DNA from: Gammaproteobacteria bacterium
GTDB taxonomy: Bacteria; Pseudomonadota; Gammaproteobacteria; Xanthomonadales; Rhodanobacteraceae
NCBI GenBank assembly: GCA_004295005.1
Contig: SHNG01000042.1
Span: 1 to 63,595 of the forward strand
Length of the DNA: 63,595 nt
Direction of reading: 5' to 3'
In this document: positions 1 through 63,595 of the stretch, piece by piece
Numbering within the stretch: the first letter of the stretch is position 1
Layout of the letters: each line of letters opens with the position of its first letter
Notes under the pieces: model-generated
What the model saw: the letters and a program-made list of their open reading frames with translations, nothing else
What the model was told of the DNA's origin: nothing
The model's database searches: none
Made by a program: the position numbers and the translations under genes

Positions 1-662
1 ATCAGGATCAAGGATCCGCCCTTGCGCTGGCGCGAGCGGGAAGCTCCACGCATGATCACACGTCCCATGACGGCGATGGCAAGGATGCCGAAAGCCACTC
101 CCATCAGGCGGATATTCAGGCGCATGTCGCCGTTCAGTACATGGCTGAACTCATGGGCAATCACGCCTTGCAGCTCTTCCCGGGTCAGCGTGTCCAGACA
201 GCCACGGGTAACGGTGATGGCCGCATCGGCCGGAGTGTAGCCAGCCGCGAACGCATTGATTGCCGTCTCGTCTTCCAGCACGAAAATTTCAGGCACCGGC
301 ACACCCGAGGCAATGGCGATTTCCTCGACGACATTGCGCAGGCGCTGGTAAGCGAACTCCCTGGGCGTGGCGGGAACGGACGTGCCTCCCAACTGCCTGG
401 CAATCACCGCGCCACCGCGACGCAAGGATGAAATCCGATACGCGCTGGCCAAGCCGATGACCAGCAGCGCGCCGATCGTCGCGAATACCTGGATGTCCAC
501 CCTGGGTGTCCCGGGATTCTCCGAAGCCGCAGCGGAAAATCCAAGCACAAGGTAGACAACCGCATTGACCGCAACCACGATGGCAATCACCGCCAACGTG
601 AACAGCACGATCATTCGCCGCGATTGCTTGCGGGCCTGCTCCTGGTGCTGGAAGAAGTTCAA
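1..662 (-). CDS. M48 family zinc metalloprotease (HtpX-like), partial at left edge
   Basis: Read on the minus strand from a TTG codon at 660-662; about 220 residues are visible before the window ends. The N-terminus reads M-N-F-F-Q-H-Q, a typical opening for membrane-bound M48 peptidases, which is why the TTG start is preferred over the in-frame ATG 15 codons further in. Two hydrophobic segments follow (about residues 16-38 and 54-75). The zinc/catalytic motif HEFSH lies at about residues 170-174, followed by a third hydrophobic stretch. The family degrades membrane proteins at the inner membrane. The gene starts 47 bases after the lemA stop, and LemA-M48 pairs are a common arrangement, so the two are probably co-transcribed. 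The C-terminus and the third zinc ligand are outside the window. Confidence 0.88.
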   Translation of the reverse strand, partial: MNFFQHQEQARKQSRRMIVLFTLAVIAIVVAVNAVVYLVLGFSAAASENPGTPRVDIQVFATIGALLVIGLASAYRISSLRRGGAVIARQLGGTSVPATPREFAYQRLRNVVEEIAIASGVPVPEIFVLEDETAINAFAAGYTPADAAITVTRGCLDTLTREELQGVIAHEFSHVLNGDMRLNIRLMGVAFGILAIAVMGRVIMRGASRSRQRKGGSLIL

Positions 663-708
663 TGCAGGCGCCCCAGCGATCCCGCTTGAGATGCGTCTTG
701 CTGATTGC

Positions 709-1296
709 TCAGCTGAAGGACACCTTCACCGGTTCGCGCTTTTCCGGCGATTCGATAGCCAGCAGCTCGGCTGCCTGGAAATTGAACAGGTTGGCGAAGA
801 TGGAACTCGGGAACACTTCGCGTGCATTGTTGTACTGCATGACCGAATCGTTGTAGGCCTGGCGCGCAAAGGCCACCTTGTTTTCGGTGGATGCCAGCTC
901 CTCGCTGAGCTGCATCATGTTTTGGTTGGCTTTCAGGTCCGGATAGGCTTCGGCAAGCGCAAACAAGCGACCCAGGGTCTGGCCCAGCGCATTCTCGGCA
1001 CCCGCCAATTGCTGCATGGCCTGCGGATCGCCCGGATTGGACTTCGCCGAAGAAAGCCCGGACACCGCGGAATTGCGCGCCTGTACGACGGCTTCCAGGG
1101 TTTCGCGCTCATGCTTCACGTAGCCCTTGACCGTCTCCACCAGATTGGGGATCAGGTCATGGCGGCGGGTCAGTTGCACGTCGATCTGGGCAAACGCATT
1201 CTTGTAGCCGTTGCGCGACGTGACCAAACCGTTGTAGATGCTGATTGCGTAGAACGCGACAACCGCGATGATGCCAAGCAAGATCAGAAAGCTCAT
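709..1296 (-). CDS. lemA: LemA family protein
   Basis: A 195-residue protein with one N-terminal transmembrane helix (FLILLGIIAVVAFYAI), followed by the conserved LemA core: N-G-L-V-x-x-R-N at about 22-29, then R-R-H-D-L-I-P-N-L-V-E-T-V-K-G-Y. The rest is predicted long helices. Length and motifs match the LemA family, whose molecular role is poorly defined. It is commonly found next to M48 peptidases, as here. The start chosen is the ATG at 1296, because it places the membrane helix at the very N-terminus; an upstream in-frame ATG would add 45 residues with no family similarity. It is divergent from the serine hydrolase gene, with only 49 bases between the two starts. Confidence 0.95.
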   Translation of the reverse strand: MSFLILLGIIAVVAFYAISIYNGLVTSRNGYKNAFAQIDVQLTRRHDLIPNLVETVKGYVKHERETLEAVVQARNSAVSGLSSAKSNPGDPQAMQQLAGAENALGQTLGRLFALAEAYPDLKANQNMMQLSEELASTENKVAFARQAYNDSVMQYNNAREVFPSSIFANLFNFQAAELLAIESPEKREPVKVSFS

Positions 1297-1345
1297 GGGT
1301 TCCTCTGCATTTGCGCGCAATGCACCGTATGATTTCCAGAATAGC

Positions 1346-2626
1346 ATGCCCCCGTCGATTCTCCCGGTCGCCCCCTTGAACGCCCGCTTCCGCTTGTTGC
1401 TTTCCTGCATTGCCCTGTTCGCGGTGTCCAATCGGGCAAGTGCGGACGTCGCAGGCGTTCAGTCCATCCTTGCCCCGGAGACTGCCACCGCCGCCTCGAA
1501 CGAGGCAGCGCGTGCGGTAGCGTCCCTGGATGCATGGGTCGACCGTATCGAGACATCCGGGAAGGTGGCAGGTCTGGCGATCGCCGTGGTCGAGAAAGAC
1601 CAGGTCCTGCTGGAGCGCGGTATCGGTCTTGCCGACTCCTCCAGCGGAGAAGTCGTGAGCGCCAACACGGTGCTTCGATTGGCGTCGCACTCCAAGGCGT
1701 TTGCAACCACCCTGAGTGCAATGCTGGTTCGCGACGGGCGCCTGCATTGGGACACGCCGGTCGCCTCGCTGTTGCCGACATTCAAGCTTGCCGACGATGC
1801 CAGCAGCGGCAAACTGACGATTGCCGACATTCTCAGTCATCGCGTCGGCCTGCCACACAACACCTACGACCGCCTGCTCGAACAGGATGAACCCTATCCC
1901 CTGCTGGCAGCGCGTCTTGGCGAGATTCCACTGACCTGCCCGGTCGGCGAGTGCTATGCCTACCAGAATGTCGCGTTCAGCCTGATCGGTGATGTCACCT
2001 TTGCCGTCACCGGCAATTTCTTCAGTCACGAGGTGGAGAAGCGCGTCTTCCATCCGCTCGGCATGATCTCGGCAACCTATGGGCGCGACGGCTTGGAGCA
2101 GTCGGCCCATTGGGCCAAGCCTCACCGTCGCGTGCGCGGCCACTGGACCGCGTTCGAACCCAAGGAAACCTACTACCGCATGCCTCCGGCGGCGGGTGCC
2201 AACGCCAGCCTGCGCGACATGGAGCAATGGCTGATTGCGCAGATGGGCGGGCGTCCGGAGATATTGCCCGAGCAACTGTTGCAGACCCTGCATTCCCCCC
2301 TGGTTGAAACCCCGGGTGACCTCAGTTCGACCCCCTGGCGACGCGAGCGCCTGGTTGATGCCCAGTACGCGCTGGGATGGCGAATTTTCCAGTACGGCGA
2401 TGAGCAACTCGTGTTCCATGCGGGTGCAGTGCAAGGGTATCGAGCCATGATTGGATTCCTGCCCAAACAACGCTTTGGCCTGGTCATGTTGTGGAACTGC
2501 GAATCGGCTGCCCCGGCCGGATTGCTGCCAATGCTGATGGACCGTTATCTGGACCTTCCCGCGGTTGACTGGGCGGGCCTCGACAAGGCCAGCCGCACGC
2601 GCCAGCAGGCGGGCGATGCCGGATAA
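1346..2626 (+). CDS. Exported serine hydrolase, class C beta-lactamase / PBP-like family
   Basis: A 426-residue protein. The N-terminus is basic then hydrophobic and ends near A-S-A, so it looks like a Sec signal peptide directing it to the periplasm. The beta-lactamase/transpeptidase-like triad motifs are in order: S-x-x-K (SHSK, about residue 115), Y-x-N (YQN, about 205) and H-x-G (HAG, about 358). This is the layout of class C beta-lactamase-related esterases and D-aminopeptidases. Activity as a true beta-lactamase cannot be inferred, because many relatives are esterases or peptidoglycan hydrolases. The start at ATG 1346 is chosen because it leads directly into the signal peptide. Monocistronic as far as can be seen. 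Confidence 0.88.
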   Translation: MPPSILPVAPLNARFRLLLSCIALFAVSNRASADVAGVQSILAPETATAASNEAARAVASLDAWVDRIETSGKVAGLAIAVVEKDQVLLERGIGLADSSSGEVVSANTVLRLASHSKAFATTLSAMLVRDGRLHWDTPVASLLPTFKLADDASSGKLTIADILSHRVGLPHNTYDRLLEQDEPYPLLAARLGEIPLTCPVGECYAYQNVAFSLIGDVTFAVTGNFFSHEVEKRVFHPLGMISATYGRDGLEQSAHWAKPHRRVRGHWTAFEPKETYYRMPPAAGANASLRDMEQWLIAQMGGRPEILPEQLLQTLHSPLVETPGDLSSTPWRRERLVDAQYALGWRIFQYGDEQLVFHAGAVQGYRAMIGFLPKQRFGLVMLWNCESAAPAGLLPMLMDRYLDLPAVDWAGLDKASRTRQQAGDAG

Positions 2627-2771
2627 GCCTTGACCTGTTGCAGCTTGCTTCGGGCTGGCCTGGCAGGATCGTCAGCGGTATCCGCTCGCGTTACCATGCA
2701 GTCTTTGCACCATCCACGTCCCGGGTGTCACTGGGTGCGACGACTGTCGAGCCGTTGCAAGGAGGCAGAGC

Positions 2772-3398
2772 GTGCTGATCGCTGAACAACTGGTGCTCCT
2801 GTGCATCAACCCGCAACGCGGGCAATTCGAGTTGGGGCGCAGCCATGCCGACATGGATGCCTTGGCTGCCGGTGCGCTACTGCTCGATCTATGCGAGCAG
2901 AAGCGCCTGCGCTTCAACCAGCAACATGTGGCCGTCGATGGCAAACTGCCGACTACCCATCCGCAACTGGAAGCGGCCGCCCACGTACTGAGTGGCCCCA
3001 CCAACGGCTTGCCGATTGCTGCCGCCATCGACCTCATGGTTGCTCGATTGCATCCACTGGCCATTCACTTGCTGGAAAGCCTGTTCAGGCGGGACGTGTT
3101 GCATCGTGTCCGCAGCTCGTGGTGGCCATTCAGTCCGTATCGCTTTCCCTTGCGCTCGTTGCAGGCCCGCAATGAAGCCATCCAGCAATTGAGCATGGCC
3201 GTCAAGGCAGAAGCACCGAGTGTCAGGGGGCTTGGGCTGCTGGTTCTGGTGGATCTCGCCGGCCAACTCGCTACCAGCCTGGCCGGTTTGCAACACGAGG
3301 CCGCCGCCGACAAGGTCCTGCATCTGGGCCGCGCGCGATCCAGTGGAGCTCCCGACGTGGAGCTCGTATTCCAGCTGCGGCAGACATTCACCCGCTAG
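2772..3398 (+). CDS. GPP34 (Golgi phosphoprotein 3)-like family protein
   Basis: A 208-residue soluble protein starting at GTG 2772, behind a strong Shine-Dalgarno (AAGGAGG at about 2759-2765). The N-terminus (LIAEQLVLLCINPQRG) and the following helix with an L-A-A-G-A-L-L-L-D-L run resemble bacterial GPP34/GOLPH3-VPS74 domain proteins, which are all-helical. Eukaryotic relatives bind phosphatidylinositol-4-phosphate; the role of the bacterial members is not established. No signal peptide or membrane segment is visible. It stands alone between the serine hydrolase and a repeat element. The family assignment rests on the N-terminal pattern only and is moderately secure. Confidence 0.6.
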   Translation: MLIAEQLVLLCINPQRGQFELGRSHADMDALAAGALLLDLCEQKRLRFNQQHVAVDGKLPTTHPQLEAAAHVLSGPTNGLPIAAAIDLMVARLHPLAIHLLESLFRRDVLHRVRSSWWPFSPYRFPLRSLQARNEAIQQLSMAVKAEAPSVRGLGLLVLVDLAGQLATSLAGLQHEAAADKVLHLGRARSSGAPDVELVFQLRQTFTR

Positions 3399-3534
3399 GG
3401 AAACTCTGATTTTGCTCGTCATTCCGGCAAAAGCCGGAACCCATCTTGATTTGGTTCCAATGGAATCAAGGTCAAAATGGACCCCGGCGTATGCCGGGGT
3501 GACGAAAAATGTGGTTGATCAGAGTTCCCCTAGA
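3396..3534. repeat. Nested inverted-repeat element (BIME/MITE-like)
   Basis: A 139-base element starting at the stop codon of the GPP34-like gene. The outer ends are inverted copies: CTAGGGAAACTCTGAT on the left, ATCAGAGTTCCCCTAG on the right. Inside are a CGTCATTCCGGC...GCCGG arm (from about 3417) and a CCCCGGC...GCCGGGGTGACG arm (to about 3505). These are inverted relative to each other, each is itself a small hairpin, and a central hairpin CTTGATT...AATCAAG lies between. No coding capacity. A single copy of the end sequence recurs at 62984-63000, which suggests a dispersed family. Confidence 0.8.
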
Positions 3535-3664
3535 CTTGCGTCCTGGCCGGACTGCGGCACGGCAGCCTGATCCCGGCTGAAAAATGAAGAGCGCCTTGCG
3601 ATCCGATCGCGTGCCGGCTTGGCGTGACCTGAACTCACTCGATCATGCGCCGGACCGCAAAAAG

Positions 3665-3689
3665 AAAAACGCGCAAAATGCGCGTTTTT
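3665..3689. terminator. Rho-independent terminator (bidirectional shape)
   Basis: A perfect 11-bp stem AAAAACGCGCA / TGCGCGTTTTT with an AAA loop. The A-tract and T-tract lie on both sides, so it can work in either direction. It sits downstream of the TonB-like gene (minus strand), the most likely user. A second GC hairpin (GCTGGCC / GGCCAGC, about 3707-3728) lies between it and the stop codon. Confidence 0.85.
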
Positions 3690-3741
3690 CAATCAACCAT
3701 CCAGGCGCTGGCCAGAAGGTTGGCCAGCACCCGATAGGGCA

Positions 3742-4788
3742 TCAGTTGCCGAGCTTGAACTCAATGCGACGTCGCACGGTGGCGGTTACCGCCACGCCGT
3801 TCTCCATGCGCGGATTGAATTTCGTTCGCTCGATGGAACGCACGGCCTCGCGGTCAAAGGTTCGCGGCGGATCCGAGGCCACCACTTTGGCGCCGGTCAC
3901 GACACCTTCCGCAGTCACCGTGAATTCGACCTCGACCCAGCCCTCGTCGCGATTGCGCGCGGCCTGGCTCGGATAGTTGGGTGCCACGGGTGTGACGATT
4001 TCGACGTCGCGCGAAATGCCTTGCGGAGCTGCCGGAGCAGCAGGCGCCGGCTCCGGTTGGCTGGCAACCGGCTGGGCTGGCGCCGTTTCCACGGTGGCCG
4101 CGGGCGTTGCTGTCGTATCACTGGCTGCGACCGGGGTAACGGTGGACGGTGCCAAGGCGGTATCCACGGGAGGTTTGGGCACGGCAGCCGCGGCCGCAGC
4201 GGCGGCTTCCGCAGCAGCCTGCTGATCGATGGACTTGCGCTTTGCTTCAATCTTGCTGCGCAGGATGGTCAGCGTGTAATTGCTGGAATCGGCCTTGGCC
4301 AATGAATCGATGATGCGCGTGGCTTCCTCCAGGTTGCCCTGGTCGATCTGCTGCTCGGCGGTGCCGCTGGCAAATGGAAACAGCTCACGCAATGCGTCCA
4401 TCGCCCCGGCATTGGTTGCATCCTTCTGCAGGATGGCCAGGTAGTACTCGAGCGCATTGTTTCCGGCAGGCATGACCATGCGCTGTTCCGCCATGGCGGA
4501 GCGCGCCTCGCGATACAGTTGGTCAATGCTCAGCTCTTCCACTGCCGGGGATACCGTCGGCAAGGATTCGTCCGTGGTGGCCGCGGCTGGGGCTGCGGTG
4601 ATGGCAGGCGTCGCCGTCGTTGCCGTGCCTGCGTCTCGGTTCATGTACCACCAGACGCCGGCGGCGATCACGGCGAGCAGCACGACCACGGCAATGATGA
4701 GTGGTGCGGCGGCACCACGTACGGAACGCGGCAGATTCAGGGAAGTATTCATTTCAGACAAACGCTCCGTGGTTGGCGAGTCGGACAT
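3742..4788 (-). CDS. Energy transducer TonB-family protein (orphan)
   Basis: A 348-residue inner-membrane protein. After a short cytoplasmic N-terminus comes one transmembrane helix (about residues 28-46, LIIAVVVLLAVIAAGVWW). A long Ala/Pro/Thr-rich periplasmic region containing helical repeats follows, then a C-terminal TonB domain (about 262-348) with V-x-P-x-Y-P-x-x-A, EGWVEVEFTVTAEGVV and a final R-R-I-E-F pattern. TonB proteins pass proton-motive force to outer-membrane receptors. No exbB, exbD or receptor gene is adjacent, so its partners are elsewhere. An in-frame ATG at 4752 is an alternative start, and neither start has a clear ribosome-binding site. Confidence 0.85.
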   Translation of the reverse strand: MSDSPTTERLSEMNTSLNLPRSVRGAAAPLIIAVVVLLAVIAAGVWWYMNRDAGTATTATPAITAAPAAATTDESLPTVSPAVEELSIDQLYREARSAMAEQRMVMPAGNNALEYYLAILQKDATNAGAMDALRELFPFASGTAEQQIDQGNLEEATRIIDSLAKADSSNYTLTILRSKIEAKRKSIDQQAAAEAAAAAAAAVPKPPVDTALAPSTVTPVAASDTTATPAATVETAPAQPVASQPEPAPAAPAAPQGISRDVEIVTPVAPNYPSQAARNRDEGWVEVEFTVTAEGVVTGAKVVASDPPRTFDREAVRSIERTKFNPRMENGVAVTATVRRRIEFKLGN

Positions 4789-5222
4789 TCAGGTACACCA
4801 GCGAGGTGTCCGCAGCGGAATCGCCGGGAATGTCGCACAGTCACATGCATGAAGCCTGCCAACACGCATTTCTGGGGCTGGACCGTCTGTATCCCGCCTG
4901 CGCTGTGCTTCCCCGGCTCCTGCCCATCCGGCGAAATCCCCTGTACCGGATGCAATCCCCCGCCGTCAGGTCCCTGTGTACTGACGACGCCACCATAACG
5001 CAATTTTGCGAGCTGTGTCACATTTGGGGACGGGGTGACGCGAGGCGGACAGGACGCCACGCAATCTGCACAAAGCTGACACTGCGTGTCGCCTTTGCCG
5101 GCATCAGACCCGCTCGGGCTCGGGGTGGCGAGGAAGGCCTGCGCGAGGCGGCCTGGTCTTGCATATCCATGCGACTGCGTGCGTAATCGCGCGTCGCCCC
5201 GCACCCGGATTCAGCAGTACCC
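4789..5222. other. Intergenic region without a recognisable gene
   Basis: This 434-base gap lies between the start of the TonB-like gene (minus) and the start of the glycosyltransferase (plus), so it should hold both promoters. I see no convincing sigma-70 boxes, hairpin terminator or short gene in it. Confidence 0.5.
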
Positions 5223-6701
5223 ATGCCTAGCACTGCACTTCGACAGCAAGCTCGCGTCGAATGGGATGGACGCCGGCTGCGCGTGCTGAGCGAGCAGTTT
5301 CCGCGCGTACAACTCAAAATCAATGGCCAACGCTTCATTGACTTGCAGTTTGGGCCGGAAAAGCAGGCCACATTGGAGTTTCCGTTTACTCCGTCCGGCC
5401 AGGCTCGCTTCAATGTCGAGATCATCGCGAACGACCACTCCGAAGATTCACCCGCTGCGCCCTTTTCCGTGGCGATGGGAGTTCCCGGAACAGGACCCGC
5501 CATGGATCGCCCCGGCGCGATCATCCCGCTGCACGAGGCTTCGCGCCTGTTGCCATTGGACGCCCGCCCCATGCAAGGCGAAGTGGCCATTGTCATACCG
5601 GTCTACAACGCAGCTCAGGCCGTGCGCCGTTGCATTGATTCCGTGCTTGAGCACAGCAGCGGCGCATATCGGGTGATCGTGATCAATGATGCAAGCACCG
5701 ATCCCGCCATTGCGCCCTTGCTTGAGTCCTACCGCTCGAGGGATCGCATCGAACTGTACGAAAACCCGCGCAACCTGGGATTCACCGCAACGGTCAACCG
5801 CGGCATGCAGATGGCCGCCCACGCAGACGTGGTCCTGCTCAATGCCGATACCGAAGTGGCTGCAAACTGGCTTGTCGGTCTGCGCCATGCCCTGCACAGT
5901 GCGCCCGACGTGGCCACGGCAACGGCGGTTTCCAACAATGCCGGTGCATTTTCGGTTCCGGAACTCGAAAAGGAGAATCCCTTTCCGCCAGGCTGGAGTC
6001 ACGCACAGACGGCTCGCGCAACATGGCAGGATGCCGGGCATGCCTATCCGGAGCTGCCAACCGGCAATGGCTTTTGCATGTTGATCCGTCGCCAGGTGCT
6101 GGATGCCGAGGGCTTGTTCGACGTTGCCGCGTTTCCCCAGGGCTATGGCGAGGAAAATGATTTCTGCCAGCGTGCGAGCGCCAACGGCTGGCGCCACCTG
6201 ATCGCCGGCAATGTCCACATCGCCCACGCACGCAGCCTCAGTTTTGGCAGCGAACGCCGCCAGGCCCTGGGCCAGGCCGGCATGCAGGTATTGCGCGAGC
6301 GCTGGCCGAACTACGAATCCGATGTCGGTCGTACCCTGTTTTCGTTTGCACGCCGCGTCCTCGACTGGCGCCTGCGTGTCTCGCAGTCGAACTCGCTCTC
6401 GCGTTCGCCCTTGCCGCGCTGTCTGCACCTCGGGGAATGCCAGCCTCTGGATCGAAGTCACGAACATTGGGTGCTGGCCGCGCAAGGCGAGCAGATGAAC
6501 CTTGTCGCTGCCGATGGCGAGTGTCGTGAATCGGTTCCCGTGATCCGCTTCGACGATCTCTGCTGCGCCCACTGGCTGCAACTGCATGCCATTGAACGTG
6601 TCGTGCTGCCCAGGTCACCGCCTGACCACATGACCGGGATGCTCGCGGCTCAAGCGGCGCGCCTGGGCATCCACGCAACAATCGAAGGGAATGATCCATG
6701 A
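5223..6701 (+). CDS. Glycosyltransferase family 2 protein
   Basis: A 492-residue protein. The first about 115 residues form a beta-rich accessory region. The GT2 (GT-A fold) domain starts at about residue 121 with VAIVIPVYN, continues with VIVINDAST, and has a DxD-like NADTE at about 205. It then has the G-Y-G-E-E-x-D-F-C acceptor/base region typical of rhamnosyl- and O-antigen-type transferases. A C-terminal region of about 100 residues is unassigned. It probably adds a sugar to a surface polysaccharide or glycan at the cytoplasmic face. Its stop overlaps the start of the dehydratase gene, so the two are translated together. The donor sugar cannot be read from sequence. Confidence 0.88.
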   Translation: MPSTALRQQARVEWDGRRLRVLSEQFPRVQLKINGQRFIDLQFGPEKQATLEFPFTPSGQARFNVEIIANDHSEDSPAAPFSVAMGVPGTGPAMDRPGAIIPLHEASRLLPLDARPMQGEVAIVIPVYNAAQAVRRCIDSVLEHSSGAYRVIVINDASTDPAIAPLLESYRSRDRIELYENPRNLGFTATVNRGMQMAAHADVVLLNADTEVAANWLVGLRHALHSAPDVATATAVSNNAGAFSVPELEKENPFPPGWSHAQTARATWQDAGHAYPELPTGNGFCMLIRRQVLDAEGLFDVAAFPQGYGEENDFCQRASANGWRHLIAGNVHIAHARSLSFGSERRQALGQAGMQVLRERWPNYESDVGRTLFSFARRVLDWRLRVSQSNSLSRSPLPRCLHLGECQPLDRSHEHWVLAAQGEQMNLVAADGECRESVPVIRFDDLCCAHWLQLHAIERVVLPRSPPDHMTGMLAAQAARLGIHATIEGNDP

Positions 6702-7744
6702 GGCACCGCTATTCACGCGCGCTGATCACCGGAATTGGAGGTCAGGATGGTGCCTTCCTCGCCGCTCAATTGCTTGGCGAAGGTGTGGTCGTCTGCGGCA
6801 CGCACAGGCCCATGAGTCCGATCGGCAACTGGCGCTTGGCGGAGCTGGGCATCGACCAGCACCCACGTTTGCAGCTCCACGCCCTCGACACCGGCGATGC
6901 GTCTGCCTGCCGCGAATTGGTTGCCGCATTCGCACCGCAGGCCATCTTCCATCTGGCCGGACAATCGCGCGTCGCTGATTCCTTTCGCGACCCCGTGGGT
7001 AGCCTGCATGCCAATGGCGTGTGCACGGTCAATCTTCTGGAAGCCATGCGTCGTGCCGCGCCCAATGCGCATTTCGTGCTCGCCTCCAGTGCAGAAATCT
7101 TCGGCACCCCTGCACAGGTGCCACAGGACGAGAACACCCCGCTGCGGCCGGACTCTCCCTATGGCCTGTCCAAACTCGTCGCGCACGCCGCCATGCACAG
7201 TTGGCGCGCCAGTTTCGGCCTCGCCGCGAGCAGCGCCATCCTTTTCAATCATGAGTCGGAACTGCGCGATGCCGCGTTCGTGACGCGCAAGATCACGCGT
7301 GCCGCCGCCCGCATCCGCCTTGGACTGGATACCGAGGTCGCCCTCGGCAACCTGGATGCCCAACGTGATTTCGGTTATGCCCCGGAATACGTGAGTGCGA
7401 TGGCCATGATGGCCGAAGCCGAGAAGGGCGACGATTTCATTCTCGCCACCGGCGCGGCGGCGAGCATCCGCGAGTTTGCCTCGGCGGCATTTGCCGCAGC
7501 CGGCATGCCCCTGGAGTGGCAAGGACAAGGCGTCGACGAAATGGCCGTGGAGCGTGGCAGCGGCAAACCCCGCATCCGCATCGACCCCTTGTTGCTGCGG
7601 CCAGTGGATTCGCCGCTGCTGGTCGGCAACTCCGCCAAGGCAAGACAGCGCCTTGGCTTTGCACCGCGGATCCACATGGCCGAACTGGCTCGCCGCATGC
7701 TTGAAGCCGATATGGCCCGCGAACGCCAGGGACGACCCGGCTAG
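6698..7744 (+). CDS. gmd: GDP-mannose 4,6-dehydratase-like short-chain dehydrogenase
   Basis: A 348-residue extended SDR. The NAD(P)-binding motif G-I-G-G-Q-D-G (about 9-15) corresponds to the Gmd signature GITGQDG. The catalytic Y-x-x-x-K is present as YGLSK. The FNHES motif followed by FVTRKIT is characteristic of GDP-mannose 4,6-dehydratases, which make GDP-4-keto-6-deoxymannose for GDP-fucose, GDP-rhamnose or related sugars. The usual T-S-E-L-Y-G motif is altered to S-S-A-E-I-F-G, and the R-R-G that normally follows NHES is replaced by L-R-D, so substrate may differ. It overlaps the GT2 gene by 4 bases and the GT4 gene by 1 base, which points to a shared pathway. The next enzyme (epimerase or reductase) is not in the window. 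Confidence 0.8.
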   Translation: MRHRYSRALITGIGGQDGAFLAAQLLGEGVVVCGTHRPMSPIGNWRLAELGIDQHPRLQLHALDTGDASACRELVAAFAPQAIFHLAGQSRVADSFRDPVGSLHANGVCTVNLLEAMRRAAPNAHFVLASSAEIFGTPAQVPQDENTPLRPDSPYGLSKLVAHAAMHSWRASFGLAASSAILFNHESELRDAAFVTRKITRAAARIRLGLDTEVALGNLDAQRDFGYAPEYVSAMAMMAEAEKGDDFILATGAAASIREFASAAFAAAGMPLEWQGQGVDEMAVERGSGKPRIRIDPLLLRPVDSPLLVGNSAKARQRLGFAPRIHMAELARRMLEADMARERQGRPG

Positions 7745-8886
7745 TGCGCGTCATCTTCAACGTCGATGCAATCAGTGCGCCGCTGACCGGGATCGGACGC
7801 TACGCGCTGGAGTTGGCCAATGGCCTGGCCAGTCACAGGGACATTGAATCCCTGCGCCTGTATTCGGCGGTACGCTGGGTGGACGATCCAGCCGAAGCGC
7901 TTTCTTCGAATCGCCTGTTCGCAAACCTGCGCAGGAACCTGCCGTTCAAGACGCGCGCCCTGCAAACCTATGCAAGCCTGCGCGACCTGCTGTTTCGAGC
8001 GCATACCCGCAATTTGAAAGGTTACCTGCTGCACACGCCCAATTACATCCTGATGCCGTTCGCCGGGCCCAGCCTGACCACGGTGCATGATCTTTCCGCT
8101 TTCAACTTTCCGGAAACCCATCCGCCCGAACGCGTGCGCTTTCTCGAACGCCGCTTGCCAGAAACACTCGCGCGTGCAGACCGCATCCTCACCGATTCGC
8201 GCTTCATCGCCGACGAGATCCGCGACAAGCTCGGCGTTGCCGAGCACAAGCTGCGGGTGGTGCCGCTGGGTGTGGATTCCCGATTCGCGCCCCGTCGGCC
8301 GCATGAGATCAACGAGGCCATGCAGCGACACGGACTTGTCGCCGGTGAATACCTGTTGGTGGTGGCAACCCAGGAGCCGCGCAAGAACCTGGCTCGACTC
8401 GCACGTGCCTATGCAGCCTTGCCGGGAGATGTGCGCAAACGTCATCCGCTGGTGATCGTCGGTGCGCGCGGCTGGTTGAGCGCGGAACTCGAGAAACCCC
8501 TTGCACCCCTGGAGGCCAGCGGCGCCAGCCGCCGCCTCGGCTATGTCAGCGAGGAAGACCTGCCGGTGATCTATTCCGGCGCTCGCGCCTTTGCATTCCC
8601 TTCGCTGTATGAGGGATTCGGCCTGCCGGTGCTGGAAGCCATGGCCAGCGGCATTCCCGTGCTCACCTCCAGCGTCTCGTCACTGCCGGAAGTTTGTGGC
8701 GACATTGCCCTGTGCGTCGATCCACTGGACGAGGATGCACTGCGCGAGGGATTGCGGCGATTGCTTGAAGACGAGCCCTGGCGCCAGCATTGCGCGCGTG
8801 ATGGCCTCGTGCATGCCGCCGGATTCCCCTGGTCGCGCTGCGTCGAGGAAACGGTCGCGGTGTATCGCGAACTGCAACCCGCATGA
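7744..8886 (+). CDS. Glycosyltransferase family 4 (GT-B) protein
   Basis: A 380-residue protein starting at GTG 7744, which shares one base with the TAG of the preceding gene. The N-terminus carries the glycine-rich acceptor-site pattern [10 protein letters not shown]. The donor-binding half has E-P-R-K-N-L (about 207) and the retaining GT4 signature [17 protein letters not shown] with the E-x7-E pair (about 286-303). It resembles mannosyl/rhamnosyltransferases of O-antigen and capsule clusters. With the GT2 and Gmd-like enzymes it forms a three-gene unit, probably making a 6-deoxy-hexose-containing glycan. No flippase or polymerase is nearby. Confidence 0.9.
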
Positions 8887-9044
8887 AGAATGATTTGGTG
8901 CGAAACCCGGATTCGAATAGTCGCCCTGTCTGTCGGTTGTTGCATGGAATGTAGTGTTCAATCTTGCGGGCATGCCCCCGCAAATTCCCAAATCCGGGAA
9001 TGTTGTCCGCCATCTCGTGCCGCTCGCAATTGCGCGCTGTTTGG

Positions 9045-9332
9045 TCAGACGCTCGTCTGCATGGCGATCGGGCGAACCTTCGCGCGGAAGGTCTTGGCCG
9101 CATGCCACATGTCGTAGTTGGCTTGCATCCCGTACCAACTCCCCGGCGTGGTGCCAAGTGCTTTGGACAAGCGCAGGTCCATTTCCGGGCTGATTCCGGC
9201 CCCGGCGTTCAGCACGCGCGACAAAGCCGCGCGAGTCACGCCCAGGCGTTCGGCGGCTTCGGTAACCGTGACGCCTTCCAGCCATTCGCGCAGGACTTCG
9301 CCGGGGTGCGGCGGGTTGTGCATCATGGTCAT
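9045..9332 (-). CDS. higA: HigA-type antitoxin (XRE-family HTH)
   Basis: A 95-residue protein with the HigA signature: [11 protein letters not shown] near the N-terminus, then an XRE helix-turn-helix ([20 protein letters not shown]) and the [16 protein letters not shown] segment. In HigBA modules HigA neutralises HigB and represses the operon. It follows the toxin gene by 13 bases, the toxin-first order typical of higBA. Start at ATG 9332; in-frame ATGs at 9326 and 9323 are alternatives. The extra C-terminal tail is longer than the HTH core but within family range. Confidence 0.93.
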
Positions 9333-9345
9333 GGTTGTTCAGCCC

Positions 9346-9624
9346 TCAGTGATAGTCCCGATAATCCACCAGCTCGACATCGCCATTCGAGAAGATGAAG
9401 GTCATTCGCCAATTTCCACTCACCCATACCGACCAATTCCCGGCCAGCGAACCTTGCAGCGGGTGCAGTTTCCAGCCCGGCGCGTTCATGTCGTGCGGCC
9501 CGCTGGAAACTTCCAGGCGTGCCAGCTGCAGCCGTAGCCGCTTGGCGTGCTTGGCTTGAATCCCGGCAGTGCTACCCGTTCGGTAGAACCGTTCCAATCC
9601 CTTGTGCCGGAAGCTGCGGATCAT
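9346..9624 (-). CDS. higB: HigB-type mRNA interferase toxin (RelE superfamily)
   Basis: A 92-residue protein beginning M-I-R-S-F-R-H-K-G-L-E-R-F-Y, the usual HigB opening. It continues with the R-L-R-L-Q-L-A-R-L core and ends W-S-V-W-V-S-G-N-W-R-M-T-F-I-F ... V-D-Y-R-D-Y-H, the conserved RelE/HigB C-terminal block. Members cut mRNA at the ribosome and are held inactive by HigA. Start at ATG 9624. The pair lies beside an integrase remnant and a tRNA gene, consistent with arrival on an integrated element. Confidence 0.94.
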   Translation of the reverse strand: MIRSFRHKGLERFYRTGSTAGIQAKHAKRLRLQLARLEVSSGPHDMNAPGWKLHPLQGSLAGNWSVWVSGNWRMTFIFSNGDVELVDYRDYH

Positions 9625-9632
9625 GGACAAAC

Positions 9633-9646
9633 TGTATAGCGATACG
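9633..9646. promoter_or_regulatory. Palindrome upstream of higBA, probable HigA operator
   Basis: GTAT-AGCG-ATAC (9634-9645) starts 9 bases upstream of the higB ATG. On the minus strand it overlaps a TATACA hexamer that could be the -10 box. HigA proteins autorepress through small palindromes of this kind, so the assignment follows from position and shape; no binding is shown. Confidence 0.5.
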
Positions 9647-9677
9647 TTACGGGATGCAATCGAACAAACCGGGACGT

Positions 9678-9806
9678 TCAGTCTGACTTGCGCTTCATCG
9701 GCACCACGTTCGCGCCAGCGCGCAGCCGGTCCAGATATTCAGCCCATGCCTGCATCCTTTTGCGGCGTCCGTCATGTACTGCCCGCCATTGGCTTGCCTT
9801 CAGACG
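9678..9806 (-). pseudogene. C-terminal remnant of a tyrosine recombinase/integrase
   Basis: The minus-strand reading frame gives about 43 residues ending ...R-R-K-R-M-Q-A-W-A-E-Y-L-D-R-L-R-A-G-A followed by N-V-V-P-M-K-R-K-S-D and a stop at 9678-9680. This is the characteristic extreme C-terminus of tRNA-targeting phage/island integrases (M-Q-x-W-A-D-Y-L-D-x-L-R-A-G). The catalytic R-H-R-Y part is absent: upstream of about 9806 the frame runs into the terminator behind the tRNA. It looks like the leftover of a mostly deleted integrated element. Confidence 0.7.
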
Positions 9807-9841
9807 CGGGATGCAATGGGACGCAAGGAATCAAACTGGCA

Positions 9842-9866
9842 CAAAAAACCCGCTGTTACGCGGGTT
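9842..9866 (-). terminator. Rho-independent terminator downstream of tRNA-Thr
   Basis: On the minus strand, the stem AACCCGC / GCGGGTT with a 6-base loop is followed by a run of T (TTTTTTG). It lies 45 bases past the tRNA 3' end and fits tRNA transcript termination. Confidence 0.8.
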
Positions 9867-9911
9867 CTGAAGGTCTTTTGGGACTTTGTGGGACGCCTTG
9901 AAACCCGCTTT

Positions 9912-9987
9912 TGGTGCCGACACCCGGATTCGAACTGGGGACCTACCGCTTACAAGGCGGTTGCTCTACCAACTGAGCTATGCCGGC
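9912..9987 (-). tRNA. tRNA-Thr (anticodon TGT)
   Basis: A 76-base cloverleaf on the minus strand with encoded CCA. The acceptor stem is GCCGGCA / TGTCGGC (one G-T wobble). The D arm contains AGCTCAGTTGGTAGAGC, and the anticodon stem ACCGC / GCGGT closes the loop CTTGTAA, giving anticodon TGT. The T arm contains GGTTCGAATCC-like sequence (here AGTTCGAATCC). The 3' end is a likely historical integration site, given the integrase remnant next to it. Confidence 0.96.
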
Positions 9988-10058
9988 GCGGGCGGCATTC
10001 TACCCGGATCTTCGGTGAGGCCGCGATAAATCTGCCGCCGGTGCGACACCTTGCTGTT

Positions 10059-10733
10059 TCAGAAACAGGTGATGGTGCGTTGCTCGAGGTCCGCGGCGCC
10101 TGAGATCGCGGCCTGCCAATCGCTGCCGCCATCCGCGGCCACGGAAAAATCTATCCAGTAGACCGGCAATTGTTCGGTTCGCTCGATGAGTTGTGGCGAA
10201 AAACCCATGCCTGCAATTTCCGATTTGCGGCGCTCCGCGTTGGCACGCTCGCGGAACAAGCCAAGCGAAATGGTGTTGAGCTGTTCGCCTGCGGTGACCA
10301 CGTAGTAGTCACGCACGCCGCGTGATGACAGGTTGCGCGCCACGCCCAAGGCTTCTTCGCGCGACTTGAGCGCCGCAAGGTACACCCAGTATCCGCGCGA
10401 CTGGGTGGCCACTTCGTTGCGATACTGGATGCGTCGCACCTTGGGTTTGAGCGAACCCAGCATTGCGCGCATGTCGGACTGGGTCTGGAACGGACCCACG
10501 CTGACGCAACGTTCATCTGCGGAGGCAGGCAACGAGTTCACCACTTCGGCCGCACCTGCCTGGGCAGGGCCACTGCCTTGGTTGGCTTCCAGTTCGGACA
10601 ACAGCACCAGGGGCGTTACCCCCGGATCACTCGCTGGCACGGGCGCCGGCGCTTCCTCGGGGGCAAACGCAATCCAGCAGGCGCCTCCAATATTGAGGGC
10701 CAGCAGCAGCAGGAACAGGACTCTCGGCAGCAT
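10059..10733 (-). CDS. SPOR-domain membrane-anchored protein
   Basis: A 224-residue protein with an N-terminal membrane anchor or signal (VLFLLLLALNIGGACWIAF), an acidic/proline-rich linker, and a region from about residue 75. That region begins C-V-S-V-G-P-F-Q-T and contains A-A-L-K-S-R-E-E-A and the internal V-V-T-A-G-E-Q-L-N-T-I-S-L-G-L-F repeat typical of SPOR folds. SPOR domains bind denuded peptidoglycan at division sites. It ends in a single cysteine near the C-terminus. It lies downstream of coaX on the same strand with a 141-base gap. No enzymatic motif is seen. Confidence 0.7.
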   Translation of the reverse strand: MLPRVLFLLLLALNIGGACWIAFAPEEAPAPVPASDPGVTPLVLLSELEANQGSGPAQAGAAEVVNSLPASADERCVSVGPFQTQSDMRAMLGSLKPKVRRIQYRNEVATQSRGYWVYLAALKSREEALGVARNLSSRGVRDYYVVTAGEQLNTISLGLFRERANAERRKSEIAGMGFSPQLIERTEQLPVYWIDFSVAADGGSDWQAAISGAADLEQRTITCF

Positions 10734-10874
10734 CCAGACTCGACCGGGACAGTGCGAGGAATTCTCGCAATCGCGGATTCTAGCCCGGAAGATTCATGCG
10801 CAGTGCGCGGGCTCGACATGGAAATCCACTCCAGGTCCGCGCCAGCCGGCTGGATGCCGCGCCCATTCGCGCAT

Positions 10875-11615
10875 TCACGCGCACGCATGTTCGGCCCAGA
10901 GCGCGAGGCCGCGCAGCACCAGATCCCGTTCACGCTGAAGGTCGGGCAGCAGTGGCAGCAGTTCTTCGATACCGCCGCCATCACCGATCAAGGCAACCGG
11001 CATTCCCATGCTCCGTTCAACGCCGCACTTGAACCGCCTGATCAGGGCCGCGGCCGCAAGCAGGCTGCCTGAGTGCACCGCATCCGCGGTGTTGTCCGCG
11101 ATCTCGGTGAGCATGCCGCGCGCGCCACCGGCGCGTGCGGTGGAGCGACCGAGCGCCTCCCGCATCAATTGGGGTGAAGGTGCAATCAATCCGCCCAGAT
11201 GACGGCCATCGGCGCACAAGGCATCCAGGGTCAGGGCGGTGCCGCAACCAACCAGTACCTGACCTTGCTTCGAGGTGGCATGCAATGCGGCAAGCGCGAG
11301 AAAGCGATCCACGCCCAGGCGCTCGTGCTCTGCATAGGCATTGACGATGCCGAGCGCGCTCGCGGGACTGCGCACAAATTGCGTTGGCCGGGCAAACATG
11401 CCGGCGACCAAATCTTCCAGCGCGTGTTCGAGCTCGGGTTTCACCACGCTGGCAACCAGCACCCGTTCGGGCCGCGGCAGACCTGTCCACTCGCGTTCCA
11501 GCATCGCAGGCAAGCTGGCTTCGGCGTGCGCGAACACGCCACCTTCACTCGGCTGACCTGCGATCCACGGCGCCCACTTGAGTCGCGTATTGCCGAAATC
11601 AATGAGCAGGTTCAT
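10875..11615 (-). CDS. coaX: Type III pantothenate kinase
   Basis: A 246-residue ASKHA-fold kinase catalysing the first step of coenzyme A synthesis. The N-terminal phosphate-binding motif is D-F-G-N-T-R-L-K-W. The conserved G-V-D-R-F-L-A segment, the V-G-C-G-T-A-L-T-L-D nucleotide/substrate motif and G-G-L-I-A-P-S all match CoaX (usually G-P-G-L/I at the last position). Length is normal for the family. Its ATG overlaps the birA stop, an order (birA-coaX) common in proteobacteria, so the two are translated together. Confidence 0.95.
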   Translation of the reverse strand: MNLLIDFGNTRLKWAPWIAGQPSEGGVFAHAEASLPAMLEREWTGLPRPERVLVASVVKPELEHALEDLVAGMFARPTQFVRSPASALGIVNAYAEHERLGVDRFLALAALHATSKQGQVLVGCGTALTLDALCADGRHLGGLIAPSPQLMREALGRSTARAGGARGMLTEIADNTADAVHSGSLLAAAALIRRFKCGVERSMGMPVALIGDGGGIEELLPLLPDLQRERDLVLRGLALWAEHACA

Positions 11616-12592
11616 GCCGTCTCCGCACCGCCACGCACGCTGATCTCGCCACTGTCCACGGCAAGCTCTCCATCCGGGGTCATCACGCGAAGTCGACCCC
11701 TGGCGTCGATCCCCAACGCCTTGCCGCCGAGGCCATTGCCGGCCAGCACCGGCCTTCCCTTCAGCGCGTCGTATCCGGCGTAACGATCGACGAAGGCAGC
11801 GAAGGTCGACTGCTCGAATTCATCCAGGGTGGTGATGAGCTCTGCAAGCAACGCTGCCGCGAGCCTGTTCCGATCCGGCGTTTGCCCTTCGGCAATGGCG
11901 GCCAGATCGATCCAGGGTTGGTCAATGTCGCGCCCTGCATTTTCATCAAGCCGGACATTGATGCCAATGCCGATCACCGCGTGGCAGGGGCCCAGTGCGT
12001 CACCGCCCAATTCAACGAGGATGCCCGCCAGCTTGCGACCGCCGACTTGCACGTCATTGGGCCATTTCAGCTGAACGCCCGCAAACCCCAAATGCTCCAG
12101 CGCCTGGGCAACGGCAATTCCGCAAACCAGACTCAAGCCGGCAAGGCTGCTCATCGGTTTTTCGAAATTTCTCAGCAGCGACATTGCCAATCCGCCACCC
12201 AGCGGCAGGTGCCAACTGCGCCCGTGACGTCCACGCCCTGCACTTTGCACTTCACACAGACAGGCGGCCATGGCATTCCCGCCGTGTTGGACATGGCGCA
12301 GCATTTCGCTGTTGGTGGAATCAAGCTGCCAATGCACCGCGATGGATTGCAGACGCCGCCCCAACTGGGCTGGCAGTGCGGCCATGATCGCGTCGCGATC
12401 CAGCAACTCAATGGGCCCAAGCAACTCGTAACCGCTACCCGCCTTGGCATGGATGGGTGCACCCAATGCACGCAGGTTTTCCACCTGTTTCCAGATTGCC
12501 GCGCGACTGACGCCGAAACGACGTGCAAGCTCGCTGCACGAGATCGGCACGCTTTCGGCGATGCACTGCAACAGCTGCCTTGCCTCGATCAT
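11612..12592 (-). CDS. birA: Bifunctional biotin-[acetyl-CoA-carboxylase] ligase / biotin operon repressor
   Basis: A 326-residue BirA. The N-terminal winged helix (about residues 1-65, with ELARRFGVSRAAIWKQVENL) can bind the biotin operator. The ligase domain has the biotinyl-AMP loop G-R-G-R-H-G-R-S-W (about 118-126), K-W-P-N-D-V and a C-terminal SH3-like domain. It attaches biotin to the carboxyl carrier protein. The start at ATG 12592 overlaps the plsY stop (ATGA). The presence of the HTH indicates a regulator as well as an enzyme, but no bio genes are in the window. Confidence 0.96.
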   Translation of the reverse strand: MIEARQLLQCIAESVPISCSELARRFGVSRAAIWKQVENLRALGAPIHAKAGSGYELLGPIELLDRDAIMAALPAQLGRRLQSIAVHWQLDSTNSEMLRHVQHGGNAMAACLCEVQSAGRGRHGRSWHLPLGGGLAMSLLRNFEKPMSSLAGLSLVCGIAVAQALEHLGFAGVQLKWPNDVQVGGRKLAGILVELGGDALGPCHAVIGIGINVRLDENAGRDIDQPWIDLAAIAEGQTPDRNRLAAALLAELITTLDEFEQSTFAAFVDRYAGYDALKGRPVLAGNGLGGKALGIDARGRLRVMTPDGELAVDSGEISVRGGAETA

Positions 12593-13233
12593 GGCGTCGA
12601 CGACCTGCCAATGCGCGGTTCGCTGCCTGCCCGCATGCGGGCGAGATTGGATCGATGCGTGAATGTGATGAGCGCAGCGATTGCAACCGCAAACAGCAGC
12701 AGCGCATTCGATACCTGTCCATCCAGCAACCCCGGCGCAGCCACCAGCAACGGAGCCGCCAGCGCGGTGAGCACGGTGGCGAGGCCGACATAGCGGCCGA
12801 TCAGGATCAGCAGCACCCACAACGCCACCATCGCCAGCGCCAGCAACGGCGCAATCATCAGCACGGCCCCGAATGCCGTGGCGCCGCCCTTGCCTCCACG
12901 AAATCCGAAGAACACCGGCCAGCAATGACCCAGCACGGCCATGAAGCCGCATGCACAGGCCTGGGCCAGGGGATCCACCGCCGTTTGCAGGGAGTCGCCG
13001 GGGTCGGCGAATCCAAGCCATGCAGCCAGCACGCCCTTGCCGACATCGATGGCGACCACGGCAATGGCGAAGCGCCAACCGACCGTGCGCAAGGCATTGG
13101 TGCCCCCGGCGTTGCCGCTGCCCATGGTGCGGATATCGACGCCACGCAAGCGACCCACCAACAGGCTGCCGGAAAGCGAACCGAGCAACCAGCCGAGCAC
13201 CAGTTTTCCAACCACCACCACTGCGTCGTGCAT
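12589..13233 (-). CDS. plsY: Glycerol-3-phosphate acyltransferase PlsY
   Basis: A 214-residue polytopic membrane protein with about five hydrophobic segments. Signature motifs are present: G-S-L-S-G-S (about 18-23), G-S-G-N-A-G-G-T-N-A-L-R (phosphate/G3P binding), and G-H-C-W-P-V-F-F-G-F-R-G-G-K-G (acyl-phosphate binding). It uses acyl-phosphate to acylate glycerol-3-phosphate, making lysophosphatidic acid. The gene starts at ATG 13233, 38 bases after the DAK2-DegV gene stop, and overlaps birA by 4 bases; all are on the minus strand and probably one transcript. A fatty-acid kinase-like neighbour is functionally consistent, because PlsY uses acyl-phosphate. Confidence 0.96.
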   Translation of the reverse strand: MHDAVVVVGKLVLGWLLGSLSGSLLVGRLRGVDIRTMGSGNAGGTNALRTVGWRFAIAVVAIDVGKGVLAAWLGFADPGDSLQTAVDPLAQACACGFMAVLGHCWPVFFGFRGGKGGATAFGAVLMIAPLLALAMVALWVLLILIGRYVGLATVLTALAAPLLVAAPGLLDGQVSNALLLFAVAIAALITFTHRSNLARMRAGSEPRIGRSSTP

Positions 13234-13271
13234 CCGCCAACCTGCTCAGGCAATTCGCGAAAATGATGACA

Positions 13272-15110
13272 TCAGTTTTGCGCAACCGGCAGGCGCGGCA
13301 TCAATGCCAGTACCACGGCGCCGCTTCCCGCATGGGCGCCGATGGCGCTGCCGGCATCGAACACCTGCGCACACTCGACTCCCGGCAATTGCTCAAGCAA
13401 CGCGCTTCGCACCTGCGCGGCCTCCTCCGGGTTGCAGCAGTGCATGACCTGGGCGCGCCATGCCTGCTTGCGACCCACGCCGCGCAAGACCTTGCTCACG
13501 AAGCGGGCAGGCAAATCAGGCCGTCGCAGGCACACGCCATGGATATGCAGCCGACCGTCACGTCCGCCAATCCGTGCCAGCGGCACGAGTCGCAACCAGC
13601 GCGTGAGCGGCAACGACCAGGCGGGCACGCGACCACCACGTACCGCCGCGGTGAGATCACGCACGTAGGCAAACGTCGCCGTCTGCGCGCGCAACTGCTC
13701 CAACTCGCGCAGTAGCATCGTTATCGCAACCCCGGAAGCAGCACGCTCGGCAGCATGCACGGCCAACAGGCCCTGTCCGCCAGAAACATTTTCGCTGTCG
13801 AATACGTGCACACGCGAACCCAATGCAGCGCCGGCGCTTTCGCCGGACTGCAGGGTTCCGGAAATCGCGCGCGAAACGCCGACATACAGGACTTCGGCAT
13901 GATGACTGAGCAGGAATTCGAACAGGCGCCGGAAATCCCCCGGCGGTGGCTGCGATGTGCGTACGACCTGATCGCTGTCGCGCAGCAAGGCATGGAACCC
14001 TTGCGGCGACAGCGACACCTTGTCGAGGTAGTCCGTGCTGCCAACGTTGATGCGCACCGGTACCACATGCAGGGATAGCTGCTCCAGGGAATCGCCGGGC
14101 AGGTCCGCCGCCGAATCCACCACAACCGCAATCGATCCGCTGGCATGCACCGCACGCTGCTGTGCTTGCATGTCGTCCGCCTTGGCCGCGCGCACCTCGC
14201 CGAATGATGACAAGGCCTCGAACAGCAGCGCCGGAGCATCCACATGCATGTGCACGCGCAGCTTCTCGCGCGTTCCCGCGATCACCAGGCTGGAGCCGGG
14301 AATCGCATCCAGTGCCGCCCGCACCGCGCTGCGATCGATATCGCTGGCCGATACCACGCATTCCGTGCACCAGCGATGACCTGAATCCGCTTCAACGTGC
14401 GCACCCGCGATTACACCCTGTTCGGTACTGATGGGGGCGGCTTCCACGGACTTCACATTACGCCCATGCCGAATGAACTCCTGGATCCCTTCCAGCAGAT
14501 GCAGGAAACCCTGGGCGCCGGCATCCACCACGCCCGCCTTGCGCAATACCGCAAGCTGATTGGGGGTGTCGGCCAGGGCGTTCCGGCTGGCCACCAGCGC
14601 CCGTTCATAACCGGCACGCAGGTCGATCACTCCTTGTTCGCGTGCCAGCCCGAGCGACTGGGCAAAAACCTGGATCACCGACAGCATGGTGCCTTCGCGC
14701 GGCTCGGCAATGGCCTGGCGAGCCTGACGCGAGCCGCGCCCACTGGCTTCAGCCAATTGTTCCAGGGCCAGGTGGCGCTGTCCCGCGAATCCTTCGCTGA
14801 CGCCTTGCAGGAACTGGGCAAGTATCGCCCCCGAGTTGCCGCGCGCTCCATCAATGGCCTCGCTGCCGACGCGTTCGAGGATGACCTGCACATTGCCGCC
14901 GCGAACCGCCAGCAATGCTTCTCGCACACTGGCCAGGGTGAACGCGAGATTGCTGCCGGTATCACCATCAGGCACCGGGAAGACATTGATTCGATTGAGC
15001 GGGTCGCGCTCCGCAAGGACGCGTCCGATGCCCACCATCAGGGCCCGCTTGAGGGTGCGCCCGCTTACGCGTCGGGCGATGGAGATGGGCGTTTCAATGG
15101 TCGAGGCAGA
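13272..15110 (-). CDS. Fused DAK2 (fatty-acid kinase-like) and DegV fatty-acid-binding protein
   Basis: A 612-residue fusion. The N-terminal DAK2/DhaL-like domain (about residues 1-200) has the Mg-nucleotide motif P-V-P-D-G-D-T-G-S-N and G-A-R-G-N-S-G. The C-terminal DegV domain (from about 300) begins IAVVVDSAADLP and contains T-S-Q-P-P-P-G-D-F, typical of fatty-acid-binding DegV proteins. In firmicutes FakA (DAK) and FakB (DegV) act together to phosphorylate fatty acids; here the two halves are in one chain. Proximity to plsY supports a role in acyl-phosphate metabolism (inference). The start chosen is ATG 15110; ATG 15161 would add 17 residues. Confidence 0.85.
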   Translation of the reverse strand, partial: SASTIETPISIARRVSGRTLKRALMVGIGRVLAERDPLNRINVFPVPDGDTGSNLAFTLASVREALLAVRGGNVQVILERVGSEAIDGARGNSGAILAQFLQGVSEGFAGQRHLALEQLAEASGRGSRQARQAIAEPREGTMLSVIQVFAQSLGLAREQGVIDLRAGYERALVASRNALADTPNQLAVLRKAGVVDAGAQGFLHLLEGIQEFIRHGRNVKSVEAAPISTEQGVIAGAHVEADSGHRWCTECVVSASDIDRSAVRAALDAIPGSSLVIAGTREKLRVHMHVDAPALLFEALSSFGEVRAAKADDMQAQQRAVHASGSIAVVVDSAADLPGDSLEQLSLHVVPVRINVGSTDYLDKVSLSPQGFHALLRDSDQVVRTSQPPPGDFRRLFEFLLSHHAEVLYVGVSRAISGTLQSGESAGAALGSRVHVFDSENVSGGQGLLAVHAAERAASGVAITMLLRELEQLRAQTATFAYVRDLTAAVRGGRVPAWSLPLTRWLRLVPLARIGGRDGRLHIHGVCLRRPDLPARFVSKVLRGVGRKQAWRAQVMHCCNPEEAAQVRSALLEQLPGVECAQVFDAGSAIGAHAGSGAVVLALMPRLPVAQN

Positions 15111-15231
15111 CATGGGTTCGAGTCTATCGATGCGGCTTCCCTCTGGCGTGCTGCGACGCAACGTACGCCGGCGGTCACGGCACGCTTCGCGCCATGGTTG
15201 CCGCGCGAGCGGGCAGACGGTGTGTCACGAA

Positions 15232-15280
15232 AGCGGACACTTGGCCGTCCGCGACTGTCCGCCCGTGTCCGCTGGACAGT
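15232..15280. promoter_or_regulatory. Cluster of overlapping palindromes in intergenic region 15111-15488
   Basis: AGCGGACAC (15232-15240) pairs with GTGTCCGCT (15265-15273). ACTGTCC (15254-15260) pairs with GGACAGT (15274-15280). TGTCC-GCT-GGACA (15266-15278) is itself a perfect 13-bp palindrome. This looks like a protein-binding region between the DAK2-DegV gene (minus) and the small exported gene (plus). The regulator is unknown. The rest of this 378-base gap shows no gene. Confidence 0.4.
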
Positions 15281-15488
15281 TCGCGTGATCGAGCCGATCC
15301 ATGCAATTGCCTGATTTACCGGAACTTCGCGACTTTGGCATGGTCCCTGCAGACCAGAGTGGGGAAATCAGCCTTGGTCGGCACCCTGGCGAACTCGAAT
15401 CGACGGTGCTGGAGTCCGCGCCTGGATCATGGGAAACTTTGCGGTCCACGGCTTGCAGGCAGTCCCGCACCACTACCGGAGACTTGGC

Positions 15489-15869
15489 ATGAACGCGCAC
15501 AAGCTCAGCATCTTCCTGACCGCCAGTTTTGGCTTGTTGATGTTTGCGACTGCGCAGGCGGGTGAACTGTCCATGGATGCGGGCCGCATGGTCGCATCGA
15601 ACAGCTCTGCCGGCGCTTCCGATGCCGACTGCCCGAAGCCTGCCATCACGCGCGCCATCCAGCCGGAAGTTCGCACTGTTCAGCCAGCCAACTCCGCGCC
15701 CGCACTGGTCAGTGATGCAAGACAGTCACCTGCCGCCAAACCTGCCGTTGCTGCCGCCGATGCGGTACCTCCCACGGGTTCAAGCGCCAGCGGCGTCGGC
15801 ACCCTGATCACGCCTTCCAAGCTGCGCGGCAACCGCTGGCAATCGCTGGTTCCTGGCGCGATCAAGTAG
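15489..15869 (+). CDS. Small exported protein of unknown function
   Basis: A 126-residue protein. Start at ATG 15489, behind a GGAG at about 15476-15479. It has a signal peptide (about residues 1-24, LSIFLTASFGLLMFATAQA) and a mature part rich in Ala, Pro and Ser, ending G-T-L-I-T-P-S-K-L-R-G-N-R-W-Q-S-L-V-P-G-A-I-K. I do not recognise a domain. It is probably periplasmic or secreted and low in structure. It precedes the C25-like gene on the same strand by 138 bases. Confidence 0.55.
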   Translation: MNAHKLSIFLTASFGLLMFATAQAGELSMDAGRMVASNSSAGASDADCPKPAITRAIQPEVRTVQPANSAPALVSDARQSPAAKPAVAAADAVPPTGSSASGVGTLITPSKLRGNRWQSLVPGAIK

Positions 15870-16007
15870 TTCCCTCTGCGCGGTGGTGCGACGGCATGCG
15901 CCGCATCCGCGCATGCGTGGCTGGGCCTGCGGCCAGCCTTGCCTTGCGATCCACCCATGCGCGGGATAGGCTGCACGACCCTCGCCGCGCGTAATCTCCT
16001 GATCGCA

Positions 16008-18713
16008 ATGCCTTTGCCCTTGTTGTTGCGCACCTGCGCCTGCCTGCTGTTGCTGCTGCCGCTGTCATCCTTCGCCTGTACCGGCGAGGTGCATGTCGAG
16101 ATCAAGCAATCCGCTGTCTACTCCATGTCCCATGCCGACGTGGTGGCTGCCCAGCCCGGACTTGCCGGCTGTTCCATCGACCAGCTCGCCATGACCACGG
16201 ATGGCAAGCCGGTGCCCATTCGCATCGTGGATTCGGGTGATGGGCGTTTCAGCGAGGGCGACCGCATCGAATGGATCGGCGAGCAATTGCACGGCCCGAT
16301 GAGCTGGTTCAATTCGTACAGCGTGAACAACACCTATGTCCTGTCCGCAAGTACAGGCACGCATCCGCGCATCGAAGATCGCGAAGCCTCCAACGCAGGC
16401 TCCGCGCGGCTTGAGCGAACCCTGCACCTTGAGCAGGAAAACCTGATGATCCGCCTCGATCAGAACCTGCACAAACCGGGAGATGAACCGGACCTGTGGC
16501 AGTGGGCCAAACTGACCCAGGCCGATGCGACACCGTTCGCCGCACAGCTGGATCTTGCGGACCTGGCCGTGCATGGGACCCATGCACACCTGCGCCTGAA
16601 TTTCCGCGGCATCTCCTCGATCCATGTGCCCTACAAGGAAAAAAAGACAGCCCGACCGGACGAACACATCGTCGAGGTTCGCATCAACGGTCATCACCTG
16701 AAGACCCTCATCTGGAACGGACGCGAGGAATTCAACGAGACCCTGGAGGTGCCGCTCGCGCAATTGCGCGCCAAGGGCAACGTCCTGGACTTGGGCATTC
16801 CCAAGCGATCGCTGCCCTGGGACAAGGCCCAGACCGTGGTTGACGTGGTCATGTTCAATTGGCTCGAATGGCGCTATCCGATTTCCGGAAACATCGACGC
16901 CACCAGCTCGCCATTCCACACCGCATCCGGTGACGAACAACCCATCGAGCTGGTTTGGCAAGGCACGGACAAGCCGGTTCTCTTTGGCAGCGATGGCTTG
17001 CGCCGAACGGGGACCGCCATCGGCTCGAATCGCTACCGATTTGCCTCGGCTGCCAAAACCGTCAGCCTGTATCCGGTTCAGCCCGACACCTTGGCGAAAC
17101 CCGCGCTTATCCGCGCAGTCAGCGCCAGCGACCTGCACACACCGGCACAGGGAGCGGACTATCTGATGGTCAGCCACGCCAGCCTGATGGAGGCGGCAAG
17201 GCCATTGGCCGAGTTCCATGAAAAGCGTGGACTGAAAGTGGCCTTGCTTGACATCAAGGATGTCTACGATGCCTTCAACCATGGCATCACCCATCCCAGG
17301 GCCATCCGCAACCTCGTTGCGCATGCCTGGAAAAACTGGCCGGATCCGAAACCGCGTTTCCTGCTGCTGGTGGGCGATGCCAGCTTCGACATCCGCAGCG
17401 AAACCTACAACGACCTTGCCTATGCGAAGTTCGCCAATAGCCCGCAGGAGTTGAATCCCGGACATTTCTCGGGCATCCCGGCCACCGCCTACGACAGCTC
17501 CAGCAAGACCATGGCCAGTCGCAACCTGATTCCGACCTGGCAATATCCTTCGCCGGAAGGACAGTCGGCCAGCGACAACTGGTTTGGCGCGGTGGATGGC
17601 GATGACTACCATCCGGTTGTCGCCGTGGGCCGCTTCCCGGTGGTGGAACCAGCCGAGGTTTCGGCCATCGTCAGGAAGACCATCGACTATCTGGTCAAGC
17701 CGACTCCAGGCGCATGGCGCCGGGATGTCATGTTCATCACCGACGAGTCCAGCTACTTCAAGAAAACCTCGGACACGATTGCCGACAGCATCGGCGAGCA
17801 GGGATTCCGCGCCGACAAGATCTACGCCAGCGAGGAGGAAGCCGACAATCTCGCGCACCAGTCCGCGATCAAGCAGGGCCTCAACGATGGCCAGTTGCTG
17901 GTCCACTTCATCGGCCACGGCGGTCGCTTCATCTGGCGCACCGGACCACCGGACCTGCGCAAGAACCATGATCTGTTCACCCTGGAAGATGTCAGCCAAC
18001 TGGAAAACAGCGGGCGCCTGCCCATGGTGTTGTCGATGACCTGCTACTCGGCGCCATTCGACAATCCCACCGAAGACTCCATCGGCGAGCGCTTCCTGCG
18101 CGAGGCCGACAAGGGTGCTGTCGCGGTGTTTGCCGCATCCTGGCGCAATTCGCCGTCAACGGAATTCAGCACGCACCTGGTCAAGGAATTGCTGAAACCC
18201 GGTCAGACCATTGGCGAAGGCATCGTGCGTGCCAAGCAAGCCATCAACAACCGCGTACTCGTGGAGATGTACAACCTGCTTGGCGATCCGGCGGTGGTGC
18301 TTGAACGTCCGCGCGATGAGGCCAGGCTTGCACTCGACGCACAACGTTGGAATTCGGGCGTGCTGGTTGCAATTCCCGGAGCAAAATTCTCCGGTGAAGT
18401 GGCGCTGGACTGGCTCGATGAGAACAAGCAATTGATTGCCGGCAACATACGCGTGGCTCAGACCAATACTTTTCGGGTTCCGATTCCGCAATTTGCCGAT
18501 GGCAAGGTCGCCAGATACCTGCAGGTCTACGCCAGTGACAGCCATGGGCTTCGCGATGCCTCAGCCGGCATTGAACTTGCGCGCACCGCGCGGCCCGAGA
18601 ACCAGGGCAGTTGGCTTGACTGGCTTGTCGCCAAACCCGAGCGGCCACTGCCTGCCGATACCGTGAACCGGAACGGTTTCGAGCAGGATCCAGTGGTCGC
18701 GGGCGATCACTGA
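16008..18713 (+). CDS. Exported C25 (gingipain-like) cysteine peptidase family protein
   Basis: A 901-residue protein with a leucine-rich signal peptide (cleavage after about S-F-A, then a Cys, so lipidation is not excluded). The N-terminal half is beta-rich. The C25-like caspase-fold region spans about residues 390-770: candidate catalytic His637 in V-H-F-I-G-H-G-G-R and Cys679 in M-T-C-Y-S-A-P-F-D. Gingipain-type C25 peptidases carry the same His-Gly and Cys pair. A beta-sandwich C-terminal tail follows. The start at ATG 16008 is chosen because it leads directly into the signal sequence. No type IX secretion sorting domain is apparent, so secretion route and proteolytic activity are unproven. 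A UbiA-family gene follows after 2 bases. Confidence 0.78.
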   Translation: MPLPLLLRTCACLLLLLPLSSFACTGEVHVEIKQSAVYSMSHADVVAAQPGLAGCSIDQLAMTTDGKPVPIRIVDSGDGRFSEGDRIEWIGEQLHGPMSWFNSYSVNNTYVLSASTGTHPRIEDREASNAGSARLERTLHLEQENLMIRLDQNLHKPGDEPDLWQWAKLTQADATPFAAQLDLADLAVHGTHAHLRLNFRGISSIHVPYKEKKTARPDEHIVEVRINGHHLKTLIWNGREEFNETLEVPLAQLRAKGNVLDLGIPKRSLPWDKAQTVVDVVMFNWLEWRYPISGNIDATSSPFHTASGDEQPIELVWQGTDKPVLFGSDGLRRTGTAIGSNRYRFASAAKTVSLYPVQPDTLAKPALIRAVSASDLHTPAQGADYLMVSHASLMEAARPLAEFHEKRGLKVALLDIKDVYDAFNHGITHPRAIRNLVAHAWKNWPDPKPRFLLLVGDASFDIRSETYNDLAYAKFANSPQELNPGHFSGIPATAYDSSSKTMASRNLIPTWQYPSPEGQSASDNWFGAVDGDDYHPVVAVGRFPVVEPAEVSAIVRKTIDYLVKPTPGAWRRDVMFITDESSYFKKTSDTIADSIGEQGFRADKIYASEEEADNLAHQSAIKQGLNDGQLLVHFIGHGGRFIWRTGPPDLRKNHDLFTLEDVSQLENSGRLPMVLSMTCYSAPFDNPTEDSIGERFLREADKGAVAVFAASWRNSPSTEFSTHLVKELLKPGQTIGEGIVRAKQAINNRVLVEMYNLLGDPAVVLERPRDEARLALDAQRWNSGVLVAIPGAKFSGEVALDWLDENKQLIAGNIRVAQTNTFRVPIPQFADGKVARYLQVYASDSHGLRDASAGIELARTARPENQGSWLDWLVAKPERPLPADTVNRNGFEQDPVVAGDH

Positions 18714-18715
18714 GC

Positions 18716-19573
18716 GTGCCTGCGCTTCAAGCCCTCTTCGAGCTTGCACGCCCTGGCCACTGGATCAAGAACGGCTTCGTTCTGCTGCCGCTGTTTTTCG
18801 CACACGCCCTGCTTGATGCGGCCGCCTTGCATGGCGCGTTGCTGGCGACACTTGCATTCTGCCTGGCTGCTTCCGCGGTCTACGCGCTCAACGACACGCG
18901 CGATGTCGCACGCGATCGCCTGCATCCGGACAAGCGCAATCGGCCACTGGCGCGTGGAGCCATCTCCGTCGCTTCCGCGCTGCGCATGTCCGCGCTGCTT
19001 GCCCTGCTGGCGATGGCCGTGGCTGCGCTCGCCAATCTGCAAGTGGTTGCGGTGATTGCCATCTACCTCGCCAGCCAGTTCGCCTATTCCATTTCGCTCA
19101 AGCACATTCCGTTTGTCGATGTGCTGCTGGTGGCCAGCGGCTTTGGCTTGCGCATCCTTGCCGGAGGCTTCGGTGCCCAGGTGCCATTGACCGGCTGGAT
19201 CCTGCTGATGGCGGTGTTGTTGGCCCTCATGCTGGTGCTGGGCAAACGCCACGGCGATCTGGTCCACGATGTCCAGGGCCGGGCCGCACTGTACGATCTG
19301 CGCACGGTGGAGCGCATTCTGGTTGTGCTTGCCGCCAGCGTTCTCGGCGCCTATCTGCTCTATTCGCTGTCGCCCGACGTGATTGCCCGCCATGGACATG
19401 CCGCGCTGGTCTATTCAAGTCCCTGGGTCGTGCTCGGCATCGCGCGCTACCTGTTTCTCGTGCTCAAGCGTGGCGCCGGTGGCGATCCCAGCCGTCTGGC
19501 CACTCGCGACCCGCTGATGCTGCTGGCAAGCATCGGCTGGCTGGCGACCCTCGGGTACATTCTTTATGGCTGA
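18716..19573 (+). CDS. UbiA-family prenyltransferase (decaprenyl-phosphate phosphoribosyltransferase-like)
   Basis: A 285-residue polytopic membrane protein (eight or nine hydrophobic segments). The first Asp-rich motif is N-D-T-R-D-V-A-R-D-R-L-H-P-D-K-R-N-R-P, the pattern of the subgroup that transfers 5-phosphoribose to polyprenyl phosphate. The second conserved region, D-V-L-L-V-A-S-G-F-G-L-R, is also of that subgroup rather than of ubiquinone-type UbiA. Starts at GTG 18716, 2 bases after the preceding stop. Phosphoribosylated polyprenyl phosphate usually leads to arabinose-type glycans; no partner epimerase is visible here. The substrate is therefore uncertain. Confidence 0.75.
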   Translation: MPALQALFELARPGHWIKNGFVLLPLFFAHALLDAAALHGALLATLAFCLAASAVYALNDTRDVARDRLHPDKRNRPLARGAISVASALRMSALLALLAMAVAALANLQVVAVIAIYLASQFAYSISLKHIPFVDVLLVASGFGLRILAGGFGAQVPLTGWILLMAVLLALMLVLGKRHGDLVHDVQGRAALYDLRTVERILVVLAASVLGAYLLYSLSPDVIARHGHAALVYSSPWVVLGIARYLFLVLKRGAGGDPSRLATRDPLMLLASIGWLATLGYILYG

Positions 19574-19633
19574 GGGTCTGATCAAGTTCTCAAGCGCACC
19601 CGCTTGCGGCGACAATGGGCGCCGTGTCCATGC

Positions 19634-20854
19634 ATGGAGCCGGTTGTGCCGGCATTTGCCTACCAGGCCCTAGACAGCAAGGGCAGCACCCAGCGTGGCG
19701 TGCTGCAGGGTGACACCGCGCGCGCGGTGCGCTCCATCCTGCGTGAACGTGGACTGCATCCGCTTGCCGTGGACGAAGTCGGTGAACAGGCCCGCGGTGG
19801 ATTGCCCTTCGTGCGTCGTGGCTTGTCCGCCACCCAGCTTGCCTTGTTGACCCGACAGCTCGCAACACTGGTGCGTGCAGACCTGCCGATTGATGAGGCG
19901 CTCGCTGCGTTGTCCGAAGAAGATGACAACGAGCGACAACGCGGCCTCACCGTGGCCCTGCGCTCACGCGTCATGGAGGGCGCGAGTTTGGCCCAGGCCA
20001 TGCAGGATTTCCCTGACACCTTCCCGGAAATCTTCCGCGCCTCGGTTGCCGCCGGTGAACAATCCGGGCATCTGGCCAGCGTGCTGGAACGCTTGGCCGA
20101 ATATGCCGAGGCACGCGATGCCTTGAAGCAAAAACTGCTCGCCGCGTTGACCTATCCGCTGGTGCTTTCCGTGGTCGCGCTGGCCGTTGTTGCCGGACTG
20201 CTGACCTGGGTGGTGCCGCAGATCATCGGCGTGTTCGAGAACATGCAACGCAGCCTGCCCCTGGTAACCCGTGTGCTGATGTCGCTTTCCGACTTCCTGC
20301 GCAACTGGGCCTGGCTGTTGCTGGTGATCCTCGTCCTGATTGCATTTGCGGTGCGTTTTTCCATGCAACGCGAGTCGGTTCGCTATCGATGGCACCAGTT
20401 CCTGTTGCGCCTGCCATTGATCGGGCGTCTGACCCGCGCCGCCAATACCGCACGCGCGGCACGCACCCTCGCCCTGCTTGCTGGCGCCGCGGTTCCGCTG
20501 CTGGATGCCCTGGCCATTGCCGCCCAGGTCGTGCCCAACCTGCCGATGCGCGAGTCCCTGCGGCGGGCAGCATTCAAGGTGCGCGAGGGCAGCGGTTTTG
20601 CGCGCGCCCTTGCCGAGAGCCAGCAATTCCCGCCGATCGCCCTGCGCCTGATTGCCAGTGGCGAACGCTCCGGTGAACTGCCGCGCATGCTCGAGGAAGC
20701 CGCGGCCCAGCAACAACGCGAACTGGATCGCGCGCTTGGCCTGCTGTCGGCGACACTGGGACCGGCCGTGATCCTGCTGGTGGGCGCCATGGTGCTGTTC
20801 ATCGTGCTGGCCATCCTGATGCCGATCTTCGATCTCAATCAGATGGTCAAGTAG
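19634..20854 (+). CDS. GspF/PilC-family inner-membrane assembly protein
   Basis: A 406-residue protein. It starts [10 protein letters not shown], the classic GspF opening, and has two tandem GspF domains (about 70-195 and 275-400). Each has hydrophobic segments near its end, three transmembrane helices in total. [18 protein letters not shown] and [14 protein letters not shown] match type II secretion GspF closely. It would be the inner-membrane platform of a type II secretion or pseudopilus machine, but no other gsp/pil gene is in the window. Start at ATG 19634 preferred; GTG 19646 is possible. Confidence 0.9.
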
Positions 20855-20937
20855 CCGGGATTCGGAAATGGGGATTCGGGATTCGTCAAAGCCAAGTCAA
20901 GAGCAGCAACGTCGCGAATTCCTCCCTTTTCGTTTCC

Positions 20938-21023
20938 GATTCCCAATCCCCAATCCCCAATCCCCAATCCCCAATCCCCAATCCCCGATCCCCAATCCCC
21001 GATCCCCAATCCCAGCCCCAATC
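20938..21023. repeat. Tandem heptamer repeat (AATCCCC units, some GATCCCC)
   Basis: About 11-12 near-identical 7-base units run right up to the ftsE start codon. A shorter, inverted-sense relative (GGGATTCGG...GGGATTCGGGATTCG) lies at 20858-20887. Such heptamers are frequent between genes in Xanthomonadales genomes. Because the run occupies the ribosome-binding region of ftsE, no normal Shine-Dalgarno is visible there. Confidence 0.9.
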
Positions 21024-21024
21024 C

Positions 21025-21699
21025 ATGATCCATTTCGATCAAGTCAGCAAGCGCTACCCCGGTGGTCATGAAGCACTCTCCAACCTCAGCTTCGAAGTGG
21101 CTGCCGGAGAAATGGTTTACGTGACGGGTCATTCCGGCGCCGGCAAGACCACCCTGCTCAAGCTGCTTGGCCTCATAGAGCGCCCTTCACGCGGCGAGAT
21201 CACAGTCAATGGCGCTGCCCTGGCGCGAGTTCGCCAGCGATCAATTCCCCAGGTGCGCCGCGGTATCGGCATGGTTTTCCAGAACCATCGCTTGCTCATG
21301 GATCGCTGCGTATTCGACAACGTGGCCCTGCCGTTGACCATCGTCGGGGCTTCGCGAGAGGAAACCGCGCGCCGCGTGCGCGCCGCACTCGACAAGGTGG
21401 GCCTGCTCGACAAGGAACGCGCCTCCCCGGAAATGCTCTCGACCGGAGAACAACAGCGCGTTGGCATCGCTCGCGCCCTGGTCGGCAAACCGCCGTTGAT
21501 CATTGCCGACGAACCCACCGGCAACCTCGATCCGCAACTGTCCGTGGAAATCATGAACCTGTTTGCGGAATTCCAGCAGGTGGGCACCACGGTACTGATA
21601 GCCAGCCATGATCTGCATCTGATCCGGCACATGGGCAAGCGCGTGCTGGTGCTCGATCACGGTCGCCTGATCGACGACTTCCGTCCACAGGTGGCTTGA
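21025..21699 (+). CDS. ftsE: Cell division ATP-binding protein FtsE
   Basis: A 224-residue ABC ATPase. Walker A is G-H-S-G-A-G-K-T-T (about 36-44), the Q-loop lies in M-V-F-Q-N-H-R, the signature is L-S-T-G-E-Q-Q-R-V (Thr in place of the usual Gly), and Walker B is [11 protein letters not shown]. With FtsX it forms the divisome complex that activates septal peptidoglycan hydrolases through a periplasmic partner. It overlaps ftsX by one base. The start is ATG 21025, directly after a heptamer repeat array. Confidence 0.97.
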
Positions 21700-22697
21700 T
21701 GGCCAGTCGTCGCAATTCCAGCAATCGCTTGCGCGAGGCACCGGCCACGCAAGTTCCGCGCGAGCGACGCGCCTTGTCCGCGCGCCTGCAAGCCTGGCTC
21801 GAACACCACCGCGGCAGTTTCCGCTCCAGCCTGCGGCGCCTGCGTGATCGCGCATGGTCGAGCATTCTCACCGTGCTGGTCATGGGCATTGCCCTGGCCT
21901 TGCCGTTCCTGCTGCATGTACTGCTCGACAATGCGCGCAGCCTGTCCGGCGGCCTGCAGGAAGCACGCGAGATCACGGTCTTTCTCAAGTCCGACGAGGA
22001 TGATGCCTCAGCACGGACCTATGCATCGGAACTGGAAGCGCGCAGCGACGTCACCAGCGTGACGGTTCGCACGCCCGCGGAAGGCCTCGCCGAATTCCGC
22101 CAGCTTTCGGGATTTGCCGAGGCCCTCGACGTACTCGATGGCAATCCGCTGCCCGGCATGCTGGTGATCAAGCCGCGCGACCAGGCATTGGCCGCAGATC
22201 CTGCCTTGCTCGCCGATCTGAAGGCTGATCCGCGCGTGGACATGGTCCAGTACGACGCTGCCTGGCGCCAGCGGCTTTCCGCGATCCTGCGCTTTGGCGA
22301 GCGCAGCATGCTTGCCCTGATGGGACTGCTGGGCCTTGCCAGCCTGCTGGTGGTCGGCAATACCATCCGCATGGACATCCAGGCGCGCGCCGAGGAAATC
22401 GCCGTGGTGCAACTGATGGGGGCCAGCGATGGCTTCGTGCGCCGGCCATTCCTGTATGCCGGATTCTGGTATGGGTTGATCGGCGGTTTGCTTGCCGTGC
22501 TTGCGGTCGGTATTGTCGAGCTTTCGGTGCGTGCCCCCCTGCTCGACCTGCTGGCCAGTTACCAGAACCGCTTCGCCTTGCACGGCTTCAACCTGCTCGA
22601 AGCACTCGCGGTGGTCGCCATCAGTTCTCTGCTCGGTTGGCTTGGCGCCTGGATTGTCACCACCCGATATCTCTTGACCGGTCGACCCAAGACGTGA
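21699..22697 (+). CDS. ftsX: Cell division permease FtsX
   Basis: A 332-residue membrane protein. A basic cytoplasmic N-terminus (about 45 residues) precedes TM1 (SSILTVLVMGIALALPFLLH). A periplasmic domain of about 110 residues follows, then three more TM helices forming the MacB/FtsX-type C-terminus (MLALMGLLGLASLLVVGNT; FWYGLIGGLLAVLAVGIV; LEALAVVAISSLLGWLGAWIV). This is the standard FtsX topology. Start at ATG 21699, sharing its A with the ftsE TGA. Its own TGA overlaps the GTG start of the response-regulator gene, so the transcript probably continues. Confidence 0.96.
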   Translation: MASRRNSSNRLREAPATQVPRERRALSARLQAWLEHHRGSFRSSLRRLRDRAWSSILTVLVMGIALALPFLLHVLLDNARSLSGGLQEAREITVFLKSDEDDASARTYASELEARSDVTSVTVRTPAEGLAEFRQLSGFAEALDVLDGNPLPGMLVIKPRDQALAADPALLADLKADPRVDMVQYDAAWRQRLSAILRFGERSMLALMGLLGLASLLVVGNTIRMDIQARAEEIAVVQLMGASDGFVRRPFLYAGFWYGLIGGLLAVLAVGIVELSVRAPLLDLLASYQNRFALHGFNLLEALAVVAISSLLGWLGAWIVTTRYLLTGRPKT

Positions 22698-23548
22698 GTG
22701 CAAACCCAAAGCTGACCCGTCACCTGTCCACCGACAACCCGCGCGTGCTGGTGGTCGATGGCTCGCGCGTGGTTCGGCGCCTGATCGAGCAGACCCTCAA
22801 GGCGCACCTTCCGGGCGTCAGCGTGCTGGCCTGCGAAACCGGAGCCGAGGCGCTGGCGCAACTGGGCGCCGGCGTTGTCGATTTCGTCACCACCGCCCTG
22901 CGCCTGCCGGACATGGATGGACTCGAACTGGCCAGGCAGATCCGCCTGAATTCACCCCAGGCCTACATGCCGATTGTCGCCGTGTCCGGAGACGTGCAGG
23001 AACGCCTGCTGTCGCGCGCGCTGAGTGAGGATGTCACCGACTACTTCGACAAGTCGCTGGGATTCCAGGCCCTGGCGGAGTTCATTCGCGGCTATGTGCA
23101 GCCCACCGAATCCACATCCGGCGAAGTGCTGTACGTGGAAGACAGTCGTGTGGTCGCGGTTGCCACCCGACGCATGCTGGAGAAGCACGGACTGACCGTG
23201 CTGCACGTGATCTCGGTCGAAGATGCGTTGGCCATGCTGGAAACCGCGCAAACCATGAATCGCATCGGCGCCGACATCGTTCTCACCGACGTCAACCTCA
23301 AGGGCGCGTTGACCGGCGGCGACCTGCTCGAGCGCATCCGGCGCCAACTGGGTTACGGCAAGGGTCATCTGCCGGTGATCGTGATGACCGGCGATGACAA
23401 TCCGGAAAACCAGGCTGCGTTGCTGCGTGCCGGCGCCAATGACCTGGTTGAGAAACCCATCGAGGAACGGTTGCTGGTGACCAAGCTGCTGTTCCAGTTG
23501 CGGGTTGCGCGCAACCTGCGGGCACGCGCTGATCGCGAATCGGCGTGA
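22694..23548 (+). CDS. Response regulator with two tandem receiver domains
   Basis: A 284-residue protein starting at GTG 22694 (GTGA overlap with ftsX). The first receiver (about 14-130) begins R-V-L-V-V-D-G-S-R; at the phospho-acceptor position it reads [10 protein letters not shown], so the usual Asp is Ala/Thr and it is probably not phosphorylated. The second receiver (about 140-275) begins V-L-Y-V-E-D-S-R, has the acceptor in L-T-D-V-N-L, the conserved Thr in V-M-T-G-D-D-N and the Lys in V-E-K-P-I-E, so it is complete. There is no output domain, so it must act through protein contacts. Coupling to ftsEX suggests a link with division or the envelope (inference). Confidence 0.87.
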
Positions 23549-24234
23549 GTTCTCACCCGATCCGGCTCGAGGCCTCCTGGAAATCGCGCCTGGAGGATGT
23601 GTTCAAGGATCCCCGCATGCTGGCGCTTGGAGAATTCCTGCGCGCACAGAAGGCGGCGGGCAAGGTCATCTACCCGCCGGGAGCACGGATCTTTGCCGCC
23701 CTGGATTCCACGCCCTTTGATCGGGTCAAGGTGGTCATCCTCGGCCAGGATCCCTACCACGGCCCGGGTCAGGCGCATGGCCTGAGCTTTTCCGTGCCCC
23801 GCGGCATTCCGGTGCCGCCTTCGCTGGCCAACATCTACCGCGAAATCGAGCGTGATCTTGGTCTTGCCCCGCCCCGGCACGGCTGCCTGGATGCCTGGGC
23901 CGGGCAAGGCGTGCTGCTGCTCAATGCGGTGTTGACCGTGGAGCGAGGACAGGCCGGCTCGCACCAGAACAAGGGTTGGGAGTATTTCACCGACGCCTGC
24001 ATCGAGGCGCTGGGCCGTGAGCGTGAACACCTGGTGTTCCTTTTGTGGGGCAGCTACGCCCAAGCCAAGGGGCGACTGATCGACGCCAAATGCCACCGGA
24101 TTCTCAAGGCCCCCCACCCCTCACCGCTTTCCGCGCATCGGGGGTTTCTTGGATGCGGTCATTTTTCCTCTGCAAATCAATATCTTGAGGAGATAGGCCA
24201 GACCTCGATCAACTGGCAACTGCCCGCCGACTGA
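23545..24234 (+). CDS. ung: Uracil-DNA glycosylase
   Basis: A 229-residue family 1 UDG that removes uracil from DNA in base-excision repair. The water-activating loop is [13 protein letters not shown] (about 69-81). The uracil-binding L-L-L-N-A-V-L-T-V and the minor-groove loop H-P-S-P-L-S (about 190-195) are intact, followed by [10 protein letters not shown]. It starts at GTG 23545, overlapping the TGA of the response-regulator gene. Alone among its neighbours it has a housekeeping repair role; the coupling may be only positional. Confidence 0.98.
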
Positions 24235-24389
24235 GGCTGCGCCTGCCCCGTTCCGGCTGGATGAATATCCCGATTGTCTACAAATCGGGATGGGTTTGAT
24301 GCCCGCACGGCCAGCGTTTTCAAGCTACTATACCGGCCAGTTCAGTTATTTTTGATCGAGCCCCGCAAAGCGGGAACTCCCGGTCTGTT

Positions 24390-24416
24390 TTAGCACTCCA
24401 ACTACCCGAGTGCTAA
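24390..24416 (+). promoter_or_regulatory. CIRCE element (HrcA operator) upstream of rpoH
   Basis: A perfect match to the CIRCE consensus: TTAGCACTC, nine spacer bases, GAGTGCTAA. It ends 28 bases before the rpoH start codon, inside the likely leader or promoter. HrcA binds CIRCE and represses heat-shock genes, usually groESL or dnaK. Its position here puts synthesis of the heat-shock sigma factor itself under HrcA. A small GC hairpin (CCCGC-AAA-GCGGG) lies just upstream at about 24362-24374. Confidence 0.95.
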
Positions 24417-24444
24417 ACTCGGCCCCATTGATGAGGAGATGCGC

Positions 24445-25308
<864 letters not shown>

Positions 25309-25331
25309 AGCAACCGCATTCACTCCGACCC

Positions 25332-25358
25332 GACCCCGCAACCGCGGGGTCTTTTTTT
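25332..25358 (+). terminator. Rho-independent terminator after rpoH
   Basis: The stem GACCCCGC / GCGGGGTC has an AACC loop and is followed by seven T residues. It closes the rpoH unit and separates it from the convergent hydrolase gene. Confidence 0.95.
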
Positions 25359-25449
25359 GCCCCGCAAATGGATCGCCTGTTTGCGCAGGCACCAATTGGA
25401 CTTGGGTAGTGGTTCCGACGGTCAGCATCTCATTGCGAGCCGCCGCGAC

Positions 25450-27435
25450 TCAGGGCAACGCTGCTCCAACCTGCGCGCCCGCGCGTTCGGCCAGGTCCAG
25501 GTGCAGGATGCGGCGCAGCTCAAGGATGGCCGGCGCCGTCTGCTGCACGCTGTGTCCGGATTCGATGACCTTTTCCGACAGCGCGCCGTCAAGATGCGCG
25601 CTTCGATAGGGCACCAGTCCGTCATCGGATTGTTCAAGCGGAACCGAACCATCGCTGCGCGCAATGATCGAGTGGTAGCGCACGCGCGGCGAGATTGGCA
25701 AATCGGCACTCGCGCGCACGAATGGATCATGCTCGTCGAGGTTGTCGATGCTGTTGGGCAGGCGCACCGGCGCATCATCCGGCGCCTGCGTTGCCTGCGC
25801 TACAGGTGCGAACTGCAGGAGCTCGGTGAAGCCTTGCAGCAAGGTCAAGGGCAGGCGCACCAGCCTTGAAAGCCAGCGCCCAAGCCGCTTGCCGGCCACG
25901 ACGGTGCCGCGATGCGGCGTTGCGATGAACACCACGCGTTCAAACTGGGGCATGGGATCGAAACGCAGCAGAACATTCATCCGCGAACGCATCGCGTCCT
26001 GCTGCTTTGCATCCAGTCTGTACTCACTCTGCGCCCAATGCCACAACTGTTGGTCAGCCTTCGACACCATCAGGCGCGCGATCACGCCGCCCATGCTGTG
26101 TCCGACCAGCACCATGTCACGTGACGCCGGTGCAGTGCCGCCCGGGTCGAAGTGCTGGAGCGTGCGTGAGAGCACGCGACGGATCGCGGCATGGTTCAAC
26201 AGCACCGGCGCATTGGTCGGGTAGTACACCTGCCAGATCTGGAAATTCCGGCGCAACACGGGGTCACCCTGGATTTCGTTGGCGACATTGACCCAGGCTT
26301 CCGGGCTGCTGGCGATGCCATGCAACATCAGGATGATCCGCCGCTGCGGGTCGTAGGGTTGCATCAGGTAGAGATGCGGGCGGTCGATGCCCTTGTCGCG
26401 CCCGAACAGGCTGCGCAGCGACTGCCGATTGAAGCCCGATCGCGCCAGCCACAATCCGTAACCCGCAGTGAAGTTGGCCGCCAAAGGCAACGTTTGCCCA
26501 CGCAACGCAATGCTGTCTTCGTTGTAGGGATCATGCACGCTGACCTGCACTTCGCGCGTGGCAAGCACGTCCGCCAGGTTCTCGCCCGGGAATCGGAACA
26601 AGACCGTGATGCCGGGTGATGGCATCTCGCTCCACAGCGGCACGCGCCGATGCGGGTGTGCGGATTCATCAGGCAGCGAAGCCACGGCAGCAACCGGGTC
26701 GTCTTCAATCACCGCCACCAGCTCGGCACCGAAGCCATCGCGTCGCCAGGTGCTGCGCATGCCCTTGAATGCCAGCGATGAGGCCGGCAGCAACTCTTTG
26801 GGTGCCTGCACACCAACGGGCAGGCGAATGCCGGAAAGATCGATTCGATAGCTCCAACCCGCGCGCGTGATGCGTCCTCCTGCGGCGGGCTCCGGATTTC
26901 CGGCGGCGCGCAGGCGCAGACTCTCCTCAAACAGGAGCGTGACTGCCTCCTGCACGGCATAGTTGTACCAGTCGCGCACCTGTACCTGGCGATCCTCGAA
27001 CGCACGCTCCCCGGGGTTGCGCCCGCTGAAGAACAGGTAGGCATAGGCATGTCGCGCTGCTTCCAGCCAGGCCCCGATACGTTCATCGTCGTTGTCGCTG
27101 GTGCCTTTGATCGACATTGCATGTTGAAGCCAGAGTTCCGACAGGGCCGACATGCGTCGCTCGTCGCTGATGCCTGGCGCAATCTTCATTCCCTGGATGC
27201 AGTCGGGCGTGGAAATCGCGCAAGCACCCACATCCAATCCGGTGACACGGATGGACTGCGTGGTCATTGCACTGAGGTTGCCGGTTGTCAGCATATCGCC
27301 ACGCTGAAGCGTGATGTACTCGCCTGGCGTCATCGGCTCCAGCTTCACGACCGGCGCAAACTGGCGCAGGGTCGCGCAACCGGCCGCGGACAGGGCGAGC
27401 AGCGATGCGATGAAAACGCGAGTCCAGTTCTTCAT
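25450..27435 (-). CDS. Large lipoprotein alpha/beta hydrolase (lipase/esterase-like)
   Basis: A 661-residue protein with a lipoprotein signal peptide (lipobox L-S-A-A-G-C, Cys about residue 19). The N-terminal about 360 residues form an unassigned helical and beta region. The hydrolase fold begins I-I-L-M-L-H-G-I-A-S-S (oxyanion region). The nucleophile elbow is G-H-S-M-G-G, and V-F-I-A-T-P-H-R-G follows. A late E-S-G-H-S-V supplies the candidate catalytic His. It resembles PGAP1-like/triacylglycerol lipase-type esterases fused to a membrane-tethered N-terminal part. Substrate unknown. It lies downstream of the tetR gene on the same strand with a 94-base gap, so it may be co-regulated. Confidence 0.82.
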   Translation of the reverse strand: MKNWTRVFIASLLALSAAGCATLRQFAPVVKLEPMTPGEYITLQRGDMLTTGNLSAMTTQSIRVTGLDVGACAISTPDCIQGMKIAPGISDERRMSALSELWLQHAMSIKGTSDNDDERIGAWLEAARHAYAYLFFSGRNPGERAFEDRQVQVRDWYNYAVQEAVTLLFEESLRLRAAGNPEPAAGGRITRAGWSYRIDLSGIRLPVGVQAPKELLPASSLAFKGMRSTWRRDGFGAELVAVIEDDPVAAVASLPDESAHPHRRVPLWSEMPSPGITVLFRFPGENLADVLATREVQVSVHDPYNEDSIALRGQTLPLAANFTAGYGLWLARSGFNRQSLRSLFGRDKGIDRPHLYLMQPYDPQRRIILMLHGIASSPEAWVNVANEIQGDPVLRRNFQIWQVYYPTNAPVLLNHAAIRRVLSRTLQHFDPGGTAPASRDMVLVGHSMGGVIARLMVSKADQQLWHWAQSEYRLDAKQQDAMRSRMNVLLRFDPMPQFERVVFIATPHRGTVVAGKRLGRWLSRLVRLPLTLLQGFTELLQFAPVAQATQAPDDAPVRLPNSIDNLDEHDPFVRASADLPISPRVRYHSIIARSDGSVPLEQSDDGLVPYRSAHLDGALSEKVIESGHSVQQTAPAILELRRILHLDLAERAGAQVGAALP

Positions 27436-27529
27436 GGCACCTCGTCGGCCTCACCTTGCGCGATGTCGACTAGCAGCGCGATCAAACACTCCATGCCCGG
27501 CCCATTGAGGGAACGGACGTTCACGCATT

Positions 27530-28177
27530 TCACCTTGGTTGCAGTTGATCGAGCAACATGGCGCGATGAATCTGGCGCACCTGGTCCAGCGGGAATTCGC
27601 CATCCTTGCGCAGGATCAGCTTGCTCACCAGCCACAGGAAGGCCGGTGCAGTGGAAAGCGCGAACAGCTTGGTCAACGGACTGTTTCTCAACAGCCCCGC
27701 TCGCACGCACGCGTCGATCAAGGCCTGTTCCTGGGCGCGGTACTGAATCACGACTTCTTCATGCCAATGCCGGATCAGATCCGGCACCCGATTGCTTTCG
27801 GTCAGCAACAAGCGGAACAACTCGGTGAATACCGGGTTCTGCACCATGCGATACAGACGATCAAGGTAGGTATCCACCATTTCCTCCAGTGATTCCGACC
27901 CATCCGGCTTCCAAACCACCTTCGAATCCACCCCCGCAACCTTCAGCGCCTCGGTGAGCAGCGCCTCGAAGATGGCGTCCTTGCCCCGGTAATGCGCATA
28001 GACCCCGGTTTTGGTAAGGCCGGCGCGGGCGGCGATGTCTTCAATGCGGGTATCGGTGAAGCCATTGGCACCAAATTCCACCCGCGCGGCTTCCAGAATC
28101 AGGCGCGAGCGGTCTTCCGGCCGGAGCCGAACCCGCTTGCGTTGGCTCGTGGAGGATGAATTTCCATTCATGCGCAT
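27530..28177 (-). CDS. TetR/AcrR family transcriptional regulator
   Basis: A 215-residue repressor. The N-terminal HTH reads R-L-I-L-E-A-A-R-V-E-F-G-A-N-G-F and I-A-A-R-A-G-L-T-K-T-G-V-Y-A-H-Y-R-G-K-D, the standard TetR DNA-binding domain (about residues 25-75). The C-terminal region is a helical ligand-binding domain. It is divergent from the efflux/export operon, with palindromic DNA between them, so it most likely represses that operon and itself. The start could be ATG 28177 or 28171. Confidence 0.93.
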   Translation of the reverse strand: MRMNGNSSSTSQRKRVRLRPEDRSRLILEAARVEFGANGFTDTRIEDIAARAGLTKTGVYAHYRGKDAIFEALLTEALKVAGVDSKVVWKPDGSESLEEMVDTYLDRLYRMVQNPVFTELFRLLLTESNRVPDLIRHWHEEVVIQYRAQEQALIDACVRAGLLRNSPLTKLFALSTAPAFLWLVSKLILRKDGEFPLDQVRQIHRAMLLDQLQPR

Positions 28178-28191
28178 ACTCTACCTGCTAT

Positions 28192-28212
28192 TGACCCACT
28201 GGTCAGTATAAT
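28192..28212. promoter_or_regulatory. TetR-type operator and -10 box in divergent promoter
   Basis: A perfect inverted repeat TGACC-CACT-GGTCA (28192-28205) is followed directly by TATAAT (28207-28212). It lies 15 bases in front of the tetR start. A good -35 box at the normal distance is not visible (CCTGCT), so use as an activated or weak promoter is possible. On the other strand TATTAT overlaps the same place. Confidence 0.6.
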
Positions 28213-28365
28213 ACGATAATGACCCGTGATTCATTTATTGACCTGAATCAAGGCGCCTTCGCTCTCCCGGCAATACATTGCAACCCGAAGGGCAGCCGAA
28301 CCGGCCATGCACCCGACCAACCCCGACCAGTCCTGCGAAACCGGACTGAGGCAGCAACAAAAACC

Positions 28366-29832
28366 ATGATTCCTTCCTTGAAACGCCAAGCCAGCCAACC
28401 GTCGAAGTTGATTCTTGTCGCCTGCATCCTCGTGGCCAGCCTGACCGGCTGTGTGTCGATGGCACCGCGACACACCACCCCGCCACTTCCGGTTCCGGAT
28501 AGCTGGGACACGGCCAGCGATATCAAAGGGATGTCTGCCACTGATCTGGCCTGGAGCGTGTATTTCACCGATCCACTCCTGCAACAACTGATCAAGACGG
28601 CCCTCACCAACAACCGCGACCTGCGAATTGCCGCCTTGCGCAGCGAAGAAGCACGTGCCGCATTTCGCATTCAGCGCGCCGACCAGTTTCCCACGCTCGG
28701 CCTGGCCGCCCAGGGAGCAAGAGCACGGGTACCCGGCGACTTGAATGCCGCAGGCGTCTCCGCCCTCGGCAGCGAATATCGCGCGGAAGTCGGTTTGAGC
28801 AGTTGGGAGATCGACCTGTGGGGACGCGTGCGCAACCTGAAGGAGTCCGCCCTGGAACGCTGGCTGGCAACCGAGGCCGGCCATCGCTCTGCCGAACTTG
28901 CATTGATCGCCCAGGTCGCGGATGGCTATATCGGCCTGCGTGAATTTGACGAGCGCTTGCAACGCGCACGCCACACGGTTGAAACACGCGAAGAATCCCA
29001 GCGCATCTTCAGCCGTCGATTTGAACTTGGCGCAGCATCCAACCTCGAGTTGCAGCAGGTAAAAACCCTGTTGGCCCAGGCCAGGTCCCTGCAACTGCAA
29101 CTGGAACAACAACGCGCCGCGCAACTGCATGCGCTAGGCCAACTGGTCGGCGCACATCCCGGACCGTTGCCGCCGGCTTTGTCGTTCGAGAAATCCGCCG
29201 TACTGGCCGAGCTTTCAACGGGTCTGCCTTCCGACCTGCTGCTCGCGCGCCCGGACATCATCGCTGCCGAACACAAGCTTCGCGCCGCCAACGCCGATAT
29301 CGGCGCCGCGCGCGCCGCCTTCCTGCCGCGGATCGCATTGACCGGTTCATTTGGCAGTGCCAGCGCGGAACTCGAGGGGCTGTTCGAATCCGGCAGTCGG
29401 GCCTGGTCCTTCGCGCCAGTGCTGTCTTTGCCGATCTTCGATACGGGTCGCCGGCGTGCCAACCTTGAGCTCAGCGAAGTTCGTCGCGACATCGCCGTAG
29501 CCGAGTACGAAAAAGCCATCCAGACCGCATTCCGCGAAGTTGCCGATGGCTTGAGCGCACGTCACTGGCTCAGGCAGCGACTCGACGTGCAGCACACGGC
29601 ATTGGACGCCCAGGCCGAACGCGCGCGCCTGGCCCAACTGCGCTACGCCAACGGTTCGGCCACGTATCTTGAAGTGCTCGACGCCCAGCGCGATCTGCTC
29701 GAAGCCGAGCAACAGCAGGTACAAGTGCAGCGCGCGTTGTTGTCCAGCCAGATTGCACTTTATGCGGCACTTGGCGGCGGCACGACATCACCCTCCACCT
29801 CCACCGAATCTGCGCAACCAGAAAATCCGTAA
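28366..29832 (+). CDS. Outer-membrane efflux lipoprotein, NodT/OprM family
   Basis: A 488-residue protein. The lipoprotein signal ends L-T-G-C (start ATG 28366 chosen for this). Two OEP repeats follow, with the typical N-N-R-D-L-R-I-A-A-L-R and R-P-D-I-I-A-A-E-H-K-L-R-A-A-N-A-D-I-G-A-A-R segments and the long helical-barrel heptads. It forms the TolC-like exit duct of a tripartite exporter. It is first in a four-gene unit with HlyD, RbbA-like and YhhJ-like genes, separated by 3, 4 and 1 bases, so together they can span both membranes. Confidence 0.93.
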   Translation: MIPSLKRQASQPSKLILVACILVASLTGCVSMAPRHTTPPLPVPDSWDTASDIKGMSATDLAWSVYFTDPLLQQLIKTALTNNRDLRIAALRSEEARAAFRIQRADQFPTLGLAAQGARARVPGDLNAAGVSALGSEYRAEVGLSSWEIDLWGRVRNLKESALERWLATEAGHRSAELALIAQVADGYIGLREFDERLQRARHTVETREESQRIFSRRFELGAASNLELQQVKTLLAQARSLQLQLEQQRAAQLHALGQLVGAHPGPLPPALSFEKSAVLAELSTGLPSDLLLARPDIIAAEHKLRAANADIGAARAAFLPRIALTGSFGSASAELEGLFESGSRAWSFAPVLSLPIFDTGRRRANLELSEVRRDIAVAEYEKAIQTAFREVADGLSARHWLRQRLDVQHTALDAQAERARLAQLRYANGSATYLEVLDAQRDLLEAEQQQVQVQRALLSSQIALYAALGGGTTSPSTSTESAQPENP

Positions 29833-29835
29833 GGC

Positions 29836-30936
29836 ATGACGATGAAATCCGCATCCAACAAGAAAACACTGATCAAGCTCGCCCTCGTTGCGGGCGTCCT
29901 GATACTTGCCTGGTTCGGCTGGTCCAAACTTTCCACCGACGCCATCGACAAGGGCTTCATCAGCGGCAATGGCCGTCTGGAAGCGGTGGAGGTTGATGTC
30001 GCCACCAAGCTGCCAGGCCGCGTGGAAGAAATATTGGTCAGCGAAGGCGACTTCGTGACCAGCGGACAAGTATTGGCCAGAATGCAACTGGATACCCTCG
30101 AGGCACAAAGCGCGGAAGCCGAGGCCGGTCGACGGCAAGCCGAGCATGCTGCCACCGCCGCCGAAGCGCAGGTATCCCTGCGCCAGAGCGACGTGCTCGC
30201 CATGAAGGCGCAGGTGGTCCAGCGCGAAGCAGAGCTGGATTCCGCTCGCCGCCGCTTTTCACGATCCGAAACACTCTCCAGGGAAGGTGCCGCGTCGCTG
30301 CAGGAACTCGATGACGACCGTGCACGCGTGCGTGGTGCCGAGGCGGCATTGAACGCGACCCGCGCCCAGGTCGCAGCAGCCGAAGCCGCCGTGGTTGCCG
30401 CGCAGGCGCAGCTGGTTGGCGCGCACTCCAGCGTCGATGCCGCCGCCGCCACGGTGGAGCGCATCAATGCCGACATTGCCGACAGCGTGCTCAGGGCGCC
30501 GCGCGACGGGCGCGTGCAAGTGCGCGTGGCGCAGCCTGGCGAAGTGCTCGGCGCAGGCGGGCGCGTGCTCAACCTGCTCGACCTGTCCGATGTCTACATG
30601 ACCTTCTTCATTCCGGAAACGATTGCCGGCCGCATTGCGCTCGGTAGCGAGGTGCGCATAGTGCTCGACGCGGCGCCAGGCCTGGTGATTCCCGCGAAAG
30701 TGTCGTTCATCGCCAGCCAGGCCCAGTTCACGCCGAAGACCGTGGAAACCGAGAGCGAGAGGCAGAAGCTGATGTTCCGTGTGCGCGCGCAGATCGCGCC
30801 GGAACTGCTGAAAAAATACATCGAACAGGTCAAGACCGGCGTACCCGGAGAGGCTTGGCTGAAACTGGACCCGAAGGCGCAGTGGCCGGCATCGCTGGCA
30901 CTGGATCCGCGCACAACGGCTATGCCAAAGGACTGA
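29836..30936 (+). CDS. HlyD/YhiI-like periplasmic adaptor (membrane fusion protein)
   Basis: A 366-residue protein. An N-terminal membrane helix ([15 protein letters not shown]) is followed by a lipoyl-like beta domain ([20 protein letters not shown]), an alpha-helical hairpin of about 140 residues rich in Ala/Gln/Glu, the second lipoyl half ([15 protein letters not shown]) and a beta-barrel domain. This is the standard adaptor layout. In enterobacteria the homologous set is yhiI-rbbA-yhhJ; here an outer-membrane factor is added in front. Confidence 0.92.
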
Positions 30937-30940
30937 GCCG

Positions 30941-33688
30941 ATGTCCGCACAGGCCATCCGCGATCCGGTCGCACGGCTGCGTGGCGTGCGCTTGCGTTAC
31001 CGCAAGGTCGAAGCACTCGCAGGCATCGACCAGGATCTCCCCTCCGGCTGCATGGTCGGACTGATCGGCCCGGATGGCGTCGGCAAGTCGAGCCTGCTTT
31101 CGCTGATTGCAGGCGCGCGCAAGATCCAGGAAGGCACGGTGGAAGTGCTCGGCGGCGACATGCGTGAGCGCAGCCATCGCAATCGGATCTGCCCGCGCAT
31201 CGCCTACATGCCGCAGGGATTGGGACGCAATCTGTATCCAACCTTGTCGGTGGAGGAAAACCTCCAATTCTTTGCGCGCTTGTTCGGACACGATGCCGAC
31301 GAACGGCGGCGACGCATCGACGATTTGACCAAATCCACCGGCCTGCACAAATTCCTCGGCCGTCCGGCCGGAAAGCTTTCCGGTGGCATGAAGCAAAAGC
31401 TCGGCCTGTGCTGCGCTCTGATCCACGATCCGGACCTGCTGATTCTTGATGAGCCAACCACCGGCGTTGATCCGCTGGCACGCGCGCAGTTCTGGGAACT
31501 GATCGACCGCATCCGCGGCCAGCGCCCGCACATGAGCGTGCTGGTGGCGACCGCCTACATGGACGAGGCCCAGCGCTTCGACTGGCTGATGGCGATGGAC
31601 GACGGCAAGGTGCTAGCCGCCGGCACCGCACAGGAATTGTTCGAACGCACCGGCACCGATTCGCTGGAAGCGGCTTTCATCGCCCTGCTGCCGAAGGAGA
31701 AGACCCGCGACCACGTCACGGTGACGATCCCGCCACTTGAGGCCGACGCTGATGACATCGCGATCGAGGCCAAGGGTCTGACCATGCGCTTCGGCGATTT
31801 CGTCGCCGTCGACCATGTGTCTTTTCGCATTCGCCGCGGCGAAATCTTCGGCTTCCTCGGCTCCAACGGCTGCGGCAAGTCCACCACCATGAAGATGCTG
31901 ACCGGCCTGCTCGAAGCCAGCGAGGGCCAAGCGTGGCTGTTCGGCCAACGGGTCGACTCGAAGGACATCGAAACGCGCCGACGCGTCGGTTACATGTCGC
32001 AGGCGTTCTCGCTGTATGGCGAACTCACCGTCGCGCAGAACCTGGTGCTGCACGCACGCCTGTTCAGTGTGCCCGATGCCGACATCCCGGTGCGGGTGCA
32101 GGAAATGGCCGAACGCTTCGACCTGATCGAGGCGATGGACAGCCTGCCCGACAGCCTTCCGCTGGGCATGCGCCAACGCCTGTCGCTGGCGGTGGCGATG
32201 GTGCACAAGCCCGAGATGCTGATCCTCGACGAGCCAACCTCGGGCGTGGACCCGGTGGCGCGCGATGCCTTCTGGCGCCTGCTGGTGGAGCTTTCGCGGC
32301 GCGACCAGGTGACGATCTTCATATCCACCCACTTCATGAACGAGGCCGAACGCTGCGACCGCATGTCGATGATGCACGCCGGCAAGGTGCTCGACAGCGA
32401 CGCACCGGCGAAGCTGGTGGAAAAGCGCGGCGCGAAGACGCTTGAAGAAGCCTTTATCGGCTATCTGCTCGAGGCCGAAGGCACGCAGGATGCCGGCAAC
32501 ACGCCACCCGCGCCGGTGCAGGCGAAAACTTCCGAAAGCGCTGCCGATGCGCATTCGCGGCGCGCGCCGTTCAGCCTGCAACGCATGTTCAGCTACCTGT
32601 GGCGCGAAGCGCTGGAACTTCAGCGCGACCCGATTCGCGCAAGCCTGGCATTGGGCGGATCGATCCTTTTGATGTTCGTGATCGGTTTCGGCATCAGCAT
32701 GGACGTGCAGGATCTGCGCTACGCCGTGCTCGACCGCGACAACAGCACGCTCAGCCGCGACTACGCGCTGCAATTGTCGGGCTCGCGCTACTTCATCGAG
32801 CAGCCGGCGGTCAGCGACTACGACGACCTGGATCGGCGCATGCGCAGCGGCGAGTTGTCGCTGGCCATCGAGATTCCGCACGGCTTCATGCGCGACGCGC
32901 TGCGTGGCAACGGCGTGCAGATCGCTGCCTGGATCGATGGCTCCATGCCTGCCCGCTCCGAAACCGTGCAGGGTTACGTGCAAGGCATGCACCAGACCTG
33001 GCTGGCCACGCAGGCGGCGGCCATGGGAATCGGCATGACATCCGCCGCCAGCGTGGAGACGCGCTTCCGCTACAACCCCGACGTGAAGAGCCTGCCGGCG
33101 ATGGTGCCTGCGGTTATCCCGATCCTGCTGCTGATGCTGCCGGCGATGCTGACCGCGCTGGCCGTGGTGCGTGAAAAGGAAACCGGATCGATCACCAACC
33201 TCTACGTCACCCCGGTCACCCGCAGCGAGTTTCTGCTTGGCAAACAGTTGCCATACGTCGGCCTCGCAATGATCAACTTCTTCCTCATGTCACTGCTCGC
33301 GGTGACCGTGTTCGGTGTGCCGATCAAGGGCAGTTTCCTGGTCCTGACCCTGGCCGCGCTGGCGTTCAGCTTCGCCGCGACCGGCATGGGCCTGCTGGCC
33401 TCTTCGGTCACCAAGAGCCAGATCGCGGCGATGTTCATCGCCATGATCGGCACCATCATTCCGGCCACGCAGTTCTCCGGGCTGATCGATCCGGTGTCCT
33501 CGATGGAAGGATTCGGCAAGTTCATCGGCGACATTTATCCGGCCACCTACATGGTCACGATCAGTCGCGGCGTGTTCAACAAGGCGCTGGGTTTCGCCGA
33601 CCTGGGCGGATCGCTGTGGCCGATGCTGTTGTCGGTGCCGGTCATCCTCGGTGCGGCGATCGCGCTATTGAAGAAGCAGGAGCGCTGA
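30941..33688 (+). CDS. rbbA: RbbA-like ABC exporter: two ATPase domains fused to an ABC-2 permease
   Basis: A 915-residue fusion, close to the length of E. coli RbbA. NBD1 (about 10-240) has Walker [10 protein letters not shown] and [12 protein letters not shown]2 (about 275-510) has [10 protein letters not shown], the altered signature L-P-L-G-M-R-Q-R-L and [12 protein letters not shown]. After a linker with R-R-A-P-F, the ABC-2 membrane part (about 565-915) has one TM helix, a periplasmic loop of about 180 residues and five more TM helices. It hydrolyses ATP for export. RbbA has also been reported as ribosome-associated; the gene context here supports transport. Confidence 0.9.
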
Positions 33689-33689
33689 G

Positions 33690-34835
33690 ATGGATCGTAG
33701 CGAATCCCTGGCGCGCCACCTCGCCAACATCTACCGGCTCGGGATCAAGGAGTTGTGGAGCCTCGCCCGCGATCCGATGTTGCTGGTTCTGATCGTGTAT
33801 GTGTTCACGTTGGCGGTCTACACCTCGGCCACGGCGATGCCCGACACCCTGCACAAGACGCCGATCGCGATTGTTGACGAGGACGACTCGCCACTTTCGC
33901 AACGCATCGTCTCGGCGTTTTACCCACCGCAGTTCATCACTCCGCGGGTAATCAGCATGGCCGAGGTCGATCCGGGCATGGACGCCGGGCTGTACACCTT
34001 TGCCCTGCATATCCCGCAAGGCTTCCAGCGCGACGTGCTGGCCGGACGTGCACCGCAGCTCCAGCTCAACGTGGATGCCACGCGCATGAGCCAGGCCTTT
34101 ACCGGCAGCGGAAGCGTGCAGCAGATCGTGGTCGGCGAAGTGAACGAGTTCGTGCAGCGCCAGCGCGGCACCGCCACTGCGCCAGTCGAACTCGCGTCGC
34201 GCGCCCGCTTCAACCCGGCGCTGGAGAAAGGCTGGTTCGGGGCCCTGAACAGCATCATCAACCAGATCACCATGCTGTCGATCATCCTCACCGGCGCCGC
34301 GCTGATCCGCGAGCGCGAGCACGGCACCATCGAGCATCTGTTGGTGATGCCGGTCAACCCGACCGAGATCATGCTGTCCAAGGTCTGGTCGATGGGATTG
34401 GTTGTGTTGGCGGCTTCGGCCCTGTCTCTCAACCTTGTGGTGCGCGGAATGCTGCATGTTCCGGTGGAAGGCTCGCTGCCACTGTTTTTCACCGGCGCCG
34501 CGCTGCACCTGTTCGCAACCACCTCAATGGGCATCTTCATGGCCACCGTCGCCCGCAACATGCCCCAGTTCGGCATGCTGATGGTGCTGACCATCCTGCC
34601 GCTGCAGATGCTCTCCGGTGGATCCACACCGCGCGAAAGCATGCCCCAACTGGTGCAAGACATCATGCTCGCCGCACCGACCACCCACTTCGTCGAGCTC
34701 AGCAGCGCGATCCTGTTCCGCGGTGCCGGCATCGACGTGGTGTGGAAGCAGTTCCTGGCCCTGGCGGTGATCGGTGCCGGGCTGTTCGCGCTTTCGCTGG
34801 GCCGCTTCCGCAAGACCATCGCGCAGATGGCCTGA
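33690..34835 (+). CDS. yhhJ: ABC-2 type permease, YhhJ-like
   Basis: A 381-residue membrane protein with the ABC-2 layout: one N-terminal TM ([15 protein letters not shown]), a periplasmic domain of about 190 residues beginning [13 protein letters not shown], then five TM helices. It has the conserved [16 protein letters not shown] cytoplasmic loop. It is the partner of the permease half of the RbbA-like protein; the two probably form a heterodimer. The start is one base after the rbbA stop. It is the last gene of the tetR-controlled unit. Confidence 0.92.
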
Positions 34836-34887
34836 TCCGTTCCGAGCCGACTTTATTTGTCCAGGATTCCAAGAAAGGAGAACCGCG

Positions 34888-35916
34888 ATGAACAAGACCA
34901 TGAAAGCCGCCGTCGTGCGCGCATTCAACCAACCGCTGAGCATTGAGGACGTGCCAGTGCCGCGTCCGGGCACGGGCGATGTATTGGTCAAGATCGAAGC
35001 CTGTGGCGTCTGTCACACCGACCTGCACGCCGCCGAGGGCGACTGGCCGGTGAAGCCGAATCCGCCATTCATTCCCGGCCACGAGGGCGTGGGATTCGTC
35101 GCCGCCGTGGGCGCCGGAGTCCGCCACGTCAAGGAAGGTGACCGCGTCGGCATCCCCTGGCTTTATTCGGCCTGCGGACATTGCACGCATTGCCTGGGCG
35201 GTTGGGAAACCCTGTGCGAATCGCAGCAGAACGCGGGCTACTCGGTCAATGGCGGTTTTGCCGAGTACGCGGTGGGCAATGCCGATTTTGTCGGCCATTT
35301 GCCCGCCAACGTGGGCTTCGTCGAGATTGCGCCCGTGCTGTGCGCCGGAGTCACCGTGTACAAGGGCCTGAAGATGACCGACACCAAACCCGGCGACTGG
35401 GTGGTGATCTCGGGCATCGGCGGCCTTGGCCACATGGCCGTGCAATACGCCAAGGCCATGGGCTTGAACGTGGCCGCGGTGGATGTCGATGATGCCAAGC
35501 TCAAGCTCGCCGAACGCCTTGGCGCCTCGGTCACGGTCAACGCCAAGGTCACCGATCCGGCGGCCTTCATGAAAAAGGAAATCGGCGGTGCCCACGGCGT
35601 GCTGGTGACGGCGGTATCACCAAAGGCCTTTGCCCAGGCCTCCGGCATGTTGCGCCGGGGCGGAACCATGTCCCTGGTTGGATTGCCGCCGGGTGATTTT
35701 CCGCTCGACATCTTCGGCATGGTGCTCAACGGCATCACCGTGCGCGGGTCCATCGTCGGCACCCGCCTGGATCTTGCCGAATCGCTGGCCTTTGCCGAAC
35801 AGGCCAAGGTTGCCGCCACCGTCAGCAGCGATCGCCTGGACAACATCAACGACATCTTCGCGCGCATGCACGCAGGCACGATCGAGGGCCGCGTGGTACT
35901 CGACATGAATGCCTGA
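34888..35916 (+). CDS. adhP: Zinc-dependent alcohol dehydrogenase, AdhP type
   Basis: A 342-residue MDR enzyme. The catalytic zinc ligands are in C-G-V-C-H-T-D (about 38-44) and G-H-E. The structural zinc Cys cluster C-x2-C-x2-C-x7-C is in C-G-H-C-T-H-C...C. The NAD motif is G-I-G-G-L-G-H-M. It oxidises primary alcohols or reduces aldehydes such as acetaldehyde with NAD. Start at ATG 34888, behind AAAGGAG. The DUF3141 gene follows 28 bases later, and with pta-like and ackA it forms a likely fermentation/acyl-overflow set. Confidence 0.95.
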
Positions 35917-35944
35917 GCCGCGCGGTCCGCAAGAGGAAATCGGC

Positions 35945-38206
35945 ATGAAGCAAAAGCCATTGCCACCCACCAACTCACCGGCCATGCTGCTCAATCCCGC
36001 GCAACTTGCGCGCGCTGCTGCCGACTACGTCATCGATGCCGGACAACGTTCGGTGTTGTTCGCCGACATCCGTCGCCAGCGTGGCAACCAGTACCGCGAA
36101 CATCTGCAGGAAACCGCACCCAACGTGCTGAACTTCCCGTCGGAGCCGGTGATGTCCGGTCGTGAATTGCCGCGACCGGTGAACTATGCCCTGGCGCGGA
36201 TCATTCCCGATGCGGACACGCCAGCCGATTCGCGCAAGCGTCCGTTCATCGTCGTCGATCCGCGCGCTGGCCATGGTCCAGGCATCGGCGGCTTCAAGCC
36301 CGACAGCGAAATCGGTGCCGCGCTCAAGGCCGGGCATCCCTGCTACTTCGTTGGCTTCACGCCCGACCCGGTGCCCGGCCAGAGCGTCGAGGACGTGATG
36401 CATGCAGAGGCCGCCTTCGTGCGCAAGGTGTCGCAGTTGCATGCGGATGCCATCGGCAAGCCTTGCGTGATCGGCAACTGCCAAGCCGGTTGGCAGGTGT
36501 TGATGACCGCCGCGGTTTGGCCGGAACTGTTCGGCCCGATCATTCTCGCCGGCGCGCCGCTGTCGTACTGGGCCGGCAAGAATCCGATGCGCTACGCCGG
36601 TGGCTTGCTTGGCGGCAGTTGGCTCACCGCAATGACCAGCGACCTCGGCAATGGCCGCTTCGATGGTGCCTGGCTGGTGCAGAATTTCGAAAACCTGGAT
36701 CCGGCCAACACGCTGTGGTCCAAGCAATACGACCTGTACGCCAACGTCGACAGCGAAGGCCCGCGCTACCTTGGCTTCGAGAAGTACTGGGGTGGCCATG
36801 TGTTCCTGGAAGGCGGCGAAATGCAGTACATCGTCGACAACCTGTTCATCGGCAACAAGCTCGCCACCGCCGGCCTGATCACCTCCGAGGGCGTACGCAT
36901 CGACCTGCGCAACATCCGCTCGCCGATCGTGGTGTTCTGCTCCTACGGCGACAACATCACGCCACCACCACAGGCGCTGGGTTGGATCACCGACCTGTAC
37001 CGTGATGACGAGGACATCATCGGCCACGACCAGACCATTGTGTTTGCCACCCACGACAGCATCGGGCATCTGGGCATTTTCGTTTCCGGCAGCGTCGGAA
37101 GAAAGGAACACCGCGAGTTTGCCGCCAACATCGACCTCATCGACCTGCTGCCTGCCGGAATCTATCGCGCCGAAGTCAACGACCGTCCCGCCAACGCGCG
37201 TGAATCCGATCTCGCAGTCGACGACTACCTGATGACGATCCGTGGCAGCGGCATCGAGGAAGTGCGCGCCATCGTCGAGCCCGATCCAGCCAGCGAGCGC
37301 CGCTTTGCCGCCGCCGCGCGCGTTTCGGAAATCAACCTGGCCCTGTATCGGAACCTGCTGCAACCCTGGGTGCAGCGCATGGCCACTCCGCTTACGGCAC
37401 GCTGGTTGCAGGCCTTGCATCCGCTGCGCATCGGCTACGAATGGTGGTCCGACCAGCATCCCCTGGCGCCGCTGGTAAAACAGCTCGCGCAACAAGTCGA
37501 TGAAAACCGCCACCAGGTAGGCGCTGGCAACCCGTTTGTGCAGGCGCAATCGCTGTTGTCGAGCACCATCGAACAGGTGCTCGACAATTGGCGCGATCGG
37601 CGCGACGGCCTCTACGCGACCACCTTTGATGCCATCTACGGATCGCCCACGGTGCAGGCATTGGCCGGCCAATCCATGCGCGATGAATCGCCGGTGCGCC
37701 CACACCCCGGGAATTCACCCGAGCATTGCGCATTCCTGGCCGCGGAACTGGCCGGACTGGATGCAGATACCCGGCGCGGAGGATTGCCTGAAGCGTTGGT
37801 GCGCGGCCTGTTTTTCGTGTTCCAGACGCGCGGCGAGGCAGACGAGCGCCACTTTCATCACGCCCTGGAAGTCGTGCGTCCGCATTTGAGCAAGAATGGT
37901 TTTGATCGCTCGGCCATGGCCCAGTTCCGTGCGCTGGTACGGCGCCAGGCCCTGCTGATCAAACGCGATGCGGAATCGGCACTGGCCGCCATACCGCATC
38001 TGCTGTCCACGCTGTCGCCCAAGGTTCGCCGCGACGCCGCCCGCTTCATCTCCGACATGGTCACGCATGGAGACCGTTTGTCCGGCAAGGAGCGTGAAAG
38101 CCTGCGCCGGGTGCTGGACTTGTTCTACCGTGACGCGTCATTGTCGCCACCAGACGCGCGCGTCAAGCGCAAACCGCGTCGCAAGGCTTCGAGGAAAACA
38201 AGATGA
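35945..38206 (+). CDS. DUF3141 protein with PHA-synthase-like alpha/beta hydrolase core
   Basis: A 753-residue protein. Start at ATG 35945, behind a GAGGAAA. From about residue 105 it has an alpha/beta hydrolase fold. The nucleophile elbow reads I-G-N-C-Q-A-G-W, with Cys179 in place of Ser, as in polyhydroxyalkanoate synthases (G-x-C-x-x-G). Candidate triad partners are Asp336 (C-S-Y-G-D-N-I-T-P-P) and His375 (I-G-H-L-G). A helical C-terminal extension of about 350 residues ends in a very basic tail. The DUF3141 family is not characterised. Its stop overlaps the phosphate acyltransferase start, which suggests it works on acyl-CoA or hydroxyacyl-CoA (inference). Confidence 0.85.
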   Translation: MKQKPLPPTNSPAMLLNPAQLARAAADYVIDAGQRSVLFADIRRQRGNQYREHLQETAPNVLNFPSEPVMSGRELPRPVNYALARIIPDADTPADSRKRPFIVVDPRAGHGPGIGGFKPDSEIGAALKAGHPCYFVGFTPDPVPGQSVEDVMHAEAAFVRKVSQLHADAIGKPCVIGNCQAGWQVLMTAAVWPELFGPIILAGAPLSYWAGKNPMRYAGGLLGGSWLTAMTSDLGNGRFDGAWLVQNFENLDPANTLWSKQYDLYANVDSEGPRYLGFEKYWGGHVFLEGGEMQYIVDNLFIGNKLATAGLITSEGVRIDLRNIRSPIVVFCSYGDNITPPPQALGWITDLYRDDEDIIGHDQTIVFATHDSIGHLGIFVSGSVGRKEHREFAANIDLIDLLPAGIYRAEVNDRPANARESDLAVDDYLMTIRGSGIEEVRAIVEPDPASERRFAAAARVSEINLALYRNLLQPWVQRMATPLTARWLQALHPLRIGYEWWSDQHPLAPLVKQLAQQVDENRHQVGAGNPFVQAQSLLSSTIEQVLDNWRDRRDGLYATTFDAIYGSPTVQALAGQSMRDESPVRPHPGNSPEHCAFLAAELAGLDADTRRGGLPEALVRGLFFVFQTRGEADERHFHHALEVVRPHLSKNGFDRSAMAQFRALVRRQALLIKRDAESALAAIPHLLSTLSPKVRRDAARFISDMVTHGDRLSGKERESLRRVLDLFYRDASLSPPDARVKRKPRRKASRKTR

Positions 38207-39153
38207 GCACGCCAGCCGCAGACGCCACCAATCACGCCTTCGATCTGCAACACCTGCTCGCGCACGTTGCGGGCATGCCGCCGATCCGCGTTGCGGTAGT
38301 GCATCCCTGCGATGCACCCAGCCTGGACGGCGCGCTCGATGCACGTCGCGCCGGACTGATCGAACCGGTACTGGTCGCACCACGCGCAAAGCTGGAGAGC
38401 GTTGCCGCGGCCGCGGGCTTCGACCTTTCCGGCATTGCCATCGAGGACGTCGCGCACAGTCATGCCGCCGCCGCGCGTGCCGCAGAACTGGCCTGCGAGG
38501 GCAAGGTCGAGGCATTGATGAAAGGCAGCCTGCACACCGACGAGTTGATGTCCGCGGTGGTCGCGCGCGAATCCGGCCTGCGCACCAAGCGCCGGGTCAG
38601 CCATTGCTTCGTGCTGCGCACGCCGCGTTATCCACGACCGTTCATCGTCACCGACGCGGCGATCAACCTCGCTCCCGACCTTGTGCAGAAAGCCGACATC
38701 GTGCGCAACGCAATCGACCTCGCACACGTGATCGGCGTGAAGTTGCCGAAGGTGGCGATCCTCGCCGCAGTCGAAACCGTCAACCCGATCATGCAGGCCA
38801 CGCTGGATGCCGCCGCGCTGTGCAAGATGGCCGACCGTGGCCAGATCACCGGCGGCTTGCTCGATGGTCCACTCGCATTCGACAACGCGGTCTCGCCTGA
38901 GGCTGCGCGCACCAAGGGCATCGTCTCCGCGGTTGCGGGCCAGGCCGACATCCTGGTGGTGCCCGATCTGGAAAGCGGCAACATGCTGGCCAAGCAACTG
39001 GTCTACCTCGGCGATGCAACCAGCGCCGGCATCGTGCTTGGCGCGAAAGTACCAGTGATCCTGACCAGTCGCGCCGATCCCGACATCTCGCGCATCGCCT
39101 CGTGCGCAATCGCGCTGCTGCTGGCGCAACACTATCGGACTTCCCCGCCATGA
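38203..39153 (+). CDS. Phosphate acetyl/butyryl transferase family protein
   Basis: A 316-residue PTA_PTB domain protein that exchanges CoA of an acyl-CoA for phosphate. Conserved segments include A-L-M-K-G-S-L-H-T-D-E (about 106-116), V-S-H-C-F-V, F-I-V-T-D-A-A-I-N and the C-terminal D-G-P-L-A-F-D-N-A-V-S and A-D-I-L-V-V-P-D-L-E-S-G-N. It lacks the N-terminal domain of long Pta and lacks a MaoC hydratase domain, so it is closer to Ptb-type short enzymes. It overlaps its neighbours on both sides by 4 bases (ATGA), so it is coupled to DUF3141 and ackA. Confidence 0.9.
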   Translation: MSTPAADATNHAFDLQHLLAHVAGMPPIRVAVVHPCDAPSLDGALDARRAGLIEPVLVAPRAKLESVAAAAGFDLSGIAIEDVAHSHAAAARAAELACEGKVEALMKGSLHTDELMSAVVARESGLRTKRRVSHCFVLRTPRYPRPFIVTDAAINLAPDLVQKADIVRNAIDLAHVIGVKLPKVAILAAVETVNPIMQATLDAAALCKMADRGQITGGLLDGPLAFDNAVSPEAARTKGIVSAVAGQADILVVPDLESGNMLAKQLVYLGDATSAGIVLGAKVPVILTSRADPDISRIASCAIALLLAQHYRTSPP

Positions 39154-40370
39154 GCCGCGTTGCCGCTGCAAGCGAAGTACTCGTCGTGCTCAATTGCGGC
39201 TCGTCGAGCATCAAGTTCGCGGTGTTTGACGCAGCGGCCAATCCCCTGCCGCGCAAACCGTTGTGGAACGGCAAGGTGCAAGGCATCGGCGGAGCGAAGC
39301 CCGATTTCGGCGAAACCGGCGTTGCGCCGTTTGCGATTGAACTCGATGCCACGCACCCCTATCGCTCGGCGCTGGCGCTGATTCGCGAGCGCATCCTCGC
39401 CCGCCTTGATGACAGGAAGATCGTCGCCATTGCGCACCGCGTCGTCCACGGTGGCAGCAAGTACTTCAAACCGACCCGCATCGATGCGGCGGTGCTTGCC
39501 GATCTCAAGAGTTTCATTCCACTGGCGCCGCTGCACCAGCCTTTCGCCCTGGAAGCCATCGAGATCCTGCTGCGCGAACAACCGCAATTGCCGCAGGTCG
39601 CCTGCTTCGACACCGGTTTTCACATCACCTTGCCCAAGGTCGAACAGTTGCTGCCACTGCCGCATGCGTTCTGGGAACGCGGCCTGCGCCGCTATGGATT
39701 CCACGGGCTGTCCTACGACTACATGGCCACTGCCCTGCCCGAGCGTCATGGCGATCTGGCCCGTGGCCGGGTGATCGTCGCCCACCTCGGCAGTGGCGCC
39801 AGCCTGTGCGCCATGCAGGATCTGGCCAGTGTGGCCACCACCATGGGCTTCTCTGCGCTGGACGGACTGATGATGGGAACGCGCACCGGTGCGCTCGACC
39901 CTGGCGCCGTGATTTACCTGATGGAAATCGAAAAGCTGAGCCTTGAGGACGTCGGCCACCTGCTCTATCACCAGTCAGGCTTGCTCGGCGTGTCGGGAGT
40001 GTCTCCCGAGCCGCGCGTGCTGCAACCGCTGGAAGCCAACGCCTATGAAACCGGCGCGCGCGCGCGCGAGGCGCTGGCCTTGTACGTGCGCAGGATGGTG
40101 CGCGAGATCGGCGCACTGGTGGCGGTACTCGGCGGACTCGATCTGCTGGTGTTCACGGCCGGTGTCGGCGAACACAGCGCAGACATCCGCGAACGGGTGT
40201 GCTCATCGCTTGGCTTCCTCGGCATCACCCTCGACCCAGCCGCCAATGCAACCAATGCACCCTTGATCTCCGCCGCCAACAGCCGCGTGCGCGTGGGCGT
40301 GGAACCAACCAACGAGGAATGGGTTGCAGCGCGGGATTCACTCGCCTTGATCGGCAGCGGGCGCTATTGA
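39150..40370 (+). CDS. ackA: Acetate/propionate family kinase
   Basis: A 406-residue ASKHA kinase that interconverts acyl phosphate plus ADP with carboxylate plus ATP. It has N-C-G-S-S-S-I-K-F (about 15-23), A-H-R-V-V-H-G-G, F-D-T-G-F-H, Y-G-F-H-G-L-S-Y and F-T-A-G-V-G-E-H. All match AckA. Start at ATG 39150, overlapping the previous stop; an upstream in-frame start would overlap the neighbour by about 50 bases. With the phosphotransacylase it gives substrate-level ATP from acyl-CoA. Confidence 0.95.
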   Translation: MSRVAAASEVLVVLNCGSSSIKFAVFDAAANPLPRKPLWNGKVQGIGGAKPDFGETGVAPFAIELDATHPYRSALALIRERILARLDDRKIVAIAHRVVHGGSKYFKPTRIDAAVLADLKSFIPLAPLHQPFALEAIEILLREQPQLPQVACFDTGFHITLPKVEQLLPLPHAFWERGLRRYGFHGLSYDYMATALPERHGDLARGRVIVAHLGSGASLCAMQDLASVATTMGFSALDGLMMGTRTGALDPGAVIYLMEIEKLSLEDVGHLLYHQSGLLGVSGVSPEPRVLQPLEANAYETGARAREALALYVRRMVREIGALVAVLGGLDLLVFTAGVGEHSADIRERVCSSLGFLGITLDPAANATNAPLISAANSRVRVGVEPTNEEWVAARDSLALIGSGRY

Positions 40371-40513
40371 AGGCTTGATGCAATCAATCCGTTGCCTTGG
40401 CTTCGGTCGCCTGGCGTGGATTTTCAGCGCGCTTCGCGACATGCCGAAATTCCTGAGCTACGAAAATCGGGATGTTCGGATACAAGGCATGTGTCTCCGG
40501 CAACGCCAACGCA
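40371..40513. other. Intergenic DNA after ackA, nothing recognisable
   Basis: This is the first part of a 348-base gap between ackA and the cupin gene. I see no gene or strong terminator hairpin. The regulatory part of the gap starts at 40514. Confidence 0.5.
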
Positions 40514-40535
40514 CTGCTGAATTCTGCTCATCAGT
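40514..40535. promoter_or_regulatory. LysR-type operator site C, upstream of cupin operon
   Basis: CTGCTGA-ATTCTGC-TCATCAG-T follows the same pattern (YTRCTGA-N7-TCANCAGT) as sites at 45641 and 57883, and contains the T-N11-A core (TGA-N7-TCA) used by LysR proteins. It lies about 185 bases upstream of the cupin start. Confidence 0.6.
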
Positions 40536-40718
40536 CCATGTGCTTTGAACTCCTTAATCCCACCTCGATTCAGGACTAACGTAGGCCATCGAATTCGTCC
40601 ACCGGAAGCACGGTTTGGAAATCCAGTACAAGGGTTCGCGAGCACCCAGCACAGGGCCGGCCGGACACATACCCACACGCTCACGATCCGTCCTATCCGC
40701 AAGGCCAGGAGAATCATG

Positions 40719-41198
40719 ATGAACAAGACGCTGTTTGGATTTGCGATGTGCGCGATGACGACCAGCCCGATCGGCAATGCCGGCGAACCTGCGGCATCCC
40801 AACAGGTTGCGCGAGCAGGCACGCAAGCCTCGACCATCGGACCGGCGGAGTTCTTCACCGGGCGCGTGCGCGTTGATCCGCTGTTCGCCGCCAGCAACGC
40901 CATGAATGCTTCTGGTGCCTACGTCAGTTTCGAGCCGGGCGCACGTTCGGCCTGGCACACGCATCCCGCGGGCCAGCGCCTGATTGTCGCCTCCGGCGTG
41001 GGCCTGGTGCAGGAATGGGGCAAGCCGGTGCAGGAAATCCGACCCGGCGACGTCGTCACCTGTCCACCCGGCGTCAAGCACTGGCACGGCGCCACAGCGA
41101 CGACCGCGATGACGCACCTGGCCATCACCGGCTCGGTCGAGGGCAAGAACGTCGAATGGATGGAGAAGGTCAGCGATGAACAATACAACGCCCGTTAG
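40719..41198 (+). CDS. Exported cupin-domain protein
   Basis: A 159-residue protein. Start at ATG 40719, seven bases after AGGAG (the adjacent ATG 40716 is also possible). A short signal-like N-terminus ends about G-N-A-G. The cupin core has the metal-binding motif 1 [15 protein letters not shown] (His-x-His, with Gln in place of the usual Glu) and motif 2 [10 protein letters not shown]. It resembles small quercetin dioxygenase-like or carboxymuconolactone-associated cupins. Its 3' end overlaps the next gene by 23 bases, so the two are coupled. Confidence 0.88.
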
Positions 41199-41946
41199 AC
41201 GCAGCGTGGTCGCGTTGGCAATGTGCCTCGCATTGACGACCGCGCCGGCCCTCGCCGCGCAACCGCAAGCGGAATCCAGCATGACATCCACCGCGCCCGC
41301 TTCGGAAACCCTGTCGGCCAGGCAACAGGCCATTCCCTTGATTGCCGCGACGATGGCCGTGAGCGACATGCCGCGGCTCAACGCCGCCTTGAATCGCGGA
41401 CTCGACGCGCAGCTCAGCATCAGCGAGGCCAGGGAAATCCTGGTGCAGTTGTACGCCTACACCGGCTTTCCGCGCAGCCTCAACGCGCTGGGCGAATTGC
41501 TGAAGGTGGTCGAGGCGCGCAAGGCACGCGGCATCGTCGATGTGCCGGGGCGCGAACCGAGCAAGCCGATTCCAACCGGTGATGCGCTGATCGTGGCCGG
41601 CACGGCAAACCAGACGAAAATCTCTGGCGCGCCGGTCATTGGTCCGCTGTTCGACTTCGCGCCCATCATCAACCAGTACCTGCAGGCGCACTTGTTCGGC
41701 GACATCTTCGAACGCGACAACCTGGACTGGCAGAGTCGCGAACTGGCCACCGTCGGTGCGCTGTCCGCAACACCCGGCGTGGAATCCCAATTGCGCTCGC
41801 ACATGGCGGCCAGCCTGCGCGTGGGCCTGAGCGCTTCGCAGTTGCGTCAGCTCATCCAGTTGCTGGCAGAAGGCGGCAACAGCGAAGCAGCGCGGCGCGC
41901 CCGCGACGCGCTGGATCAGCACCTTGCACAGACCTCAAGCTCCTGA
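41176..41946 (+). CDS. Exported carboxymuconolactone decarboxylase-family protein
   Basis: A 256-residue protein with a signal peptide (about residues 1-28, [18 protein letters not shown]). Two AhpD/CMD-like helical domains follow: [22 protein letters not shown] in the first and [18 protein letters not shown] in the second. The usual AhpD C-x-x-C is absent, so peroxidase activity is unlikely. Cupin-CMD pairs are common in oxidoreductase clusters, with no settled function. The aldo/keto reductase gene follows 28 bases later. Confidence 0.88.
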
Positions 41947-41974
41947 ACAACACGCATCCATTCGGGAGAGCGCC

Positions 41975-42853
41975 ATGCAAACCTTTACCTTGAACAATGG
42001 CGTCACCCTGCCGGTGCTGGGCCTCGGCGTATTCCAGACGCCGCCTGCGCAGACTACTGCCGCCGTGCTCGCCGCACTGGAGACCGGCTATCGCCACATT
42101 GATACCGCGGCGGCCTACGGCAATGAGCGCGAGGTCGGCGAGGCCATCCGTCGCTCCGGCTTCCCCCGCGACGAAGTCTTCATCGAGACCAAGCTGTGGG
42201 TCACCGACTACGGCTTCGATGCGGCACTGCACGCCTTCGACAAGTCGGCCGCCAAGCTCGGCTTCGAGGTCATCGACCTGCTGCTGTTGCACCAACCACG
42301 GATAGAGAACTTCGACCTCACCCTCGCGGCCTACAAGGCACTGGAGAAGCTACTTGCCGATGGCCGCGTGCGCGCGATCGGCGTGAGCAATTTCACGCCG
42401 TCGATCCTGGCGCGCTTCCTGCCTGAAGTCGCAGTGGTGCCGGCGGTGAACCAGATCGAGCTGCATCCCTATTTCAGCCAGCGTGCCAACGTGGCGGCGA
42501 ACACTGCGGCCGGCATCCTCACCCAGGCGTGGTCACCAATCGGCGGCATCACCCATTACTACGGTTCACAGGCGACCAGCACCTTCACCGACGCAAGCCT
42601 GGTGGAGATCGGCCAGCGCCATGGCAAGACGCCGGCCCAGGTGATGCTGCGCTGGCACATCCAGCAGGGTCGCCAGGTCATCCCCAAGTCGACCCGCACG
42701 GAGCGCATCGCCAAGAACTTCGACATCTTCGACTTCGCGCTCGACGGTACCGAACTCGCCGCCATCGATGCGCTCGACAAGGGTGTTCGCGGTGGCCCCG
42801 ATCCGGACCAACCGCAAGCGGCGTTCTTGAAACTCACGATTCCCGAAGCATGA
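41975..42853 (+). CDS. Aldo/keto reductase (2,5-diketogluconate reductase-like)
   Basis: A 292-residue (beta/alpha)8 NADPH reductase. Start at ATG 41975, behind GGGAGAG. Residues of the catalytic tetrad are visible: Asp and Tyr in Y-R-H-I-D-T-A-A-A-Y-G-N-E, Lys in I-E-T-K-L-W, and His in L-L-L-H-Q-P. The NADP-binding R-Q-V-I-P-K-S-T-R is present. It reduces aldehydes or ketones; the substrate is not identifiable. It is the third gene of the cupin-CMD-AKR unit. Confidence 0.93.
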   Translation: MQTFTLNNGVTLPVLGLGVFQTPPAQTTAAVLAALETGYRHIDTAAAYGNEREVGEAIRRSGFPRDEVFIETKLWVTDYGFDAALHAFDKSAAKLGFEVIDLLLLHQPRIENFDLTLAAYKALEKLLADGRVRAIGVSNFTPSILARFLPEVAVVPAVNQIELHPYFSQRANVAANTAAGILTQAWSPIGGITHYYGSQATSTFTDASLVEIGQRHGKTPAQVMLRWHIQQGRQVIPKSTRTERIAKNFDIFDFALDGTELAAIDALDKGVRGGPDPDQPQAAFLKLTIPEA

Positions 42854-42956
42854 TCTCGCGGGTGTAGCCAGGACGCCCGCCTGCAGGTCAGCGCAGCGGT
42901 GGGTTCGAGCGCGGCGTTGTTGCAGAATGACGGGCGATCATCCGGGGAGTGCGCGC

Positions 42957-44543
42957 ATGCATCCAGTTGAAACGTTCGAACTGGTGCTGGTTCTGCTGGC
43001 GACCGTCATCGCCTTGCATTGGCTGGCGACACGGGTCGGCTTGCCGCCCTCGGCTGCGCTGCTGGTCGGTGGTGGCGCGCTCGCTTTCCTGCCCGGCATT
43101 CCCGAAATCTCGCTCGATCCGGAGCTGGCATTGGTGCTGTTTCTGCCGCCGCTGCTGATGGACGGCGCCTACTACACCGCCTTCGGCCGGTTTCGTCGCC
43201 ACCTTCCGGGCATTCTGTCGCTGGCGGTGGGCGCGGTGCTGTTCACCACGCTGATCGTCGGCGTGGTGATCCACTGGATCGTTCCCGCCTTGCCGTGGGC
43301 GGCCTGCTTCGCCCTTGGCGCAATCGTCTCGCCGCCGGATGCGGTCGCGGCGCGCGCTGTCTTGCAGCGGGTGAAATTGCCGCGCCGGCTGCAAGCCTTG
43401 CTGGAAGGCGAGAGCCTGCTCAATGACGCCACCGGCCTGGTCCTGTTCCGCTTCGCCGTCGTCGCCACGCTCAGCGGCGTCTTCGATGCCGGCGAAGCAG
43501 TCACCAGTTTCGTTCTGGTCGGGATCGGAGGCGTCGTTGTCGGAGGGGTCGTGGCAACGGTCTGGCTCGCCCTGATGCGCCGCCTCATGCACGACGAATT
43601 GCTGGTCATCGCGTTTGCCACCTTGCTGTGCTGGGCCAGCTACCTGGCCGGCGAGGCCTTGCACGTGTCCGGCGTGATCGCCACTGTCACTGCCGGGATC
43701 GTATTCGGCTGGCGCCAGCATGTACTTCTTCCGGCCAAGATGCGGATGCAGGGCAGTGCGTTCTGGCGCACCCTGGTGTTCGGTCTGGAAGCGCTGGTGT
43801 TCATCCTGATGGGCTTTTCACTGCGCGGCGTACTGGAGCGCGCAGGTGGCGTCGACGCGATCCTGAGCAGCATGGCATTGCCGGTGCTGGGCGTGATTGC
43901 GGCCGTGCTGCTGGTGCGGTTCGTCTGGATCTTTGCCAGTGATGGCCTGCTCGTCGTGTTGCGGCGGGCGGGGCTTGCACGAGCCCGTCCTCTCGGATGG
44001 CGACAGGCCAGCATCCTGGCCTGGGCAGGCATGCGCGGCGTGGTGACCCTGGCGGTGGCGCTCACCTTGCCGGCCGATATGCCCGGTCGTGATCTCATGC
44101 TGGTGGCGGCATTCGCGGTGATCCTGGTCACCGTGGTGCTGCAGGGATCAAGCCTGGGATGGCTGATCCGGCACGTGCGTCCGGAGGACCAGGACCCGCC
44201 CGCGATGATCGACTCGGCCGGAGCGGAAGCGGCGATCGCGCACGCCATGCACAAGGCAGTCGAGGTGCACGCGCACGCAGCGGACGGCAGCCTCGTGCAT
44301 CCGCGTCTGCTGGAGGAGTACCGCAAGCGTGCGCAGAACACGCAGCGCTATGCCGGTGATGCCAAGGCGTTCATGCCGGAAGTCCGAGCACATTTCCATG
44401 TCGTGCTGGCGGCGGTTGCGGCGGGGCGCGCCGAACTGGTCCGCCTGCACCGCGAAGGGCAGATCGAGGATGAAGTGCTGCATGACCTGGAACGCGACCT
44501 CGACCTCGAGGAGTTGCATGCCCTTTATCAGCAAGGAGAATGA
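42957..44543 (+). CDS. Na+/H+ antiporter, CPA1 family
   Basis: A 528-residue cation/proton exchanger with about 12 hydrophobic helices. Family motifs are F-L-P-P-L-L-M-D-G-A-Y-Y, A-I-V-S-P-P-D-A-V-A, and G-E-S-L-L-N-D-A-T (the ND ion-binding pair). Later, G-M-R-G-V-V-T-L-A-V-A matches bacterial NhaP/YjcE proteins. A cytoplasmic helical tail of about 110 residues follows. Start at ATG 42957, behind GGGGAG. It exports Na+ in exchange for protons. It seems separate from the oxidoreductase unit (103-base gap). Confidence 0.93.
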   Translation: MHPVETFELVLVLLATVIALHWLATRVGLPPSAALLVGGGALAFLPGIPEISLDPELALVLFLPPLLMDGAYYTAFGRFRRHLPGILSLAVGAVLFTTLIVGVVIHWIVPALPWAACFALGAIVSPPDAVAARAVLQRVKLPRRLQALLEGESLLNDATGLVLFRFAVVATLSGVFDAGEAVTSFVLVGIGGVVVGGVVATVWLALMRRLMHDELLVIAFATLLCWASYLAGEALHVSGVIATVTAGIVFGWRQHVLLPAKMRMQGSAFWRTLVFGLEALVFILMGFSLRGVLERAGGVDAILSSMALPVLGVIAAVLLVRFVWIFASDGLLVVLRRAGLARARPLGWRQASILAWAGMRGVVTLAVALTLPADMPGRDLMLVAAFAVILVTVVLQGSSLGWLIRHVRPEDQDPPAMIDSAGAEAAIAHAMHKAVEVHAHAADGSLVHPRLLEEYRKRAQNTQRYAGDAKAFMPEVRAHFHVVLAAVAAGRAELVRLHREGQIEDEVLHDLERDLDLEELHALYQQGE

Positions 44544-44714
44544 GGCGCGTTCCTGGGTGAACGAAACCGCTTGTCTGGCAATCTGCCAGTCGCGCTTGAA
44601 TCACATCATTGGCCAAGCGCCACACACGCGAACGCCTGGTGCGCGCCACGTGTTTCCGGAAAAGCCGACCAGGAATGAAGGGACATCTGAATCGTGCGCA
44701 GCGGCGGACGGCGA

Positions 44715-45614
44715 TCAGCGGGGGCCTTCGCTGCGCAAGGTATCCACCACCAGCGAGAACGCCTGCGAGGGTCGGCGCCGACTGGGGTAGTACAGGTGAT
44801 AACCGGAAAACGGTGGACTCCAATCCTCAAGCACTTGCACCAGCACGCCGCTGGCCAGATGCGATTCAACCCGATCACGCATCACGTAGGCGATGCCCAC
44901 GCCGTCCACTGCCGCGCGCAGCGCATGGTCGATGTTGTCGACCACCAGCGGGCCCTCCACCTGGACGCGGGTTTCGCGGTCGTTCTGTTCAAACTCCCAC
45001 GCATACAGGTCGCCCTGGGTCAGGAAACGCAGGTTGATGCAGCGGTGCCCGGCCAGTTCCTGCGGGGTAACGGGCGGTTGCCGCCCCGCGAGATAGCTCG
45101 GCGAGGCAACGGCAGCCATGCGCAGGTCCGGGCCGATGCGCACGGCGATCATGCCCGGTGCCAGTTGCTCGCCCAGGCGCACGCCGGCATCGAAGCGGTC
45201 GGCAGCGATATCGACGAGGCGCGAGTCGGCGCTCAACTCCAGACGAATGTCCGGATATTGCGCGAGCAACGGCCGCAAGCGCGGCCACAACAGGGTGTCG
45301 ATGGCATGATTGCTTGCCGAGATGCGCACCGTACCACTGGGTGCGTCGCGCAGTTCGCCGACCCGGTCGAGCGCGCTTTGGATATCGAGAAAATGCGGTT
45401 CCAATTGGTCGCACAGGCGCTGGCCGGCTTCGGTGGTGGTCACGCTGCGCGTGGTGCGATTGAGCAGGCGCAGGCCGACGCGCTCCTCCAGCCCGCGGAT
45501 GGCGTGGCTCAGGGCCGACGGGGTCACGCCCAGTTGCGCGGCGGCACGGGTAAAGCTGCCCTCGCGCGCAACCACAAGGAATGCAGCCAAGTCCTGGTAG
45601 GCCGGTTGCGACAT
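44715..45614 (-). CDS. LysR family transcriptional regulator
   Basis: A 299-residue regulator. The N-terminal winged HTH is F-L-V-V-A-R-E-G-S-F-T-R-A-A-A-Q-L-G-V-T-P and S-A-L-S-H-A-I-R-G-L-E-E, followed by R-L-L-N-R-T-T-R-S-V. The effector-binding domain runs from about residue 90 (G-T-V-R-I-S-A). Start at ATG 45614. It is divergent from the Tat-signal aldo/keto reductase gene, with a perfect palindrome in the shared promoter region. Similar sites upstream of two other operons suggest it controls all three (inference). Confidence 0.95.
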   Translation of the reverse strand: MSQPAYQDLAAFLVVAREGSFTRAAAQLGVTPSALSHAIRGLEERVGLRLLNRTTRSVTTTEAGQRLCDQLEPHFLDIQSALDRVGELRDAPSGTVRISASNHAIDTLLWPRLRPLLAQYPDIRLELSADSRLVDIAADRFDAGVRLGEQLAPGMIAVRIGPDLRMAAVASPSYLAGRQPPVTPQELAGHRCINLRFLTQGDLYAWEFEQNDRETRVQVEGPLVVDNIDHALRAAVDGVGIAYVMRDRVESHLASGVLVQVLEDWSPPFSGYHLYYPSRRRPSQAFSLVVDTLRSEGPR

Positions 45615-45640
45615 GCCGTGATCCCCGCTTCTGTGTGTCA

Positions 45641-45662
45641 TTGCTGAAATTGACTCAGCAGT
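45641..45662. promoter_or_regulatory. LysR-type operator site A, lysR / Tat-AKR divergent promoter
   Basis: TTGCTGA-AATTGAC-TCAGCAG-T contains the perfect palindrome TGCTGA-N7-TCAGCA (45642-45660), and inside it the T-N11-A core expected for LysR proteins. It lies 27 bases from the lysR start codon and 86 bases from the AKR start codon, the usual autoregulatory position. Confidence 0.8.
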
Positions 45663-45747
45663 GCGATGAGCATAGCCCGCTTTTTCGGCAATGAGCCAGC
45701 GCGCAAGCTGCCTGCGTCTCGTGAGGCAACTTCCCCGGAGAATGGCA

Positions 45748-46926
45748 ATGTCCAAGGTGCAGGAACCTGCGTTTCGATCCAATGAGCTGAAGCAACCCCA
45801 TCGTCGGCGTTTGCTGGCCCTGGGGGCCGCAGTGATGGCCGCGCCACTGGCAGGCGGCATGTTTTCCGCCGGTGCACAAGCCGGCAAACCGCCGTCGGCA
45901 CCAGCGACGGACGCTTCACAAGCCGCGCCGCCTGCTTCCCGCACGACGCTCGCCAAACGCAAGCTCGGCCCGCTGGAGGTCTCACCCATCGGTCTGGGCT
46001 GCATGGCGATGGCGCCGGGCTTCTACAACCCCGCGCCCGATCACGCGGCGATGGTGCGCCTGATCCGCGACGCGCACGCCATGGGCGTCACCTTCTTCGA
46101 TACGGCCGAGGTCTACGGCCCCTTCATCAGCGAAGAGATCGTCGGCGAGGCGCTGGCACCGATCCGCAACGCGGTGGTGCTGGCGACGAAATTCGGTTTC
46201 AACTACAACGGCAATTCCGTCAGCGGTCGCAACAGCCAGCCTGCGCATATCAAGACGCGGGTCGAAGGCATGCTCAAGCGCCTGCGCACCGATCGCATCG
46301 ACCTGCTCTACCTGCACCGCATGGACCCGAACGTGCCGATTGCCGATATCGCCGGCGCGGTGGGCGAGTTGATCGCGGCGGGCAAGGTGCGTGCCTTCGG
46401 CGTGTCCGAGGTGAACCCGGAAACCCTGCGCGGCGCGCATGCGGTGACGCCGGTGGCAGCCGTGCAGAGCGAATACTCGCTGCTCGAACGCCTGCCGGAG
46501 ATCGCCATGCTCGACACCTGCGCGGAACTCGGCATCGGCTTCGTGCCGTGGGGGCCGACCATGCGCGGACTGCTGGCCGACGGCTTCAATGCCTACAGCC
46601 GCTTTGACTCCCGCGATCGCCGCGCCAGCGTGCCGTTTCTCGCGCCCGCGGCGCTGGAAACGAACATGAAGATCGTGGCACTGGCCCGCGAGTGGGCGCA
46701 GCGCAAGAACGCAACACCGGTACAGATCGCCTTGGCCTGGCTGCTGGCGCAGCGCGATTTCATCGTGCCGATTCCCGGCACCACCAAATGGCCGCATCTG
46801 CGCGAGAACATGGGCGCGCTCGACCTGCGCTTCACAGCCGCCGAACTGGCCGAGTTCCGCAGCGCGCTTGCGGCGCTTCCCATCGTCGGCAACCGCCCCG
46901 CCAGCAAGGCGAAGGAGAACGAATGA
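45748..46926 (+). CDS. Tat-exported aldo/keto reductase
   Basis: A 392-residue protein. Start at ATG 45748, seven bases after GGAG. The N-terminus carries a twin-arginine signal (H-R-R-R-L-L-A-L-G-A-A then a hydrophobic run to A-G-A-Q-A), so the enzyme would be exported folded with its NADP. The AKR domain from about residue 70 has the full tetrad: Asp and Tyr in F-F-D-T-A-E-V-Y-G, Lys in L-A-T-K-F-G-F, His in L-Y-L-H-R-M-D. Closest in pattern to the cytoplasmic AKR at 58168. It overlaps the SnoaL-like gene by 4 bases. Confidence 0.9.
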   Translation: MSKVQEPAFRSNELKQPHRRRLLALGAAVMAAPLAGGMFSAGAQAGKPPSAPATDASQAAPPASRTTLAKRKLGPLEVSPIGLGCMAMAPGFYNPAPDHAAMVRLIRDAHAMGVTFFDTAEVYGPFISEEIVGEALAPIRNAVVLATKFGFNYNGNSVSGRNSQPAHIKTRVEGMLKRLRTDRIDLLYLHRMDPNVPIADIAGAVGELIAAGKVRAFGVSEVNPETLRGAHAVTPVAAVQSEYSLLERLPEIAMLDTCAELGIGFVPWGPTMRGLLADGFNAYSRFDSRDRRASVPFLAPAALETNMKIVALAREWAQRKNATPVQIALAWLLAQRDFIVPIPGTTKWPHLRENMGALDLRFTAAELAEFRSALAALPIVGNRPASKAKENE

Positions 46927-47465
46927 AAATCCCTGCCTTGGCCATCGTCACTGCCACACTCGCGCTGTGCCTGCTTCCGCAAGCTTCCCCTGCCCAGAGC
47001 AAGGCCGAACCCACGCTCAGCCAACGCCTCCAGCAACTTGAAGATCGAGCTGCGCTCAAGACCCTGGTCGATACCTTTTCCAACCTCGCCGACACCAAGT
47101 CGGTGGACGCGCAAGTACTTCTGTTCACCGAGGACGCCAGCGTCGATTCCTGGTCCGAAGGCAAGCAAGTGTCCTCGTTGAAGGGACGCAAGCAGATCGG
47201 CAAGTCGTTCTCCGACTACCTCGCCCTGTTCGATACGGTCTATCACATGAACGGCCAGCAGACCGTCGAGTTGCACGGCGACCGTGCCACCGGCACTTCG
47301 TATTGCCTGGTGGTGCTGATCGGCAAGGAAGGCGACCAGCGCTACCGCAACACCTCAGGCGTGATCTACCGCGACGAATACGTCCGCCGCGACGGCCGCT
47401 GGCTGATTGCAAAGCGCGTCTCCAACTTCAGCTGGCGCAGCCGCGAGGACGTGCCGGGGAGGTGA
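46923..47465 (+). CDS. Exported SnoaL/NTF2-like protein
   Basis: A 180-residue protein with a signal peptide (about 1-24, ending S-P-A-Q-A/S). A SnoaL-type alpha+beta barrel follows, with L-E-D-R-A-A-L-K-T-L-V-D-T-F-S-N-L-A-D, L-F-T-E-D-A-S-V-D-S-W and the closing D-G-R-W-L-I-A-K-R-V. SnoaL-like folds act as isomerases, hydrolases or ligand-binding proteins. Co-translation with the exported AKR suggests it handles the same periplasmic compound. Start at ATG 46923 (ATGA overlap). Confidence 0.85.
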   Translation: MKIPALAIVTATLALCLLPQASPAQSKAEPTLSQRLQQLEDRAALKTLVDTFSNLADTKSVDAQVLLFTEDASVDSWSEGKQVSSLKGRKQIGKSFSDYLALFDTVYHMNGQQTVELHGDRATGTSYCLVVLIGKEGDQRYRNTSGVIYRDEYVRRDGRWLIAKRVSNFSWRSREDVPGR

Positions 47466-47618
47466 GGCCCTGCAGCCCAGGGAAGATCGGACTCCAGTCT
47501 GGGCGCGGACGGGAGTCGGCACTTCCCGTGTTCAGGCGAACCACCGTTCCGGAGTAGTTCCGCTCCGTCGGCCCTCCACCTCGGTGACTTGCAATCCTTG
47601 CGATTCAAACCGACTCTA

Positions 47619-47648
47619 TGCGATCCAGACTATCGTTGTCGGATCGCA
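47619..47648. promoter_or_regulatory. Perfect inverted repeat just before the defence-cassette HTH gene
   Basis: TGCGATCC (47619-47626), 14 bases, GGATCGCA (47641-47648). It ends three bases before the ATG at 47652, so it either is the operator of the HTH protein or forms an RNA hairpin that covers the ribosome-binding site. A related half-site (TTGCGATTC) lies at 47599-47607. Confidence 0.6.
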
Positions 47649-47651
47649 GCC

Positions 47652-47861
47652 ATGACCGCAGAACCTTGGTTGTCCGTAGACCAGATCGCCGAGCATCTGG
47701 GCGTCACTCGCGACTCCATTTACCGCTGGATCGACCGCAAGCACCTGCCGGCGCACCGCGTCGGGCGGCTGTGGAAGTTTCAGCGCGCCGAGGTGGATGA
47801 CTGGGTGCGCGCCGGGGGAGCGGATGAAGCCGAAAAGGTGAGCGACGACCATGGCCGATAG
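47652..47861 (+). CDS. Small excisionase-like helix-turn-helix protein
   Basis: A 69-residue protein of the MerR-like/excisionase HTH_17 type: W-L-S-V-D-Q-I-A-E-H-L-G-V-T-R-D-S-I-Y-R then W-I-D-R-K-H-L-P-A-H-R-V-G-R-L-W-K-F. It probably binds DNA and may regulate the cassette or serve as a targeting subunit. Its last 11 bases overlap the helicase gene. Start at ATG 47652; the preceding region is occupied by an inverted repeat and lacks a strong Shine-Dalgarno. Confidence 0.88.
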   Translation: MTAEPWLSVDQIAEHLGVTRDSIYRWIDRKHLPAHRVGRLWKFQRAEVDDWVRAGGADEAEKVSDDHGR

Positions 47862-50800
47862 CAGCAAGCACCACTCGGGTATCCGTGACAATCACAGCCG
47901 CGGGAAAGTGGCCGAGTTCCTTGCTGACAAGCTCAGCGCCAATAGTCGGCTCTCCGTTGTCTCGGCCTACTTCACCATCTATGCCTACGACGCTCTGGCC
48001 AGCCAACTCGACCAGATCGAGCAACTGCAGTTCCTGTTCGGCGAACCTCGTTTCATCGCCTCACTGGATCCGGACAAGACCGACAAGAAGGCCTTCAAGA
48101 TCGAGGACGAGGGCCTGGAGTTGGCCAATCGCCTGCAGCAAAAAGAAATCGCCCACCGTTGCGCCGCGTGGCTGCGGGACAAGGTTGAAATCCGTTCCAT
48201 CCGCCAAGCCAACCTGCTGCACGGCAAGCTCTATCACATCGATGACGGCCGCCGCGAGCATGCCTTGCTCGGGAGTTCCAACTTCACCCGCCGTGGACTG
48301 GGTGTTTCGGCCACCTCCAACATCGAGCTGAATCTTGTCGTCGATGGCGACCGCGATCGCGCCGATCTCAAGGCCTGGTTCGATGAAATCTGGGCCAACG
48401 ACAAACTGGTGGAGGACGTGAAGGCTGAGGTTCTGCGTTACTTGGAACAGCTTTACGTCAACCACGCGCCGGAATTCGTCTATTTCAAGACGCTCTATCA
48501 CGTCTTCGAGCGTTTTCTTTCCGGGCAGGAAGCAGACGCCGCGCTGTTCGACCAGACCGCCATCATCGACAGCGATATCTGGAAGGCCTTGTTCGACTTC
48601 CAGAAAGACGGCGTCAAGGGGGCCATCCACAAGATCAACACTCACAACGGCTGCATCCTGGCCGACAGCGTGGGCCTGGGCAAAACCTATTCGGCGCTGG
48701 CCGTGATCAAGTACTTCGAGCTGCGCAACCACCGCGTGCTGGTGCTGTGCCCGAAGAAGCTGCGCGACAACTGGACGGTCTATCTCGCCCAGAACAACAG
48801 CGAGCTCAATCCCTTCCTCAAGGATCGTTTCGCCTACACCGTGCTCTCGCACACCGACCTGTCCCGCGACAGCGGCCGCGTGGACGGCGTCGACCTGGCT
48901 ACGCTCAACTGGGGCAACTTCGATCTGGTCGTCATCGACGAATCCCACAACTTCCGCAACAACACCAAGGGCAAGCACGACGAGGACGGCAATCTCATCC
49001 GCAAGAGCCGCTACGAGCGGCTGCTGGACGACATCATCAAGGCAGGTGTCAAGACCAAGGTGATGCTGCTTTCGGCAACACCGGTCAACAACGATCTCAA
49101 GGATCTGCGCAACCAGATCTACTTCGTCACCGAAGGGCGCGACACCGCGTTTGCGCATGGCTTCGGCATCGGCAGCATCAAGGACACGCTTACCGTCGCC
49201 CAGAAAACGTTCATGGAATGGGCCAGGCGCTCCGGCGAACGGGACGCTCGCGATTTGATGGAGCGCCTTTCCGCCGGATTCTTCACCCTGCTGGACGAAC
49301 TCACCATCGCGCGCTCGCGCAAGCACATCCAGAAATACTACAAGGCGTCGATGGCGCAGATCGGCCGGTTCCCGAAGCGCAGGAAGCCGGAATCGGTGTT
49401 CTCGGAAATCGACCTCAAGGGCCGCTTCCTTTCCTACGACAAGTTGAACGACGAGATCGACAACTACCAGCTTGCCATCTTCAAGCCGTCCAAATACGTG
49501 CTTGAAAAGTTCAAGGCGCAGTACGACGACGGTCGCGTGCAGAACTTCAGCCAGGAGAACCGCGAGAAATTCCTGATCGGCATGATGAAGGTGAACTTCC
49601 TCAAGCGTCTGGAAAGCTCGGTGCGCGCCTTCGCCATCACCATGGAGCGCACCGTCGCCAAGATCGAGGATCTGGAAGAACGTCTCAAGCGATTCCAGCA
49701 GCATCAGGCCTCGGCAGCGGAAGACATTCAGCCCGATTTCTTTGCCGAGCCGGGCGAGGAAGATGAAGAGCTGGCCGAGGCCTTCCAGGCCGGCAGCAAG
49801 CTCAAGTACCGCATGGAGCACATGGACGTGGCCGCCTGGCTGGCGGACCTGGCCACCGACAAGCAGCAGCTCTCACTGCTGGCCGACGCCGCCCAGGCGG
49901 TCGATGCCGCGCGTGACGCCAAGTTGGCCGAACTCAAGCGCTTGATCGAGCACAAGGTTCGCCACCCGGGCACCAATGCGCAGGGCGAGGAGAACCGCAA
50001 GGTGATCGTGTTCTGTGCCTTTGCCGATACCGCCGCCTACCTTTACGAAGAACTCGAAACCTGGGCGCGACAGCACCTTGGCATTCATATTGCTCTGGTC
50101 TCGGGCGGCACCCGCCCCAACCGCAGCAGCTTCGGCCAAGCCGAGTTCAGCCGCATCCTCACCAACTTCGCCCCCCGCGCCAAACAGCGCGCAAAGATGA
50201 AGTCGATGCCGCAGGAGGGCGAGATCGACCTGCTCATCGCCACCGATTGCATTTCCGAAGGCCAGAACCTGCAGGACTGCGACTACCTCATCAATTACGA
50301 CATCCACTGGAACCCGGTGCGTATCATCCAGCGTTTCGGCCGCATCGACCGCATCGGCAGCCCGAATCCCGCGATCCAGCTGGTCAATTTCTGGCCCACG
50401 CCCGACCTGAACAAGTACATCAACCTCAAGAACCGCGTCGAAGCCCGCATGGCGCTGGTGGACATCGCCGCCACGGCCGAAGACAACATCCTGCAGGGCG
50501 AAGACCTGGAAGAGCTGATCAAGCAGGATCTGCGCTACCGCGACAAGCAGCTGTTGCGGCTCAAGGACGAAGTGCTGGATCTTGAGGACTTCAACGAGTC
50601 CGTTGCCCTCAACGAATTCACGCTGGATGACTTCCGCATGGAGCTGGCCGCGTACATCGAGGCCAATCGCGAGAAGCTGGAACAGGCACCCTACGGGCTC
50701 TATGCCGTGGTACCACCGCATGCCGAGTACAGCGCCATCAAGCCCGGCATCATCTATTGCCTGAAGCAGCGCATCGACGCCGCCGGCAACGAAACCGTGA

Positions 50801-51177
50801 ACCCGTTGCAGCCGTACTTCCTCGTTTACATCCGTGATGATGGCGAGGTGCGTTACAACTTCACCGCACCCAAGCAGGTGCTGGAACTTTTCCGTGCCGT
50901 TTGCCAGGGCCAGACCGCGCCGCACGCCAAACTATGTGAACTGTTCGATATGGAAACCGGCAACGGGCAGGACATGAGCCGCTACAGCGGCCTTCTTGAA
51001 AAGGCCGTGGCCGCCATTGCCGCGCAGTTCGGCCGCAAGAACGCGGGCAACCTGTTCAGCGGACGCGGCGGCAAGCTGCTTGACTCGAATCAGGCCGTCA
51101 AGGCGACGACCGACTTCGATCTCATCACCTGGCTCGTAATCAAGCAGCCCACGGCCTTGAAAGGCGGCGAGCCATGA
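47851..51177 (+). CDS. PLD-like nuclease fused to SNF2/SF2 helicase (defence cassette)
   Basis: A 1108-residue protein. The N-terminal phospholipase-D-like domain (about 15-190) has H-G-K-L-Y-H (His124, Lys126) and G-S-S-N (141-144), a single HKD-type motif. The SF2 helicase core has Walker A A-D-S-V-G-L-G-K-T (271-279), box II D-E-S-H (363-366), motif III S-A-T-P-V, and in the second RecA-like lobe a motif VI Q-R-F-G-R-I-D-R (827-834). A C-terminal region of about 250 residues follows. The fold suggests an ATP-driven DNA translocase with an attached nuclease or DNA-binding module. Its stop overlaps the DUF1016 gene start (ATGA). Confidence 0.9.
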   Translation: MADSSKHHSGIRDNHSRGKVAEFLADKLSANSRLSVVSAYFTIYAYDALASQLDQIEQLQFLFGEPRFIASLDPDKTDKKAFKIEDEGLELANRLQQKEIAHRCAAWLRDKVEIRSIRQANLLHGKLYHIDDGRREHALLGSSNFTRRGLGVSATSNIELNLVVDGDRDRADLKAWFDEIWANDKLVEDVKAEVLRYLEQLYVNHAPEFVYFKTLYHVFERFLSGQEADAALFDQTAIIDSDIWKALFDFQKDGVKGAIHKINTHNGCILADSVGLGKTYSALAVIKYFELRNHRVLVLCPKKLRDNWTVYLAQNNSELNPFLKDRFAYTVLSHTDLSRDSGRVDGVDLATLNWGNFDLVVIDESHNFRNNTKGKHDEDGNLIRKSRYERLLDDIIKAGVKTKVMLLSATPVNNDLKDLRNQIYFVTEGRDTAFAHGFGIGSIKDTLTVAQKTFMEWARRSGERDARDLMERLSAGFFTLLDELTIARSRKHIQKYYKASMAQIGRFPKRRKPESVFSEIDLKGRFLSYDKLNDEIDNYQLAIFKPSKYVLEKFKAQYDDGRVQNFSQENREKFLIGMMKVNFLKRLESSVRAFAITMERTVAKIEDLEERLKRFQQHQASAAEDIQPDFFAEPGEEDEELAEAFQAGSKLKYRMEHMDVAAWLADLATDKQQLSLLADAAQAVDAARDAKLAELKRLIEHKVRHPGTNAQGEENRKVIVFCAFADTAAYLYEELETWARQHLGIHIALVSGGTRPNRSSFGQAEFSRILTNFAPRAKQRAKMKSMPQEGEIDLLIATDCISEGQNLQDCDYLINYDIHWNPVRIIQRFGRIDRIGSPNPAIQLVNFWPTPDLNKYINLKNRVEARMALVDIAATAEDNILQGEDLEELIKQDLRYRDKQLLRLKDEVLDLEDFNESVALNEFTLDDFRMELAAYIEANREKLEQAPYGLYAVVPPHAEYSAIKPGIIYCLKQRIDAAGNETVNPLQPYFLVYIRDDGEVRYNFTAPKQVLELFRAVCQGQTAPHAKLCELFDMETGNGQDMSRYSGLLEKAVAAIAAQFGRKNAGNLFSGRGGKLLDSNQAVKATTDFDLITWLVIKQPTALKGGEP

Positions 51178-52220
51178 CGGACAAGCGCATCAGCGCACCC
51201 CAGGATCCTGGTTTTGCCGACATCGCGCAGCTCATCGCGGTCGCCAAGCAACGCGCGGTGCAGGCGGTCAACACCGGTTTGATCGAGCTGTATTGGCAGA
51301 TCGGCCAGCGCATCAGCCAGAAGATCGCCGCCGCCGAATGGGGCGATGGCGTGGTGGATGAGCTGGCCCGTTACCTGGCGCAGACCCAGCCGGGGTTGCG
51401 TGGGTTCACCCGATCCAACCTGTTCAGGATGAAGCAGTTTTACGAGACCTATGCCGACAACGAAATTGTCGCGCCACTGGTGCGACAAATTCCTTGGGCG
51501 CACCACCTAATCATTCTTGGGCAAAGCAAGCGCCCCGAAGAGCGTGAGTTCTACCTGAAGCTGGCTGCGCAGGAGAAGTGGAGCAAGCGCGAGCTGGAGC
51601 GCCAGTTCAAGACTGCCCTGTTCGAGCGCACCGTCCTGACCCCGCCAAAAGTGTCGCCGGTGGTGACACAAATGCACCCCGAAGCCGCCAGCATCTTCAA
51701 GGACAGCTATCTGGTGGAGTTCCTCGACCTGCCGCAAGACCATCTGGAAGCCGATCTGCATCGCGGCCTCCTGCTGCGGCTCAAGGATTTTCTGATCGAG
51801 CTGGGGCGCGACTTCTGTTTCGTCGGCAGCCAATATCCGGTGCAGGTTGGCGGGCGCGACTTCGCGCTGGACCTGCTGTTCTTTCATCGCGGCCTGAACA
51901 GTCTGGTCGCCATCGAATTGAAGGTGGGCCGGTTCGAACCGGAGTACCTGGGCAAACTGAACTTCTATCTCGAAGCGCTCGACCGCGACGCCAAAAAATC
52001 GCACGAACAGCCCTCCATCGGCGTGCTGCTGTGCGCCAGCAAGGACGATGAAGTGGTGGAGTACGCGCTCAGCCGCAGCACTTCACCCGCACTGATTGCG
52101 CAGTACCAGACCCAGTTGCCGGACAAGGCTCTGCTGCGCGCCAAGCTGCATGAGTTCTACCTGCAGAACACGCAGGCGCAGGATGAGGAAGCGAATGAAC
52201 AAGCCTGGGAAACAGAATGA
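51174..52220 (+). CDS. DUF1016 (YhcG-type) PD-(D/E)XK nuclease-domain protein
   Basis: A 348-residue protein. The N-terminal DUF1016 helical domain (about 15-170) has Y-W-Q-I-G-Q-R-I, F-T-R-S-N-L-F-R-M-K-Q-F-Y and I-P-W-A-H-H. The C-terminal PD-(D/E)XK nuclease region (about 185-335) has D-F-A-L-D (Asp229/Asp233), then A-I-E-L-K (Glu248, Lys250), preceded by F-V-G-S-Q-Y. The active-site residues look intact. YhcG-like proteins often accompany restriction-type systems. It overlaps both neighbours by 4 bases. Confidence 0.92.
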   Translation: MTDKRISAPQDPGFADIAQLIAVAKQRAVQAVNTGLIELYWQIGQRISQKIAAAEWGDGVVDELARYLAQTQPGLRGFTRSNLFRMKQFYETYADNEIVAPLVRQIPWAHHLIILGQSKRPEEREFYLKLAAQEKWSKRELERQFKTALFERTVLTPPKVSPVVTQMHPEAASIFKDSYLVEFLDLPQDHLEADLHRGLLLRLKDFLIELGRDFCFVGSQYPVQVGGRDFALDLLFFHRGLNSLVAIELKVGRFEPEYLGKLNFYLEALDRDAKKSHEQPSIGVLLCASKDDEVVEYALSRSTSPALIAQYQTQLPDKALLRAKLHEFYLQNTQAQDEEANEQAWETE

Positions 52221-55200
52221 GCACTGACACCGCACTCAAGCAGGCCATCCGGCAGAACGTGCAGGCGTTTGCCGGCACGCCGTTGCGCAAGGCGGCGCTG
52301 TCGTTGTTCGCCACGCTGGGCTACACCTCCAGCCGCACCGTGGAAACCGCCTCGGTTGCCGATTTCCGCGCCCAGTTCGACCCGGACGGCAAGCTGGCGC
52401 ATCCGGCCGCCATGGCGGACGAATGGCGCGCCGGCGAACTGCTGTTCCAGCTCACCGATGAGGAGTTGTCCCGTAACGCCACGCTGTTCAAGGACGATGC
52501 GGTTCGCACCTCGCTGTTGCAGTCGTATGTGTTCATCGCGATCGAACTGGCCGGCACCGACTATGCCCGCGGCAAGCTGGCCGGCATTACCCGGCAGATC
52601 AACCGCATTTTCCCGATGCCGGTCATGGTGCTGTTCAAGATCGGCGGCAAGCTGTCCATCGCCGTCATTAACCGCCGCCTGAACAAGCGCGATGACCACA
52701 AGGACGTGCTGGGCAAGGTCACGCTGATCCAGAACATCGGCATCGACAAGCCGCACCCCGGGCATCTGGACATCCTGGCCTCGTTCTCGCTGACTGAGCT
52801 GACCGAAGGCCGCCGCGTTATCCACAACTTCGATCAGCTGCATACCGCGTGGGAGGACGTGTTCAACGTCGAGTTGCTGAACAAGCGGTTCTACGAGGAG
52901 CTCTCCAACTGGTATTTCTGGGCGCGCCATCAGGTCCGCTTCCCGTCCGACCTGGAGCCAGACGAAGGCACCCGCAATTCCACCAGCGTGATCCGCCTGC
53001 TGACACGCTTGATCTTCTGCTGGTTCCTGAAGGAAAAAGACCTCATTCCCGACCGCCTGTTCGATCAGGCAGAGATGGCCAAGGCGCTCACCACGCTGGG
53101 CGAAGACGACAGCAGCTACTACCGCGCCATTTTGCAGAACCTGTTCTTCGCCACCCTCAACCAGCCGATGAATGCCGGCGGCAGTGAACACCGCAAGTTT
53201 GCGGTGGAGGGCAAGTTCCAGGACAACCGCGCCCAGCACGGGGTCAAGAACCTGTACCGCTATTCCGCCGCATTCGCACAGCCGGATCAGGCGCTGTCAT
53301 TGTTTGAAAACATCCCGTTCCTCAACGGCGGCCTGTTTGCCTGCCTCGACGTGGAAGACGAATCCGGCAAGGTGCAGTACGCCGACGGCTTTTCGCGCAA
53401 CCCCAAGATGCAGCCGCAGGTGCCCAACCGCCTGTTCTTTGCCGAGCCGCATACAGTGGACTTGAGCGGCAAGGACGACTTCGGCGACGCCAAGAAAAAG
53501 AAGGCCAAGGTGCGCGGCCTGCTGCATATCCTCAATGGCTACAAGTTCACCATTGCCGAAAGCACCCCGGTGGAGCAGGAAATCGCGCTGGACCCGGAAA
53601 TGCTGGGCAAGGTGTTCGAAAACCTGCTGGCCAGCTACAACCCCGAAACCGGCGAAAGTGCGCGCCGCCAGACCGGCTCATTCTACACCCCGCGGCCCAT
53701 CGTCGAACACATGGTGGACAGCACGCTCAAGGCCAGCCTGGCCGATGCGCTGTGCCAGCGCTTGCCCGCCACCAGCCGCGAAGACGCGCAGGCCGGGCTG
53801 GACATCCTGTTTGCCTATACCGAGAAGCAGCACGCCTTCAGCCCAGCCGAAAGCCATGCCCTGATTGCGGCCATCGATGCGCTGAACATCCTCGACCCGG
53901 CCTGCGGCTCCGGCGCCTATCCGATGGGCATCCTGCACAAGCTGGTGTTCGTGCTGGGCAAGCTGGACCCCAACAACCAGCAGTGGCACGCACGCCAGAT
54001 CGCCAAGGCCGAAACCATCGAAGACGCGCAGGCGCGTGATTCCGCCATTGCCGCCATCAACGCGGATTTTGCCGACAACGCGCTGGATTATGGCCGCAAG
54101 CTGTATCTGATCGAAAACTGCATCTACGGCGTGGACATCCAGCCCATCGCCATCCAGATCGCCAAGCTACGATTCTTCATTTCGCTGATCTGCGACCAGA
54201 AGACCCACGCCGACAAGGCGCGCAACCTGGGCATCCGCCCATTGCCGAACCTGGAAACCAAGTTCGTGGCCGCCGACAGCCTGTTGGCGCTGGATCCGAC
54301 CGGCAGCAGCGCCAGCATGGCCGACAGCGACCAGATCAAGGCGCTCAAGGTGCAGTTGGCCGGGGTGCGCCACCGTTACTTCTCCGCCCAGTCTCGCGAC
54401 GAGAAAAATCGCCTGCGCAAGCAGGACGACAAGCTGCGCAGGCAGATTCTGGATGCGCTCACCCAGCTCGGCTTCGGCAGCGAGATCGAGCGCCGCCGGG
54501 TGGAATGGAACCCCTACGACCACCACGCCGTGGCCAGCTTCTTCGAGCCGGTCACCATGTTCGGCCCGCGCCTGCAGCAAGGCTTCGATGTGGTGATCGG
54601 CAACCCGCCGTATATCCAGATTCAGAAGTTTGATGCCGCGCATAAACAGGCCTGGCAGGCCCAGCACTACAGCACTTACGCTGCCACGGGCGATGTGTAC
54701 TGCCTGTTCTACGAGCGTGGCGTGCGCCTGCTGAAGGACGGCGGGCAACTCAGCTACATCACCTCCAACAAGTGGATGCGGGCGGGCTACGGTGAGGCGT
54801 TGCGCAAGTTTCTGGCAACGAAGGTGGATACGGTTTCCGTGCTCGACTTTGGCATGGCGCAGAACTTTGGCGCCGCCACCACATACACCTGCATCGTTCA
54901 CGCTATTCAGCGTAAGAGCACAGCCGCTACAAGCGCGTGTTACGTCACCAATGATGTGGCCGCCATGCACGACCCCGGCGCGTATCTTGCCAACAACGCC
55001 GTCACACGCGGTGATTTTGGTGCCGATTCTTGGGTGTTGCTGTCCTCCGAGCGCTACGCCATCAAGCAGGCGGCAGAGGCGCAAGGAGTACCCCTGGAGC
55101 GCTGGCATCTGCAAATCAACTACGGCATCAAGACCGGCTGCAACGAAGCGTTCTATATCACTGAGGCACAGCGCGACGCGTTGATTGCCCAAGACCCCAA

Positions 55201-56104
55201 ATGCGCGGAACTGATTGTGCCCTTGCTGCGGGGGCGCTATGTCGATCGTTATGCCACCACATGGCATCAATTGAGTGACGAGAAGTGGATGATTGCCACC
55301 TTCCCTTCATTGGATTTGGCATTTGAAGATCTACCTCGGCCAATTCAAAAGCATCTCGCGAATCACGAAAGAGAGCTGAAGCCCAAGCCTAGAGGGTGGG
55401 CAGGCAGCAATTGGCCAGGGCGCAAGGCTGGTGCTTACGAATGGTTTGAAACGCAGGATGCCATCTCGTACCGCGAGGAATTCAAGAAGCCCAAGATCAT
55501 CTACCCCAACATGACCAAGTACCTGCCGTTCTATCTGGACACGGAAGAGCATTTTTTCGGCAATCAGAAGTGCTTCATCATCACCGCCGAGGACGAGTCC
55601 CTGCCGTATCTGGTAGCGGTGCTGAACTCGTCCCTGTTCCGCTGCTGCTTCAAGGACAACTTCCCGGAGCTGATGGGAAACACGTACGAACTCAGCAAGA
55701 TCTTCATGGACAAGGTGCCGATCAAGAAGCCGGATGCGGCACAAGCCGCCCTGTTCGAAGCACTGGTGCCGCTGGTACAGGCGGCCAAGGCACAAGCGCA
55801 GACCCGCGATGACAAGGCCTGTGTGCTGGCCGGCGACTTCCTTACCGAAGTGATCGACGCCTGCGTGATGGAGCTCTACTTCGCCCAGCACATGGCCGAA
55901 CGCAAGCTGGCCATCACCGCCGCCGTGCGCGCCCTGCTGCCCGCCAACGTGGCCACGATGTCCCAAGCCGAACAGGCCGAGGCCGCGCTGGCTTTCCATC
56001 GCACAGCCAACGCAAGCAACCACCCCATCCGCAATATCCTGCTGCGCATCCCCGCCGACAGCCCCGACCTGCTGGCCGTGATCCAGCGCGAGGGCGCGGT
56101 ATGA
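52217..56104 (+). CDS. Eco57I-type N6-adenine DNA methyltransferase (large, type IIG/PglX-like)
   Basis: A 1295-residue protein. The N-terminal about 450 residues are an unassigned region that could hold specificity or nuclease functions; I could not find a clear PD-(D/E)XK motif. The methyltransferase core has S-adenosylmethionine motif I L-D-P-A-C-G-S-G (559-566) and catalytic motif IV N-P-P-Y (796-799), the gamma-type N6-adenine order. The C-terminal about 300 residues, with W-H-Q-L-S and G-N-Q-K-C-F-I-I-T, resemble a target-recognition domain (TaqI/Eco57I style). It probably marks host DNA. It overlaps both neighbours by 4 bases. Confidence 0.92.
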   Translation: MSTDTALKQAIRQNVQAFAGTPLRKAALSLFATLGYTSSRTVETASVADFRAQFDPDGKLAHPAAMADEWRAGELLFQLTDEELSRNATLFKDDAVRTSLLQSYVFIAIELAGTDYARGKLAGITRQINRIFPMPVMVLFKIGGKLSIAVINRRLNKRDDHKDVLGKVTLIQNIGIDKPHPGHLDILASFSLTELTEGRRVIHNFDQLHTAWEDVFNVELLNKRFYEELSNWYFWARHQVRFPSDLEPDEGTRNSTSVIRLLTRLIFCWFLKEKDLIPDRLFDQAEMAKALTTLGEDDSSYYRAILQNLFFATLNQPMNAGGSEHRKFAVEGKFQDNRAQHGVKNLYRYSAAFAQPDQALSLFENIPFLNGGLFACLDVEDESGKVQYADGFSRNPKMQPQVPNRLFFAEPHTVDLSGKDDFGDAKKKKAKVRGLLHILNGYKFTIAESTPVEQEIALDPEMLGKVFENLLASYNPETGESARRQTGSFYTPRPIVEHMVDSTLKASLADALCQRLPATSREDAQAGLDILFAYTEKQHAFSPAESHALIAAIDALNILDPACGSGAYPMGILHKLVFVLGKLDPNNQQWHARQIAKAETIEDAQARDSAIAAINADFADNALDYGRKLYLIENCIYGVDIQPIAIQIAKLRFFISLICDQKTHADKARNLGIRPLPNLETKFVAADSLLALDPTGSSASMADSDQIKALKVQLAGVRHRYFSAQSRDEKNRLRKQDDKLRRQILDALTQLGFGSEIERRRVEWNPYDHHAVASFFEPVTMFGPRLQQGFDVVIGNPPYIQIQKFDAAHKQAWQAQHYSTYAATGDVYCLFYERGVRLLKDGGQLSYITSNKWMRAGYGEALRKFLATKVDTVSVLDFGMAQNFGAATTYTCIVHAIQRKSTAATSACYVTNDVAAMHDPGAYLANNAVTRGDFGADSWVLLSSERYAIKQAAEAQGVPLERWHLQINYGIKTGCNEAFYITEAQRDALIAQDPKCAELIVPLLRGRYVDRYATTWHQLSDEKWMIATFPSLDLAFEDLPRPIQKHLANHERELKPKPRGWAGSNWPGRKAGAYEWFETQDAISYREEFKKPKIIYPNMTKYLPFYLDTEEHFFGNQKCFIITAEDESLPYLVAVLNSSLFRCCFKDNFPELMGNTYELSKIFMDKVPIKKPDAAQAALFEALVPLVQAAKAQAQTRDDKACVLAGDFLTEVIDACVMELYFAQHMAERKLAITAAVRALLPANVATMSQAEQAEAALAFHRTANASNHPIRNILLRIPADSPDLLAVIQREGAV

Positions 56105-57774
56105 GCCAGCGTCTGCACCATATCGCCATCACCAACTTCAAGGCCTTCCGCCAGTTTGAACTGGCGCTCGAAGGCCGCCATCTGCTGGTGTACGGCGCCA
56201 ACGGCGCAGGCAAGTCATCGCTGTACTGGGCGCTGTACACCTTCCTGCAAAGCGCACGCAAACGGCCCCGACACTGCATCGCCAAGTACTTCGACCCGGC
56301 CGACGCGCAGAACCTGCTGAACATCCACGAGCAGGCCGAAGCAGCGCCCAAGCCCGGCGAAATCGCGCTGAGCCTGCGCGATACCGCCACCCGCAACGAC
56401 AGCACCTACCGCATCAGCCAGGCCGACCACGGCACCTTCAACCAGCCTGCCATCCTCAAGGGCGAGCTGGCCAGCGACTTCATCACCTACCGGTTCTTTT
56501 TCGGCTTCTCGCACTTCCGCAACTCGGAGAAGTTCAATCTCTGGCCGTTGTTCGAGCGGGAAATTCTTCCCTTTTGCGTGAGCACCGGCGGGCTGTCGCC
56601 TTACGACCTGTGGCAAAAAATCAAGTCGGGCGATCCAAATCCCACGGGCAGTCGAGGTCTTGGCGGTGCCTATTCATACGATGACTTCAAGCGAAATACC
56701 GGCAGCTTTGCAGCGATCCTGCCGAGAATCGTTGATAGCATCAGCGTCGAAGCGCAGCGCTTCTACGACAAGCATTTTTCGACAGGCGATTCGGCCAAGG
56801 TCACGCTCAAGCTGGGCGTCACCACCAACGCATCCGCGACCGGGAGCAGTCACTCCGACTTCCGGTTTGTTGCGCCGGAGATCGAGTTCGGGATCCAGAT
56901 CGCCGGTCAGACCATCACGCGCCCGCAGAGCTTCCTCAATGAAGCCAAGCTCACCCAGTTGGCGCTGTCGGTGCGTTTTGCCGCGTCGCTGGTCAACCTG
57001 CACGACTCGGACCTGAAATTGCTGGTGCTGGACGACCTGCTGGTCAGCCTGGACATGAGCAACCGGATGCAGGTGGTGGACATTTTGCTGTCCGACACCT
57101 TCGCCGGCTACCAGAAGATCATCCTCACCCATGAACTGGGGTTCTTCCGCGAGTTCCGACGCCGGATCGGCAACGGCCACGCCGACTGGCGGTTCGTGCG
57201 CCTGCAAGGCAACGCCAAGCAACGCATAGAGGCTGTCAACGAGAAGAGCGACAAGGAGAAGGCGGAGGACTACCTCAACCGCCACGACATCGAAGAAGCC
57301 GCCATGTTCCTGCGCAAGGCGGCCGAGGACACCGCCAAACGCTATCGCGAATGGGCCGAAGGCAAGGCCTTGCCGCCGGGGAAGTTCTATTCATTGACCG
57401 ACAACCTGCGTGCGGCGCGTAACAAGCTGCTGCAAGGCCTGCCGGCCTCGCTGTACGAAAGCGTGTTGAAAGGCACGCCCAAGGAATATCGGGAACTGCT
57501 GATATCGGGCGATGACACCGACCTGGACGCCAATGCCGCACTGCAACCGGCCGACCGGGACGAGCTGAAGAGGCAGCGCCAGAACCTTCGCAAGGCCCTG
57601 CAGGACGACGGCTGGGCCAGGATGGAAGCGGTGGAAGCCGTGGACCGCGTGCTGGAGATGACCGAGCGCGTGCTCAACCCGGCATCCCACGGCAGCGCCA
57701 CGCCGCTCTACGAAGAAGAAGTCCGGCGCGCGATGCGGCTCATCGAGCACTTGGAACGCGTGCTGAAGGCATAG
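56101..57774 (+). CDS. RecF/SMC-like AAA ATPase (defence cassette)
   Basis: A 557-residue ABC-type ATPase. Walker A is G-A-N-G-A-G-K-S-S (32-40), right after the typical I-T-N-F-K-A-F-R-Q-F-E start. Walker B is L-L-V-L-D-D-L-L-V-S-L-D (Asp311/Asp312), followed by I-I-L-T-H-E. There is no long coiled coil between them, so it is a compact RecF/OLD/RloC-like protein. The C-terminal 170 residues are helical and charged, with no HNH or TOPRIM motif that I can see. It probably acts as the sensor or regulator of the cassette. It is the last gene, starting in an ATGA overlap. Confidence 0.9.
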   Translation: MSQRLHHIAITNFKAFRQFELALEGRHLLVYGANGAGKSSLYWALYTFLQSARKRPRHCIAKYFDPADAQNLLNIHEQAEAAPKPGEIALSLRDTATRNDSTYRISQADHGTFNQPAILKGELASDFITYRFFFGFSHFRNSEKFNLWPLFEREILPFCVSTGGLSPYDLWQKIKSGDPNPTGSRGLGGAYSYDDFKRNTGSFAAILPRIVDSISVEAQRFYDKHFSTGDSAKVTLKLGVTTNASATGSSHSDFRFVAPEIEFGIQIAGQTITRPQSFLNEAKLTQLALSVRFAASLVNLHDSDLKLLVLDDLLVSLDMSNRMQVVDILLSDTFAGYQKIILTHELGFFREFRRRIGNGHADWRFVRLQGNAKQRIEAVNEKSDKEKAEDYLNRHDIEEAAMFLRKAAEDTAKRYREWAEGKALPPGKFYSLTDNLRAARNKLLQGLPASLYESVLKGTPKEYRELLISGDDTDLDANAALQPADRDELKRQRQNLRKALQDDGWARMEAVEAVDRVLEMTERVLNPASHGSATPLYEEEVRRAMRLIEHLERVLKA

Positions 57775-57882
57775 CGACCGCGCAAGGGTCGATCCAGCCT
57801 GGCACCTTGGGATGCCGGGAATGGTGGTATCTGCGGGTCGTACAGGCGCAGGCCGCGCCCATCGCACTTCATGTGTCCTGAA

Positions 57883-57904
57883 TTACTGAAATCCCCTCAA
57901 CAGT
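57883..57904. promoter_or_regulatory. LysR-type operator site B, upstream of AKR-ADH-SDR-MFS operon
   Basis: TTACTGA-AATCCCC-TCAACAG-T matches the pattern of sites A and C. The similarity to site A continues for about 30 bases downstream (CAGTGC..TGAGC..GCCCGC) and includes TGTGTC upstream, so the two promoter regions look homologous. It begins 109 bases after the last defence gene and lies about 265 bases upstream of the AKR start, with a BIME in between. Confidence 0.65.
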
Positions 57905-58011
57905 GCCTTGAGCCTTGCCCGCTGTTTCCACCGCAAGGGCCGGCGCATGCTGCGTGCACCACGAAAAGCCCTTGCGCCGCGCCGCGGGCACGGCTTCGCA
58001 AACCCCATTGA

Positions 58012-59157
<1,146 letters not shown>

Positions 59158-59188
59158 GCTTTCCGATCCATCCCCACGGAGAACGAAC

Positions 59189-60211
59189 ATGTACGCAACC
59201 GTCATGCACGGCCCCGGCGACGTCCGCTTTGAACAGGTCGCCGATCCGAAAATCGAAAAACCCACCGACGCCATCATCAAACTCTCCGCCACCTGCATCT
59301 GTGGCTCCGACCTGTGGCCGTATCGCGGCATCTCGACTCAGGAAGGCCCGGCGCACATGGGCCACGAGTATTGCGGCATCGTCGTTGAAGTCGGCTCCGA
59401 GGTGCACAGCGTCCGCCCCGGCCAGTTCGTGGTCGGCTCGTTCTGCATTTCCGACAACACCTGTCCACATTGCAGCTTCGGCTTCCAGTCCTCGTGCATG
59501 CAGCGCGAGTTCATGACCGGCGCGCAGGCACCGTATGCGCGCGTGCCGCTGGCCGACGGCACCCTTGTCGGCACGGACGACCTGCCCGACGCCGACATGA
59601 TTCCGCACATGCTGGCGGTTTCCGACGTGCTCGGCACGGGCTGGTACGCGGCCGATGCGGCGCAGGTGCGCGCAGGCGGCACGGTCGTCGTCGTCGGTGA
59701 CGGCGCGGTCGGATTGATGGGCGTGCTCGCTGCCAGCCAGATGGGCGCAGGACGCATCATCACGATGAGTCGCCATGCGCCGCGCCAACAACTGGCGCGC
59801 GAGTTCGGCGCCACCGACATTGTCGTCGAGCGCGGTGAGGAAGGCATCGCCCGCATCATGGACTTGACCAAGGGCATCGGTGCCGATTCGGTTCTCGAAT
59901 GCGTCGGGCTCGGCGAATCGATGGAACAAGCGATGGGCGTGTGTCGTCCTGGCGGCACGATTGGCTACGTCGGCGTGCCGCATGGCGTGAGCTTCGATGG
60001 CCAGCAATTGTTCTTCAAGCAACAGCGCATGTTGGGCGGCCCGGCACCGGTACGCCGCTTCCTGCCCGATCTGATGGACCGCGTGCTGGCCGATGCGATC
60101 CAGCCCGGCAAGGTGTTCGATCTGGTGCTGCCGATCGAACAGGTGGCCGAAGGCTACAAGGCGATGGACGAGCGCCGCGCGATCAAGACCTTGCTGCGCG
60201 TGGATGCGTGA
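59189..60211 (+). CDS. Zinc-dependent alcohol dehydrogenase family protein
   Basis: A 340-residue MDR protein. The catalytic zinc site is C-I-C-G-S-D (about 36-41) and G-H-E. The structural zinc cluster is reduced: C-P-H-C...C with one Cys less than usual, so structural zinc binding may be lost. The NAD motif is G-D-G-A-V-G-L. It ends with the A-M-D-E-R-R-A-I-K common in threonine/sorbitol-type dehydrogenases. Start at ATG 59189, behind CGGAGAA. It oxidises a small alcohol or reduces the matching carbonyl; substrate unknown. Confidence 0.92.
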   Translation: MYATVMHGPGDVRFEQVADPKIEKPTDAIIKLSATCICGSDLWPYRGISTQEGPAHMGHEYCGIVVEVGSEVHSVRPGQFVVGSFCISDNTCPHCSFGFQSSCMQREFMTGAQAPYARVPLADGTLVGTDDLPDADMIPHMLAVSDVLGTGWYAADAAQVRAGGTVVVVGDGAVGLMGVLAASQMGAGRIITMSRHAPRQQLAREFGATDIVVERGEEGIARIMDLTKGIGADSVLECVGLGESMEQAMGVCRPGGTIGYVGVPHGVSFDGQQLFFKQQRMLGGPAPVRRFLPDLMDRVLADAIQPGKVFDLVLPIEQVAEGYKAMDERRAIKTLLRVDA

Positions 60212-60241
60212 TCAATAGATGAACTCCATAGGAGAAGTGGA

Positions 60242-61063
60242 ATGAACGATGTCACTGTCGTCATCGGCCCTGGTGGTATTGGCCAGGCCATCGCCCGTCG
60301 CATCAGCAGCGGGCGCCATATCCTGCTGGCCGATCATCGCCAGGAAGCCGCCGACGACGCCGCCAAGGTGCTGGAGAACGCCGGGTTCGAAACCACCGCC
60401 ATGCGCGCCGACGTTTCCGACCGCGCCAGCATCCAGGCGGTGGTGGCGAGGGCGCAGGCGATCGGCCCGATCAAGGCGCTGGTGCAGGCGGCGGGCGTGT
60501 CGCCGTCGCAGGCGCCCATCGAGGCGATCCTCAAGGTTGATCTGTACGGGACCGCGATGCTGCTGGAAGAGTTCGGCAAGGTGATGGCCGAGGGTGGCTC
60601 GGGGGTGGTGATTTCCTCGCAATCCGGCTATCGCCTGCCGGCGTTGACTGCCGAACAGGATGCATTGCTCGCCACCGCACCTGCGGAAGAGTTGCTGGCG
60701 CTCGGCTTCGTCAAGAACGTCGAGAGCACGCTGCACGCCTACCAGATGTCCAAACGCTGCAACTCGCTGCGGGTGCGCGGCGAGGCGGTCAACTGGGCCA
60801 AGCGCGGCGCGCGCATCAATTCAATCAGCCCCGGCATCATCGTTACGCCGCTCGCGCATGACGAACTGCATGGCGAGCGTGCCGACTTCTACCAGGCGAT
60901 GTTGAAGAAGATGCCTGCGGGTCGCGCCGGCACGCCGGATGAAGTCGCCGCGCTGGCCGCGCTGATCATGGGGCCGGAGGGTGGCTTCATCACCGGCAGC
61001 GACTTCCTGATCGATGGCGGGGCGACGGCGAATTACTACTACGGGCCGGACGCGGCCAGGTGA
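60242..61063 (+). CDS. SDR family oxidoreductase
   Basis: A 273-residue classical SDR. The cofactor motif is slightly altered, G-P-G-G-I-G-Q-A (about 9-16; usual T-G-x3-G-x-G). Catalytic residues are Ser in I-S-S-Q-S-G and Tyr-x3-Lys in Y-Q-M-S-K. N-S-I-S-P-G-I-I-V-T and the C-terminal F-L-I-D-G-G-A are standard. Start at ATG 60242, behind AGGAGAAG, 30 bases after the ADH stop. It fits a series of redox steps with AKR and ADH on a common substrate. Confidence 0.93.
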   Translation: MNDVTVVIGPGGIGQAIARRISSGRHILLADHRQEAADDAAKVLENAGFETTAMRADVSDRASIQAVVARAQAIGPIKALVQAAGVSPSQAPIEAILKVDLYGTAMLLEEFGKVMAEGGSGVVISSQSGYRLPALTAEQDALLATAPAEELLALGFVKNVESTLHAYQMSKRCNSLRVRGEAVNWAKRGARINSISPGIIVTPLAHDELHGERADFYQAMLKKMPAGRAGTPDEVAALAALIMGPEGGFITGSDFLIDGGATANYYYGPDAAR

Positions 61064-61086
61064 TGCAACCGGAAAGGACACCGATC

Positions 61087-62331
61087 ATGGACACGCGAGG
61101 CTTCCACTACGGCTACGTCATCGTCTTCTGCTGCTGCCTGATCATGGGCGTCATCATCGGGCTGGTGATGAGCTGCGCCGGGATCTTCTATGGCCCGGTC
61201 AGCACCGAGCTGGGGGTGTCGGTTGGCGATTTCGGCCTGTACATGACCTTCGTCTACGCACTGTCGTTCATGACACTTTCGGTCGCGGGGAAACTGCTCG
61301 ACCAGTACAGCGCCCGCTGGCTGCTGACCGCCAGCGCGGCGGTGGTCGGGCTGCTGTACCTGGGCATGTCGCAGTTCAGCGCCGTCTGGCACTTCTACGT
61401 CGCCGGCGCCGTCATCGGCATCGCCTTGTCGTTCCTGCTGTACCTGAGCTATCCGGTGTTGATCAACCGCTGGTTCAACAGCCGGGTCGGTCTTTTCATT
61501 GGCGTGTGCAGCGCGGCCTCGGGCATCGGCGGCGTGTTGTTCAATCCCTTCGGTGGCTACCTGATCCAGGCTCATGGCTGGCGCAGCACCTACATGATTT
61601 TCGGCGTCATCATCCTGCTGTTGGTGGTGCCCTTGTTGGGGCTGTTGCTGCGCAACCATCCGGCGGACATGGGCCTGAAGCCGTTCGGCGAGAAGGCGGA
61701 TGAAGGCACGGCCGCCAAGACCGGAACGGACTATGCGGTTGCCATCCGCACGCCGGTGTTCTATGCCCTGATGGTGTTTGCGTTGCTGATGATTTCGGTG
61801 TCCACGCTGAACCTGTTCCTGCCCAACTACATCACCAGCGTCGGCTACTCCGTCGAACAATCCGCGCTGGTGGCCTCGGCGATCATGCTGGGCGTCACCC
61901 TCGGCAAGGTGGCCCTTGGCTATGTCAACGACTGCAGCGCGCTGACGGGCGTGCTCGCCTCGACCGGGCTGGGCATCCTGGGGCTGGTTCTGCTGCTGAT
62001 GGGCCAGGTCGGCATGGCCGTGATGGTGATCGGCGGCTTCCTGTTCGGCTGGGCCTACGCCGGCGTCACCGTGCAGACGGCCCTGCTGGTGCGGACCGTG
62101 TTCGGTGCCAAGGACTACTCGCAGATCTTCTCCAACGTTTCCATCGCCTTGGCGCTGGGCGGGGCGGCCATGGCCGGAGGCTGGGGGTACCTGGCGGATG
62201 TCGTGGCATTCAAGTGGATCCTTACCAGCGGGATCGTTCTGCTGGGCCTTTCCATGCTCATCGGCGTGGTTGCGTTGAGGACCAGCAGACCGAGCGGGAT
62301 GCTTGATGCGCCGTCTGGAAGCAGTTCGTGA
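61087..62331 (+). CDS. MFS transporter (OxlT/monocarboxylate-like)
   Basis: A 414-residue protein with 12 hydrophobic helices. It opens G-F-H-Y-G-Y-V-I-V-F, has N-R-W-F-N-S-R-V-G-L-F-I-G-V and A-S-G-I-G-G near helices 4-5, and a cytoplasmic loop with H-P-A-D-M-G-L-K-P-F-G in the middle. These features match the oxalate/formate and monocarboxylate branch. It probably imports the substrate or exports the product of the operon. Start at ATG 61087, behind GGAAAGGA; GTG 61060 / ATG 61063, overlapping the SDR stop, are alternatives. Confidence 0.92.
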   Translation: MDTRGFHYGYVIVFCCCLIMGVIIGLVMSCAGIFYGPVSTELGVSVGDFGLYMTFVYALSFMTLSVAGKLLDQYSARWLLTASAAVVGLLYLGMSQFSAVWHFYVAGAVIGIALSFLLYLSYPVLINRWFNSRVGLFIGVCSAASGIGGVLFNPFGGYLIQAHGWRSTYMIFGVIILLLVVPLLGLLLRNHPADMGLKPFGEKADEGTAAKTGTDYAVAIRTPVFYALMVFALLMISVSTLNLFLPNYITSVGYSVEQSALVASAIMLGVTLGKVALGYVNDCSALTGVLASTGLGILGLVLLLMGQVGMAVMVIGGFLFGWAYAGVTVQTALLVRTVFGAKDYSQIFSNVSIALALGGAAMAGGWGYLADVVAFKWILTSGIVLLGLSMLIGVVALRTSRPSGMLDAPSGSSS

Positions 62332-62414
62332 ATTCGGATGCCGCCAGCAACTGCCACGGGAATACCCAAATATGCTCTGACCAACTCCCCAGGGCTGGCA
62401 CGACTTTGAAGATT

Positions 62415-63000
62415 CCGTTCGTGGTGAGCTTGTCGAACCACGCCCTTGCGAAAGGGCAACGGATCGCAAGAGCCCTGTGTTTTCGCGAACAGCGTGGTTC
62501 GACAGGCTTGTATGTTGACTTCCGACCTGCGCCCCTCACCACGAGCGGAGTTGCTTGTCCCCGTTCACTTTATCCCCGTTCGCCCTGAGCCCTTCGACCA
62601 TGCTCAGGACAGGCTTGTCGAAGGGTGAGCGGGCGGCCTTGCGACCCGTTCATGGTTTGACGAGCTCACCACGAACGGTGGTTGGAAGAGGGTTCCGTTC
62701 ATGGTTCCCTTCGACAGGCTCAGGGCAGGCTTGGGCTCACCACGAACGGATTTTGGGGGCTCACCACAAGTGGAATCAGTGGCGTAGCCCGGATGAAGCG
62801 CAGCGGAATTCGGGATAGGTTTCGCTCTTGGCCGCAGGAAGAGTGCGCGGATCCTGGGACGAGTTCGTTCATGGTTCGACAGGCCTGTCCTGAGCCAAGT
62901 CTAGGGGCTCACCACGAACGAAATTTTTTTGCCCAGCGCCGGTTGACCGGCAACACAGAATCTCACCACGAACGGGATCGGATGATCAGAGTTTCCCTAG
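62415..63000. repeat. Dense block of dispersed intergenic repeats
   Basis: Many copies, in both directions, of the TTCGTGGTGAGC / CTCACCACGAACG and GTTCGACAGGCTT / AAGCTTGTCGAACC families are present. They include a hairpin CCCTTCGAC...GTCGAAGGG (62590-62625), a GTAGCCCGGATGAAGCGCAG-type unit (from 62784), and at 62984-63000 the end sequence GATCAGAGTTTCCCTAG also found at both ends of the element at 3396-3534. No gene is recognisable in this stretch. Confidence 0.85.
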
Positions 63001-63022
63001 CCTGCACAACATGGAGAACGCA

Positions 63023-63247
63023 ATGGACAACAACCCGGCCGACACCCACCGCCGCAAGCTCCTGACCGGAGCCGTCACCCTGGCCGTCACCTCTCCGCTG
63101 ATGACCAGCCTGTCTGCGCGGGCGGCTGCAAGCGAACAGCCAACGCAGGCCGCATCACAGCCTACCGCTGGCGCAAATCTGAGCGCGCGCCGCAAGCTCG
63201 GAGCGCTGGAAGTTTCCAGCATCGGCCTGGGCGTGCAGGAAAGTTAG
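63023..63247 (+). pseudogene. Truncated Tat-signal aldo/keto reductase gene
   Basis: A 74-codon frame starting at ATG 63023, after GGAG. It has a twin-arginine signal (H-R-R-K-L-L-T-G-A-V then hydrophobic, A-R-A-A-A) and then A-R-R-K-L-G-A-L-E-V-S-S-I-G-L-G, the same sequence order as the Tat-exported AKR at 45748 (K-R-K-L-G-P-L-E-V-S-P-I-G-L-G). It then ends V-Q-E-S-stop where the AKR would continue C-M-A. The barrel and all catalytic residues are missing, and I found no continuation in the next 150 bases. Confidence 0.8.
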
Positions 63248-63404
63248 TGCCACAGGCGCGGGTGAGCGCGGAGTCGCATGACTGTCAAGCGCTGCGGTGA
63301 AAACGGGGCGCCATCCCCACCCCGGAAGGATCGCGAACCCGCAAAGAGCACTAAAATGAAAGTCGCCAGCGCAGTCATCGGCGCGGGCGACGTCGTCCCC
63401 GCGT

Positions 63405-63595
63405 TCAATCCATCGCGCCGAATTCGCGCAGCAGGGCAATGTAGAAGCGCACGGCGCGCGCATGTTCGGCCACGGCGATGCGCTCATCGGTGCCGTGGAA
63501 GGCGGCGAGTTCGTCCGGTTGCAGTTTGAATGCCGCGAAGCGGTACAGGTTCGGGGTGAGCACGGCGTAGTGGCGCGCGTCGGTGGCGCCGTTGG
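63405..63595 (-). CDS. M20 family metallopeptidase, C-terminal part (right edge)
   Basis: About 63 residues are visible on the minus strand, ending at a TGA at 63405-63407. The frame opens with N-G-A-T-D-A-R-H-Y-A and continues N-L-Y-R-F ... F-H-G-T-D-E-R-I-A-V and A-R-A-V-R-F-Y-I-A-L-L-R-E-F. This is the C-terminal catalytic-domain block of M20 peptidases (G-x-T-D-x-R and H-G-x-x-E-R, with a metal-ligand His in H-G). The N-terminal part lies beyond the window. It is convergent with the truncated AKR gene. Confidence 0.8.
   Translation of the reverse strand, partial: NGATDARHYAVLTPNLYRFAAFKLQPDELAAFHGTDERIAVAEHARAVRFYIALLREFGAMD

Follow-up and report, generated by a model that had tools for sequence, protein, structure and literature searches.

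A candidate ATP-dependent restriction-modification operon with a putative PrrC-like suicide guard in a gammaproteobacterial contig

The window analyzed here is the whole stretch of 63,595 nucleotides from contig SHNG01000042.1 (assembly GCA_004295005.1, Rhodanobacteraceae), and it carries five consecutive genes on the + strand, i.e., an HTH gene (47652..47861, beginning at the ATG at 47652 inside ORF 47589-47861), a PLD-Snf2 helicase gene (47851..51177), a YhcG/DUF1016 gene (51174..52220), an Eco57I-type methyltransferase gene (52217..56104), and an ABC ATPase gene (56101..57774). The frames and their successive overlaps of 11, 4, 4, and 4 bases are as described in a previous sequence-only reading, and all the motifs that it listed as intact (PLD, SF2, PD-(D/E)XK, adenine methyltransferase, and ATPase) are present. 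The helicase (1108 aa) and the methyltransferase (1295 aa) both have matches to curated families, and these long frames, together with the pairing of the two proteins in 64 of the 101 loci described below, are beyond chance. A consensus scan of 47350-58120 returned no sigma-70-type promoter-like sites, versus 1.8 expected in shuffles. When 20 relatives were searched for the two reductases that flank the operon, numerous paralogues came up, but no empty site that could be used.

The product of the first gene matches Pfam HTH_17 (6e-17) and reaches 67 bits against the NCBIfam profile MADS1, which has a cut-off of 80. An HTH match is found 5' of the helicase in six of the 101 loci at E<=1e-5 (the window, L017, L027, L040, L068, and L146), and the protein is probably a small DNA-binding autoregulator of the operon, of the HTH_17/excisionase type. 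As for MADS itself, the PADLOC profiles mad1, mad2, and mad3 give 49, 55, and 45 bits among the matches listed, and the listed matches of the five proteins include none of the other genes of the mad1-mad8 set.

The helicase has PLDc_2, SNF2-rel_dom, and Helicase_C domains above the Pfam cut-offs, and matches the PADLOC profile C3a139 ('HKD+Snf2') over its full length (439 bits, positions 20-946 of 948). It contains the motifs HGK...GSSN, GLGKT, DESH, and QRFGRIDR, and its HKD active-site region, with the H/K/N triad (H124, K126 to N144), is encoded at 48220..48282 on the + strand. The protein is predicted to be the restriction (R) subunit, i.e., a PLD (HKD) nuclease fused to a Snf2-type SF2 translocase.

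The 101 loci were collected via the helicase alone, and include the best 80 of 585 relatives and a phylum sample. In this set, in which the loci closest to the window helicase are over-represented, 64 of the 101 loci carry an Eco57I-type methyltransferase 3' of the helicase, in the same orientation, and the PLD-Snf2 helicase followed by the Eco57I-type methyltransferase is the conserved core. A type III Mod replaces the Eco57I-type enzyme in 23 loci (17 from the phylum sample and six from the best 80 of 585 relatives), and 12 of the remaining 14 stop at most 0.8 kb from the helicase, which two (L022 and L080) do not. A helicase tree was built with FastTree from the 96 proteins of at least 900 aa, which also make up the set scored for the triad, and the partner label (Eco57I versus type III) changes once on this tree. 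The triad is intact in all 63 Eco57I-labelled helicases, including L042, whose label rests on a weak upstream match in a contig that ends after the helicase, versus none of the 23 type III-labelled helicases and eight of the 10 unlabelled ones. In L080, the triad is intact, but no Eco57I-type match lies downstream.

The 23 type III loci contain matches to Mod (23), Res (20), and DUF4391 (14), and their Res proteins have an RE_endonuc domain. Given that these loci bring the Res nuclease, the triad persists in the loci that show no other nuclease in their core, and its distribution (63/63 versus 0/23), together with the single change of partner, makes the PLD domain very likely to be the nuclease that carries out restriction in the system. 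The same distribution suggests which part of a widespread helicase family cuts DNA itself. The sister group formed by the PLD-helicase, DUF4391, type III Mod, and Res belongs to the same helicase family (C3a139 in the window and in L074), and is also an operon with a DNA methyltransferase, but it has lost the HKD triad in 23 of 23 cases. This group is possibly a 'restriction-like' system of published screens, and it may represent the four-gene loci mentioned in the previous reading.

The methyltransferase matches the Pfam families Eco57I (4e-39), TaqI_C (8e-10), and N6_Mtase (7e-8), the last of these being the HsdM-type family PF02384, which matches over a short stretch (32.5 bits). The DPACGSG and NPPY motifs are present, and the regions around D560-G566 and N796-Y799 are conserved across 51 aligned homologues, so that the protein is predicted to be the M+S subunit, an N6-adenine methyltransferase with its own TaqI_C specificity domain. 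The N-terminal 520 residues (52217..53776, + strand) are conserved, with R126, N129, R153, and R154 among the residues invariant in 30 sequences, and no nuclease motif is recognized in them; this portion may bind either DNA or a partner. A PD-(D/E)XK nuclease in the N-terminus was set aside, given that no such motif occurs among the columns conserved in the 51 homologues and that no PDB structure is matched at E<=0.001 by the AF2 model of residues 1-520 (pLDDT 76). Type IIG enzymes, such as Eco57I and MmeI, also join a methyltransferase core and a TaqI-like specificity domain in one chain, and differ from the window protein, whose N-terminal half lacks a recognized PD-(D/E)XK motif; unlike Type IIG, the nuclease here is probably a separate, ATP-driven protein.

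A motor, a nuclease, and a methyltransferase with intact motifs are found in one operon, the combination expected of ATP-dependent restriction-modification in general. The methylation-guarded, restriction-like defence proposed previously is indirectly supported. None of the five proteins matches an HsdR or HsdS family in Pfam or NCBIfam, in agreement with the view that this is not classical type I restriction. On the other hand, the operon might act through BREX-like, methylation-based exclusion, in which self DNA would be marked and phage DNA blocked uncut. The methyltransferase weakly matches PglX (86 bits, NCBIfam) and DrmMI (82 bits, PADLOC), and the best NCBIfam match of the helicase is DrmD (167 bits, cut-off 610), but the HKD triad is kept in 63 of the 63 Eco57I-labelled helicases, and neither PglZ nor MZB/DUF1998 (DrmB-type) is matched at E<=0.001 in the genome, an assembly that is about 87% complete, all of which makes exclusion improbable. 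By the lack of PglZ and MZB/DUF1998 matches, the operon is neither BREX nor DISARM, as had been claimed. DISARM systems with DrmD and DrmMI resemble it, through weak family matches, in their Snf2-like helicase and large adenine methyltransferase, and differ in that the PLD domain of the window is fused to the helicase and its DrmD score is far below the cut-off; the match of the helicase to DrmA (80 bits, PADLOC) probably reflects the shared motor only.

Other known systems combine similar parts. SauUSI, with its PLD-type nuclease, is a stand-alone enzyme against modified DNA, whereas the window system has a conserved methyltransferase partner. This ATP-dependent endonuclease also carries its nuclease and SF2 motor in one protein (PMC7913695). 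CglI is described as an ATP-dependent restriction system in which a PLD nuclease that contains a B3-like recognition domain works with a helicase-like motor on a second protein (PMC5737866), whereas the PLD domain and the motor are fused in the window and recognition probably lies in the methyltransferase. The Type-2 BREX-related and CxC-ABC/Pbe systems are also reported to join an HKD nuclease and an SF2 helicase in one protein, together with an ATPase and, in the former, an N6-methyltransferase, and the sources define the former by a DUF499 ATPase (with DUF3780) and the latter by DndE and an ABC ATPase of the zinc-hook CxC type (PMC12839542, PMC10853773). None of the five proteins has a listed Pfam or NCBIfam match to DUF499, DUF3780, or DndE, and the window-type ABC proteins differ from CxC-ABC/Pbe in that CxxC (the zinc hook) is absent from all 14 homologues. 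No description of a PLD-Snf2 helicase with an Eco57I-type methyltransferase and an ABC-HEPN protein was found in a literature search that covered subscription journals thinly, and an earlier account may exist.

The nuclease encoded between the two core genes matches YhcG_C (4e-55) and DUF1016_N (6e-46) above the Pfam cut-offs and has the PD-(D/E)XK motif LDLLFF...AIELK. It is present in 11 of the 63 helicase-Eco57I loci, a distribution for which the helicase tree needs 11 changes, lying between the helicase and the methyltransferase in seven loci and after the methyltransferase in four, and its slot is also taken by other families. YhcG is a swappable passenger, i.e., an exchangeable accessory outside the conserved core, a point that the previous reading had not noted. 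Given these counts, the five genes were rejected as an obligate set and are not supported as one conserved unit, and it is unlikely that the ATPase and helicase activate YhcG as one of two nucleases. A true five-part machine, with YhcG and the PLD domain both required as effectors and driven by the helicase and the ATPase, would fit the five overlapping genes that run in one direction, and the order of helicase, YhcG, methyltransferase, and ATPase shared with L036, but the rarity, repeated changes, and two positions of YhcG, in a slot open to other families, render it improbable.

The ABC ATPase has SMC_N and AAA_15 above the Pfam cut-offs, and the motifs GANGAGKSS and LDD. Its C-terminal helical domain (57238..57774, + strand) contains, within the last 150 residues of the protein, R405-x3-E409 and N526-x3-H530, a signature that the previous reading had not noted and that is invariant in 14 of 14 homologues, where these four residues, E540, and A544 are the sole C-terminal invariants, and Ser directly precedes His in 11 of the 14. 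The motif published for RloC and PrrC is Arg-X3-Glu-X36-52-His, often with Ser preceding the His, and each residue of Arg-X3-Glu...His is needed in RloC (PMC2610378); the E-to-H spacing in the homologues is 56 to about 120, versus the published 36-52. In AAA_13 frames from the sampled genomes, R-x3-E followed by [NH]-x2-S-H occurs in 11 of 13. When ABC-like frames were scanned with a regular expression as a control, the signature turned up in all 13 of the family frames that passed the filter and in seven of 11 others, most of which are AAA_13 proteins, so that the control is not independent. Near full-length, sub-threshold Pfam HEPN matches occur in three of the 14 homologues, L002 (4e-4), L036 (1e-3), and L010 (0.025), with 20.9, 19.5, and 15.2 bits against a cut-off of 22. 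By these motifs and sub-threshold matches, an ABC-HEPN protein is the most likely identity of the 'RecF-like ATPase', which is predicted to be a PrrC-like ribonuclease guard; the activating role once assigned to it is modified accordingly, in that the protein, with R-x3-E and N-x3-H in 14/14, is probably an effector itself (an ABC-HEPN RNase) and not only an activator.

A different reading keeps the same core, and to that extent is not exclusive of the guard, but denies the ABC protein any nuclease activity. The protein would be a RecF/Rad50-like ATPase that senses DNA or acts in loading, its helical C-terminus would do no more than bind the methyltransferase, and the residues of R-x3-E and N-x3-H would serve structure or binding. 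This would agree with the AF2 model (pLDDT 82.5), given that the 50 Foldseek PDB matches listed are Rad50, SMC, RecF, and PtuA/retron ATPases, with no HEPN structure among them, and with the window ATPase having no Pfam HEPN match at E<=1 and its C-terminus no significant hhalign match to 11 AAA_13 C-termini (E 0.05-0.1). It is nevertheless rather unlikely, in the face of C-terminal invariants that reproduce a published catalytic pattern and three homologues whose HEPN matches span almost the whole profile. Other searches returned, by phmmer with the ATPase, nine weak matches (best E 0.0015), all to Rad50 heads or an ABC transporter; by hmmsearch with the C-terminal profile, 11 matches, none of them HEPN (best E 0.083); by tblastn in plasmids, nothing for the C-terminus at E<=0.01 and three weak records of 72,556 for the whole ATPase; and no AAA_13 in the own genome at E<=0.001.

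The methyltransferase and ATPase genes overlap by exactly 4 bases in 12 of 14 loci, and the identity matrices of the 14 loci are correlated for the methyltransferase and ATPase (rho 0.78, p 0.001), versus 0.04 for the helicase and methyltransferase and 0.00 for the helicase and ATPase; the divergence of the ATPase tracks the methyltransferase, not the helicase. Within one ATPase subtype, the methyltransferase-ATPase correlation is weaker (rho 0.59, p 0.07), and within the other (rho 0.79, p 0.006) it is shared by the helicase-ATPase pair (0.64, p 0.001). The ATPase is an optional part of the Eco57I-labelled loci, being found in 15 of 63 (16 rows minus L064, whose ABC protein is OLD/DUF4435-like), with nine tree changes when L064 is counted. 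Relatives of the ATPase are also found without the helicase, and three of five such regions lack the signature.

Taken together, the operon is, with reasonable though far from full confidence, an acquired, ATP-dependent restriction-modification system with a PrrC-like suicide guard, in which every biochemical step is inferred. The HTH protein would tune its expression, and the methyltransferase, through its own specificity domain, would recognize a DNA site and mark the host DNA with N6-methyladenine. On unmethylated DNA, it would hand over to the PLD-Snf2 protein, which would translocate and cut through its HKD active site. The ABC-HEPN protein would be kept inactive by the methyltransferase or by the complex and, should restriction be blocked or overwhelmed by a phage, the RNase domain would be released to cut RNA, most likely tRNA, which would stop translation, with YhcG as an exchangeable add-on. 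The methylation, HEPN fold, and RNase target are all putative here.

PrrC, which is known from type I loci, is the classic RNase guarding a restriction enzyme, and suicide RNases have been proposed to guard restriction enzymes generally (PMC3506569, PMC3710099). EcoprrI-PrrC, a type Ic restriction system with an anticodon nuclease, is similarly described as a restriction-modification operon plus an ABC ATPase with a C-terminal R-x3-E...H, no zinc hook, and predicted release on restriction failure (PMC2610378, PMC3506569, PMC3710099, PMC3874165). Its core is HsdMSR, whereas that of the window is the PLD-Snf2 helicase and the Eco57I-type methyltransferase, and the window ABC protein differs from PrrC and RloC in its AAA_13 score (29.9 bits, below the Pfam cut-off of 36), its longer E-to-H spacing, and an RNA target that is predicted. 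If the guard reading is true, the operon would be a two-layer anti-virus defence of DNA restriction and an RNA-cutting suicide enzyme, and a PrrC-type guard on another kind of ATP-dependent restriction machine, made up of two proteins, would strengthen the general guarding proposal. The methyltransferase and the ATPase would then make it possible to test whether the former silences the RNase.

More tentatively, and as a possibility that falls short of being probable, the loci may form a modular family, in which a generic PLD-Snf2 cutting motor would be joined to exchangeable 'methyltransferase + guard' cassettes. A PrrC-like ABC-HEPN RNase would physically monitor its own specificity/methylation subunit and stop translation when this is attacked, and further effectors (TIR-TPR, other ABC proteins, YhcG, Schlafen/Fic-like, and RhuM) would occupy two fixed slots. 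Finally, three of 398 phylum genomes carry the window-type methyltransferase N-terminus, one of them spanning residues 208-512 only, and all three adjoin relatives of the helicase, of which one is distant (26% identity over residues 108-850).

The five overlapping forward-strand genes that the sequence-only reading had put forward as a methylation-guarded defence cassette (47652-57774) were borne out, coordinates and overlaps included, when the sequence was read again. The proposal that all five form a conserved set did not survive comparison, as the core of the system is only two genes, i.e., the PLD-Snf2 helicase (P0002, 47851..51177) and the Eco57I-type methyltransferase (52217..56104). Loci were fetched with P0002 alone, 80 from named genomes and a further 20 from a 398-genome phylum sample, where relatives at E<=1e-100 occur in 21 genomes, the window's own included. 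In the resulting 101 loci (the best 80 of 585 relatives, the 20 and the window), an Eco57I-type methyltransferase lies downstream of the helicase on the same strand in 64, the two match starts being 2.8-5.8 kb apart (median 3.4 kb), and a type III Mod takes its place in 23, with a Res match in 20 and a DUF4391 match in 14 of these, the domains of one locus having been checked. Twelve of the other 14 loci terminate less than 0.8 kb from the helicase, the exceptions being L022 and L080. A FastTree tree of 96 helicases shows a single switch of partner label (63 Eco57I vs 23 type III labelled rows), and the methyltransferase N-terminus was found in only three of the 398 phylum genomes (the window's own, G071 and, partially, G027), in each of them adjoining a helicase relative, which is distant in G027 (26%). 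These pairing counts, the single change on the tree and the constant position of the N-terminus beside a helicase therefore define the two-gene core. The helicase belongs to the PADLOC family C3a139, whose label goes back to a survey of genes neighbouring type III CRISPR loci, and is matched in 517 of 72,556 plasmid records, 516 of these below 60% identity.

Three individual loci are unusual. In L080 (9965-15485) the helicase has intact HKD residues, and the next gene encodes a 716-aa protein whose DUF4391 match falls slightly under the cut-off, in place of an Eco57I-type methyltransferase; the locus is possibly an intermediate linking the two groups. In L012 (13297-20652, a Microcoleus MAG), a 2451-aa frame containing sigma-70 regions plus an AAA domain, possibly an odd fusion or an assembly error, stands where the methyltransferase match starts, while the helicase-methyltransferase-ABC locus of G071 (L131) looks decayed or mis-sequenced, its methyltransferase and ATPase matches each being broken across two frames.

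The helicase motifs are conserved throughout the 96 helicases, and the PLD residues H124, K126 and N144 are intact in 63/63 Eco57I-labelled proteins vs 0/23 type III-labelled ones, as well as in eight of the ten without a partner label. Read most simply, this means that the PLD domain would be the restriction nuclease with an Eco57I-type partner, and would have decayed where Res supplies the nuclease. Conservation is high over the first 520 residues of the methyltransferase, though no nuclease motif was recognised in them and no PDB entry matched at E<=0.001.

METHYLTRANSFERASE and the guard, the predicted RNase encoded by the ATPase gene (P0005, 56101..57774), travel together, the methyltransferase and ATPase frames sharing exactly 4 bases in 12 of the 14 loci; L063 overlaps by 1, and L008 has a BRO-N-like gene in between. 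Across the 14 loci the identity matrices of these two proteins are correlated (rho 0.78, p 0.001), and that of the helicase is uncorrelated with either (methyltransferase 0.04, ATPase 0.00). For example, identities to the window for helicase, methyltransferase and ATPase are 89%, 39% and 24% in L002, and 54, 55 and 57% in L043. Much of the correlation reflects two ATPase subtypes, within which rho is 0.59 (p 0.07) in one and 0.79 (p 0.006) in the other, each comprising 7 loci; in the latter subtype, helicase identities likewise track those of the ATPase (0.64, p 0.001) and of the methyltransferase (0.57, p 0.009). From this covariation we infer that the guard may contact the methyltransferase. 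The same 4-base overlap is kept by a TIR-TPR protein in the guard slot of L061 (7779-9485) and by an ABC protein in that of L064 (16998-18695), which has OLD/retron-Eco8-like and DUF4435 matches, not HEPN. In L010, a TIR protein lies directly 3' of the ABC-HEPN gene.

In an alignment of 14 ATPase homologues, six residues of the C-terminal domain are invariant, i.e., R-x3-E, N-x3-H, another E and an A. The published RloC motif is Arg-X3-Glu-X36-52-His, in which Ser often precedes the His; it matches the PrrC triad, and RloC is reported to lose its activity when any one of the three residues is replaced (PMC2610378). The same loss is described for PrrC (PMC3014915). Among 13 AAA_13 frames (filtered from 16 loci in 200 phylum genomes), 11 have R-x3-E followed by [NH]-x2-S-H, L098 being truncated and L102 lacking the pattern. 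Pfam HEPN matched nearly its whole profile in three of the 14 homologues, below the cut-off, and did not match P0005; hhalign of the ATPase and AAA_13 C-termini was not significant. None of the 14 has a CxxC zinc hook, and the build is therefore closer to PrrC than to RloC. Together, the invariant residues, the published motif, the sub-cut-off matches and the missing hook lead to the prediction of a PrrC-like ABC-HEPN protein. ATPase relatives occur in 10 of the 398 phylum genomes, eight of them without an Eco57I-type locus; the five such regions read held no helicase or methyltransferase match, and the signature was found in two (L163, L165) and not in the other three.

The YhcG/DUF1016 nuclease (P0003, 51174..52220) is a passenger. 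By tblastn at E<=1e-5 it is present in 11/63 Eco57I-type loci, seven times between helicase and methyltransferase and four times after the latter, with 11 changes on the helicase tree. In other loci the slot between helicase and methyltransferase holds a Schlafen AlbA_2/Fic-like_C protein (L040), RhuM (L047), KilA-N (L028), a Fic relative (L027) or Uma2 (L052); restriction operons that combine ABC-HEPN proteins with RhuM-like and Fic/Doc-like genes have been noted before (PMC3710099). In L057 (15485-19981, Treponema), a protein of 1498 aa with no Pfam match at E<=0.001 lies between methyltransferase and YhcG.

Most likely, the cassette carries out ATP-dependent restriction-modification based on m6A, and failure of this system would set off the predicted RNase. 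This mode of working would resemble that of EcoprrI-PrrC, although the cassette falls outside that system, having no HsdR/HsdS and an ATPase under the AAA_13 cut-off. By the features tested it belongs to none of BREX, DISARM, MADS and type I, in agreement with the first reading for BREX, DISARM and type I. No description of PLD-Snf2 combined with an Eco57I-type methyltransferase and ABC-HEPN was found in the literature searched, which lay mostly outside subscription journals.

The ATG of the HTH_17 gene (47652..47861) is internal to a longer frame beginning with TTG at 47589. The cassette has 59-62% G+C vs 64-66% immediately around it, and a Pfam scan of ten neighbours returned reductases, dehydrogenases, transporters, SnoaL and CMD domains and one protein without a match, none of them defence-like; it therefore looks acquired and, as far as scanned, outside a defence island. 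On either side of it lies an aldo/keto reductase gene (45691-46926 and 58090-59157), the two being related (54% identity). Downstream, a 90-base imperfect palindrome (58039-58128; 38-nt arms, 84% complementary) spans the ATG at 58090, so that the true start of this reductase gene is probably further downstream. The palindrome has 39 matches in the genome, eight of them, this one included, full-length copies at 92-100% identity.
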